A stretch of 33,235 nt of DNA from Bryobacter sp. CoA8 C33 (GTDB taxonomy: Bacteria > Acidobacteriota > Terriglobia > Bryobacterales > Bryobacteraceae): assembly GCA_019931185.1 (NCBI GenBank), contig JAINDK010000046.1:1-33235 (forward strand), read 5' to 3'. Below, one piece after another: positions 1 to 33,235 of the stretch; position 1 is the first letter of the stretch, and the number at the start of each line of letters is the position of its first letter. The position numbers were made by a program, and so were the translations under genes. The notes under the pieces were generated by a model, which searched no databases, was not told where the DNA came from, and worked only from the letters and a program-made list of their open reading frames with translations.

Positions 1-136
1 AAAAGCGGCCTCACGAGTTGAAAATTCTTGGCCCACAAACGGCCCAGAATCGATCGGCAGCGGGCTGGCAATGGTTTGCTGACCCCCGTGAAAGGGTTGA
101 AATCGGCAAGAGGGGATTTTTTCAACAGGCTCCTAG
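1..136. mobile_element. Possible insertion-sequence end next to recQ
   Basis: The segment TTTTTTCAACAGGCTCCTAG at 117-136 resembles the terminal repeats of some insertion sequences, which typically read as a run of T, then CAACAG, and end in CTAG. An open frame entering from the left edge (from position 2) stops with TGA at 80-82, about 50 bases before this end. That is where the 3' end of a transposase gene often lies, but the 26 visible residues are too few to recognise. The stop codon of recQ falls inside the CTAG tip. No second end or target duplication is visible, so this is a tentative call from motif resemblance. Confidence 0.3.
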
Positions 137-1593
137 AGATCGGCAAGCAGATCGAGAATTGCGAGGCCGAAGTTGTCCAGCGTGCGCGGCCCGATGCCGC
201 GTATGCGGCCCAAGGCTTCGAGATCGCGGGGACGGCGCTCGATGAGCTCGCGCAGTACCGCATCGGAGAAAACCTGGTAGGGGCGGACTTGTTTCAGCTC
301 GGCCTGTTGTTTGCGCCAACGGCGGACGGCAAGTTCGATCGAGCCGGGAGGCGGGGATTTGGCTTTTTGGGGGCGCAGGGTGAGCCAGGGCGGCAGCCCG
401 GCGCAAACATCGCATTGGCCGCACTGCTCCCACTTGGGTTCTTCGCCAAAGTGGCGGCAAAGCAGGCGGGCGCGGCAATCTTCGGTGGCGGTATAGGCGC
501 GGACATCGCGGTAGCGCTGCCAAGCGCGGCGGATTTCGCCCTCGTCGCTGAGTTGTTCGATGAAGTGGATGAGGACGGGCAGATCGCGGTTGCGCCAGAG
601 CAGGACACAGTCGGCGGGGGCGCCATCACGGCCGGCGCGGCCGGCTTCCTGGTAATACTGTTCGATGCTTTTGGGTAGCGAGAGATGAATGACGGCGCGA
701 GTGGAAGGCTTGTTGATGCCGAGGCCGAAGGCGAGGGTGCCGACCATGACGGGCGCCTCGTTGCTCATCCAGAGTTCCTGATTTTTCTGCCGCAGCTCAG
801 CCTCGAGCTTGCCGTGATACACCACGGCGCGGATACCGTGCGCCCGCAGGGCGGCAGCCGTCTCCTCCACACCCTTGATCGTTGAATCGTAGATGATCAC
901 GCTCTGGCCTTCGTGTTGCCGCAAGACGCTCAAGAGCAGAGGAAAGGGTTCGCGGCGGCTGATATCGAGAGCGAGATAGCGTAGGTTGGAGCGATGAAAG
1001 CTGACGGCGACCTTGAGCGGTTCGCGGAGCTTAAGTTGCGTCACGATGTCCTGGCGCACGCGGGCCGTGGCCGAGGCGGTGAAGGCGGCGATGGTGGCCT
1101 CGGGGAAGTGATCGCGAATCTGGCCCAGTTGGCGGTAGTCGGGGCGAAACTCATGGCCCCATTCGCTGATGCAGTGCGCCTCGTCGATGGCAAACCACTG
1201 GACGGGGGCTTTTTTGAGCCAGATAAGGGTATCCTCGCGGGCCATGCGTTCCGGGCTGAGATAGAGCAGGCGGAGTTCGCCGCGCAACAGGCGGCGCCAG
1301 ATCTCCTTTTGTTCTTCGAAGGAAATGTTGCTGTGCAGGCAGGCGGCGGGGATGCCGCGGGCGTTAAGTTGTTGGGCCTGATCGTCCATGAGGGAGATCA
1401 GGGGAGAAATCACAACGCAGGTCTTGGCGGCGACGACAGCGGGGAGCTGATAACAGAGACTCTTGCCTCCGCCGGTGGGCATGACGACGGCGGCATCGCG
1501 CCCGGCGAGCAGAGCCCCGACAATCTCCTGCTGCCGGGAGCGAAACTGACTGTAGCCCCAATAGCGCTGGAGTGTCTGCTCAAGATCCTTCAT
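133..1593 (-). CDS. recQ: ATP-dependent DNA helicase RecQ, short form
   Basis: Superfamily 2 DNA helicase that unwinds DNA 3'-5' during recombination and fork repair. The Walker A motif TGGGKS is at residues 40-45, the DEAH box sits in the segment FAIDEAHCISEWGHEF, and the second RecA domain carries the QEAGRAGRDG segment. A four-cysteine zinc cluster (CRARLLC and CGQCDVC) follows, and an HRDC domain makes up about the last 70 residues. The chain passes almost directly from the zinc module to the HRDC domain, so the winged-helix part of the usual RecQ C-terminal region seems absent. At about 486 residues it is shorter than the roughly 610 of E. coli RecQ. The ATG at 1593 has GGAAGG directly in front. 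A GTG three codons upstream (1602) is also possible. It is divergent from the DUF362 gene. Confidence 0.93.
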   Translation of the reverse strand: MKDLEQTLQRYWGYSQFRSRQQEIVGALLAGRDAAVVMPTGGGKSLCYQLPAVVAAKTCVVISPLISLMDDQAQQLNARGIPAACLHSNISFEEQKEIWRRLLRGELRLLYLSPERMAREDTLIWLKKAPVQWFAIDEAHCISEWGHEFRPDYRQLGQIRDHFPEATIAAFTASATARVRQDIVTQLKLREPLKVAVSFHRSNLRYLALDISRREPFPLLLSVLRQHEGQSVIIYDSTIKGVEETAAALRAHGIRAVVYHGKLEAELRQKNQELWMSNEAPVMVGTLAFGLGINKPSTRAVIHLSLPKSIEQYYQEAGRAGRDGAPADCVLLWRNRDLPVLIHFIEQLSDEGEIRRAWQRYRDVRAYTATEDCRARLLCRHFGEEPKWEQCGQCDVCAGLPPWLTLRPQKAKSPPPGSIELAVRRWRKQQAELKQVRPYQVFSDAVLRELIERRPRDLEALGRIRGIGPRTLDNFGLAILDLLADL

Positions 1594-1616
1594 TCCTTCC
1601 ACTGTAGCGATGGTTC

Positions 1617-1622
1617 TATACT
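1617..1622 (+). promoter_or_regulatory. -10 box immediately upstream of the DUF362 gene
   Basis: TATACT ends six bases before the ATG at 1629. A normal discriminator would place the start point at or next to the A of the ATG, so the messenger may be leaderless or nearly so. No convincing -35 box is seen. GAGGG between the box and the ATG could instead be a Shine-Dalgarno of a transcript started further upstream. Confidence 0.35.
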
Positions 1623-1628
1623 GAGGGC

Positions 1629-2777
1629 ATGAAAGACCGCAAAGAAAGCCGCCGCGAATGGATGGAGCGCATGTTGAGCCTGGGAGCGATTGCTCCGATA
1701 TTCCCTTATCAGGCGGCGCTCGCTTCCTCCACCTTCAGCTCGACCCCGAAGACGAAGTGGTCCGCGCCGGGCTTATTCCCCGGCCGGGTGGTCGAGGTGG
1801 AGCACAACGGATCGATTGTAAACGGCGCTTTTCAGCGCGAGCCAGTGCGGGACATGTTGCGGCGCGGCATGGTGGAGTTGACCGGGGCGCCGGACTGGGT
1901 GGCGGCCTGGCGCATGTTTGTGCAGCCGGGCGAGGTGATCGGCCTCAAGCTGAATCCGGTTTCGCGGCCTTATGTGATCAGCTCGGCGGAAACGGTGCAG
2001 GAGATCATCGTTTGTCTGGAGGCGGCGGGCATCAAGCGCAAGGACATCGTCGTCTATGACCGCTACAAGCAGGAGTTCTTTGAGGCCGGCTTTGACAAGT
2101 GGCTGCCCGAGGGGGTGCGGATCTCCTGGGCGGCGGATTACTACGACACGACCCAGCAGAAGATCGAGGGCTACGATCTGAACCACTACATGGACATGCA
2201 GTTGACACTGCCGGGCTACGATTTTTCCAACGATACGGCCCGGCGCAGCTATGCGGCCAACTTCATCACCAAACAGGTGGATAAACTGATCAACCTGCCA
2301 CTGCTGAAGCACCATCAGTCGGCGGGGCTGACGATCGCGCTCAAGAATTTATCCCATGGCCTTGTGAATAACGTAAATCGAAGCCATTCCTCGGCGGAGC
2401 TGAATTCCTGCGGTCAGTTTATACCGACGGCGGTGGCGATTCCGGTGATCCGCAACAAGACCGTGCTGAATATCTGCGATGCGGTGAAGGCGCTCTATCA
2501 TGGCGGGCCGGGCTTGAATCCGCGCAAGGCCAAATATGTTTGGGAGCACAAGCGGATGTTCTTCTCGACCGACCCGGTGGCGATGGATCGCATCGGTTGG
2601 GACCAGTTGGACGCCAAGCGGGCGGCGATGGGAATGGACCCACTGGCGATTGCGCGGCGCGACGCGGATTCGAATTTCGTGCGGATGCAGCCGGAGCATG
2701 TCGATATCGCCGGCGCGCTGGGGCTTGGCGTCGCCGACCGGAAGAAGATTGTGCACACGCAGGTGCGGCTGGCTTAG
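1629..2777 (+). CDS. DUF362 domain-containing exported protein
   Basis: A 382-residue protein that I assign to the DUF362 family, whose biochemical role is not established. The N-terminus has a twin-arginine-like start (ESRREWMERMLSLGAIAP) and a small-residue stretch ending near residue 33, so it is probably exported. DUF362-type features include the segment LINLPLLKHHQSAGLTIALKNLSHGLVNN, describing conserved Lys, His and Asn residues, and the C-terminal STDPVAMDRIGWDQL. No cysteine cluster of the 4Fe-4S type found in some relatives is present. It is divergent from recQ with a very short leader. The ATG at 1629 is the first in frame and begins the signal sequence. Confidence 0.82.
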   Translation: MKDRKESRREWMERMLSLGAIAPIFPYQAALASSTFSSTPKTKWSAPGLFPGRVVEVEHNGSIVNGAFQREPVRDMLRRGMVELTGAPDWVAAWRMFVQPGEVIGLKLNPVSRPYVISSAETVQEIIVCLEAAGIKRKDIVVYDRYKQEFFEAGFDKWLPEGVRISWAADYYDTTQQKIEGYDLNHYMDMQLTLPGYDFSNDTARRSYAANFITKQVDKLINLPLLKHHQSAGLTIALKNLSHGLVNNVNRSHSSAELNSCGQFIPTAVAIPVIRNKTVLNICDAVKALYHGGPGLNPRKAKYVWEHKRMFFSTDPVAMDRIGWDQLDAKRAAMGMDPLAIARRDADSNFVRMQPEHVDIAGALGLGVADRKKIVHTQVRLA

Positions 2778-2791
2778 CTGGCTGTCGGGAA

Positions 2792-3832
2792 TCAGGCGAG
2801 GGTCGGCAAGTTGGCCCGCGCGTAATCGATGCACTGCTGATTGAGCTTGTCTTCGAGGGCAAGCTGGGCTTCGGTCGTAAGGCCGGAGGTGCGCGGCAGG
2901 GGCTTGCGCGGGGGGTGTTGGCGGATCCACTGTACGAGCAAGGCGAGGTCGCGTGCCGGAGCGGGGCTGCGCTCGTCGTACACGCGCCAATACTGGTCGG
3001 TGAAGACCGGCACCTTGAGCGGATCGCGCGTGAGCATTTCAAGCTGGAAGAGCATGCGCGGGTTTTTCTTTTGCATGCGGGAGACGATACCAGCCAAGTC
3101 GAGGTGGCCTTCGCCAAAGGCGACTTCCGAGAGCAGGATGCCATCTTCGTAAAAGTCGACGCCAATGTCTTTGAAGCTAACGAAAATCGTGTAGGGGAAG
3201 AGCGTATCGATGGTCTGTTGCGGCGTCTCGATGAGGGAGACGTTGTTGACCAAATCGAGACAGACACCGATGTATTCGCTGCCGGTGGAGCGGACCCAGG
3301 CGGCCAGTTCGTCACTGCGCCAGCCTTTATGGTTCTCGATAGCGAGCGGCATCTTGTATTTGCGCAGAATGGGTTCGGCGCGGCGGACGGCAGCCTTGCA
3401 GTCGGCATCGAAACGGTGAAATTCTTCGGCCGACTTGAATTGCTCATAGCGGCGGCCGGAGAAGGGATCGTGAGCGCATTCGACGCGGCCATCCATTTCG
3501 CTCAGCGCCTTGATGCTAGCTTCGTAGCGGGGCAGATCGGCATCGGTGCGGGGAGTGCGGACAAGCATGGTGGCGCGCATGTCGTACTGGTTGAGCTGGC
3601 GGCGGATTTTCGCGATGCCTTCCGGGTTGAGGTCGGCGGGGAGATTGGAGTGGGCCGCGCCAAGGCCCATGCGATGGCAGTACTCGATGATGTCCCAGTT
3701 CTTGCCTTCGTGCTTGATGCGCGCGGTGAGGCCCGGGCCGGCGGAGCCCATGAAGCGTAGTTTCCTTGCGGGCGCAGCGGGCGCGGCGGCGGTGGTAGCC
3801 AGGAGAAGGGAGGCTTGTCGGCGAGTGAGCAT
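2792..3832 (-). CDS. Secreted sugar phosphate isomerase/epimerase-like TIM-barrel protein
   Basis: A 346-residue protein of the xylose-isomerase-like TIM-barrel superfamily (AP endonuclease 2 fold), whose members usually isomerise sugars or inositol derivatives with a divalent metal. The start MLTRRQASLLLATTAAAPAAPA is a short Tat-like signal. The barrel carries the segments LAIENHKGWRSDEL, GVCLDLVNN and VSFKDIGVDF, where Glu, His, Asp and Asn side chains typical of the metal site lie. The substrate cannot be told. It converges with the DUF362 gene with 14 bases between stops, and a 91-base gap separates its start from the divergent gene at 3924. Confidence 0.85.
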   Translation of the reverse strand: MLTRRQASLLLATTAAAPAAPARKLRFMGSAGPGLTARIKHEGKNWDIIEYCHRMGLGAAHSNLPADLNPEGIAKIRRQLNQYDMRATMLVRTPRTDADLPRYEASIKALSEMDGRVECAHDPFSGRRYEQFKSAEEFHRFDADCKAAVRRAEPILRKYKMPLAIENHKGWRSDELAAWVRSTGSEYIGVCLDLVNNVSLIETPQQTIDTLFPYTIFVSFKDIGVDFYEDGILLSEVAFGEGHLDLAGIVSRMQKKNPRMLFQLEMLTRDPLKVPVFTDQYWRVYDERSPAPARDLALLVQWIRQHPPRKPLPRTSGLTTEAQLALEDKLNQQCIDYARANLPTLA

Positions 3833-3911
3833 TACGGCGTTGATTTTATATCATTGAAAAATTTTGCGGGATTCGAGCAACTTCTGGTGCGGAAATCCTA
3901 AACCATGATTA

Positions 3912-3916
3912 GGGAG
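3912..3916 (+). promoter_or_regulatory. Shine-Dalgarno deciding the TTG start at 3924
   Basis: GGGAG lies seven bases before TTG. No in-frame ATG gives a signal peptide at this position, and the ATG at 3905 is out of frame. This supports the TTG initiation codon. Confidence 0.6.
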
Positions 3917-3923
3917 AAAAACC

Positions 3924-5261
3924 TTGAAGGCAGCCGTCCCTTTTCTGCTATCCAGCGCCCTGTTCGCACAAACCGATTTGCCCGCCAACTTTGCCGCCAC
4001 GGCCGACAGTTTTCTGCGCCGGCTCCATGATAATGGGGCGTTCATGGGCACCGTTCTGGTGCGGAGCGGGGAGAGTACTGTTTTTCTTCGTTCTTACGGC
4101 ACGGCTGATGCAAAGTCAAAGGCAGTACTCCGTAATTCCAGCCGCTACCAGATGGCGGCGCTGGCGAGCCTGTTCAGTGCGGTTTCCATCCTTCAGCTGG
4201 AAAAGTCGGGCCGTCTGAGATTGGCCGATTCCATCGCCAAGCTCTATACCGAAGCCCCCGGCAGTTGGGCGCCGATCACAATCGAAATGCTGCTTCGCCA
4301 CCAGTCAGGACTTCCTGATTCCAGCAAGAGGCGGGAATTCGATCCGACCAAGGCAACCACCCCGCTCAAGATCCTGGCTGACCTGCACAATCTGCCACTT
4401 GCGTTCCCGCCGGGAAGCGGATCATCGATTTGCGACACTAACAGCGTTTTGCTCGGGTTGCTGGTGGAAAGGGCCAGCGGTCAATCGTTGCACGGCTATA
4501 TTGACGAGAAGATTCTCAATCCTCTCTCCTTGAAGGACACCGGTCCTTTACGTCACGGCTCACCGGTGGAGCGACGGGCCGTTGGCTATGGAGGGGACAC
4601 GCTGCGGCTGCTTGCGGGTCCGGCGATAGAGCCGACCGCAGGTTATGCGCTGAGTGACATGTATGGAACGGTGGAGGATATGGCGCGATTTGTTGCGTCA
4701 TTGGAAAATGGCAAGATTCTGCCCTTAACGGTATTCGACGATTTGTTTATCCCCGGGCCGGACGACACGCTTTGGGGCGTGTTCTCCATAATGCGGCATC
4801 AACATCGCGGATACTTCATCGCGGGTTCTCTCCCGCATGAAGCAAGTTCGGTGATGCGAATCCCCGGGCAAAAGCTCACAGTTGTGGTCTATAGCAATTT
4901 GGGTGGGATAAATGTGTTTGCCATCGCGGCGCAATTGGCGGATCACGCCCTGGGGGAGCCGTTGAAGATACCAAACCCCTTTCCGCCGGTGATCAAGCTG
5001 ACCGCGGTACGGAAAGAAGCATTGCTGGGACGGTATGAAGTTCCCGATGCCTTCCGGTTCGAACTGATCGAGGATGAGGGTGGGTTGCTCTATGTCCGGG
5101 AAGGGGTTTCTTTGCCCAGACCGCTCTATCCCTTGAACGAGACCACTCTTGTAATGAAGACTCAGCCCTTGACTCTCATCGTGCCGGGGCTAAAGGGCAA
5201 GGTGGAACAATTACGCGTGCGCGGCCAGGGCAAGGAGTATCTCGCCCAGCGCGTGAATTGA
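3924..5261 (+). CDS. Serine-beta-lactamase-fold pseudoenzyme, secreted
   Basis: A 445-residue secreted member of the class C beta-lactamase/penicillin-binding protein fold. A signal peptide (MKAAVPFLLSSALFAQ) precedes the domain, and an extra region of about 100 residues follows it, beginning near LLGRYEVPDAF. Alignment by eye with the next gene shows that every catalytic motif is altered: the Ser-x-x-Lys tetrad is A79-L-A-S82, the Tyr-Ser-Asn motif is I169-C-D171, and the His-Gly-Gly motif is A300-G-S302. The surrounding sequence is well preserved and the frame is open, so it is probably maintained as a non-catalytic binding or regulatory protein. The start is TTG with a good Shine-Dalgarno. 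It ends seven bases before its paralogue, so the two are likely co-transcribed. Confidence 0.85.
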   Translation: MKAAVPFLLSSALFAQTDLPANFAATADSFLRRLHDNGAFMGTVLVRSGESTVFLRSYGTADAKSKAVLRNSSRYQMAALASLFSAVSILQLEKSGRLRLADSIAKLYTEAPGSWAPITIEMLLRHQSGLPDSSKRREFDPTKATTPLKILADLHNLPLAFPPGSGSSICDTNSVLLGLLVERASGQSLHGYIDEKILNPLSLKDTGPLRHGSPVERRAVGYGGDTLRLLAGPAIEPTAGYALSDMYGTVEDMARFVASLENGKILPLTVFDDLFIPGPDDTLWGVFSIMRHQHRGYFIAGSLPHEASSVMRIPGQKLTVVVYSNLGGINVFAIAAQLADHALGEPLKIPNPFPPVIKLTAVRKEALLGRYEVPDAFRFELIEDEGGLLYVREGVSLPRPLYPLNETTLVMKTQPLTLIVPGLKGKVEQLRVRGQGKEYLAQRVN

Positions 5262-5268
5262 GATCAAA

Positions 5269-6303
5269 ATGCGAAACTGCATACTCGCCTTTCTGGCTGC
5301 CAGCCTGGTTGGTTTGACCGCCGATAGTCAAAGCCCCTTCGCCGTGGCGGTGGAGGAATATGCGCAGCGGCTTCATGGCGAAGGCCGTTTCATGGGTACA
5401 GTGCTGGTGATGCGCGGCAAAGAAACGCTATTCGAGAAGTCCTGGGGTTTTGCCAATGCGGAGTGGCGGCAGGGTTTCACGGCCCAAACCGTGTTCCGCC
5501 TGGGATCGATGTCGAAGCATTTCGCGGCGGTGGCGGCGCTGCGCCTGGAATCGGAAGGTAAGCTTTCGCTGACACACCCGGTTTTGCACTACTACCCGGA
5601 AGGACCGCCAAGCTGGAGCCGGATCACGCTTGAGCACTTGCTCCGGCATAGCTCGGGACTTTTCAACTATACGGCAGCGGCGGGCTTTCACACTCGCGGC
5701 GGCCGAAGGTTAGAGCAGATTCTGGCATCGATGCATCCGCACCCGCTGGAGTTTCGTCCCGGTTTTGGCTACAGCTATTCGAATACGAACTACCTCTTGC
5801 TCGGGCTGATCCTGGAACGCATCACCAAGATGAGCTATGAGCAATACCTGCGGCAACATGTTTGGGGACCGGCACGACTGACCGGCCTTGGCTACGACTG
5901 GCCCGAGACCGTGATCGCCGATCGCGCCAGCGGTTATGTTGGCAATGTAAAGCAACTGGCAAATGCCGCATTCATCGACCACCGGGAAGCACACGCGGCT
6001 GGCGCACTCTATGGAACGGCGCGAGGGACAGCGCGATGGCTGGAAGCTCTGGAGGACGGGTCGATACTAAGCCAAGGCAACTTCGCGCGGATGCTTGTGC
6101 CTGGTTTGGGAGATTACGGCTATGGCCTCACAATCTCCACGCGGCGTGGCCAAACCTACTATGAGCACGGAGGAGCGATTAACGGGTTCTCGAGTTTCTT
6201 TCTCCGGTCGGCCCAGAGCGGTATCACCATCATCGTGCTGTCCAATCTGGCCGGTGCTCCAACCGGGGCCATGGCCAATGAGATCTTCCGGCTTCTGCCC
6301 TGA
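5269..6303 (+). CDS. Serine hydrolase, class C beta-lactamase family
   Basis: A 344-residue secreted serine hydrolase. Family members include beta-lactamases, D-Ala-D-Ala carboxypeptidases and esterases. The nucleophile motif is S80-M-S-K83, the Tyr-Ser-Asn triad is Y170-S-N172 and the third motif is H300-G-G302, so all catalytic elements are intact. The N-terminus MRNCILAFLAASLVGLTADS is a signal peptide. It begins seven bases after the stop of its degenerate paralogue, which it matches closely around residues 25-55 (RFMGTVLV against AFMGTVLV), pointing to tandem duplication. The physiological substrate is unknown; antibiotic hydrolysis should not be assumed. Confidence 0.9.
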   Translation: MRNCILAFLAASLVGLTADSQSPFAVAVEEYAQRLHGEGRFMGTVLVMRGKETLFEKSWGFANAEWRQGFTAQTVFRLGSMSKHFAAVAALRLESEGKLSLTHPVLHYYPEGPPSWSRITLEHLLRHSSGLFNYTAAAGFHTRGGRRLEQILASMHPHPLEFRPGFGYSYSNTNYLLLGLILERITKMSYEQYLRQHVWGPARLTGLGYDWPETVIADRASGYVGNVKQLANAAFIDHREAHAAGALYGTARGTARWLEALEDGSILSQGNFARMLVPGLGDYGYGLTISTRRGQTYYEHGGAINGFSSFFLRSAQSGITIIVLSNLAGAPTGAMANEIFRLLP

Positions 6304-6339
6304 GCCGGCTCAGGACCGAGGGCAGTTCGCAATGATTTT

Positions 6340-7866
6340 CTAGGCCGCTTCGACAGAAAGCGCGGGCATCGGGAAGGGGAGTGCGATTTCGATTTGTTCC
6401 ACGCCCGGCAAGGCCGGCACGGGACGGGGCAGGAACGGACCCAAATCCTTAGGACCTGAGCGTAGACGCACCTGCTTGCCACCGGAGCCGGTGAGGAAGA
6501 TGCGATGTCCCGAGGCAAGGCGCTCGCTCACCGGCACACCCTGCTCGTCGCGAAACAGCGAAGGGGCAGAAGGCAGCAACTCCATTTCGTATGAGGTGGA
6601 TCCGTTGGGTGTGGTCAACTCGAGGCGGGCGAGGCCGGGTGCCCGCCGCGGCAGAACGAAATTCAACTGACTTCCGCTGCTGCTGCCAAGGGGCAAGGGT
6701 TGGCCGTCGAGGGAGAGGCGAATGCCGTCGCGGCCGGCTGCCAGGTGATAGCCGAAGAGGCTGGCTAAGCCTCCCGGCGCCAGGCGGGGTCCAAAGGCGG
6801 CCGAGTCGACAACCGAGCGTATGACCGGCGGCGGCGAGAGTGTGAATTCGTCGATTCGTTCCCCGTTGAGACCGATGGCGGCCAAGTGCAGCCGCGAGCC
6901 GTTCACCTGCCCCCGGACATAGTGGTGCAATTCACTCGCCGTCACACGATCCGGGTGTTGGCCGGGAGAATAGAGTCCGGCCCCGCCTCCGCCGCTCACC
7001 ACATAGGCCGTCGAAGCGCGGGCGAAGCGCTGGTAGCTATGCTCATGGCCATTGAGTACCAGCGGCACGCGCGCGGCCTCGAGACGCGGCGCCAGCTGGG
7101 CGGCGGCCAAGCGGCAGGTCTCATCGGCGGCATGCTTACCGCCCGTGTAAGGCGGGTGATGGAACAGGGCAATACGCCAGAAGGCGCGGCTCGCAGCAAG
7201 CTGCCGGTCGAGCCATTGGAGCATTCGCTGGCCTTCCCAGAGCGCGTCATTCGAATCGAGGACGTAGAAGTCGACCCCTTGTGACTGAAAGCAATAGTAA
7301 CGGCCGCGGTCGGCGGCGGGAACATCGGCTGGGTCTGGGAGGGAGTGCCAGCGGAGGTAGGCATCGAGGCTTATCGCCGCATCGTGGTTGCCCGGGCAGG
7401 GATAGAAGGGGATACGCGACATCAAGCGCGCATATGGCCGGATGTAGAGGTCCTCCAGAGTTTGGTCGGTGGCCAGGGGATAGGCGAGATCACCCGTATG
7501 CAGAAGCAGGTCGGCGGGCTCGGCTTCGAGCCGCTGGAAAAGCCGCGACTGCTCTTCGCTGCCTGTACCGCTGTCGCCCAGAGCGAGGAAGCAAAGATCG
7601 TTGTCGGGGCGCGAGGTGGGCTCGAGTGGAACGCGGCAACGAAAGATCTGCCGCCCATCGGCGAGTGTGGTGGGCTGGCCATTGAGCCTAAATTCTTGCC
7701 CATTCATTTCCCAGCGCAGCAGGTTGTCTTCGGGACGGCCGCACCAGAGCAAGGTAGCGCTGCGGGGCTGAAGATCCTGCAGCCAGGGGCCCAGAATGGA
7801 AGAACTGGCCTGCAGCGGGATGTTGCCGGCCAGTAAAGAGAACAGAAATTGTCGGCGTGTGAGCAT
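6340..7866 (-). CDS. Metallophosphoesterase fused to a Solibacter-type C-terminal domain
   Basis: A 508-residue exported protein starting with a Tat-like MLTRRQFLFSLLAG. Residues 90-345 form a calcineurin-like phosphoesterase of the purple-acid-phosphatase type, with metal motifs GDSG (97-100), GDLAY (125-129), GNHD (159-162), HH (236-237) and GHEHSY (273-278). From about residue 349 the chain enters a domain starting VVDSAAFGPRLAPGGLASLF, which matches what I know of TIGR03437, a domain greatly expanded in Solibacter and probably involved in surface or secretion functions. The substrate is presumably a phosphomonoester or diester outside the cytoplasm. It is the last of three leftward genes after the TonB receptor and the CotH-like gene, but a hairpin lies in the gap, so it may be transcribed separately. 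Confidence 0.9.
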   Translation of the reverse strand: MLTRRQFLFSLLAGNIPLQASSSILGPWLQDLQPRSATLLWCGRPEDNLLRWEMNGQEFRLNGQPTTLADGRQIFRCRVPLEPTSRPDNDLCFLALGDSGTGSEEQSRLFQRLEAEPADLLLHTGDLAYPLATDQTLEDLYIRPYARLMSRIPFYPCPGNHDAAISLDAYLRWHSLPDPADVPAADRGRYYCFQSQGVDFYVLDSNDALWEGQRMLQWLDRQLAASRAFWRIALFHHPPYTGGKHAADETCRLAAAQLAPRLEAARVPLVLNGHEHSYQRFARASTAYVVSGGGGAGLYSPGQHPDRVTASELHHYVRGQVNGSRLHLAAIGLNGERIDEFTLSPPPVIRSVVDSAAFGPRLAPGGLASLFGYHLAAGRDGIRLSLDGQPLPLGSSSGSQLNFVLPRRAPGLARLELTTPNGSTSYEMELLPSAPSLFRDEQGVPVSERLASGHRIFLTGSGGKQVRLRSGPKDLGPFLPRPVPALPGVEQIEIALPFPMPALSVEAA

Positions 7867-7920
7867 GGGCCCACACCCAGACTAGGGGTCAGGTGTTTGA
7901 CTGAGCAAGTATCAGTTAGT

Positions 7921-7951
7921 TTTCCGGGAACCAGTACGCTGGTACCGGAAA
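7921..7951 (-). terminator. Hairpin between the CotH-like and phosphoesterase genes
   Basis: Arms TTTCCGG (7921-7927) and CCGGAAA (7945-7951) are continued by ACCAG and CTGGT around a TACG loop, giving 12 base pairs with a small internal loop. It lies ten bases after the CotH-like stop codon. No U-tract follows, so it may be an attenuator, an mRNA-stabilising structure or a protein-binding site rather than a classical terminator. Confidence 0.4.
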
Positions 7952-7960
7952 TCGTTTGCT

Positions 7961-9145
7961 TTACTGCTCGGCAGCGATTTGTTCCCGCACCAGGCGAGGG
8001 CGCTCCTTGAGGAAGTGAAACAGAGTTGTAATTGCTTCTTCGTATTCGGCGTTCTTGTAGCGTTTGACCGGGTCGGCAAAGGCGAAGGGACGCGTGGTTT
8101 TCAGCATTTCGTGGGCGAGGCGGAGGAGGCCATTGTCTTCACTCTCGACGAGATTGACTACGCGTTGGAGCTCAGCCAGGAAGGCTTGGCGCTGCTGTGG
8201 CACGTCGAGCATCTTGCGCAGCAGTTCGCTTTGCGAGACACCCTGCCAAATACTGCGCTCGTAGCGGACCAGAGCGGCGTCTTTGTCCCACGGCAAGAAT
8301 TCGAAATTGCCATCGCGGGCGCGGCGGTAAAGAAAGAAGTTATTCGCTCCCTGGTCCCCGGAGAGGCCGTCGGTATCGGCGAGAAAGGTCTCCACGGCCA
8401 AGTAGCGGATAAGCTGTTTGACATCCAAGGTGCGCCCGGCAGTCTGTTCGAAATTGGTGGAGTTGGCCGCGGCCAGGGAATTGACGAAATCAGCGATCGC
8501 GCGGGGGGAAGCGGACTTCTTGTTGGTCCGGAGCTTGAAGATGGCCTGAGAGTAGCTCGATTCGGCGGCGCCGCGGGGAGTCCACTGCCAGGGCTCGGAC
8601 CAGGAGTATTCATAGAGGTCACCCCCATCGTCGCCGAGGTGGTGGGCGAGGAAGTCCCGGTTCACCGGCTCCATGGCGAGATGCAAGCCATAGTCGCGGC
8701 CATTGACAAAAAGATGGACGAATACTTCGCGCGGAGCGGCGATGCCCATATTGCGGAAGAGGGCCATGCTCAGGTACTCATTGAGCATCGAGACGTCCTG
8801 TTCGAGATTTTCGAATTCGAGGCTCTTGAGTTCCTGAAACTTTTTACCTCCCTTCAGATCGTTGAAATCGAGGCGCAGAGCGGGCTTGGTGGACGAGCGG
8901 GTGCCGCGTCCGCGGCTGCGTAGGGCGACGTTGGCGTGTTGGTATCCGCGCCACTCAAGTGTGGCCCTGTAATTGGTGTTGTCAAGATAAGAGGCCTGAA
9001 GTTTGCTCCAATCGCCAGGGTCAAGCCTAAGATGAACGACCTCCACCTGCTTCTGATCGAGAAAGACCGGTAGGGAAGTCTGTGCCACGGCGGGCAACAG
9101 CAGCAGGCTGAGCAAAATCGAGCCCGCGATCAGGAATCTGCGCAT
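7961..9145 (-). CDS. CotH kinase family protein, secreted
   Basis: A 394-residue protein of the CotH family, atypical kinases first known from the Bacillus spore coat and now found widely as secreted proteins. A signal peptide (MRRFLIAGSILLSLLLLPAVAQ) is followed by family segments: ALRSRGRGTRSSTKPALRLDF (residues 74-94, describing the nucleotide-loop region), YGLHLAMEPVNRDFL (152-166) and the metal-binding FLPWDKDAAL (283-292, with W286-D287-K-D289). Its substrate is unknown. In acidobacteria such proteins often occur with TonB receptors, and here it lies 79 bases downstream of one on the same strand, so I infer an extracellular or envelope role. Confidence 0.88.
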   Translation of the reverse strand: MRRFLIAGSILLSLLLLPAVAQTSLPVFLDQKQVEVVHLRLDPGDWSKLQASYLDNTNYRATLEWRGYQHANVALRSRGRGTRSSTKPALRLDFNDLKGGKKFQELKSLEFENLEQDVSMLNEYLSMALFRNMGIAAPREVFVHLFVNGRDYGLHLAMEPVNRDFLAHHLGDDGGDLYEYSWSEPWQWTPRGAAESSYSQAIFKLRTNKKSASPRAIADFVNSLAAANSTNFEQTAGRTLDVKQLIRYLAVETFLADTDGLSGDQGANNFFLYRRARDGNFEFLPWDKDAALVRYERSIWQGVSQSELLRKMLDVPQQRQAFLAELQRVVNLVESEDNGLLRLAHEMLKTTRPFAFADPVKRYKNAEYEEAITTLFHFLKERPRLVREQIAAEQ

Positions 9146-9224
9146 GAGAAGGATATCGGCAGGGTCTCGATGGGTTTTACAAAAAGATGAGGCCCGGAAT
9201 CGGAAGGCAGCAGCGCCGAACTAG

Positions 9225-12200
9225 TCAAAAGGTAAATTTCAGCGCTAACTGAAACAAGCGCGCGGGACCGGACTCTAAGATACGTCCGAAATTCGCCGAG
9301 TTCAAATCGCTGACGGGCACGGAGAAATTGGGTGTATTGAGCAAATTGAAGCACTCGGCACGCAGCTGTAGCGCCGATTTTTCCCGCGGCGCAAAAGACT
9401 TAAACAAAGAGAAATCGAAGTTCGCCAGACCCGGCCCGCGGGCGATATTGCGCCCGGCGTTGCCGAAGCGGCCAGCGTCGGCCACCGGGTCGAGACGCCG
9501 GAAGGAAGATCGAAGCAGCCATTGCTCGACCCGGCGCGGGCCGTTGTTAGGATTGGCGATCCGGTCCGGCCGGCTGCCGCTGTAGCCGGAAATCGGTGGG
9601 TGGGAGGCTTGTTGCGAGACATTGGTGGTGTCGAAAACCGTGAATGGCGTCGCCGAATTCACGACCCCAATTACATTGGCCTGCCAGGAGCCGAGAAGAC
9701 GCCGCCAGACCACCGGGGCGCCGGACAGCCGTGGCAGGGCATAGCTGCCGCTGGCCACGAAGCGATGCCGGGCATCGAACAGAGAGGGCCCGCGCTCGGC
9801 ACGCAAATCGAAGGGATTCTGTGCGATATCGTTTTCCCCGGCCAGGGGCCGGGCGGCGGCGCCGCCCAGATTCATAGCCGACAGATAATCGAGCGTCTTT
9901 GAAAACCAATAGGACACATTGAAGCCGAGGCCGGAATCGAAGCGGCGGCTGAGGCCGGCTTGTGCGGCGTGATAGGTGGAGTTGGTGACGTAGCTCAGTT
10001 TGGCAACGTGGGAGAAGTCACAGTTGCCGCTGGCGGGGCAGTTGGCATAGAGCCGGCGGCGGTCGGCATTGCCTGCCGTCGAGCCGGGCCCGAAGACCGC
10101 CGGATTCGCCTCCACGTTGCGCGGCAGATGCGTCCCCTTCGTACCGAGATAACGGGCATCGAAGACATACTTTCCGCCCAGGGAGCGCTGCAAGACGAGA
10201 TTCCAGTTCTGCGCATAGGGCGGGCGGGCACGGTGATCGAGCACGACAAGCGTCAGGGGATTGGCAAAGGCGCCAGGGGCCGGCCGGCCCATGACGGCAT
10301 AAGGATCGGAGAAGTTCACACCCGGGCCGCTGAACTGCACCAACTGCGTCCAAGGTAAGGAGCTCACCGGCACCTGCGAGGCGACGCCGGAGCCATTGGC
10401 GAAGGGGTCAAAGAAGATGCCGTAGCTGGCGCGGATGCTCATTCGTCCCTGGCCGTCGGGATTCCAGGCCAGGCCAACTCGCGGCATCCAAGCTCCATAA
10501 AAAACCGGTGCAACGCCGCGGGCCACGCCCGGATCACCCGGAAACAGCAAGCCACGCGGCGCAGTGGGAACTTTCGCCGACTGCACGCCCGGCACAAAGG
10601 CGTTCATGCGGTCCCGCACCTCGACAAAGGGTGTGTTGACCTCCCATCGCAACCCCAGATTCAGCACAAGCTTTCTTGTCAGACGCCACTCGTCCTGGGC
10701 GAAGAGAGAGTTTTCCCAGCCGCGGAGGCCGCGTGACAGATCCCCGAGGCCCTGATAGAAAACCACCGGGCGGCCCATCAGCAGATTGGCGAAGGCATCG
10801 CTGGAGGGAAACGAAGGGGCAAACACAAAGAAGGCGTTGGGGGCGATGGCCTGAAACAGGTTGAGGTGCGTGCGGCGGAGTTCGCCGCCAAACTTGAGGG
10901 CATGCGCGCCGCGGTTCCAACTGAGCGAGCCGAAGACTTCGAGCGAAGTTTGCCCCGAGTTGCGCGGTCCCGTGATGGCCCCGCCGACCGGCGAGTAGCC
11001 GTTGACATTGAAGAAGGGAAGGCTCTGGCCGGCGCGCGAGGCCGAATCGTAGTTGAAGCCGAACTCGCGCGGAGAGGCCTGGTTAAGGCGCTGGTCAAAC
11101 AGAAACGTGTGGCGGAAGATCGCCGCGCGGATTGAGCTGATCAGATTCGGCGTGATCACGTGCGTTTCACCGAGTGAGAAGGAATGGGTCGTGATGTCAT
11201 CGCGCACGGGGAAGCCCGGCAGGTCTGAGCCGCGAATCGAGATCGGATTGATATTTTGACCATCGGAGAAGGAATAACGCGCGTTCCACTGGCTGTTGTC
11301 CCGCGGACGCCAATCGGCGCGCAGGCCCGTCTGGTTCGTGTCGTTCGTCGTGATGACGGTGGCCGTGTGTATTGTGGGCGCGGTATTGCCGGTGGGGTAA
11401 AGTTGCGCCGCCTTGAGCCCGAGCGGATGAAACAGAGAGGCCGGCACCTGATTGCCGGGAAAGGGTGCGCCGCCGCCGGCGAAGTTGATCAGCGGGGCCG
11501 ATTGCGCCGAATAGTCTCCACGCCGCTGCGCCGGAGTGGGCACGTTGCCCGAACGCGTAACGCCCTGCCGGTTGCGAAAACCCTCGTAGTAGCCGAACAC
11601 AAAGAGCCTGTCCCGGCGCACGGGCCCGCCGAGCGTGCCGCCAAACTGGTTCTGCTTGAGCGGCTCGACGGCGCGCGAAAAGAAATTGCGGGCGTCGTAT
11701 ACGTCATTGCGGAAGAACTCATAAAGCGAGCCGTGCCACTGATTCGTACCGGACTTGGTGATTACCGTGGTGGTCGAGCCCGAGGTGCCGCCATACTCCG
11801 CGCTGGCCGTATGCGTGAGAATACGAAACTCGGCGATAGCATCCACCGGGATGCGCAGCGCGAAGCCGCCGTCCATGCGATTGACGTTCCGCGCACCGTC
11901 CAGCAGATAATTGTTCGATTCCGGGCGCTGTCCGTTGACGGCATAGGCTTGTCCAGCGCGGAGGCTGCCGCCGGACGTGGAGACGCCATTGGTAACCGCG
12001 GAAACTCCCGCCTGCAGCAGGCCGAGTTGCGTGAAATTCCTTCCGTTCAGCGGCAACTCGAGAATCTCGCGAGTGCCCATGGTCTTACCCACGGCGTTGT
12101 TGACCGTCTCTACCGGTTGGGCGTCACCGGTGATAACAACCGATTGGCGGCTGGCTGCTAGCTCGAGTCCGACCGGCAATTGCACCACCTGGCTCACGCT

Positions 12201-12467
12201 CAGCCGGAGCGGCCGTTGTTCAAAGACGGCGAATCCGCTGGCCTCGACCGTGAGCGAATAGTCGCCGACGGGCAGCATCGGCAGGCGAAAGAGGCCATCC
12301 GCGCTCGAGGCAGTGGAGCGCTGCGCCCCGGTATTCAGGTCACGGGCGGTAACCCGGGCTTGGGCCACGGCTCGACCCGAGGGGTCGCGAACCGAACCTT
12401 CGAGCGTGGCGACGGGGTCCTGGGCCAGAGCGGCCACGGCAAACAGGACGAGGGCAGCGAATTTCAT
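9225..12467 (-). CDS. Oar-like TonB-dependent outer membrane receptor
   Basis: A 1,080-residue outer membrane protein. Signal peptide at residues 1-15 (ending ALAQ), carboxypeptidase-regulatory-like beta-sandwich at about 20-105, plug domain at about 115-250 (with LPLNGRNFTQL and the segment NGQRPESNNYLLDGARN), then a long beta-barrel ending in the outer-membrane signature LALKFTF with a terminal Phe. This architecture is typical of the large acidobacterial receptor families thought to take up oligosaccharides or peptides; the ligand cannot be inferred. A promoter (TTGAGC, 17 bases, TACACT) lies upstream, with an inverted repeat against its -35 box that resembles the one before the selenoprotein gene. 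Confidence 0.93.
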   Translation of the reverse strand: MKFAALVLFAVAALAQDPVATLEGSVRDPSGRAVAQARVTARDLNTGAQRSTASSADGLFRLPMLPVGDYSLTVEASGFAVFEQRPLRLSVSQVVQLPVGLELAASRQSVVITGDAQPVETVNNAVGKTMGTREILELPLNGRNFTQLGLLQAGVSAVTNGVSTSGGSLRAGQAYAVNGQRPESNNYLLDGARNVNRMDGGFALRIPVDAIAEFRILTHTASAEYGGTSGSTTTVITKSGTNQWHGSLYEFFRNDVYDARNFFSRAVEPLKQNQFGGTLGGPVRRDRLFVFGYYEGFRNRQGVTRSGNVPTPAQRRGDYSAQSAPLINFAGGGAPFPGNQVPASLFHPLGLKAAQLYPTGNTAPTIHTATVITTNDTNQTGLRADWRPRDNSQWNARYSFSDGQNINPISIRGSDLPGFPVRDDITTHSFSLGETHVITPNLISSIRAAIFRHTFLFDQRLNQASPREFGFNYDSASRAGQSLPFFNVNGYSPVGGAITGPRNSGQTSLEVFGSLSWNRGAHALKFGGELRRTHLNLFQAIAPNAFFVFAPSFPSSDAFANLLMGRPVVFYQGLGDLSRGLRGWENSLFAQDEWRLTRKLVLNLGLRWEVNTPFVEVRDRMNAFVPGVQSAKVPTAPRGLLFPGDPGVARGVAPVFYGAWMPRVGLAWNPDGQGRMSIRASYGIFFDPFANGSGVASQVPVSSLPWTQLVQFSGPGVNFSDPYAVMGRPAPGAFANPLTLVVLDHRARPPYAQNWNLVLQRSLGGKYVFDARYLGTKGTHLPRNVEANPAVFGPGSTAGNADRRRLYANCPASGNCDFSHVAKLSYVTNSTYHAAQAGLSRRFDSGLGFNVSYWFSKTLDYLSAMNLGGAAARPLAGENDIAQNPFDLRAERGPSLFDARHRFVASGSYALPRLSGAPVVWRRLLGSWQANVIGVVNSATPFTVFDTTNVSQQASHPPISGYSGSRPDRIANPNNGPRRVEQWLLRSSFRRLDPVADAGRFGNAGRNIARGPGLANFDFSLFKSFAPREKSALQLRAECFNLLNTPNFSVPVSDLNSANFGRILESGPARLFQLALKFTF

Positions 12468-12476
12468 CAGACCTGG

Positions 12477-12505
12477 AGTGTAGCGGTACGGCCGCTGAGG
12501 CTCAA
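12477..12505 (-). promoter_or_regulatory. Sigma-70-type promoter of the TonB receptor gene
   Basis: Read on the minus strand, TTGAGC (12505-12500) and TACACT (12482-12477) are separated by exactly 17 bases, and the -10 box lies nine bases before the ATG at 12467. The start point would therefore be very near the start codon, leaving almost no leader. Confidence 0.5.
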
Positions 12506-12523
12506 TAGTTAGAAATCACTAAC
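12502..12523. promoter_or_regulatory. Operator-like inverted repeat upstream of the TonB receptor
   Basis: Arms GTTAG (12508-12512) and CTAAC (12519-12523) flank AAATCA. On the minus strand the site reads TAGTGATTTCTAACTATTG, and its last bases merge with the -35 box TTGAGC. It shares the pattern TAGTGA, TTTCT, ACTATTG with the palindrome before the selenoprotein gene, in the same position relative to the promoter. This suggests a common regulator. Confidence 0.45.
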
Positions 12524-12861
12524 GCGGCTCGGATTGTATGGCCAGCATCAACAGAGCCGGGACGGCCGCGACTGCCGCGGCCACGCTCAACAACGCGGCA
12601 TAGGAGCCTGTGGTGTCAAACACGCGTCCCTACATGATCACACCGATGCCGCCGGCAGAGTCGCAGAAGGTCCAGGTCAATCCATACAGCGAGGCAAAGG
12701 CGCGCGAGGCCTCTTCACGGCGCCAGGGAAATTCCGCCGTCAACGGTTTGAGAAAAATGCCAAAAGTGTAGATCAGCAGCGGGCCGAAGCTCACCATCAC
12801 GGCAAGGTGCGCGGCGGCAGCCACCTTCCAACCCGGATAGGAGAGCCGCCCTTCCGCGCCG
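12519..12861 (-). pseudogene. Remnant of an MFS transporter with large internal deletion
   Basis: The leftward frame reads GWKVAAAAHLAVMVSFGPLL and on to LKPLTAEFPWRREEASRAFA, the first transmembrane helix and loop of a major facilitator transporter. It then passes straight into LYGLTWTFCDSAGGIGVIM, an in-frame TAG at about 12632, and GRVFDTTGSYAALL up to the stop at 12519, which looks like the last helices of the same family. About ten transmembrane helices are missing, and no good start codon follows the selenoprotein stop at 12862. The internal deletion plus the premature stop make this a pseudogene. It presumably once formed an operon with the upstream selenoprotein gene. Confidence 0.8.
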
Positions 12862-13458
12862 TTACTTGCGGACGTAACCGTGGAGGGCACTGCGTTTTCC
12901 TCCCTCGCGGTGCGCTTCTTCCGACAGCGCATGGACGCCGGTCGAGTCGATCCAGCGGTTGTAGAAGTTGAACAGCGAGCAGACCGTGATGGCGTAGTAG
13001 ATTTGTTCATCGTTCCAGCCGGCGGCATGAAGCGGTTCCATGTCGGCAGCCGTGATGGAAGGGGATTCGTGATTGACCTTGTCGAGAAAGCGCAGCATGG
13101 TCTTCTCGGCGGGAGACAGCGCCGAGGTCTCGAAGTCGTTCATGACGGCTTCGACCAGCGCCGCATCGTTCAGCAGTTCCGCCGCGACCGCGGCGTGCGA
13201 CTTCGTTCAAAACGGGCAGTGATTGCGCGCCGAAGTATAGGCGGCAATCAACTCGCGAAAGGCCGGCGTCAGGGGCGCTTCCTCGCGCATGATCTCCTGC
13301 GTGAAGCGCGCCAGATGCTCGGTCGCCAAGGGCTTGAAGGCGAATAGGTGCCAGATCTGCGGGTACTCCTGGCCGGTGCGCTGCATCGCCTCGATGGCGC
13401 GCGCCCAGGGCGAGGGCTGGGGGTTGGCTTCCACCGCGGGCAGGTACATTGGTCTCAT
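12862..13458 (-). CDS. AhpD/carboxymuconolactone-decarboxylase-like selenoprotein (CxxU), in-frame TGA
   Basis: Two adjacent frames (13207-13458 and 12862-13206) are one gene of 198 codons interrupted only by TGA at 13209-13207. Across the junction the protein reads AYTSARNHCPF-U-TKSHAAVAAELL, which is the AhpD-like thiol peroxidase signature with the second cysteine of CxxC replaced by the TGA. I therefore read C81-P-F-U84 with selenocysteine. Homology continues without shift on both sides (HLARFTQEIMREE before; YYAITVCSLFNFYNRWID after). A 6-bp stem with a GGUC loop follows the TGA at bacterial SECIS distance. AhpD-like selenoproteins are an established group. Function: probably reduction of peroxides or disulfides. 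A single point nonsense mutation is the alternative. The gene has its own promoter and is followed by an MFS pseudogene. Confidence 0.8.
13180..13195 (-). promoter_or_regulatory. Candidate bacterial SECIS hairpin
   Basis: On the minus strand CGCCGC-GGTC-GCGGCG forms six GC pairs with a four-base loop. The loop begins 18 bases after the TGA, and its first two bases are GG. Bacterial SECIS elements usually have a short stem, a loop with G among its first two bases, and about 16-37 bases between UGA and loop, so it fits. Short GC hairpins are common in GC-rich DNA, so this is supporting evidence only. Confidence 0.55.
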
Positions 13459-13469
13459 GGTGCTTCGAG

Positions 13470-13497
13470 ATTATGTGGCACGCCGTGGCGCGAACAA
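13470..13497 (-). promoter_or_regulatory. Promoter of the selenoprotein gene
   Basis: On the minus strand TTGTTC (13497-13492) and CATAAT (13475-13470) are 16 bases apart, and the -10 box lies 11 bases before the ATG at 13458. The -35 box overlaps the end of a 22-base inverted repeat. Confidence 0.45.
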
Positions 13498-13516
13498 TAG
13501 TAGAAATTCACTATTG
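13495..13516. promoter_or_regulatory. Operator-like palindrome between the selenoprotein and kinase genes
   Basis: Perfect seven-base arms CAATAGT (13495-13501) and ACTATTG (13510-13516) flank an eight-base centre, AGAAATTC. It overlaps the -35 box of the selenoprotein promoter and lies 33 bases before the ATG of the histidine kinase, so it could control both directions. A related site precedes the TonB receptor. The neighbouring LuxR-type regulator is the obvious candidate binder, by inference only. Confidence 0.55.
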
Positions 13517-13549
13517 CCGGCGGCGCGGGCTTAACCTGAGAACAGGAAG

Positions 13550-14866
13550 ATGCAGTCGCCCACCAGTCGCCTCGTTGCCGGCCTGGCGTTCACGCTTTTG
13601 GTGATCAGCGCTTATGCATTTTATTCGCTGCGCTCGGTCTGGCGTCTGCGCGACACGCAAACCCGGATCGTCGACCGCAACCGCCAGGCATCCACGCAGT
13701 TGCTGCGGATCCAGGGCGAACTCAACACGCTTGGGTTGACGGTGCGCGAAATGCTCGATGAGAAGCCGGACTATCCGCTCGAAGCCTGGCAGGCGCCCTT
13801 GCGGCGAGTCCGCGAGAATCTCGACGACGCACTGCGGCGTGAGGCTGAACTTTCCGCTGGCATGCGCGCGCCGCAGCAATCGCAATATCTGGCGGCGACT
13901 CTGGCCGAGTTCTGGCGCGCGGCGGCGGAAGCCATGGAGGCGGCCCGGGCCGGAGACCGCGCAAGGGCCTTGATGCTGATCCGCAATTCGCTGCAGCCTG
14001 GTCTTGCGTCGCTGCACTCAGTCACAGCCCGCTGGCTGGTGGACAGCAACGACGAAGAGGCCCGCGCCTCCGAACAGGTGCGCGCGCTCTTCAGCGAAAT
14101 CGAACGCAATGCCTATATCTTTCTGGCCCTGTCTCTGGCCTTGATCGTGCTGACCAGCCTCGGGCTGATTCATTCCAATCGCGCTCTGTTCGCCCAACTG
14201 GGGGCCCTCGCTGAACAGCGCAGCGATTTGGCGCGGCAGTTGATCGCGACGCAGGAATCGACGTTCCGCTCGATCTCCCGAGACTTGCACGACGAGTTTG
14301 GCCAGATTCTCACCGCTCTGGGCGCGCTCTTGCGCAACGCCCGCAAGCATGCCCCCGGATCCGCCTTTGAGGAGAAGACCCTCGAGGCTAGCACCATTGT
14401 CCAGCGGACGCTCGAGCGCATCCGCTCGCTGTCGCAATCCCTGCAGCCCGTCATTCTCGAGGAACAAGGCTTGCTGGCCGCCGTTGAGTGGCAATTGGCG
14501 GGATTTGAACGCCACACCGGCATCGCCGTGCGCTATCGTGGGCCGCGGGAACCCGTGGAGGTCCGCGCCTCGCAGGCCATTCATGTTTTTCGCATCCTGC
14601 AGGAATCCCTAAACAATGTGGCGCGTCATGCCCAGGTCGGCGAGGTCGATGTGATGCTGCGGGTGGAGAACGCGCGATTGATCCTTCGCGTTGCCGACCA
14701 GGGAACCGGCCTGCGCGAAAACGCGCCGCAAGGTCTGGGGCTTGCCGCCATGCGCGAGCGGGCGGGGCTGATTGACGGCACGCTCGACATTGTGTCGAAG
14801 GGCGGCGGCACCGTGGTGACACTGTCGGCGCCGCTGGCTCTCGAGGAGGCCCTCGTTGAACCCTGA
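13550..14866 (+). CDS. NarL-type sensor histidine kinase
   Basis: A 438-residue membrane sensor kinase. Transmembrane helices at about residues 7-26 and 188-208 enclose a helical extracytoplasmic sensor of about 160 residues. It is followed by a HisKA_3 dimerisation domain with phospho-acceptor H247 in SRDLHDEFGQ, and an HATPase_c domain with the N-box QESLNNVARHA (351-361), D383-Q-G in the G1 box and GLGL at 395-398. It phosphorylates the response regulator encoded next, whose TTG start lies inside its last codons (11-base overlap). The signal is not known. The start is the ATG with AGGAAG directly upstream. Divergent transcription from the selenoprotein gene suggests a redox or peroxide stimulus, which is inference. 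Confidence 0.92.
   Translation: MQSPTSRLVAGLAFTLLVISAYAFYSLRSVWRLRDTQTRIVDRNRQASTQLLRIQGELNTLGLTVREMLDEKPDYPLEAWQAPLRRVRENLDDALRREAELSAGMRAPQQSQYLAATLAEFWRAAAEAMEAARAGDRARALMLIRNSLQPGLASLHSVTARWLVDSNDEEARASEQVRALFSEIERNAYIFLALSLALIVLTSLGLIHSNRALFAQLGALAEQRSDLARQLIATQESTFRSISRDLHDEFGQILTALGALLRNARKHAPGSAFEEKTLEASTIVQRTLERIRSLSQSLQPVILEEQGLLAAVEWQLAGFERHTGIAVRYRGPREPVEVRASQAIHVFRILQESLNNVARHAQVGEVDVMLRVENARLILRVADQGTGLRENAPQGLGLAAMRERAGLIDGTLDIVSKGGGTVVTLSAPLALEEALVEP
14844..14849 (+). promoter_or_regulatory. Shine-Dalgarno deciding the TTG start of the response regulator
   Basis: AGGAGG within the end of the kinase gene lies six bases before TTG at 14856. It fixes a TTG start and shows translational coupling. 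Confidence 0.7.
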
Positions 14867-15491
14867 TCCGCGACCCATAAGGGTTCTGCTGGTTGATGAC
14901 CATGCCCTCGTGCGGCTGGGATTCCGGCGGCTACTCGAGGATGAAGCGGGCATTACCGTCGTCGGCGAGGCGAGCGACGGGGCCGAGGCCGTGGTGCTGG
15001 CTGAACAGCTCCGGCCCGACGTCGTGGTGATGGACTACGCCCTGCCCGTGCAGAATGGCGCGCAGGCCACGCGCACCATTCGCGGAAAGCTGCCGGCGGT
15101 GCGCGTGCTGATGTTGAGCATGCACGCCGAGCCCAGCTATGCCGCCCGCAGCCGCGAGGCCGGCGCTTCCGGCTATTTGCTCAAGAATGCGCTCGATCTT
15201 GAACTTGTGGCCTTCGTGCGGCGGGTGATGACGGAGGATTGGGTCGCCGACCCGCGGCTCGAACAGGCCGCCTTCGGCGCCGAGGCCGGCCACAATCTGA
15301 GCAAGCGCGAGCTCGAAGTGCTGCAGCACATTGTTGCCGGGGCTTCCAATAAGGAGATCGCGGCCCGGCTCGGCTTGAGCGTCAATACAGTAAACGTGCA
15401 CCGGGCAAACATCATGGAGACACTGCAGATTCGCAACACGGCCGAGCTGGTCGTTTACGCCATTCGCCACGGCCTGGCGCCTCTGCCATGA
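14856..15491 (+). CDS. LuxR/NarL-family response regulator
   Basis: A 211-residue DNA-binding response regulator. The receiver domain has acidic residues D14-D15, phospho-acceptor D60 in VVVMDYALP and a conserved Lys in GYLLKNA. The C-terminal LuxR-type helix-turn-helix includes LSKRELEVLQHIVAG and the segment NKEIAARLGLSVNTVNVHR. It is the cognate partner of the overlapping upstream kinase. The start is TTG at 14856, preceded by a perfect AGGAGG. Its stop overlaps the ATG of the next gene (ATGA), so the three genes form a tightly coupled operon. Dimeric regulators of this type bind inverted repeats, and palindromes that could be its sites lie at 13495-13516 and 12502-12523. Confidence 0.93.
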   Translation: MNPDPRPIRVLLVDDHALVRLGFRRLLEDEAGITVVGEASDGAEAVVLAEQLRPDVVVMDYALPVQNGAQATRTIRGKLPAVRVLMLSMHAEPSYAARSREAGASGYLLKNALDLELVAFVRRVMTEDWVADPRLEQAAFGAEAGHNLSKRELEVLQHIVAGASNKEIAARLGLSVNTVNVHRANIMETLQIRNTAELVVYAIRHGLAPLP

Positions 15492-17143
15492 CGCGCCGTT
15501 CGTTGCTTGCCGCGCTTGCTTCGCCGCTGCTGGCGCAGCCGGCGCCGGTCCGCCTGACCGACGTGACGGCGCGGGCCGGCCTCGGCTTCCGCCACAACTC
15601 CGGCGCATTCGGCGCGAAGTACCTGCCGGAGACGATGGGGCCTGGCTGCGCCTTTCTCGACTACGATCAGGACGGCTGGCTCGACATCCTGCTCGTCAAT
15701 GGCAGCGACTGGCCCGGACACAAGCGCACCCGCTCGACGCCGCGCCTGCTGCGCAACAATCGCGACGGCACCTTCCGCGACGTCACCCGGGAGGCCGGTC
15801 TCGACACTGAGCTATACGGCCTGGGTGTCACCGTCGGTGACTTCGACAACGACGGCTACCCCGATCTGTACATCACCGCGGTCGGACAAAACCGCCTATT
15901 CCACAACAATGGCCGGGGCCGCTTTGTCGACGTCACGCAGTCCTCCGGCCTCGGCGGCCGCGAGTCGTTTTCCACTTCGGCTCTGTGGTTCGACTATGAT
16001 CGCGACGGCTATCTCGATCTCTTTGTCTGCAACTATGTCCGCTGGTCCCCGGGCCAGGATGTCCGCTGCTCGCTTGACGGCAAATTGAAATCCTATTGCA
16101 CGCCGGAGGCCTACCGCGGCGCAACCTGCTGGCTCTTCCGTAACCGGCGCGATGGCACATTCGAGGATGTGACTGCCGGCAGTGGCCTCTTCGATCCTTC
16201 CTCGAAATCCCTCGGCGCCGCCCTGCTCGACTTTGACCAGGACGGCTGGCCGGACCTCTTTGTCGCCAACGACACGCAGCCAAACAAGATCTACCGCAAC
16301 AACCGCGACGGTACATTCCGCGAGATGGCCGTTCGCCAGGGGGTGGCCTTCAGCGAGGATGGCCGCGTCCGCGCCGGCATGGGCGTCGATGCCGCCGACT
16401 TCGCCCGAACCGGTTATCCCGGCATCGCCATCACGAATTTCGACAACGAAATGATGGGGCTTTATGAGCGTAGCGGCGAGGCCTACACCGATCGGGCTCT
16501 GCCGCGCGGCGTAGGCGGGCCTTCGCGGGACCGGCTCGGCTTCGGCTGCCTGTTTGGCGATCTCGATCTCGATGGTCACCTCGACCTGATCGTGCTCAAC
16601 GGCCACATCGACGATACCGTGCGCAACGTTGGCCGCCGCACCTCGCACGCCCAGGTTCCGCACCTGTTTCACAACGATGGCCCCGGCGGCTTCCGCGACA
16701 TTGCTCCGCTCGCGGGGCCAGACTTCGCCGCGCCCAAGATCGGCCGCGGCCTCGCCCTTGGTGACTTTGACCGTGACGGAGATCTCGACGTGCTCGTCAC
16801 CACCAACGGCGGACCCGCTTACCTATACCGCAACGATACCGGCGCCGGCCATCAGTCGATTCGTTTTCGTCTGCGGGGTGGGCCCTCCAATCGCGATGCG
16901 ATCGGCGCCGTGCTGCATCTGTTCGATGCCTCGGGCCGGCAGACCGCGATGGTCAAAAGCGGCTCGAGCTATCTCTCGGCGAGCGATCTGGCGCTTACCT
17001 TCGGCCTCGGCCGCTCGCCTCGCGCCCAACGCGCCGTCGTCTATTGGCCCAGCGGCCGGCAACAGGAAGCACGGGATCTCGCCGCCGGCCGCAGCTATCT
17101 CTGGATTGAGGGTAAAGCGCCAGAGGTGCTCACGAGCCGCTGA
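15488..17143 (+). CDS. CRTAC1-type FG-GAP repeat protein with ASPIC/UnbV domain
   Basis: A 551-residue exported protein with a Tat-like start (MTRRSLLAALASPLLAQPAP). It has six clear repeats with calcium-binding-like loops (YDQDGWLD, FDNDGYPD, YDRDGYLD, FDQDGWPD, LDLDGHLD, FDRDGDLD) and one degenerate copy (ADFARTGYPG), forming a beta-propeller of the FG-GAP/VCBS type. The C-terminal 110 residues match the ASPIC/UnbV domain (AVLHLFDASGRQ, TFGLG, AVVYWPSG). The biochemical function of these proteins is unknown; they probably bind ligands or surfaces outside the cell. The ATG overlaps the stop of the response regulator, so it is translated from the same operon and may be an output or an accessory sensor of the two-component system. 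Confidence 0.9.
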   Translation: MTRRSLLAALASPLLAQPAPVRLTDVTARAGLGFRHNSGAFGAKYLPETMGPGCAFLDYDQDGWLDILLVNGSDWPGHKRTRSTPRLLRNNRDGTFRDVTREAGLDTELYGLGVTVGDFDNDGYPDLYITAVGQNRLFHNNGRGRFVDVTQSSGLGGRESFSTSALWFDYDRDGYLDLFVCNYVRWSPGQDVRCSLDGKLKSYCTPEAYRGATCWLFRNRRDGTFEDVTAGSGLFDPSSKSLGAALLDFDQDGWPDLFVANDTQPNKIYRNNRDGTFREMAVRQGVAFSEDGRVRAGMGVDAADFARTGYPGIAITNFDNEMMGLYERSGEAYTDRALPRGVGGPSRDRLGFGCLFGDLDLDGHLDLIVLNGHIDDTVRNVGRRTSHAQVPHLFHNDGPGGFRDIAPLAGPDFAAPKIGRGLALGDFDRDGDLDVLVTTNGGPAYLYRNDTGAGHQSIRFRLRGGPSNRDAIGAVLHLFDASGRQTAMVKSGSSYLSASDLALTFGLGRSPRAQRAVVYWPSGRQQEARDLAAGRSYLWIEGKAPEVLTSR

Positions 17144-17708
17144 GCGCGCGTTCGATGCGTTGGTCGGGAACAAGCCAGATCCCGGCGACAAGAGCATAAG
17201 CCACCAGGGCCAACGCCGGCCTGTACAGCGAAAGGGCCGTGCCCAGAACCAGCAGCAGAATGGAAACCTTGCCCTTCCGGTCCGCGCCGAGGGCTTTCGC
17301 GAGAAGAGAGTCGCTTCCGTCGGCGGCAATAATCGCTTGTACCAGGATCTTGTACGCCACGCCCGCCATCAGCATGATCAAGCCGTAAACCGCCGTGGGA
17401 ACCGCGCTGAATTGGTTCTGCCCCATCCACCCGGTCACGAAGGGAATCAGCGACAACCAGAACAGCAGGTGCAGATTAGCCCAGAGTACGCCCGCCGTCA
17501 CGGAGCCGGCGGCGTGCAGTACATGATGATGGTTGTTCCAGTAAATTCCAATGAACACGAAGCTCAACAGATAGCTGAAAAAGGCGCCCCATAAAGGCCG
17601 CAACGACTCGAGGGTATTGCCCTGCGGAACCTTCATTTCAAGAACCATGATCGTCAGGATGATGGCGAGTACTCCATCGCTAAAAGCTTCGAGCCGCGAT
17701 TTACCCAT
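17130..17708 (-). CDS. TMEM175/DUF1211-family membrane protein, putative potassium channel
   Basis: A 192-residue integral membrane protein. The N-terminal signature RLEAFSDGVLAIILTIMVLEM (residues 5-25, describing the R-x3-FSDG motif) identifies the TMEM175/DUF1211 family, whose bacterial members have been shown to form potassium-selective channels. About five to six hydrophobic helices are visible, with a His-rich turn NNHHHVLH after the second. I chose the ATG at 17708 because it is preceded by AGAGGGA and starts just before the signature; a frame extending to 17795 overlaps the upstream gene. It lies 20 bases after the F420-reductase-like gene and is probably co-transcribed. Its stop overlaps that of the convergent FG-GAP gene. 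Confidence 0.88.
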   Translation of the reverse strand: MGKSRLEAFSDGVLAIILTIMVLEMKVPQGNTLESLRPLWGAFFSYLLSFVFIGIYWNNHHHVLHAAGSVTAGVLWANLHLLFWLSLIPFVTGWMGQNQFSAVPTAVYGLIMLMAGVAYKILVQAIIAADGSDSLLAKALGADRKGKVSILLLVLGTALSLYRPALALVAYALVAGIWLVPDQRIERALSGS

Positions 17709-17728
17709 CGTTTTTCCCTCTCCTGTCC

Positions 17729-18364
17729 TTAGCGCCTCAGCGCCGCCCACACCACATGCGGCGACTGTCCGCCTAGGCGCACCATCCGGATCCAAAGCAG
17801 CGTCATGTGTTCGAGGGGCAGCGCCTGCTCGATGCCGCCGGTGTCTACCGGTTCCCAGCCAAGATCGCCAATCAACCGGGCCACCCTCTGCTTGGCCGCC
17901 GCATCCGCGCCACAGAAAAGCATCGCCGGCTTTACGTTGTAGCCCGGATAGGCGCTGTTCTCCAAGTTTTCAAAGCCGTAGATCGTGAACGCCTTGACCA
18001 CCTTCGTCGCCGGTAACAGCGTCTGGATCATCTCGGTGCCCGAACGCGCGCTGTTCAGCCCATGATTGAGGCCAGGCCCCACGGGATTAGTGCAATCCAC
18101 CAGTACCTTGCCCACGAGCTCCGTGGCCACCGCCATGAGTAGGGCCTCGTTGGCCGCGAATGGTGTCGCGAGGAATACGACATCGGCCCCCAGGATGGCC
18201 TCGCGCGGCGGCGCGGCCTTGAGCTCCGCGTTGCGCCGCAGTGCCTTGAGCGCCCGATCCGAAAAGGGCTCGGCCGCGCCAAGCGTCACGTTATGGCCGG
18301 CGCGGGCGAGATGATCCGCCAGGGGCGCGCCAACTTGACCATAACCAAGGAATGCAATGTTCAT
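17729..18364 (-). CDS. NADPH-dependent F420 reductase-like NAD(P)-binding protein
   Basis: A 211-residue dinucleotide-binding protein. The Rossmann motif GYGQVG occupies residues 7-12, and the sequence continues with VVFLATPF and VLVDCTNPVGPG, typical of the COG2085 family that includes F420H2:NADP oxidoreductase and related reductases. The conserved segment KVVKAFTIYGFENL follows. Whether it uses F420 or another acceptor cannot be decided, since many bacterial members do not act on F420. It starts at the first ATG, directly before the beta strand of the nucleotide fold. It is the first gene of a short leftward operon with the TMEM175-like gene. Confidence 0.82.
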   Translation of the reverse strand: MNIAFLGYGQVGAPLADHLARAGHNVTLGAAEPFSDRALKALRRNAELKAAPPREAILGADVVFLATPFAANEALLMAVATELVGKVLVDCTNPVGPGLNHGLNSARSGTEMIQTLLPATKVVKAFTIYGFENLENSAYPGYNVKPAMLFCGADAAAKQRVARLIGDLGWEPVDTGGIEQALPLEHMTLLWIRMVRLGGQSPHVVWAALRR

Positions 18365-18816
18365 GGATTCTTCCCATTCTCGGTGATTCGGAATAGCGCT
18401 GTCAGGCGCCAGAGCCGTGGCGAAGCTCTTACTGGCCGGCGATTCGACGCGGACACAAGCTCGCTGTCTTCACTTGGAAATTGAGCTGATTGCCAAACGC
18501 ACCGCACCAGCATACCAGCCCCATTCGGAGCCGTCCCACCAGCGAACGGAAGCTTTCCGGCATATCGAAACCCCACTGCCAGCAAGCAGCACCACGCCGG
18601 GATCCAATTTGCCATCCTCGCTTTGATTCTCTTTCGGGCAGTATGATTCTGTCTCCTTCATTCAATCCCCTAAGACTATTTCAATTCGGAGGTACAAGAC
18701 TGCATCCACTGAATTTCAGACGGTGCAAATGGCATCACGTCTCTCCGCAACCGCGCAAAAAAATTTCGGAACACCCCGCCTTCCTGCTTCGTATCTTCTT
18801 TCAACTAAGAGAGACA
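18365..18816. other. Gene-free stretch of about 450 bases
   Basis: Short open frames on both strands have no recognisable motif and no Shine-Dalgarno. Composition is less biased than in the flanking genes. The segment should contain the promoter of the leftward reductase gene, but I cannot name convincing boxes. No tRNA, dif site or riboswitch was recognised. Confidence 0.4.
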
Positions 18817-18867
18817 GAGGGCGCCCCGGCCCAGTTCCCTCAGGGACTATGGGTTGGCGGCGCCCTC
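18817..18867 (-). terminator. Nested hairpin at the end of the mutase gene
   Basis: Arms GAGGGCGCC (18817-18825) and GGCGCCCTC (18859-18867) are perfectly complementary and enclose a smaller hairpin, TCCCT-C-AGGGA. The structure straddles the mutase stop codon at 18847. There is no U-tract, so termination is possible but unproven. Confidence 0.35.
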
Positions 18868-20343
18868 CCGGTATTCTCCAAACACATCCCGTAGCGTATC
18901 GGCAACCTCACCCACCGTCGCCCGCGCCCGCGCCGCCTCCAATATCCTCGGCATCAGATTGTCCCCGCCCACAGCCGCTTCCCGCAGGGCCGCGATCCGC
19001 GCTTTCCACTCCACCCCATCCCGGCTCGCCCGCAATTCCCGCAACCTCTCCACTTGCTGCGTCTCCACATCCGGCCGGATCTGAAAAACCGGCATCGCCT
19101 CCTGCCCCTCGCTCTGAAACCGGTTCACCCCCACCACGATTTCCTCCCCGCGCTCCACCGCCCGCTGATACTCATACGCCGCATTCTGGATCTCACTCTG
19201 GATATAGCCGCTTTCAATCGCCGCAATCGTACCCCCCATCGCATCGATTCGCGAGAGATACCCCTCCGCCTCCCTCTCCAGCCGGTCCGTCAACCCTTCC
19301 ACATACTCCGATCCGCCCAGTGGATCCGGCTCCGCGACCACCCCCGTTTCATACGCGATCACCTGCTGCGTCCGCAGCGCCACCCGCGCCGCGTCCGCCG
19401 TTGGTAAGCCCAAAGCCTCGTCCATCCCATTCGTGTGTAAACTCTGCGTCCCCCCCAGTACCGCAGCCATCGCCTGCAGCGCCACGCGCACCACGTTCAC
19501 ATCCGGTTGCTGCGCAGTCAGTGTCGAGCCCGCCGTCTGCGTGTGAAACCGCATCATCATCGAGCGCGGCTCCTTCGCCCCAAACCGCTCCTTCATGAGC
19601 CGCGCATACAGCCGCCGCGCCGCGCGAAACTTCGCGATCTCCTCGAAAAACCGGTTGTGCGAATTGAAGAAAAAGCTCAGCCGTCCCGCGAAATCATCCA
19701 CCGCTAGCCCCGCCTTCACCGCCGCCTCCACATATGCCACCGCGTCCGCCAGCGTAAACGCAATCTCCTGCGCCGCCGTCGATCCCGCTTCCCGGATGTG
19801 ATACCCGCTGATGGATATCGTGTTCCACTCCGGTAACTCCCGGCTCGCCCACGCAAAAATGTCCGTGATGATCCGCATCGCCGGCCGCACCGGATATACG
19901 TACGTCCCGCGCGCAACATACTCCTTCAAGATGTCGTTCTGGATCGTCCCCCCCAACTTCCGCCGGTCCGCACCCTGCCTCTCGGCCACCAGCACATAGT
20001 AAGCCAGCAAAGTCCCCGCCGTCGCATTGATCGTCATCGACGTCGTGATCTTCTCCAGCTCAATGCCCGCGAACAGCCGCTCCATGTCCGCCAGAGAACA
20101 GATCGATACCCCCACCCGCCCCACTTCCCCCGCCGCTAACCCATGATCCGCATCCATCCCCATCTGCGTTGGCAAATCAAACGCCACCGACAAACCCGTC
20201 GTCCCCTGTCCCAACAAATACCGATACCGCTCATTGGACTCCTCCGCCGACCCAAACCCCGCATACTGCCGCATCGTCCACAATCGCTTGCGGTACATAT
20301 CGGGGTATATCCCCCGCGTGTATGGATAGTCCCCCGCTTTCAT
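18847..20343 (-). CDS. Methylmalonyl-CoA mutase large (catalytic) subunit
   Basis: A 498-residue acyl-CoA mutase catalytic subunit, which interconverts methylmalonyl-CoA and succinyl-CoA with adenosylcobalamin. Segments [24 protein letters not shown] and [15 protein letters not shown] are diagnostic. Y27 in RQYAGF and R145 in VARGTY are 118 residues apart, as are Y89 and R207 of the Propionibacterium enzyme. This favours methylmalonyl-CoA (or a similar carboxylated acyl-CoA) over isobutyryl-CoA, whose mutases have Phe and Gln there. The chain ends before any cobalamin-binding domain (no DxHxxG), so it is the two-subunit type and needs a small B12 subunit encoded elsewhere. A small membrane protein gene ends three bases upstream. 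Confidence 0.92.
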
Positions 20344-20346
20344 CGC

Positions 20347-20598
20347 CTAAGATCTTCCGATCCGGCGCGCCTTCCAAAAGCTCTGCACCCCAAAAAACGC
20401 CATCACCACAAACGAAAAACCCATCAGGATCAGCCGCCCCAAACTCTCCCGATCCCCCTGATAATTCCAGATGCCCCGCAATAAACTCGCCAGGATCACG
20501 ACCGCAAACACCGCAAAGAAGAATCCGATCAACTCATTCCACAAAACGTGCAACGGCTTGATGATTCCCGGAAGAAAAGCCTGAAAAAACTTCTTCAT
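20347..20598 (-). CDS. Small two-helix membrane protein
   Basis: An 83-residue protein of unknown function. Two hydrophobic segments (about residues 23-43, ELIGFFFAVFAVVILASLL; and 56-72, LILMGFSFVVMAFFGVQ) are separated by a short polar loop with WNYQGDRESL, and the tail is basic (FWKARRIGRS). It ends three bases before the ATG of the mutase large subunit, so the genes are almost certainly co-transcribed. A functional link to the mutase is not known. The frame has the codon character of its neighbours, which supports it as a real gene. Confidence 0.75.
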   Translation of the reverse strand: MKKFFQAFLPGIIKPLHVLWNELIGFFFAVFAVVILASLLRGIWNYQGDRESLGRLILMGFSFVVMAFFGVQSFWKARRIGRS

Positions 20599-20673
20599 AA
20601 TCCCGAAATCTCATGCTAGCAAAGCCGCTCACAACCGATATGCGTGAATGGTATTCTGTGAACGGAACTTTTG

Positions 20674-20967
20674 ATGGACGATAACCTCAAAGACCTTATG
20701 CAAGAACTGGGTAATGCCATAAACGAGTCTCTGTCTGACTCCGAGCGCATCGCCGCAGCCATCGGAGACATCAAACGCGCTGGCTATGATGTCTTCCTCG
20801 TCCTCGAAGCGACGATCGGTTTTAACAAGCGCGAGGACGACAGCAGCGAGGATTCTGCCTCCCCGCCAGAATCCTTCGACGCCACCAGCAAGGTCACCTG
20901 GAACTCCCAGGACACCAAGTTCCTCAAGGCCCTCAAGATCTCTCTTGACGAAGATCCTCGCCACTAA
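20674..20967 (+). CDS. Conserved-looking small acidic hypothetical protein
   Basis: A 97-residue cytoplasmic protein without recognised domain. The N-terminal half is amphipathic helix (DDNLKDLMQELGNAINES, then SERIAAAIGDIKRAGYDV) followed by a hydrophobic strand FLVLEATIGF; the middle is acidic (REDDSSEDSAS) and the end returns to helix (DTKFLKALKISLDED). I use the ATG at 20674 in place of the TTG directly before it. The start MDDNLK echoes the start MDENLK of the sigma-54 activator nearby, probably by chance. Its 3' end overlaps the convergent glycosyltransferase gene by 35 bases. Confidence 0.65.
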   Translation: MDDNLKDLMQELGNAINESLSDSERIAAAIGDIKRAGYDVFLVLEATIGFNKREDDSSEDSASPPESFDATSKVTWNSQDTKFLKALKISLDEDPRH

Positions 20968-21973
20968 CCAAACGCTGGTATACCGCCTGCGTTTCCTTCG
21001 CCGCCCGGCTCCAGCTATAGCGCCGCGCCCGCTCCCGCCCTTTAGCCCATAGTTCCTCACGCAGTTCCACATCCCGCAGCCGCAGCATCGCCTCCGCCAT
21101 CTCCTCAACCGAAAACGGATCCACCAGGAGCCCCGCCTCCCCCGCCACCTCCGGCAATGCCGACCGCTTCCCCGTCATCACCGCCATCCCATGCGCCATA
21201 CCTTCCAGCACCGGGATCCCAAAGCCCTCATCCAAGCTGGCAAACGCCAGGATCGCCGCCCTCTCGTATAGCCTCTCCAACTCCGCGTCGCTCACATACC
21301 CCAGCACCTTCACATTTCCCGGACAATCCGCCAGCATCTCTCCGGCCCCAAACCCCGCGCTGCCCGCAATCCAAAATTCCCAGTCCGGCCCCATCGCCCG
21401 AAACGCCTCGATCATCCGCTTCGTGTTCTTGCGCTTCTGCACTGCCCCAACCGTCAGCACGATTTTCTCCCGCTCCGCCGCCGGCCTGGCCGCCGCCGGC
21501 CAGTCCACCCCATGCGGCACTACCGTGATCCGCTCCCGGGGATAACCCAGGTTCTCCACCACCTGCCGCGCCGTGAACTCCGATACCGCGATGATGTGGT
21601 CGCTCCGCTCTGCCGCCTGCCACGCCTGTTCGGCAAAACGCTCCCGGAATTCCGCCGTCGAATACTCCGCGCTCAAAACAAAAAGATCGTGAAATGTACT
21701 CACCATTGGCGTCCGCCCCCGCCTCGGCAGCCGCTGATTCAGGCCGTGGAACAGATCCACGCCCCGCACCCCACTCTCCCATAACAACCGCTTTGGCCAC
21801 GGCGCTTTCCACCATCGGTGCGCACGGTAAAACCGCTTCACCGGTTGGCCCCATTCCGCTAATCCTTCCATCAGCCGCAGTGAATACCGCCCCACCCCGC
21901 TTAGCTCAGGCCCCGCCGTATAGGTCGCATCCACCCCCACTACTGGATCAGCGCTTGTACCTCGCTCTCGCAT
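20933..21973 (-). CDS. GT4-family glycosyltransferase
   Basis: A 346-residue GT-B fold glycosyltransferase (family 4 type) that transfers a sugar from a nucleotide sugar, probably in surface polysaccharide assembly. The N-terminal domain begins GVDATYTAGPELSGVGRYSL with a glycine-rich acceptor loop. The C-terminal domain has KIVLTVGAVQKRKNTKRMIE and the E-x7-E motif E249 to E257 in DEGFGIPVLEGMA. The start is uncertain: ATG at 21973 would overlap the preceding gene by 34 bases, while GTG at 21940 shares a base with its stop codon. Either way it is the third gene of a leftward operon after a sigma-54 activator and a response regulator. Confidence 0.9.
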   Translation of the reverse strand: MRERGTSADPVVGVDATYTAGPELSGVGRYSLRLMEGLAEWGQPVKRFYRAHRWWKAPWPKRLLWESGVRGVDLFHGLNQRLPRRGRTPMVSTFHDLFVLSAEYSTAEFRERFAEQAWQAAERSDHIIAVSEFTARQVVENLGYPRERITVVPHGVDWPAAARPAAEREKIVLTVGAVQKRKNTKRMIEAFRAMGPDWEFWIAGSAGFGAGEMLADCPGNVKVLGYVSDAELERLYERAAILAFASLDEGFGIPVLEGMAHGMAVMTGKRSALPEVAGEAGLLVDPFSVEEMAEAMLRLRDVELREELWAKGRERARRYSWSRAAKETQAVYQRLVSGEDLRQERS

Positions 21974-22878
21974 GCAATCTCGAAGCGCCTATTTTCCCAC
22001 AGCCCTTCCTCCACCTGATCGAGCAGCATCTCCAATTGCCACTCGTTCGCTTCTCCCAGGTCCGCAGCCGCCACCTGTATCTGCAACTCGAGCGGCACGC
22101 CGCGCAACAGTGCCTTACCGCTTATCTCCTGGCCCACCTGCCGCAGCGCCGCGTGTAATACCACCGCACAACGCTCCGGGCTCAACAGCGCAAAACGCCC
22201 CCCGCCAAAATACGCCGTCAGATCCACCTCCATCGCCATCCGCCGCAGCATCTCCCCAATCTCCATCAGCAGCCACTCCTCCTCATGCCGCCCCGCCAAA
22301 TCCGCCACCGCCTCCAGATTCGTCACCTGCAGAAAGCCGCACGCCGCCGCCCCGCCCCGCCGCCGCAACAGCCGGCAGTAGGGCTCCCCCAGCTGCACAA
22401 ACCCGGTGAGATTCAACAACCCCGTCAGTTCGTCGCGCACACTCAGCCGCCGCAGTCCAGTCGCGATCCGGTTGCGCTCCATCGCGCAGCGAATCGCCCG
22501 CCCCAACGGCGTGCAATCCACTTCGTGCTTCACCAGCACGTCCTGCGCCCCTTCCTGCGTCAACCGCACCGTAAGCCCCGGATCTTCCGCTCCCAGCATC
22601 GCAATCAGCGGCGTCTGCGGCGCCGCCGCCTTCAGCCGCTGAAACGTCGGCAAACCCTTGCTGTCCGGCACCCATAGATCAGCCAGAATTACATCAAAGC
22701 TCACATCCCGCAACAACGACAGTGCTTCCTCGAGCGTCTCGGCGTCACACAACTCATGCGGGCTCAACCACGCCCCGCCATTATTCAGTTCTTCCAACTC
22801 ACCCAGCGCCTCACGCAGAAACCCCGCGTCGGCCATGTTGTCTTCAAGCAGAAGAATTCGAGTGTACTTCTTGCGCAT
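21940..22878 (-). CDS. Response regulator with degenerate GGDEF domain
   Basis: A 312-residue protein with a receiver domain (residues 5-125; D13 in the acidic pocket, phospho-acceptor D67 in VILADLWVPDSKG, Lys117 in DVLVKHE) linked to a diguanylate-cyclase-type domain. That domain keeps the entry motif RDELTGLLNLTGF (148-160), but its active-site loop reads GGGRF (225-229), where GGDEF is needed for metal and catalysis. It therefore probably does not make cyclic di-GMP, and may bind GTP or act by protein contact. It is encoded between a sigma-54 activator and a glycosyltransferase, which suggests control of polysaccharide production. Confidence 0.85.
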   Translation of the reverse strand: MRKKYTRILLLEDNMADAGFLREALGELEELNNGGAWLSPHELCDAETLEEALSLLRDVSFDVILADLWVPDSKGLPTFQRLKAAAPQTPLIAMLGAEDPGLTVRLTQEGAQDVLVKHEVDCTPLGRAIRCAMERNRIATGLRRLSVRDELTGLLNLTGFVQLGEPYCRLLRRRGGAAACGFLQVTNLEAVADLAGRHEEEWLLMEIGEMLRRMAMEVDLTAYFGGGRFALLSPERCAVVLHAALRQVGQEISGKALLRGVPLELQIQVAAADLGEANEWQLEMLLDQVEEGLWENRRFEIACESEVQALIQ

Positions 22879-22915
22879 TCTCTGTGAACAAAGTGCGCCC
22901 AGTCATCTCCGATTC

Positions 22916-23986
22916 TCAGCTTTCTTCGCCGAGCTCATACTCTTTCAGCTTGCGGTACAGCGTCGTGCGGCCAATGCCCAGCAGCGTCGCCGCCATCACC
23001 CGGTCACCCTTCGTATACTCGAGCGCCCTCAGAATCGCCTGCTTCTCCAATTCCGCTAGCGGCATCACCGGCAGCGTCGTCGCCACCGGTGCCGGCGCCA
23101 CTGCCGCACCGCTCCCATACACATACGCCGGTGGTCCCGCCATAGCCGCGGTCTCACTGTAGCCATGCCCATAGGCCGGCGGCAACGCCGCCACCATCGG
23201 TACGCTCACCGCCCCACGCCGCTGCAGCGAATTCAACACCGTCGACGGCAAATCCTGCCGGTGAAACGAAGGCCCGCTGTTCACCGCCAACATGTGCTGC
23301 ACGCAGTTCTCCAACTCCCGCACATTCCCCGGCCAGTCGTAGTTCAACATCGCTTCCAGAACTTCCGGATCCATGCTCTGAATCCGCCCATACCGCCGCA
23401 GAAAATGCGCCACCAAATGCGGCACATCTTCCCTCCGCTCCTTCAGCGGCGTCAGCCGCAACGTCACGACATTCAAACGGTAGTACAAGTCGCGCCGGAA
23501 ATTCCCCTGCTCCACTTCCTTGGCCAGATCCCGGTTTGTCGCCGCAATCACTCGAAAGTCCGCCCGCTTCTGCGTCAGCCCGCCCACCGGCCGGTACTCC
23601 TTCTCCTGCAGCACACGCAATAGCTTCGCCTGCAAATCGAGTGGTAATTCCCCAATCTCATCGAGAAAGGCTGTTCCCCCATTGGCCAGCTCAATCAATC
23701 CCGCCTTCGTGTTGTTCGCCCCCGTAAAGGCTCCCTTCACATAGCCGAATAACTCGCTCTCCATCAAAGGCCCCACCATCGCCGAACAGTCGATCGTCAC
23801 AAACGGCCCATCGTTGTTCACGTTGTGTATCGACCGCGCCACCACTTCCTTGCCCGTGCCCGTCTCCCCCAGGATCAACACCGGCCAGCGGCACTTGCCC
23901 AGCTTATCGATCAGTCGCTGCAATTGCAGCATCCTCGGCGATTGGCCGATCAATACCTTCAGGTTTTCGTCCATCATGCTGCTCAT
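22916..23986 (-). CDS. Sigma-54-dependent transcriptional activator
   Basis: A 356-residue AAA+ enhancer-binding protein that drives open-complex formation by sigma-54 RNA polymerase. Walker A GETGTGKE (40-47), the sigma-contact loop GAFTGA (85-90), Walker B TAFLDE (105-110) and the WPGNVRELEN segment (219-228) are intact. A Fis-type helix-turn-helix ends the chain (TKGDRVMAATLLGIGRTTLY, 325-344). There is no receiver, PAS or GAF domain in front, so regulation must come from a partner, perhaps the response regulator encoded 37 bases downstream. An unusual Pro/Ala/Tyr-rich linker (about 259-310) separates the AAA+ and DNA-binding parts. MSSMMDEN offers three possible start codons. Confidence 0.93.
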   Translation of the reverse strand: MSSMMDENLKVLIGQSPRMLQLQRLIDKLGKCRWPVLILGETGTGKEVVARSIHNVNNDGPFVTIDCSAMVGPLMESELFGYVKGAFTGANNTKAGLIELANGGTAFLDEIGELPLDLQAKLLRVLQEKEYRPVGGLTQKRADFRVIAATNRDLAKEVEQGNFRRDLYYRLNVVTLRLTPLKERREDVPHLVAHFLRRYGRIQSMDPEVLEAMLNYDWPGNVRELENCVQHMLAVNSGPSFHRQDLPSTVLNSLQRRGAVSVPMVAALPPAYGHGYSETAAMAGPPAYVYGSGAAVAPAPVATTLPVMPLAELEKQAILRALEYTKGDRVMAATLLGIGRTTLYRKLKEYELGEES

Positions 23987-24076
23987 CCGGTATACACCTC
24001 TGGGTTAGTGGCTCCGGTCCCTGAAAAATCTTCCGTTTTCTTGGTCTCCACCGTTGGAATTTTCTTCCCGGTGCTT

Positions 24077-24733
24077 CTAGGGTACATGACGAATCACGAT
24101 TCCCCGGTATCCTTTTTTCCGCAGTCTTTCTCGCAACGCCTCAGCTTGCTCGCGCGTTCCCTCCCCGGCAATGACCCGGTAGCGCGCCGGCTTGCCTTCG
24201 CTCTCGCTCACCCGCGCCACGCCAACGCTTGATTCGAGCTTCCTTGCTTCCTCCTCGGCTCTCTTCCTGTCGCTCCACGCCGCCACCTGCACTCCATATC
24301 TCTCCCGCACTCCATCCCGCGGCGCCTCGATCACCACCAGCTTCACCGGCGCCGTCCCCGGTCCAATCATCGACAACTCCTCGGCCGCCCGCCGCGACAC
24401 ATCGAGTATCCGCTTCTTCACAAACGGACCGCGATCCGTGATCCGCAACTTCACCTTCTTCGCGTTACTCTCATTCTCCACTTCCACCCACGTACCAAAC
24501 GGCATCGTTCGGTGCGCCCCCGTTAGTTCATGCATGTCATAGATCTCGCCATTCGCCGCCCGCCGCCCATGATAAGGCTCTCCGTACCAGCTCGCGATGC
24601 CGCGCTCCGTATACCCCGGCTTCACGCTCTTCACGGCCACTCGTCCCGGTGTCATCACTCTCGTCTTTTTGCCGCAGGATGTCGTCAGTATCGCCGCGCA
24701 GCCAATGAATACAAGGGTCCGGATCATATGCAT
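24077..24733 (-). CDS. rlpA: RlpA-like septal ring lytic transglycosylase with SPOR domain
   Basis: A 218-residue envelope protein. The N-terminus (IRTLVFIGCAAILTTSC) is a signal with a near-lipobox at C20, so it is probably a lipoprotein. The double-psi beta-barrel domain covers about 44-130, with GIASWYGEPYHGRRAANGE, H74 in TGAHRTMPFGT and D100 in LRITDRGPF, the His and Asp needed for cleavage of denuded glycan strands. A SPOR peptidoglycan-binding domain (about 145-218) follows. RlpA proteins act at the division septum. The gene is divergent from the Ala/Lys/Pro repeat protein gene. MHMIR gives two alternative starts. Confidence 0.92.
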   Translation of the reverse strand: MHMIRTLVFIGCAAILTTSCGKKTRVMTPGRVAVKSVKPGYTERGIASWYGEPYHGRRAANGEIYDMHELTGAHRTMPFGTWVEVENESNAKKVKLRITDRGPFVKKRILDVSRRAAEELSMIGPGTAPVKLVVIEAPRDGVRERYGVQVAAWSDRKRAEEEARKLESSVGVARVSESEGKPARYRVIAGEGTREQAEALRERLRKKGYRGIVIRHVP

Positions 24734-24811
24734 CGCTATAAATCAATTCTACGTCTTTACGTTTTAATCATTTCAAACGCCCGTCGTTGTGGCCCAAAAT
24801 GCATTTTTTTC

Positions 24812-24840
24812 TTGACTTTGTTTTCGAAAGACTTTATATC
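24812..24840 (+). promoter_or_regulatory. Sigma-70 promoter of the Ala/Lys/Pro repeat protein gene
   Basis: TTGACT (24812-24817) and TATATC (24835-24840) are separated by 17 bases in an AT-rich stretch. This is the most consensus-like promoter in the window and predicts a strong start near 24847. Confidence 0.75.
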
Positions 24841-24849
24841 TGAAGCACT

Positions 24850-24870
24850 GAGTCCTCCATAGGGGGACTC
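24850..24870 (+). promoter_or_regulatory. 5' leader hairpin
   Basis: GAGTCCTCC and GGGGGACTC pair over nine positions (one G-U) around an ATA loop, only a few bases after the predicted transcription start. Such a 5' hairpin may protect the messenger from decay; a regulatory role is possible. Confidence 0.5.
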
Positions 24871-24898
24871 GATTTAATGTTAGGGAGAATGATTCGAA

Positions 24899-25069
24899 AT
24901 GAAGAACGCTACCAAGGCTCCGGCGAAGAAAGCCGCTCCAGCCAAGAAGGCCGCTCCGGCTAAGAAAGCCGCTCCGGCCAAGAAAGCCGCTCCGGCCAAG
25001 AAGGCTGCTCCGGCCAAGAAAGCCGCTCCGGCCAAGAAGGCTGCTCCGGCTAAGAAGGCCGGCAAGTAG
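24899..25069 (+). CDS. 56-residue Ala/Lys/Pro repeat protein, histone H1-like
   Basis: The ATG at 24899 opens a frame of 56 codons: MKNATK, then APAKK, seven perfect repeats of AAPAKK (24932-25057) and AGK. The product is extremely basic, with no acidic residue, and resembles the lysine/alanine/proline-rich tails of bacterial histone H1-like proteins, AlgP and actinobacterial HupB, which bind DNA non-specifically. I infer a nucleoid or RNA-binding role. AGGGAG lies about ten bases upstream. A strong promoter, a leader hairpin and an excellent intrinsic terminator enclose the gene as an independent unit. The 18-base DNA repeats vary synonymously (AAG/AAA, GCC/GCT), so the peptide repeat is under selection or amplification is not recent. 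Confidence 0.8.
   Translation: MKNATKAPAKKAAPAKKAAPAKKAAPAKKAAPAKKAAPAKKAAPAKKAAPAKKAGK
24917..25057 (+). repeat. Tandem 18-base coding repeats
   Basis: One partial (15-base) and seven full 18-base units of the form GCCGCTCCGGCCAAGAAG occur head to tail with only synonymous differences. They encode AAPAKK. Repeat-number variation by slippage is likely between strains. Confidence 0.9.
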
Positions 25070-25092
25070 TCCAACCCAATTCACTTCAACCT

Positions 25093-25121
25093 GGGCCCCG
25101 TTCGCGGGGCCCTTATTTTTT
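25093..25121 (+). terminator. Intrinsic terminator with TTCG loop
   Basis: GGGCCCCG (25093-25100), TTCG, and CGGGGCCC (25105-25112) form an eight-pair stem closed by a stable UUCG loop. TTATTTTTT follows. It ends the Ala/Lys/Pro repeat gene, and the T-tract coincides with the end of the convergent methyltransferase gene. Confidence 0.93.
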
Positions 25122-25964
25122 CTCCAGCAACATCACCTCAAAGCTTTCACCCATCCCGAAAAGCAACGTCCTCAATTGCATTCCACCCAATAAATTCAGT
25201 CCTTCCAGTACATCCTCCCCCAGTCCCATGATCGATGCCCGCAGCGTCTCCTGGCTCCTGATAATCCATCCCGCCGCCCGCGCATCCGCTACCAGCGCAT
25301 CCCAATCCACGTGCGCCGTGATGTCGGCTTCCCCCGGATCACGCAACACCTCCTCGCTCGCCACATGCCGCCGGTAGCTCATCAGCGACCCGTTCGGAAA
25401 CCGCGCCCACTCCCGTCCCTTGTACCCATAGTCGATCACGATGTAGCAGCCTTCCTCAAGCGAGGCGTAGGCCCGCGCCAGCATCTCTCTCGCCCCCGGC
25501 CTCTCTTCTCTCACTCCCTCTTTCGGTGAGTGCGGATGCCAGGCAAACCGGCCCCCTTCCCGCTTCACCCGCAACAGTGTCCCATCCTGCTTGAGATCCA
25601 CCGGCATCGCGTCGAATAATTCGTTCGAAAACAAAACACTGCGATTTGTTTTGGGAATTTCCTCACCCGCCTCCACTCGCCAATACACCGCTTCCTTCAT
25701 CTCCTCGCCCATCTCCCCCCGACCCGCTCCCATGTCGACAAAGCTCTCATAGCCCGGCACTAGCGCTGCCGCCAGCGTCCTCACATAAGCGCCAAACACC
25801 GGCTGCAGTTGCGCCGCTGTATAGTAATCGCCCCCGCGTCCAAATACATCCCGGCGGTAATACCCCCACGTCTCGTCATACAGCGCCATCTCCATGAAAA
25901 CCGAAAACGGCACCGGCCCCTCCCGCTCGATCCGCTCGGCGATTTTGCGCTCCAGTTCCTTCAC
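25113..25964 (-). CDS. SAM-dependent methyltransferase, MidA/NDUFAF7 family
   Basis: A 283-residue class I methyltransferase of the COG1565 family. Its mitochondrial homologue NDUFAF7 methylates an arginine of a complex I subunit; bacterial targets are mostly unknown. The N-terminal signature covers VPFSVFMEMALYDETWGYY and GGDYYTAAQLQPVFGAYV (residues 18-61). SAM motif I is FVDMGAGRGEM (75-85), followed by LFSNELFDAMPVDL and YIVIDYGYKG. It is shorter than the usual 350-400 residues of the family. Its start is eight bases from the ATG-proximal region of the divergent DUF4440 gene, so promoters must overlap. Confidence 0.87.
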   Translation of the reverse strand: MKELERKIAERIEREGPVPFSVFMEMALYDETWGYYRRDVFGRGGDYYTAAQLQPVFGAYVRTLAAALVPGYESFVDMGAGRGEMGEEMKEAVYWRVEAGEEIPKTNRSVLFSNELFDAMPVDLKQDGTLLRVKREGGRFAWHPHSPKEGVREERPGAREMLARAYASLEEGCYIVIDYGYKGREWARFPNGSLMSYRRHVASEEVLRDPGEADITAHVDWDALVADARAAGWIIRSQETLRASIMGLGEDVLEGLNLLGGMQLRTLLFGMGESFEVMLLEKK

Positions 25965-25981
25965 AAGCTATAGTGTCCTCG

Positions 25982-26395
25982 ATGAAGCTGCTCCCTGCCA
26001 TCCTTCTTGTTCTCAGCCTCGGCGCCGCCCCGCCCGACGACATCCGCAAAGTCCTCGACACCCAGGCCGCCGCCTGGAATCGCGGCGATATCGAAGCCTT
26101 CGTCTCCGCCTACGACAACTCCCCCTCCATCACCTTCATCGGCAAGGAGGTCTCCCGCGGCTACAACGGCGTCCTCGAGCGCTACCGCCGCAACTACGCA
26201 AGCAAAGACCAGATGGGCGCCCTCCGTTTCTCCGATGTCGAAGTCCGCATGCTCGGCCAAGACCACGCCCTCGTCATCGGCGCCTTCCATCTCACCCGCG
26301 CCGCCGCCGCCGGCGGCAATGCCTCCGGCCGCTGGACTCTCATCGCCCGCCGCACCCCCGCCGGCTGGAAGTTCATCCACGACCACACCAGCTAA
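25982..26395 (+). CDS. DUF4440/SnoaL-like secreted protein
   Basis: A 137-residue protein with a signal peptide (MKLLPAILLVLSLGAAPP) and an NTF2-like cone fold of the DUF4440 type: IRKVLDTQAAAWNRGDIEAFVSAY at the start, ITFIGKEVSRGYNGVLERYR in the middle and WTLIARRTPAGWKFIHDHTS at the end, the typical W-K-I-x-D-H finish. Such domains bind small ligands or act as accessory enzymes; nothing specific can be said here. I use the ATG at 25982; a GTG at 25973 is in frame but adds only three residues. The stop overlaps that of the convergent lipoprotein gene by four bases. Confidence 0.85.
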   Translation: MKLLPAILLVLSLGAAPPDDIRKVLDTQAAAWNRGDIEAFVSAYDNSPSITFIGKEVSRGYNGVLERYRRNYASKDQMGALRFSDVEVRMLGQDHALVIGAFHLTRAAAAGGNASGRWTLIARRTPAGWKFIHDHTS

Positions 26396-26877
26396 TACGG
26401 AATCCGCGCCGCGAACTCCTTGCCCGCCTCCACCGCCTCGGCCTCGCTCAAGCCCGCCACGCCCCCAATGTAGCTCCCCTTGGCGAATACAAACAGCGGG
26501 CCCGCCGCCGTATTCTCCGCGTAATAGCCGCCATAGCTCGCCACGAACTTCGGCGCCTCCATCTGATTCTTGATGTCGAAGATGTAGTTGCCCGCCTGCC
26601 CCGCGCTCCGGCACCGGATCAGAATCAACCGGTATTCCTGCTTCCCCTTCTCGTAGCTCGCCAGATTCCCTCCCCCCAAATACGGTAAACCCAGCAGCCC
26701 CTTGTCCACCACCGTCACGCTCTTGCGCCCCGCCGGCGGAAACCGCACATCCTCGGCGATTACCCGCGGCAACTCCGGCGGCTCGAACCTCCGTGCTTGC
26801 TCCTCCACCCGCGCTCCCCCGCCGCATCCCCCCAGCAACACCGCCATCGCCAACCACCCGCTCGCTTTTGCTCTCAT
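26392..26877 (-). CDS. Hypothetical lipoprotein
   Basis: A 161-residue protein with a clear lipoprotein signal (MRAKASGWLAMAVLLGGC, lipid-modified C18). The mature part contains VTVVDKGLLGLPYLGGGNLASYEKG, a strand-rich centre YRLILIRCRSAGQAGNYIFDIKN, and GPLFVFAKGSYIGGVAGLSEAEA near the end. I do not recognise a family. It is anchored presumably in the outer or inner membrane facing the periplasm. Its start lies 18 bases from the divergent four-cysteine miniprotein. Confidence 0.75.
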   Translation of the reverse strand: MRAKASGWLAMAVLLGGCGGGARVEEQARRFEPPELPRVIAEDVRFPPAGRKSVTVVDKGLLGLPYLGGGNLASYEKGKQEYRLILIRCRSAGQAGNYIFDIKNQMEAPKFVASYGGYYAENTAAGPLFVFAKGSYIGGVAGLSEAEAVEAGKEFAARIPY

Positions 26878-26895
26878 ATCGCGCGATCATAACAG

Positions 26896-27108
26896 ATGCC
26901 CATGTCGCCAGGCCTTTGCGCCATCTGTCAGTTCGCGCGCCGTATCGTCAACGATCGGGGCAGTGTCTTTCTGCAATGCCAACGCGCCAAGGACGACCCC
27001 AACTATCGCAAATACCCCCGCCTCCCCGTTCTCGCCTGCCCCGGCTTCGCTTCTAAAGGTACTGCCCTGCCTCAATCATCTCCCGCAGAGCCGCCGGATC
27101 CCTCGTAA
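26896..27108 (+). CDS. Four-cysteine miniprotein, probable zinc-binding
   Basis: A 70-residue protein (or 68 if the ATG at 26902 is used). The first 51 residues contain C8-x2-C11, C28 and C48 spaced like a small zinc ribbon, together with ARRIVNDRGSVFLQC and DPNYRKYPRLPVLACPGF. Tryptophan-free, Arg-rich and without signal peptide, it is likely cytoplasmic. I recall similar short proteins with the KYPRLPV motif but know no function. The 3' end overlaps the convergent asparaginase gene by 56 bases, and the tail after residue 52 is low-complexity antisense to it. No Shine-Dalgarno is seen. Confidence 0.6.
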   Translation: MPMSPGLCAICQFARRIVNDRGSVFLQCQRAKDDPNYRKYPRLPVLACPGFASKGTALPQSSPAEPPDPS

Positions 27109-28045
27109 CCCCCAGCGCCAGCATCAACAGAATCCGCGCCTTCGGCCCCGTCAGATTGCCCGCGAAGATCACTCCCCGCCGCCGCAGATCTTTTCCGCTC
27201 CCCTCATAAGCGTATGTGTCCAACACCCGTCCCTGCGCACACCGGCTTGCGATCAACACCGGCAGCCCCGCGTCAATCGCCCGCTGTATCGCCGCAAGCG
27301 TCATCGGCGGCACATTGCCCCGCCCCGTTCCTTCAATCACGATCCCCCGCGCCCCCATCTCCCGCGCCGCGTCGATAAACCGTCCGTCCGCCCCCGCGTA
27401 CATCTGAAACAGGTCCACCCGCTCTTCCATCGCCCACGTCCGCACTCTTTGCCGGAACTTCAATCGCCGCGCAAAAAACACCCGGTCCTGATCGACGATC
27501 CCCAACGGCCCGAACACCGGCGATTGAAAGGTCTCGATCGCTTGCGTGTCCATCTTCGTCGCATACGCCGCCGCATGGATCGTCTCATTCAACAACACAA
27601 ACACCCCCTGGCCCCTCGCCTCCACATCGAGCGCTACCCGCATCGCCGCCCGCACATTCGCCGGCCCGTCATAGCTCAGCTCCGAAGCATTTCTCATCGC
27701 CCCGATCACCACCACCGGCTTCTCGCTGTCCTGCCGCAGATCCAGAAAAAACGCCGTCTCCTCGAGCGTGTCCGTCCCGTGCGTCACCACCGCCCCGCTC
27801 ACATCCTCTCGCGCCAGAACCTCCCCCAGCCGCTCGCTCAATTCCCACATATGCCGCGGCGTCATCTGCGGCCCCGCCAGCCGCGCGAAATTCACCACCT
27901 CCACTCCCCCCAGCCGCCACAGCTCCGGATCATGCGCCAGGATCTCCTCCCCGCCCAGCGCCGGCACGGCTCCTCCCTTTTCCGCATCCACCCGCATCGA
28001 GATCGTCCCCCCGGTAAAGAAAAACACTACTTTGTCTGCTTTCAT
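27053..28045 (-). CDS. L-asparaginase
   Basis: A 330-residue asparaginase/glutaminase-family amidohydrolase that releases ammonia from L-asparagine. The nucleophile loop is TGGTIS (11-16, T14), and the second catalytic segment is THGTDTLEETAFFL (88-101, T91-D92). GAMRNASELSYDGPANV and IVIEGTGRGNVPP follow, as in the family. No signal peptide is present, so it is probably cytoplasmic. I start at the ATG at 28045, which has GGGAGG seven bases upstream and begins just before the first strand (VVFFFTGG). An open extension to 28159 is low-complexity and unlikely to be translated. Confidence 0.92.
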   Translation of the reverse strand: MKADKVVFFFTGGTISMRVDAEKGGAVPALGGEEILAHDPELWRLGGVEVVNFARLAGPQMTPRHMWELSERLGEVLAREDVSGAVVTHGTDTLEETAFFLDLRQDSEKPVVVIGAMRNASELSYDGPANVRAAMRVALDVEARGQGVFVLLNETIHAAAYATKMDTQAIETFQSPVFGPLGIVDQDRVFFARRLKFRQRVRTWAMEERVDLFQMYAGADGRFIDAAREMGARGIVIEGTGRGNVPPMTLAAIQRAIDAGLPVLIASRCAQGRVLDTYAYEGSGKDLRRRGVIFAGNLTGPKARILLMLALGVTRDPAALREMIEAGQYL

Positions 28046-28049
28046 CAAT

Positions 28050-28054
28050 CCTCC
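28050..28054 (-). promoter_or_regulatory. Shine-Dalgarno deciding the asparaginase start
   Basis: GGAGG on the minus strand lies four to five bases before ATG 28045 and rules against the upstream in-frame start at 28159. Confidence 0.6.
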
Positions 28055-28176
28055 CGATCCGAACCCGTCTTCCATCCTTCCTTCCCGGCGCTTTGTTTTC
28101 AGTCCATTTCCTCTCCCAGTTCCACGCCCCAGGCCATCCCGTTCTCCCCCCTCAATCATGTTAATCTGTGAGGGAA

Positions 28177-28437
28177 ATGGCTTACGTTATCGCAGAGCCC
28201 TGCATTGGGACCAAAGACACCGCTTGTGTGGATGCCTGCCCGGTCGACTGCATCCACCCGAAGAAAGATTCCGAAAAGTTCGAAGGCGAAAAGATGCTTT
28301 ACATCGACCCGGTCGAGTGCATCGACTGCGGCGCCTGCGTTCCGGTCTGCCCGGTTTCCGCCATCTTTGCCCTCGACGACCTCCCCGAAAAATGGGCCAA
28401 TTTCGCCCAGGAAAACGCCACTTACTTCGGCCGGTAG
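28177..28437 (+). CDS. Ferredoxin, 7Fe/8Fe type
   Basis: An 86-residue electron carrier with two iron-sulfur clusters. The first half has C9, C17, C21-P and C25 (PCIGTKDTACVDACPVDC); the second has the regular C-x2-C-x2-C-x3-CP in ECIDCGACVPVCPV. The spacing C9-x7-C17-x3-C21 is typical of seven-iron FdxA-like ferredoxins, with one 3Fe-4S and one 4Fe-4S cluster. The ATG at 28177 gives MAYVIAEPC, the normal start; a GTG nine bases upstream is in frame. It is divergent from the asparaginase gene and overlaps the convergent queD stop by 16 bases. Confidence 0.94.
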   Translation: MAYVIAEPCIGTKDTACVDACPVDCIHPKKDSEKFEGEKMLYIDPVECIDCGACVPVCPVSAIFALDDLPEKWANFAQENATYFGR

Positions 28438-28793
28438 CCCGCCGAGCACTTCTCGGTTTCAAACAATCTCACATAGCTTACCCGGGCGCTCGTACCATCG
28501 AGCGCCCGCGCTACTTCATCGTGGAAAAACTTCGCCAGGTTCTCCGCGCTCGGCTGCACCACGTCAAACGGCGGAATCTCGTTCAGAAACCCATGGTCGA
28601 AGCGGTCAATCCACGGCTTCAACGCCTGCTTGATCACCTCAAACTCCACCACCATCCCCAACTCGTTCAACGCCTCGCCCTCCACCGTGATCTGCACACG
28701 ATAGTTATGCCCGTGGATCTGCGCGCACTTGCCCGGATAGTCCTTCAGAAAATGAGCCGCCGAGAACGGCTGCTCCACAATCACTTCGTACAT
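28422..28793 (-). CDS. queD: 6-carboxytetrahydropterin synthase QueD
   Basis: A 123-residue enzyme of the pyruvoyl-tetrahydropterin synthase fold, converting dihydroneopterin triphosphate to 6-carboxy-tetrahydropterin in synthesis of queuosine and other 7-deazaguanines. Zinc ligands H14, H27 and H29 lie in SAAHFL and QIHGHNY, catalytic C23 in GKCAQ, and the family segments DHGFLNE, PSAENLAKFF and ETEKCSAGY are present. Other queuosine genes are not in the window. It is the last gene of a leftward group after the glycerophosphodiesterase and creatininase-like genes, which have no evident link to it. Confidence 0.94.
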   Translation of the reverse strand: MYEVIVEQPFSAAHFLKDYPGKCAQIHGHNYRVQITVEGEALNELGMVVEFEVIKQALKPWIDRFDHGFLNEIPPFDVVQPSAENLAKFFHDEVARALDGTSARVSYVRLFETEKCSAGYRPK

Positions 28794-28810
28794 CTTCCTT
28801 CAGCATAGCT

Positions 28811-29656
28811 TCACCGCGCCGCCCACTTCAGCGACCTCTCATAGGCCGCCTTCACGATCCCCGCCCGGTACTCGGCCAGCTCCCGCCCTAATTGCCGCAG
28901 TTTTTCCAAGGGCTCCAGCTTCACCCCATGCAGACTCATCCGCCCCGCCTGCCGCCTCTGCTCGGCCCGGATCAACCGCGGGTCAAGCGCCGCCAGTTGC
29001 GCCTCGTAGTAAATGTCATCGTGTATGCCGTCGCGCGTATGCGCCGCCGCCGTCGAACCCGTGCTCGCCTCCCTCTGCACGATCCCCTTCCTGGTCAGAA
29101 ACTCATGGCTCCACGGGTCCTGCGTATAAAACTCCTTCAGATAATGCACCCGCGCCCCCCGGCCCTTCCAGAGCGCGTTCAGCTCCGCCGCCACCCGCTC
29201 CATCCCCTTCTGGTTCCCCCCGCTATCCCCCACCAGCACAATCTGGCGAAACCCATGCGCCCGGTAGCTCCGGCATAAATCCCGCAACAGCGCCACAAAC
29301 GTGCTCTCCTCCACGCTCACCGTCCCCGCATAGCGCATATGCCCCTCGGCCGGCTCGATCCTGCCTTCCGGCACAAACCGCACCACCGGCGCCACCAGCG
29401 CATTGCCCAGCGCCCGCGCCACATAGGGCAGCACCAGCTCCAGCACATAGTTGTGCTTGCCCCCCGCCACGTAGGGCCCGTTCTGCTCGATTCCTCCCGT
29501 GCCGATCACGATCGTCGTCTGGCCCGCCTTCACCGCATCGCGCACCTCCATCCACGTCATCTCTTCCGTCCACACACTCTCGGCCGCCGCGATCGGCCGC
29601 GGCGTATCCACGCCTTGCCATGGCTGCAGCCACAGCGCCATCAGGATTTCCAGCAT
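28811..29656 (-). CDS. Creatininase-family protein with altered metal ligands
   Basis: A 281-residue member of the creatininase/creatinine amidohydrolase family. The chain has GTGGIEQNGPYVAGGKHNYVL (52-72) where the classical motif has Glu, Gln, His and later Asp: here E57 is kept, the His is N59, and H68-N69 stand near the Asp position. The later HGGN motif reads D144-S-G-G-N-Q149, lacking its His. Possible replacement ligands are H68 and H106. It may bind metal differently or hydrolyse another amide or lactam. The start MLEILMALWLQPWQG is weakly hydrophobic and could be a poor signal. It lies 17 bases before queD and 33 after the phosphodiesterase gene. Confidence 0.8.
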   Translation of the reverse strand: MLEILMALWLQPWQGVDTPRPIAAAESVWTEEMTWMEVRDAVKAGQTTIVIGTGGIEQNGPYVAGGKHNYVLELVLPYVARALGNALVAPVVRFVPEGRIEPAEGHMRYAGTVSVEESTFVALLRDLCRSYRAHGFRQIVLVGDSGGNQKGMERVAAELNALWKGRGARVHYLKEFYTQDPWSHEFLTRKGIVQREASTGSTAAAHTRDGIHDDIYYEAQLAALDPRLIRAEQRRQAGRMSLHGVKLEPLEKLRQLGRELAEYRAGIVKAAYERSLKWAAR

Positions 29657-29689
29657 GCGGCGAGTCTACACCACTCCCCGCTTCCCCCC

Positions 29690-30547
29690 TTAGCGCAGCC
29701 CCCGGCCCTTCATCCAGGCAATCAGCCCCGCCGGATCATCCGTGATGATCGCGTCCACCCCCGCCTCCACCAGCGCCGCCCATGTCTTCTCGTCATTCGC
29801 CGTCCACGCCACCACCTTCATCCCCGCCCCGTGCGCCCGCTCCACCTCCGCCTTCGTCGTCAAGCGGTAATGCGGGCTCACGATCGCAAAGCCCTTCGCC
29901 TTCGCCTCGCTGATGTAATCCCGCCCCGTCGCCCCGGGCCCCGCCGGATACAGCGCCGACGTGCGCACCCGCGGCGCCAGCTTCCGGCACGCCTCGAGCG
30001 TGCGCCAGTCAAAGCTCTGCAGGATCAGCCGCTCCTCAAGCCCATGCCGCCGCACCTGCTCGATTACCATCCGCGTAAATTCCTCCGGCTCCGGCGTCAG
30101 CCCCGGCCGCGCCGAAAAGCTCTTCGTTTCAATGTTCAGATCCACCTTCCGCCCCCGCGCCAGCTCAAGCACCTCCTCCAGCGTCGGCACCCGCGTGCCC
30201 GGCGCCGTCTTCTGCCGCGCAAACTCCGCGTTCTGCTTCGCCCCGCAATCCCATTGCTTCAATTCCGCGAGCGTCATCTCCCGGATCACCCGCGTCTTCG
30301 CCCCCGCCGGTCCCGTGCAGATCCGCTCGTTCATCTCCGGGTCATGCGACACCACCAGCACGTTGTCCCGCGTCACGGCCAGATCGAGCTCAAGGGCGTC
30401 CACCCCCTGCTCGAGCGCATACACAAAGGCCGGTATTGTGTTCTCCGGCATCGCCGCCCGCGCCCCCCGGTGCCCGTGTACCTCGATCTTCTCCCCGCCC
30501 ATCACGCTCATCACCACGCTCATCGCCAGCCAGCATTTCCTCATCAT
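29690..30547 (-). CDS. Glycerophosphodiester phosphodiesterase
   Basis: A 285-residue GDPD-family enzyme that splits glycerophosphodiesters into glycerol 3-phosphate and an alcohol. Active-site residues are visible: H26-R-G in EVHGHRGARA, PENT (34-37), E53 and D55 in ALELDLAVT, and H68 in VSHDP. The chain ends with the usual VVAWTANDEKTWAALVEAGVDAIITDDP barrel closure. The start MMRKCWLAMSVVMSVMGGEK is a short signal, so it acts in the periplasm or outside. It is divergent from the Gfo/Idh/MocA gene, with about 55 bases between start codons. Confidence 0.93.
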   Translation of the reverse strand: MMRKCWLAMSVVMSVMGGEKIEVHGHRGARAAMPENTIPAFVYALEQGVDALELDLAVTRDNVLVVSHDPEMNERICTGPAGAKTRVIREMTLAELKQWDCGAKQNAEFARQKTAPGTRVPTLEEVLELARGRKVDLNIETKSFSARPGLTPEPEEFTRMVIEQVRRHGLEERLILQSFDWRTLEACRKLAPRVRTSALYPAGPGATGRDYISEAKAKGFAIVSPHYRLTTKAEVERAHGAGMKVVAWTANDEKTWAALVEAGVDAIITDDPAGLIAWMKGRGLR

Positions 30548-30590
30548 TCGTCAGGATATACTCAGAACGTTTCAACCCCTTGACAATCCG

Positions 30591-30596
30591 AAAGGA
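30591..30596 (+). promoter_or_regulatory. Shine-Dalgarno deciding the TTG start at 30603
   Basis: AAAGGA stands six bases before TTG 30603. The frame is open far upstream, and this site together with the Tat signal fixes the true start. Confidence 0.7.
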
Positions 30597-30602
30597 TCCT
30601 CC

Positions 30603-31934
30603 TTGCACCGCCGCCATTTCTCCACCGCCACCGCCCTCACCGCCCTCAGCTACTCTCGTGTCCTCGGCGCCAACGACCGCGCCCAGCTCGGCTACATCGG
30701 CCTCGGCAATCGCGGCGATCAGGTCCACGACGGCTTCCTCGAGTGGGGCGACGCCCGCACCGCCGCCATCTGCGATCTCAAATCCTCCTACCTCGACCTG
30801 GCCGAAAAGAAGGCCAAGGATCACGGCCACGATACCCCCAAACGCTACGCCGACTGGCGCAAGCTCATCGAAGACAAATCCCTCGACGCCGTCGTCATCG
30901 CTACCCCCGACCACTGGCACGCCCTCCAGATGATCGCCGCCTGCGACGCCGGTAAGGATGTCTACTGCGAAAAACCCCTCTCCCTCACCGTTTTCGAGGG
31001 CCGCCGCATGGTCGAGGCCGCCGAGCGCAACAAGCGCGTCGTCCAGGTCGGCATCCACCGCCGCAGCGCCAAGTTCCTTCAGGAAGCCGCCGCCTACGTC
31101 CAGTCCGGCGCCCTCGGCAAGATCACCCTCGCCCAGGGCTGGCACCTCACCAACGAATGGCCCACCGGCCTCGGCGCCGCCCCCGAAGGCCCGCCCCCCA
31201 GCGAAGCCGAATGGGATGCCTGGCTCGGCCCCGCCCCCAAGGTCCCCTACAACCGCAACCGCATGTACTATAACTTCCGCTGGTTCTACAATTACTCCGG
31301 CGGTCAGGTCACGAACTTCGGCGTCCACTACGTCGACATGCTCCGCTGGTGCCTCGGCAAGGATGCCCCCAAGGCCGTCACCGTCATGGGCGGCAAATAC
31401 GCCATCGATGACAATCGCGAAATCCCCGACACCCTCCAGGCCATGTGGGACTACGACGGCGTCATGATGGTCTTCACCCAGATCAACGCCAATGCCGCTC
31501 CCGGCAATGCCCTCAAGACCGAAATGATGATCCGCGGCACCAAGGGAACCATGTACCTCAACCTCGACCGCTGGGAGGTCGTCCCCGAAGTCATCACCGA
31601 GCTTCCCCTCCCCCAGCGCACCCCCGTCGACCGCAACCTCGAAAAGGGCTACAACCCCTCGAAGAAGCCCGTCCTCGAAGCCCGTAAATCCACCGGCTAT
31701 CCCACCGCTCAGCCCCACGCCCGCAACTTCCTCGATTGCATCAAGTCCCGCGCCAAATGCAATTGCGATGTCCTCACCGGCCATCTCTCCACATCCGCCA
31801 CCCTCATCGCCAACATCGCCTACAAAACCCGCTCCTACCTCGAGTGGGATGCCCGCGCCGAAAAGTTCACCAACAACGCCGCCGCCAACCAGTTGCTCCA
31901 CTACAAGTACCGTCCCCCCTGGAAGCTCGCCTAA
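30603..31934 (+). CDS. Tat-exported Gfo/Idh/MocA-family oxidoreductase
   Basis: A 443-residue NAD(P)-dependent sugar or polyol oxidoreductase. The TTG start gives MHRRHFSTATALTALSYSRVLGAND, a twin-arginine signal of the kind common in acidobacteria and planctomycetes. The Rossmann motif GLGNRG is at 33-38, ATPDHWH at 100-106 and the diagnostic EKP at 123-125; the C-terminal domain includes GGQVTNFGVHYVDMLRW. It probably acts in the periplasm on an unknown sugar. Eleven bases separate it from the isomerase-like gene downstream, which shares the Tat export, so the two likely act on one substrate. Codons are almost all C-ending, like its neighbour. Confidence 0.93.
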   Translation: MHRRHFSTATALTALSYSRVLGANDRAQLGYIGLGNRGDQVHDGFLEWGDARTAAICDLKSSYLDLAEKKAKDHGHDTPKRYADWRKLIEDKSLDAVVIATPDHWHALQMIAACDAGKDVYCEKPLSLTVFEGRRMVEAAERNKRVVQVGIHRRSAKFLQEAAAYVQSGALGKITLAQGWHLTNEWPTGLGAAPEGPPPSEAEWDAWLGPAPKVPYNRNRMYYNFRWFYNYSGGQVTNFGVHYVDMLRWCLGKDAPKAVTVMGGKYAIDDNREIPDTLQAMWDYDGVMMVFTQINANAAPGNALKTEMMIRGTKGTMYLNLDRWEVVPEVITELPLPQRTPVDRNLEKGYNPSKKPVLEARKSTGYPTAQPHARNFLDCIKSRAKCNCDVLTGHLSTSATLIANIAYKTRSYLEWDARAEKFTNNAAANQLLHYKYRPPWKLA

Positions 31935-31945
31935 GGAGATCCCCC

Positions 31946-32833
31946 ATGCACCGCCGCGCCTTTCTCGCCACGCCCGCTCTGCTCGCCGCCCAGCAGTCCG
32001 CACCCGCCGCCGCCCGGCCCACACTCTGCCTGTTCTCCAAGCACGCCGCCAAGCTCAACTACACCGATCTCGGCAAGTATTGCCGCCAGGTCGGCTTGGG
32101 CGGCGTCGATCTCACCGTCCGCCCCGGCGGCCATGTCCTCCCCCAAAAAGTTACCGATGACCTCCCCGTCGCCGTCGCCGCCCTCCAGGCCGCCGGCCTC
32201 AAGGTGCCCATGATCACCACCGGCCTCACAAATCCCAAGGCCCCCGAGGCCGCCGCCACGCTCCGCAAGGCCGGCGAACTCAAGATCCCCTTCTTCAAAC
32301 TTGGCTATTGGCGCTACAGTACAGCCGCTGACGGCGCCGTGGATCTCGATCGCAAGCTCGCCGAGGTCCAGGCCGCTCTCGCCGGCTTTGCCGCCCTCTC
32401 CCGCCTTTATAACATCACCGCCGGCATGCACAACCACTCCGGCAACTACGTCGGCGCCCCGGTCTGGGATACCTGGCAGCTCATCCAGTACCTCGACGCC
32501 AACTTCATGGGTTTCTATTTCGACCCCGCCCACGCCACCGCCGAAGGCGGCGCCTGGACCTGGGCCGCCTCCCTCGAGCTCGCCCTCCGCCGCCTCAAAA
32601 TGGTCGCCATCAAGGATTTCTACTGGGAAAAACGCGAAGGCAAATGGCGCATGCGCTGGTGCCCCCTCGGCCAAGGCATGGTCGACTGGCCCGCCGTCCT
32701 CAAACGCCTCGCCCTCGCCAAATTCTCCGGCCCCCTCACCCTCCACGTCGAATACGAATCCCCCGACGAACTCAAATCGAACGCCGACGACTTCGCCACC
32801 CTCAAAAAACTAGTCGACTCCGCCTGGGCCTGA
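31946..32833 (+). CDS. Tat-exported sugar phosphate isomerase/epimerase-like protein
   Basis: A 295-residue xylose-isomerase-like TIM-barrel protein. The start MHRRAFLATPALLAAQQSAPAAA is a twin-arginine signal. Barrel segments include GVDLTVRPGGHV, AGMHNHSGNYVG, FYFDPAHATAEGG, MVAIKDFYWE and LHVEYESPDE, carrying the His, Asp and Glu residues expected of the metal site. AAGGAG (31933-31938, overlapping the stop of the previous gene) lies seven bases before the ATG. It is co-transcribed with the oxidoreductase. Such pairs are typical of sugar or inositol-derivative breakdown. No substrate can be named. Confidence 0.9.
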   Translation: MHRRAFLATPALLAAQQSAPAAARPTLCLFSKHAAKLNYTDLGKYCRQVGLGGVDLTVRPGGHVLPQKVTDDLPVAVAALQAAGLKVPMITTGLTNPKAPEAAATLRKAGELKIPFFKLGYWRYSTAADGAVDLDRKLAEVQAALAGFAALSRLYNITAGMHNHSGNYVGAPVWDTWQLIQYLDANFMGFYFDPAHATAEGGAWTWAASLELALRRLKMVAIKDFYWEKREGKWRMRWCPLGQGMVDWPAVLKRLALAKFSGPLTLHVEYESPDELKSNADDFATLKKLVDSAWA

Positions 32834-32887
32834 CCCACCTCGCCCGGCGGTGTCTCCTCCCGCTACTACTTCTGCCGGCCCGATTAA

Positions 32888-33040
32888 AAGATCCAAATCC
32901 GCGCCGGCCAACCGCTCTGGTGCCAGCTCGGCCTCAAAAGCATTGACGCTGCGAAAATAGCCTCTTCTGCCCGCCTCAACATCGTCATCGACAACATCAT
33001 CACAGTCCAATGCGGCAAACTCATCGAATGCCGCCCATAA
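32888..33040 (+). pseudogene. Possible fragment of a decayed gene
   Basis: After a TAA at 32885-32887, an open stretch of 50 codons without start codon runs to TAA at 33038-33040. It encodes KIQIRAGQPLWCQLGLKS and then IDAAKIASSARLNIVID and more, with many C-ending codons as in the neighbouring genes. I do not recognise it. It may be a remnant or chance. Confidence 0.25.
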
Positions 33041-33111
33041 CATTACGTCAATCTTGCTATGAATAAGTTATATAACCCTACTTTTTCCTTGGAATATCAC
33101 TCCTGTCCAAA
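33041..33111. other. AT-rich spacer
   Basis: This is unusually AT-rich for the window and contains the ten-base palindrome GTTATATAAC at 33067-33076. No gene is seen. It may be a promoter region or the edge of a foreign segment. Confidence 0.35.
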
Positions 33112-33235
33112 TTAGGCCGGAGCGGGATTGGGGACCCGCATAATGATTCGCTTTTGACGCAGTTTTTCCTGCTTGGTCAAATGGGGTTGTCCTTCGGTGG
33201 AGGAGTCGCTGGGCAGGAAAAGAGGCGGCTGGTCG
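33112..33235 (-). CDS. C-terminal end of an unidentified protein, cut by the window edge
   Basis: A leftward frame enters from the right edge and ends with TAA at 33112-33114. The 40 visible residues (DQPPLFLPSDSSTEGQPHLT, then KQEKLRQKRIIMRVPNPAPA) are polar and basic with no known motif. The strand composition here is G-rich on +, unlike the previous 14 kb. The function is not recognised. Confidence 0.45.
   Translation of the reverse strand, partial: DQPPLFLPSDSSTEGQPHLTKQEKLRQKRIIMRVPNPAPA

Follow-up and report, generated by a model that had tools for sequence, protein, structure and literature searches.

Organization of the locus

The window (the whole 33,235-nucleotide stretch analyzed here, from Bryobacter sp. 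CoA8 C33) carries on its reverse strand an AhpD-like (TIGR01926) gene of 198 codons, at positions 12862 to 13458, with an in-frame TGA at 13207 to 13209 (codon 84) that is very probably read as selenocysteine. The gene contains a bSECIS-like hairpin after the TGA, is preceded by a palindromic element and is followed by the remnant of an MFS transporter gene. A two-component system is divergent from it, as is a gene for an ASPIC/UnbV protein. Elsewhere in the window, positions 24917 to 25061 hold a tandem array of about eight copies of the 18-base unit GCTCCGGCCAAGAAAGCC, which could encode an Ala/Pro/Lys repeat.

The first-pass annotation, made from the sequence alone, had described a continuous frame split by one TGA at the second cysteine of an AhpD-type CxxC motif, with homology unbroken on either side, and all of these points held. 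The frame from 13458 to 12862 is open apart from the single TGA (13209-13207), and one match to NCBIfam TIGR01926 (peroxidase-related/AhpD-like; 100.9 bits, cut-off 81.8) extends over residues 20 to 174, on both sides of codon 84. The 198-codon product also matches Pfam CMD (34.3 bits, cut-off 23). With U at the TGA, the site reads N-H-C-P-F-U-T-K-S-H, giving the motif C81-P-F-U84-T-K-S-H88, and the AhpD catalytic set E-x11-C-x2-[C/U]-x3-H is present as E69, C81, U84, and H88. The locus offers a clean, checkable selenoprotein, though plain ORF finding cuts its gene into two pieces (12862 to 13143 and 13207 to 13458).

Conservation of the TGA among relatives

A scan of genome contigs yielded 58 related loci, of which 47 carry TGA at the column of codon 84, nine carry Cys (L044, L047, L050, L051, L052, L054, L055, L056, and L061), and two are unreadable. 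The latter, L064 with a broken frame and L066 ending before the column, were left out of the Sec/Cys counts. Neither TAA nor TAG occurs at this position in any of the 56 readable loci. The pattern characteristic of bacterial selenoproteins, in which an in-frame UGA occupies a redox position where homologues have Cys, is therefore found here, in agreement with the first-pass expectation that an alignment would show Sec or Cys at this column. The TGA loci come from records labelled Acidobacteriota, Gemmatimonadota, Myxococcota, or Planctomycetota, i.e., the UGA is retained across many Acidobacteriota and some records that bear the other three labels. In a tree of 56 rows (L063, L064, and L066 left out), in which the closest relative is 79% identical over 198 columns, the Sec rows and the Cys rows form the two sides of one branch (support 95/90). 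Since each state makes up one group, the sample holds approximately one Sec/Cys change, and few independent events lie behind the correlation with SelB described below.

Among 41 near-relative genomes, 12 (own included) have a match that contains one TGA and is 56% or more identical, and the column was read in nine of the other 11 (L098 to L106), with TGA in 9/9. The SelB coordinates are identical between G468 and G035 and between G457 and G026; the near relatives are thus partly the same genomes as those of the 58-locus set and not all of them are extra evidence. The first-pass annotation had named TGC or TGT in close relatives, together with other decay of this copy, as the mark of a nonsense mutation; the close relatives that were read have TGA, with no TGC or TGT, and the frame contains no other stop.

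Within the genus (eight genomes), the gene is patchy, with a readable TGA copy only in the own genome and in G457. An end piece of 51 residues (59% identity) is all that is found in G458, at a contig edge, and the best matches in G454, G455, G456, G459, and G460 are 44-49% identical and stop-free. Four of the six that have no readable copy (G454, G455, G456, and G458) had SelB above cut-off. The own genome also encodes a Cys paralogue (L068, contig C103, 20187 to 20792) with the site ECSFCRDAH, 42% identical to the selenoprotein.

At the level of the phylum, some AhpD-like match was obtained in 159 of 396 sampled genomes. One distant match, L097, reads CHYULEGH. The column is TGA in 11 (the window itself included) and Cys in 20 of the 31 loci L067 to L097. 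Many distant matches are listed with a TGA somewhere in their length, and L086, listed with one TGA, has Cys at the column, so a listed TGA in a distant match is not always Sec. On the basis of the many distant matches listed with one TGA, further AhpD-type selenoproteins may be common in the phylum.

Selenocysteine machinery and distribution of SelB

The own assembly (5.05 Mb in 138 contigs, 97.66% complete) encodes the full selenocysteine machinery. The tRNA-Sec scored 73.4 bits (gathering score 47) and was also reported by ARAGORN as tRNA-SeC with anticodon tca, and the proteins SelB (354 bits, cut-off 242), SelA (467 bits, cut-off 268), and SelD (351 bits, cut-off 125; its frame contains one TGA) were all recovered. 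Absence of selA, selB, selC, and selD, which the first-pass annotation had regarded as fatal to a selenocysteine reading, can thus be set aside. In the reading used, the TGA of the selD gene (L007, contig C110, 10145 to 11068) is codon 14 (AAG-U-ASK), and a strong hairpin of eight pairs, with the loop GGU, comes after it; the genome accordingly has at least one further gene for a selenoprotein, likewise with such a hairpin.

Across genomes, 46 of the 48 that carry the TGA (the window's included) have SelB above cut-off, compared to 0/9 of those with Cys. A first batch gave 39 of 50 (39/41 TGA genomes and 0/9 Cys genomes), and a second gave seven of nine, namely the own genome and six TGA genomes, the misses being the genomes of L064 and L066. 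The two TGA genomes that lack SelB above cut-off are those of L033 and L048. The Fisher value of 6e-9 for SelB versus TGA ignores relatedness and is drawn from genomes of unstated completeness. In the near relatives, a search of 27 genomes gave 20 with SelB above cut-off. Four of the 11 TGA-bearing near relatives (at least 56% identity) are without it (G463, G466, G472, and G480); G466, G472, and G480 give SelB matches in pieces only, and G463 seems to be the L048 genome counted a second time.

The hairpin downstream of the TGA

A bSECIS-like hairpin with the stem CGCCGC/GCGGCG and the loop GGUC lies at 13180 to 13195 on the reverse strand, in columns 15 to 30 when the TGA is counted as 1 to 3. 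This confirms the six-pair GC stem and GGUC loop described at first pass; 17 nt separate the TGA from the loop, so the loop begins at base 18. The further proposal that the fold would agree with bSECIS models stood with respect to the published rules and the covariation and fell with respect to energy, which is no better than that of shuffles. According to the portion of a 2026 review available to us (PMC13188914), a bSECIS has a loop of 3-9 nt whose first two bases include G, a stem of 4-16 bp, a distance of 16-37 nt from the UGA, and an MFE of at most -7.5, and the bases that flank the G-G/U of the loop form a pair. The hairpin conforms to every one of these rules (loop GGUC, 6 bp, 17 nt, -13.6 kcal/mol). 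This energy, computed for the 43-nt segment that begins with the TGA, has a z of -0.12 and is reached by 85 of 200 shuffles. Since shuffles reach this energy in GC-rich DNA, folding energy alone proves nothing and was rejected as evidence for the hairpin. A named Rfam element was likewise rejected, with 0 Rfam matches at the gathering score in the window.

The covariation was assessed in an alignment (A1) of 57 rows, 52 of them distinct, which comprises the window, the 47 TGA loci of the 58-locus set, and nine loci from the phylum search; a second, unrelated TGA match in L080 was left out. In A1, 97.8% of 364 cells are paired, and four of the seven pairs changed on both sides. None of 500 shuffles (0/500) reaches any of five measures, a type of test that relatedness inflates. 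When the pairing scheme was slid along the alignment, 26-80% of cells paired and both-side changes numbered at most two cells, versus 22 in the hairpin. Pairing is weakest at the outer positions, 15-30 (broken in 6/52). The loop-flanking pair 21-24, both columns of which are third codon positions, is GC in 37, AU in 13, CG in one, and GU in one of the 52 distinct rows and is broken in none, and its AU state is dispersed over the tree (L010, L025, L027, L028, L034/L036, L037, L040, L041, L046, and L057). The synonymous pairs 18-27 and 21-24 are jointly formed in 47 of 48 TGA genes versus 0/9 Cys genes, where the genes' own codon usage would lead one to expect about 20%. As judged from aligned sequences, the comparative evidence for the predicted hairpin is strong, and its covariation at synonymous sites illustrates the published bSECIS loop pair well in natural sequences. 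In L063, at approximately 2178-2230, the hairpin sequence occurs twice, flanking two N, which is probably an assembly fault at the hairpin.

Neighboring genes and the upstream palindrome

Downstream of the selenoprotein gene, the start and end parts of an MFS transporter gene adjoin at 12890 to 12519 on the reverse strand, with one stop between them. In five relatives (L012, L017, L025, L032, and L041), ~0.9 kb separates the two MFS ends, which share a strand and follow the same gene, and the frame is intact where listed (420 aa in L012 and 407 aa in L017). The remnant in the window reflects an internal deletion or an assembly fault. A 433-aa MFS frame is also found directly before the AhpD-like gene of the Cys locus L047. 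The counterparts in relatives are of the monocarboxylate type, the best NCBIfam match of the L012, L017, and L047 proteins being an L-lactate carrier model, below its cut-off.

The divergent two-component system (13550 to 15491, forward strand) consists of a HisKA_3 kinase (13550 to 14866) and a LuxR-type response regulator (14856 to 15491). For the kinase the closest model is MctS (109 bits, with UhpB at 107), and for the regulator MctR (170 bits); none of these scores reaches its cut-off. In L009, L013, L014, L015, L018, and L023, the kinase and regulator genes immediately follow the Sec gene and share its strand.

The palindromic element TAGTGAATTTCTACTATTG, a putative regulator site, occupies 13495 to 13513 on the reverse strand, 55 nt before the ATG. 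The pattern TAGTNNNTTTCNACTATTG matches this upstream site without mismatches and a second site, before a TonB-dependent receptor gene (12503 to 12521, reverse strand), with two. Among the 47 TGA relatives, 11 have the palindrome 53-71 nt before the ATG with up to three mismatches; it is present in nine of the 11 loci where a kinase match lies close by (not in L020 and L046) versus 2/36 others. It also occurs near the projected start of the receptor gene in L040 (one mismatch) and L017 (three mismatches). Overall, 18 matches were obtained in 344 kb, versus 3, 1, and 1 in three single-base shuffles, and of these 18, 11 are the upstream sites and one is the other strand of the same site. The pattern was picked after inspection of the window and ten upstream sequences, four of which (L011, L017, L019, and L026) are without an upstream match, and the search covered flanks of at most 3 kb, with L013-L015 as near copies. 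A promoter noted by eye around the palindrome was dropped after a scan of 12400 to 13600 gave 0 sigma-70-like sites.

Regulation of the palindrome by the two-component system is a lead, not a result, and coupling of the transcription of the selenoprotein gene to this adjacent system is conceivable, if somewhat doubtful. A broader scheme can be imagined, i.e., a conserved Bryobacterales-like regulon in which an MctSR-like system would bind TAGTNNNTTTCNACTATTG before the Sec-AhpD and TonB-dependent receptor genes and in which, with the monocarboxylate-type MFS transporter, a selenium-dependent redox step would be tied to substrate uptake and not to general peroxide defence. We consider this regulon unlikely, and, like the coupling, slightly more so because the scan gave no promoter-like site around the palindrome. 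The palindrome and the neighboring genes nevertheless provide a testable lead on the role of the little-studied AhpD-like selenoproteins.

Decoding of the UGA and predicted function

The computed reading frame, conserved UGA, Sec machinery, and covarying hairpin support the selenocysteine reading put forward at first pass, and we infer that the gene almost certainly encodes an AhpD-like selenoprotein with Sec inserted at codon 84. In the proposed mechanism, SelB with Sec-tRNA(Sec) would decode this UGA under the direction of the hairpin, which begins after an 11-base interval. The product would be a small thiol/selenol oxidoreductase, its centre formed by C81-x-x-U84 and its AhpD-type proton relay by E69 and H88. 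The U84 selenolate would most likely serve to reduce a peroxide or else a partner protein; the resolution step would most likely proceed through a selenylsulfide between U84 and C81. Peroxidase or AhpD-type adaptor activity is a fairly probable function.

Alternatively, the UGA may encode Sec in a product that is no peroxidase, functioning as a redox adaptor or a carboxylate-uptake enzyme. The below-cut-off resemblance of the MFS neighbors in L012, L017, and L047 to the L-lactate carrier model and of the two-component neighbors to MctS/MctR points in this direction, whereas the retention of all four AhpD catalytic residues (E69, C81, U84, and H88) and the names of the eight matched solved sequences, most of them peroxidase-related or AhpD, argue for a peroxidase; we regard the alternative as plausible but the less probable outcome. 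Generic readthrough, or an altered code with UGA read as Trp or Cys, would account for the open frame past the UGA and is very hard to reconcile with the fact that in the relatives read the UGA occupies the column of the redox Cys, with the lack of SelB above cut-off in the nine Cys genomes, with a hairpin pairing that UGA genes maintain and Cys genes do not, and with the tRNA-Sec in the genome, so that we give it hardly any weight. A Cys gene interrupted by a nonsense mutation or an assembly error, leaving a pseudogene or two truncated genes, would fit a lone stop in an otherwise intact frame beside a truly broken MFS gene and is extremely improbable, because the TGA is kept at the identical column in 47 relatives (with no TAA or TAG), which leads us to reject a nonsense mutation and makes a sequencing error at the TGA unlikely, and because the Sec machinery is complete and the hairpin covaries.

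Comparison with known AhpD-like proteins

As a selenoprotein gene, the locus is a well-conserved member of a family already in print. In the part of its text accessible to us, the 2026 review (PMC13188914) lists the "AhpD-like protein, TIGR01926, CxxU" as a selenoprotein family with MCB9421940.1 as the example and credits it to its reference 59, the 2005 Sargasso Sea paper, which in its accessible part describes 27 AhpD-like CxxU selenoproteins (PMC1088965). Excerpts of other studies give two AhpD-like groups with 299 and 70 selenoproteins (PMC2398784), four selenoproteins in three families for Acidobacteria (PMC1794560), and three selenoprotein genes for Occallatibacter riparius (PMC12013277). 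With both the TIGR01926 CxxU family and Acidobacteria selenoproteins in print, the present kind of selenoprotein is already known; a partial survey of the open-licence literature found no paper on this AhpD-like protein in Acidobacteriota. The window's gene shares with the listed family both the NCBIfam assignment and the CxxU at the redox pair, and at this level of family assignment and motif no distinguishing difference was found.

The NCBIfam model NF041238 (AhpD_rel_CFYUT, alkylhydroperoxidase-related (seleno)protein; profile of 357 positions) represents a related sequence with CxxU in common, but the product scores 48.5 bits against it, far below the 175-bit cut-off. The best solved relatives by sequence, PDB 2oyo (E 3.5e-18) and 6k40 (E 6.8e-18), are peroxidase-related/AhpD proteins and both have Cys at the Sec column. 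In AhpD, the second Cys is the one that attacks the peroxide. The relay set of AhpD is E118, C130, C133, and H137 in the available part of the published description, and the spacing of E69, C81, U84, and H88 is alike that of the M. tuberculosis and P. aeruginosa Cys enzymes (PMC3141380). Phe83 stands in place of AhpD His132, a position that the same excerpt calls not absolutely conserved, and at the next residue Sec replaces the second Cys of these two enzymes (PMC3141380).
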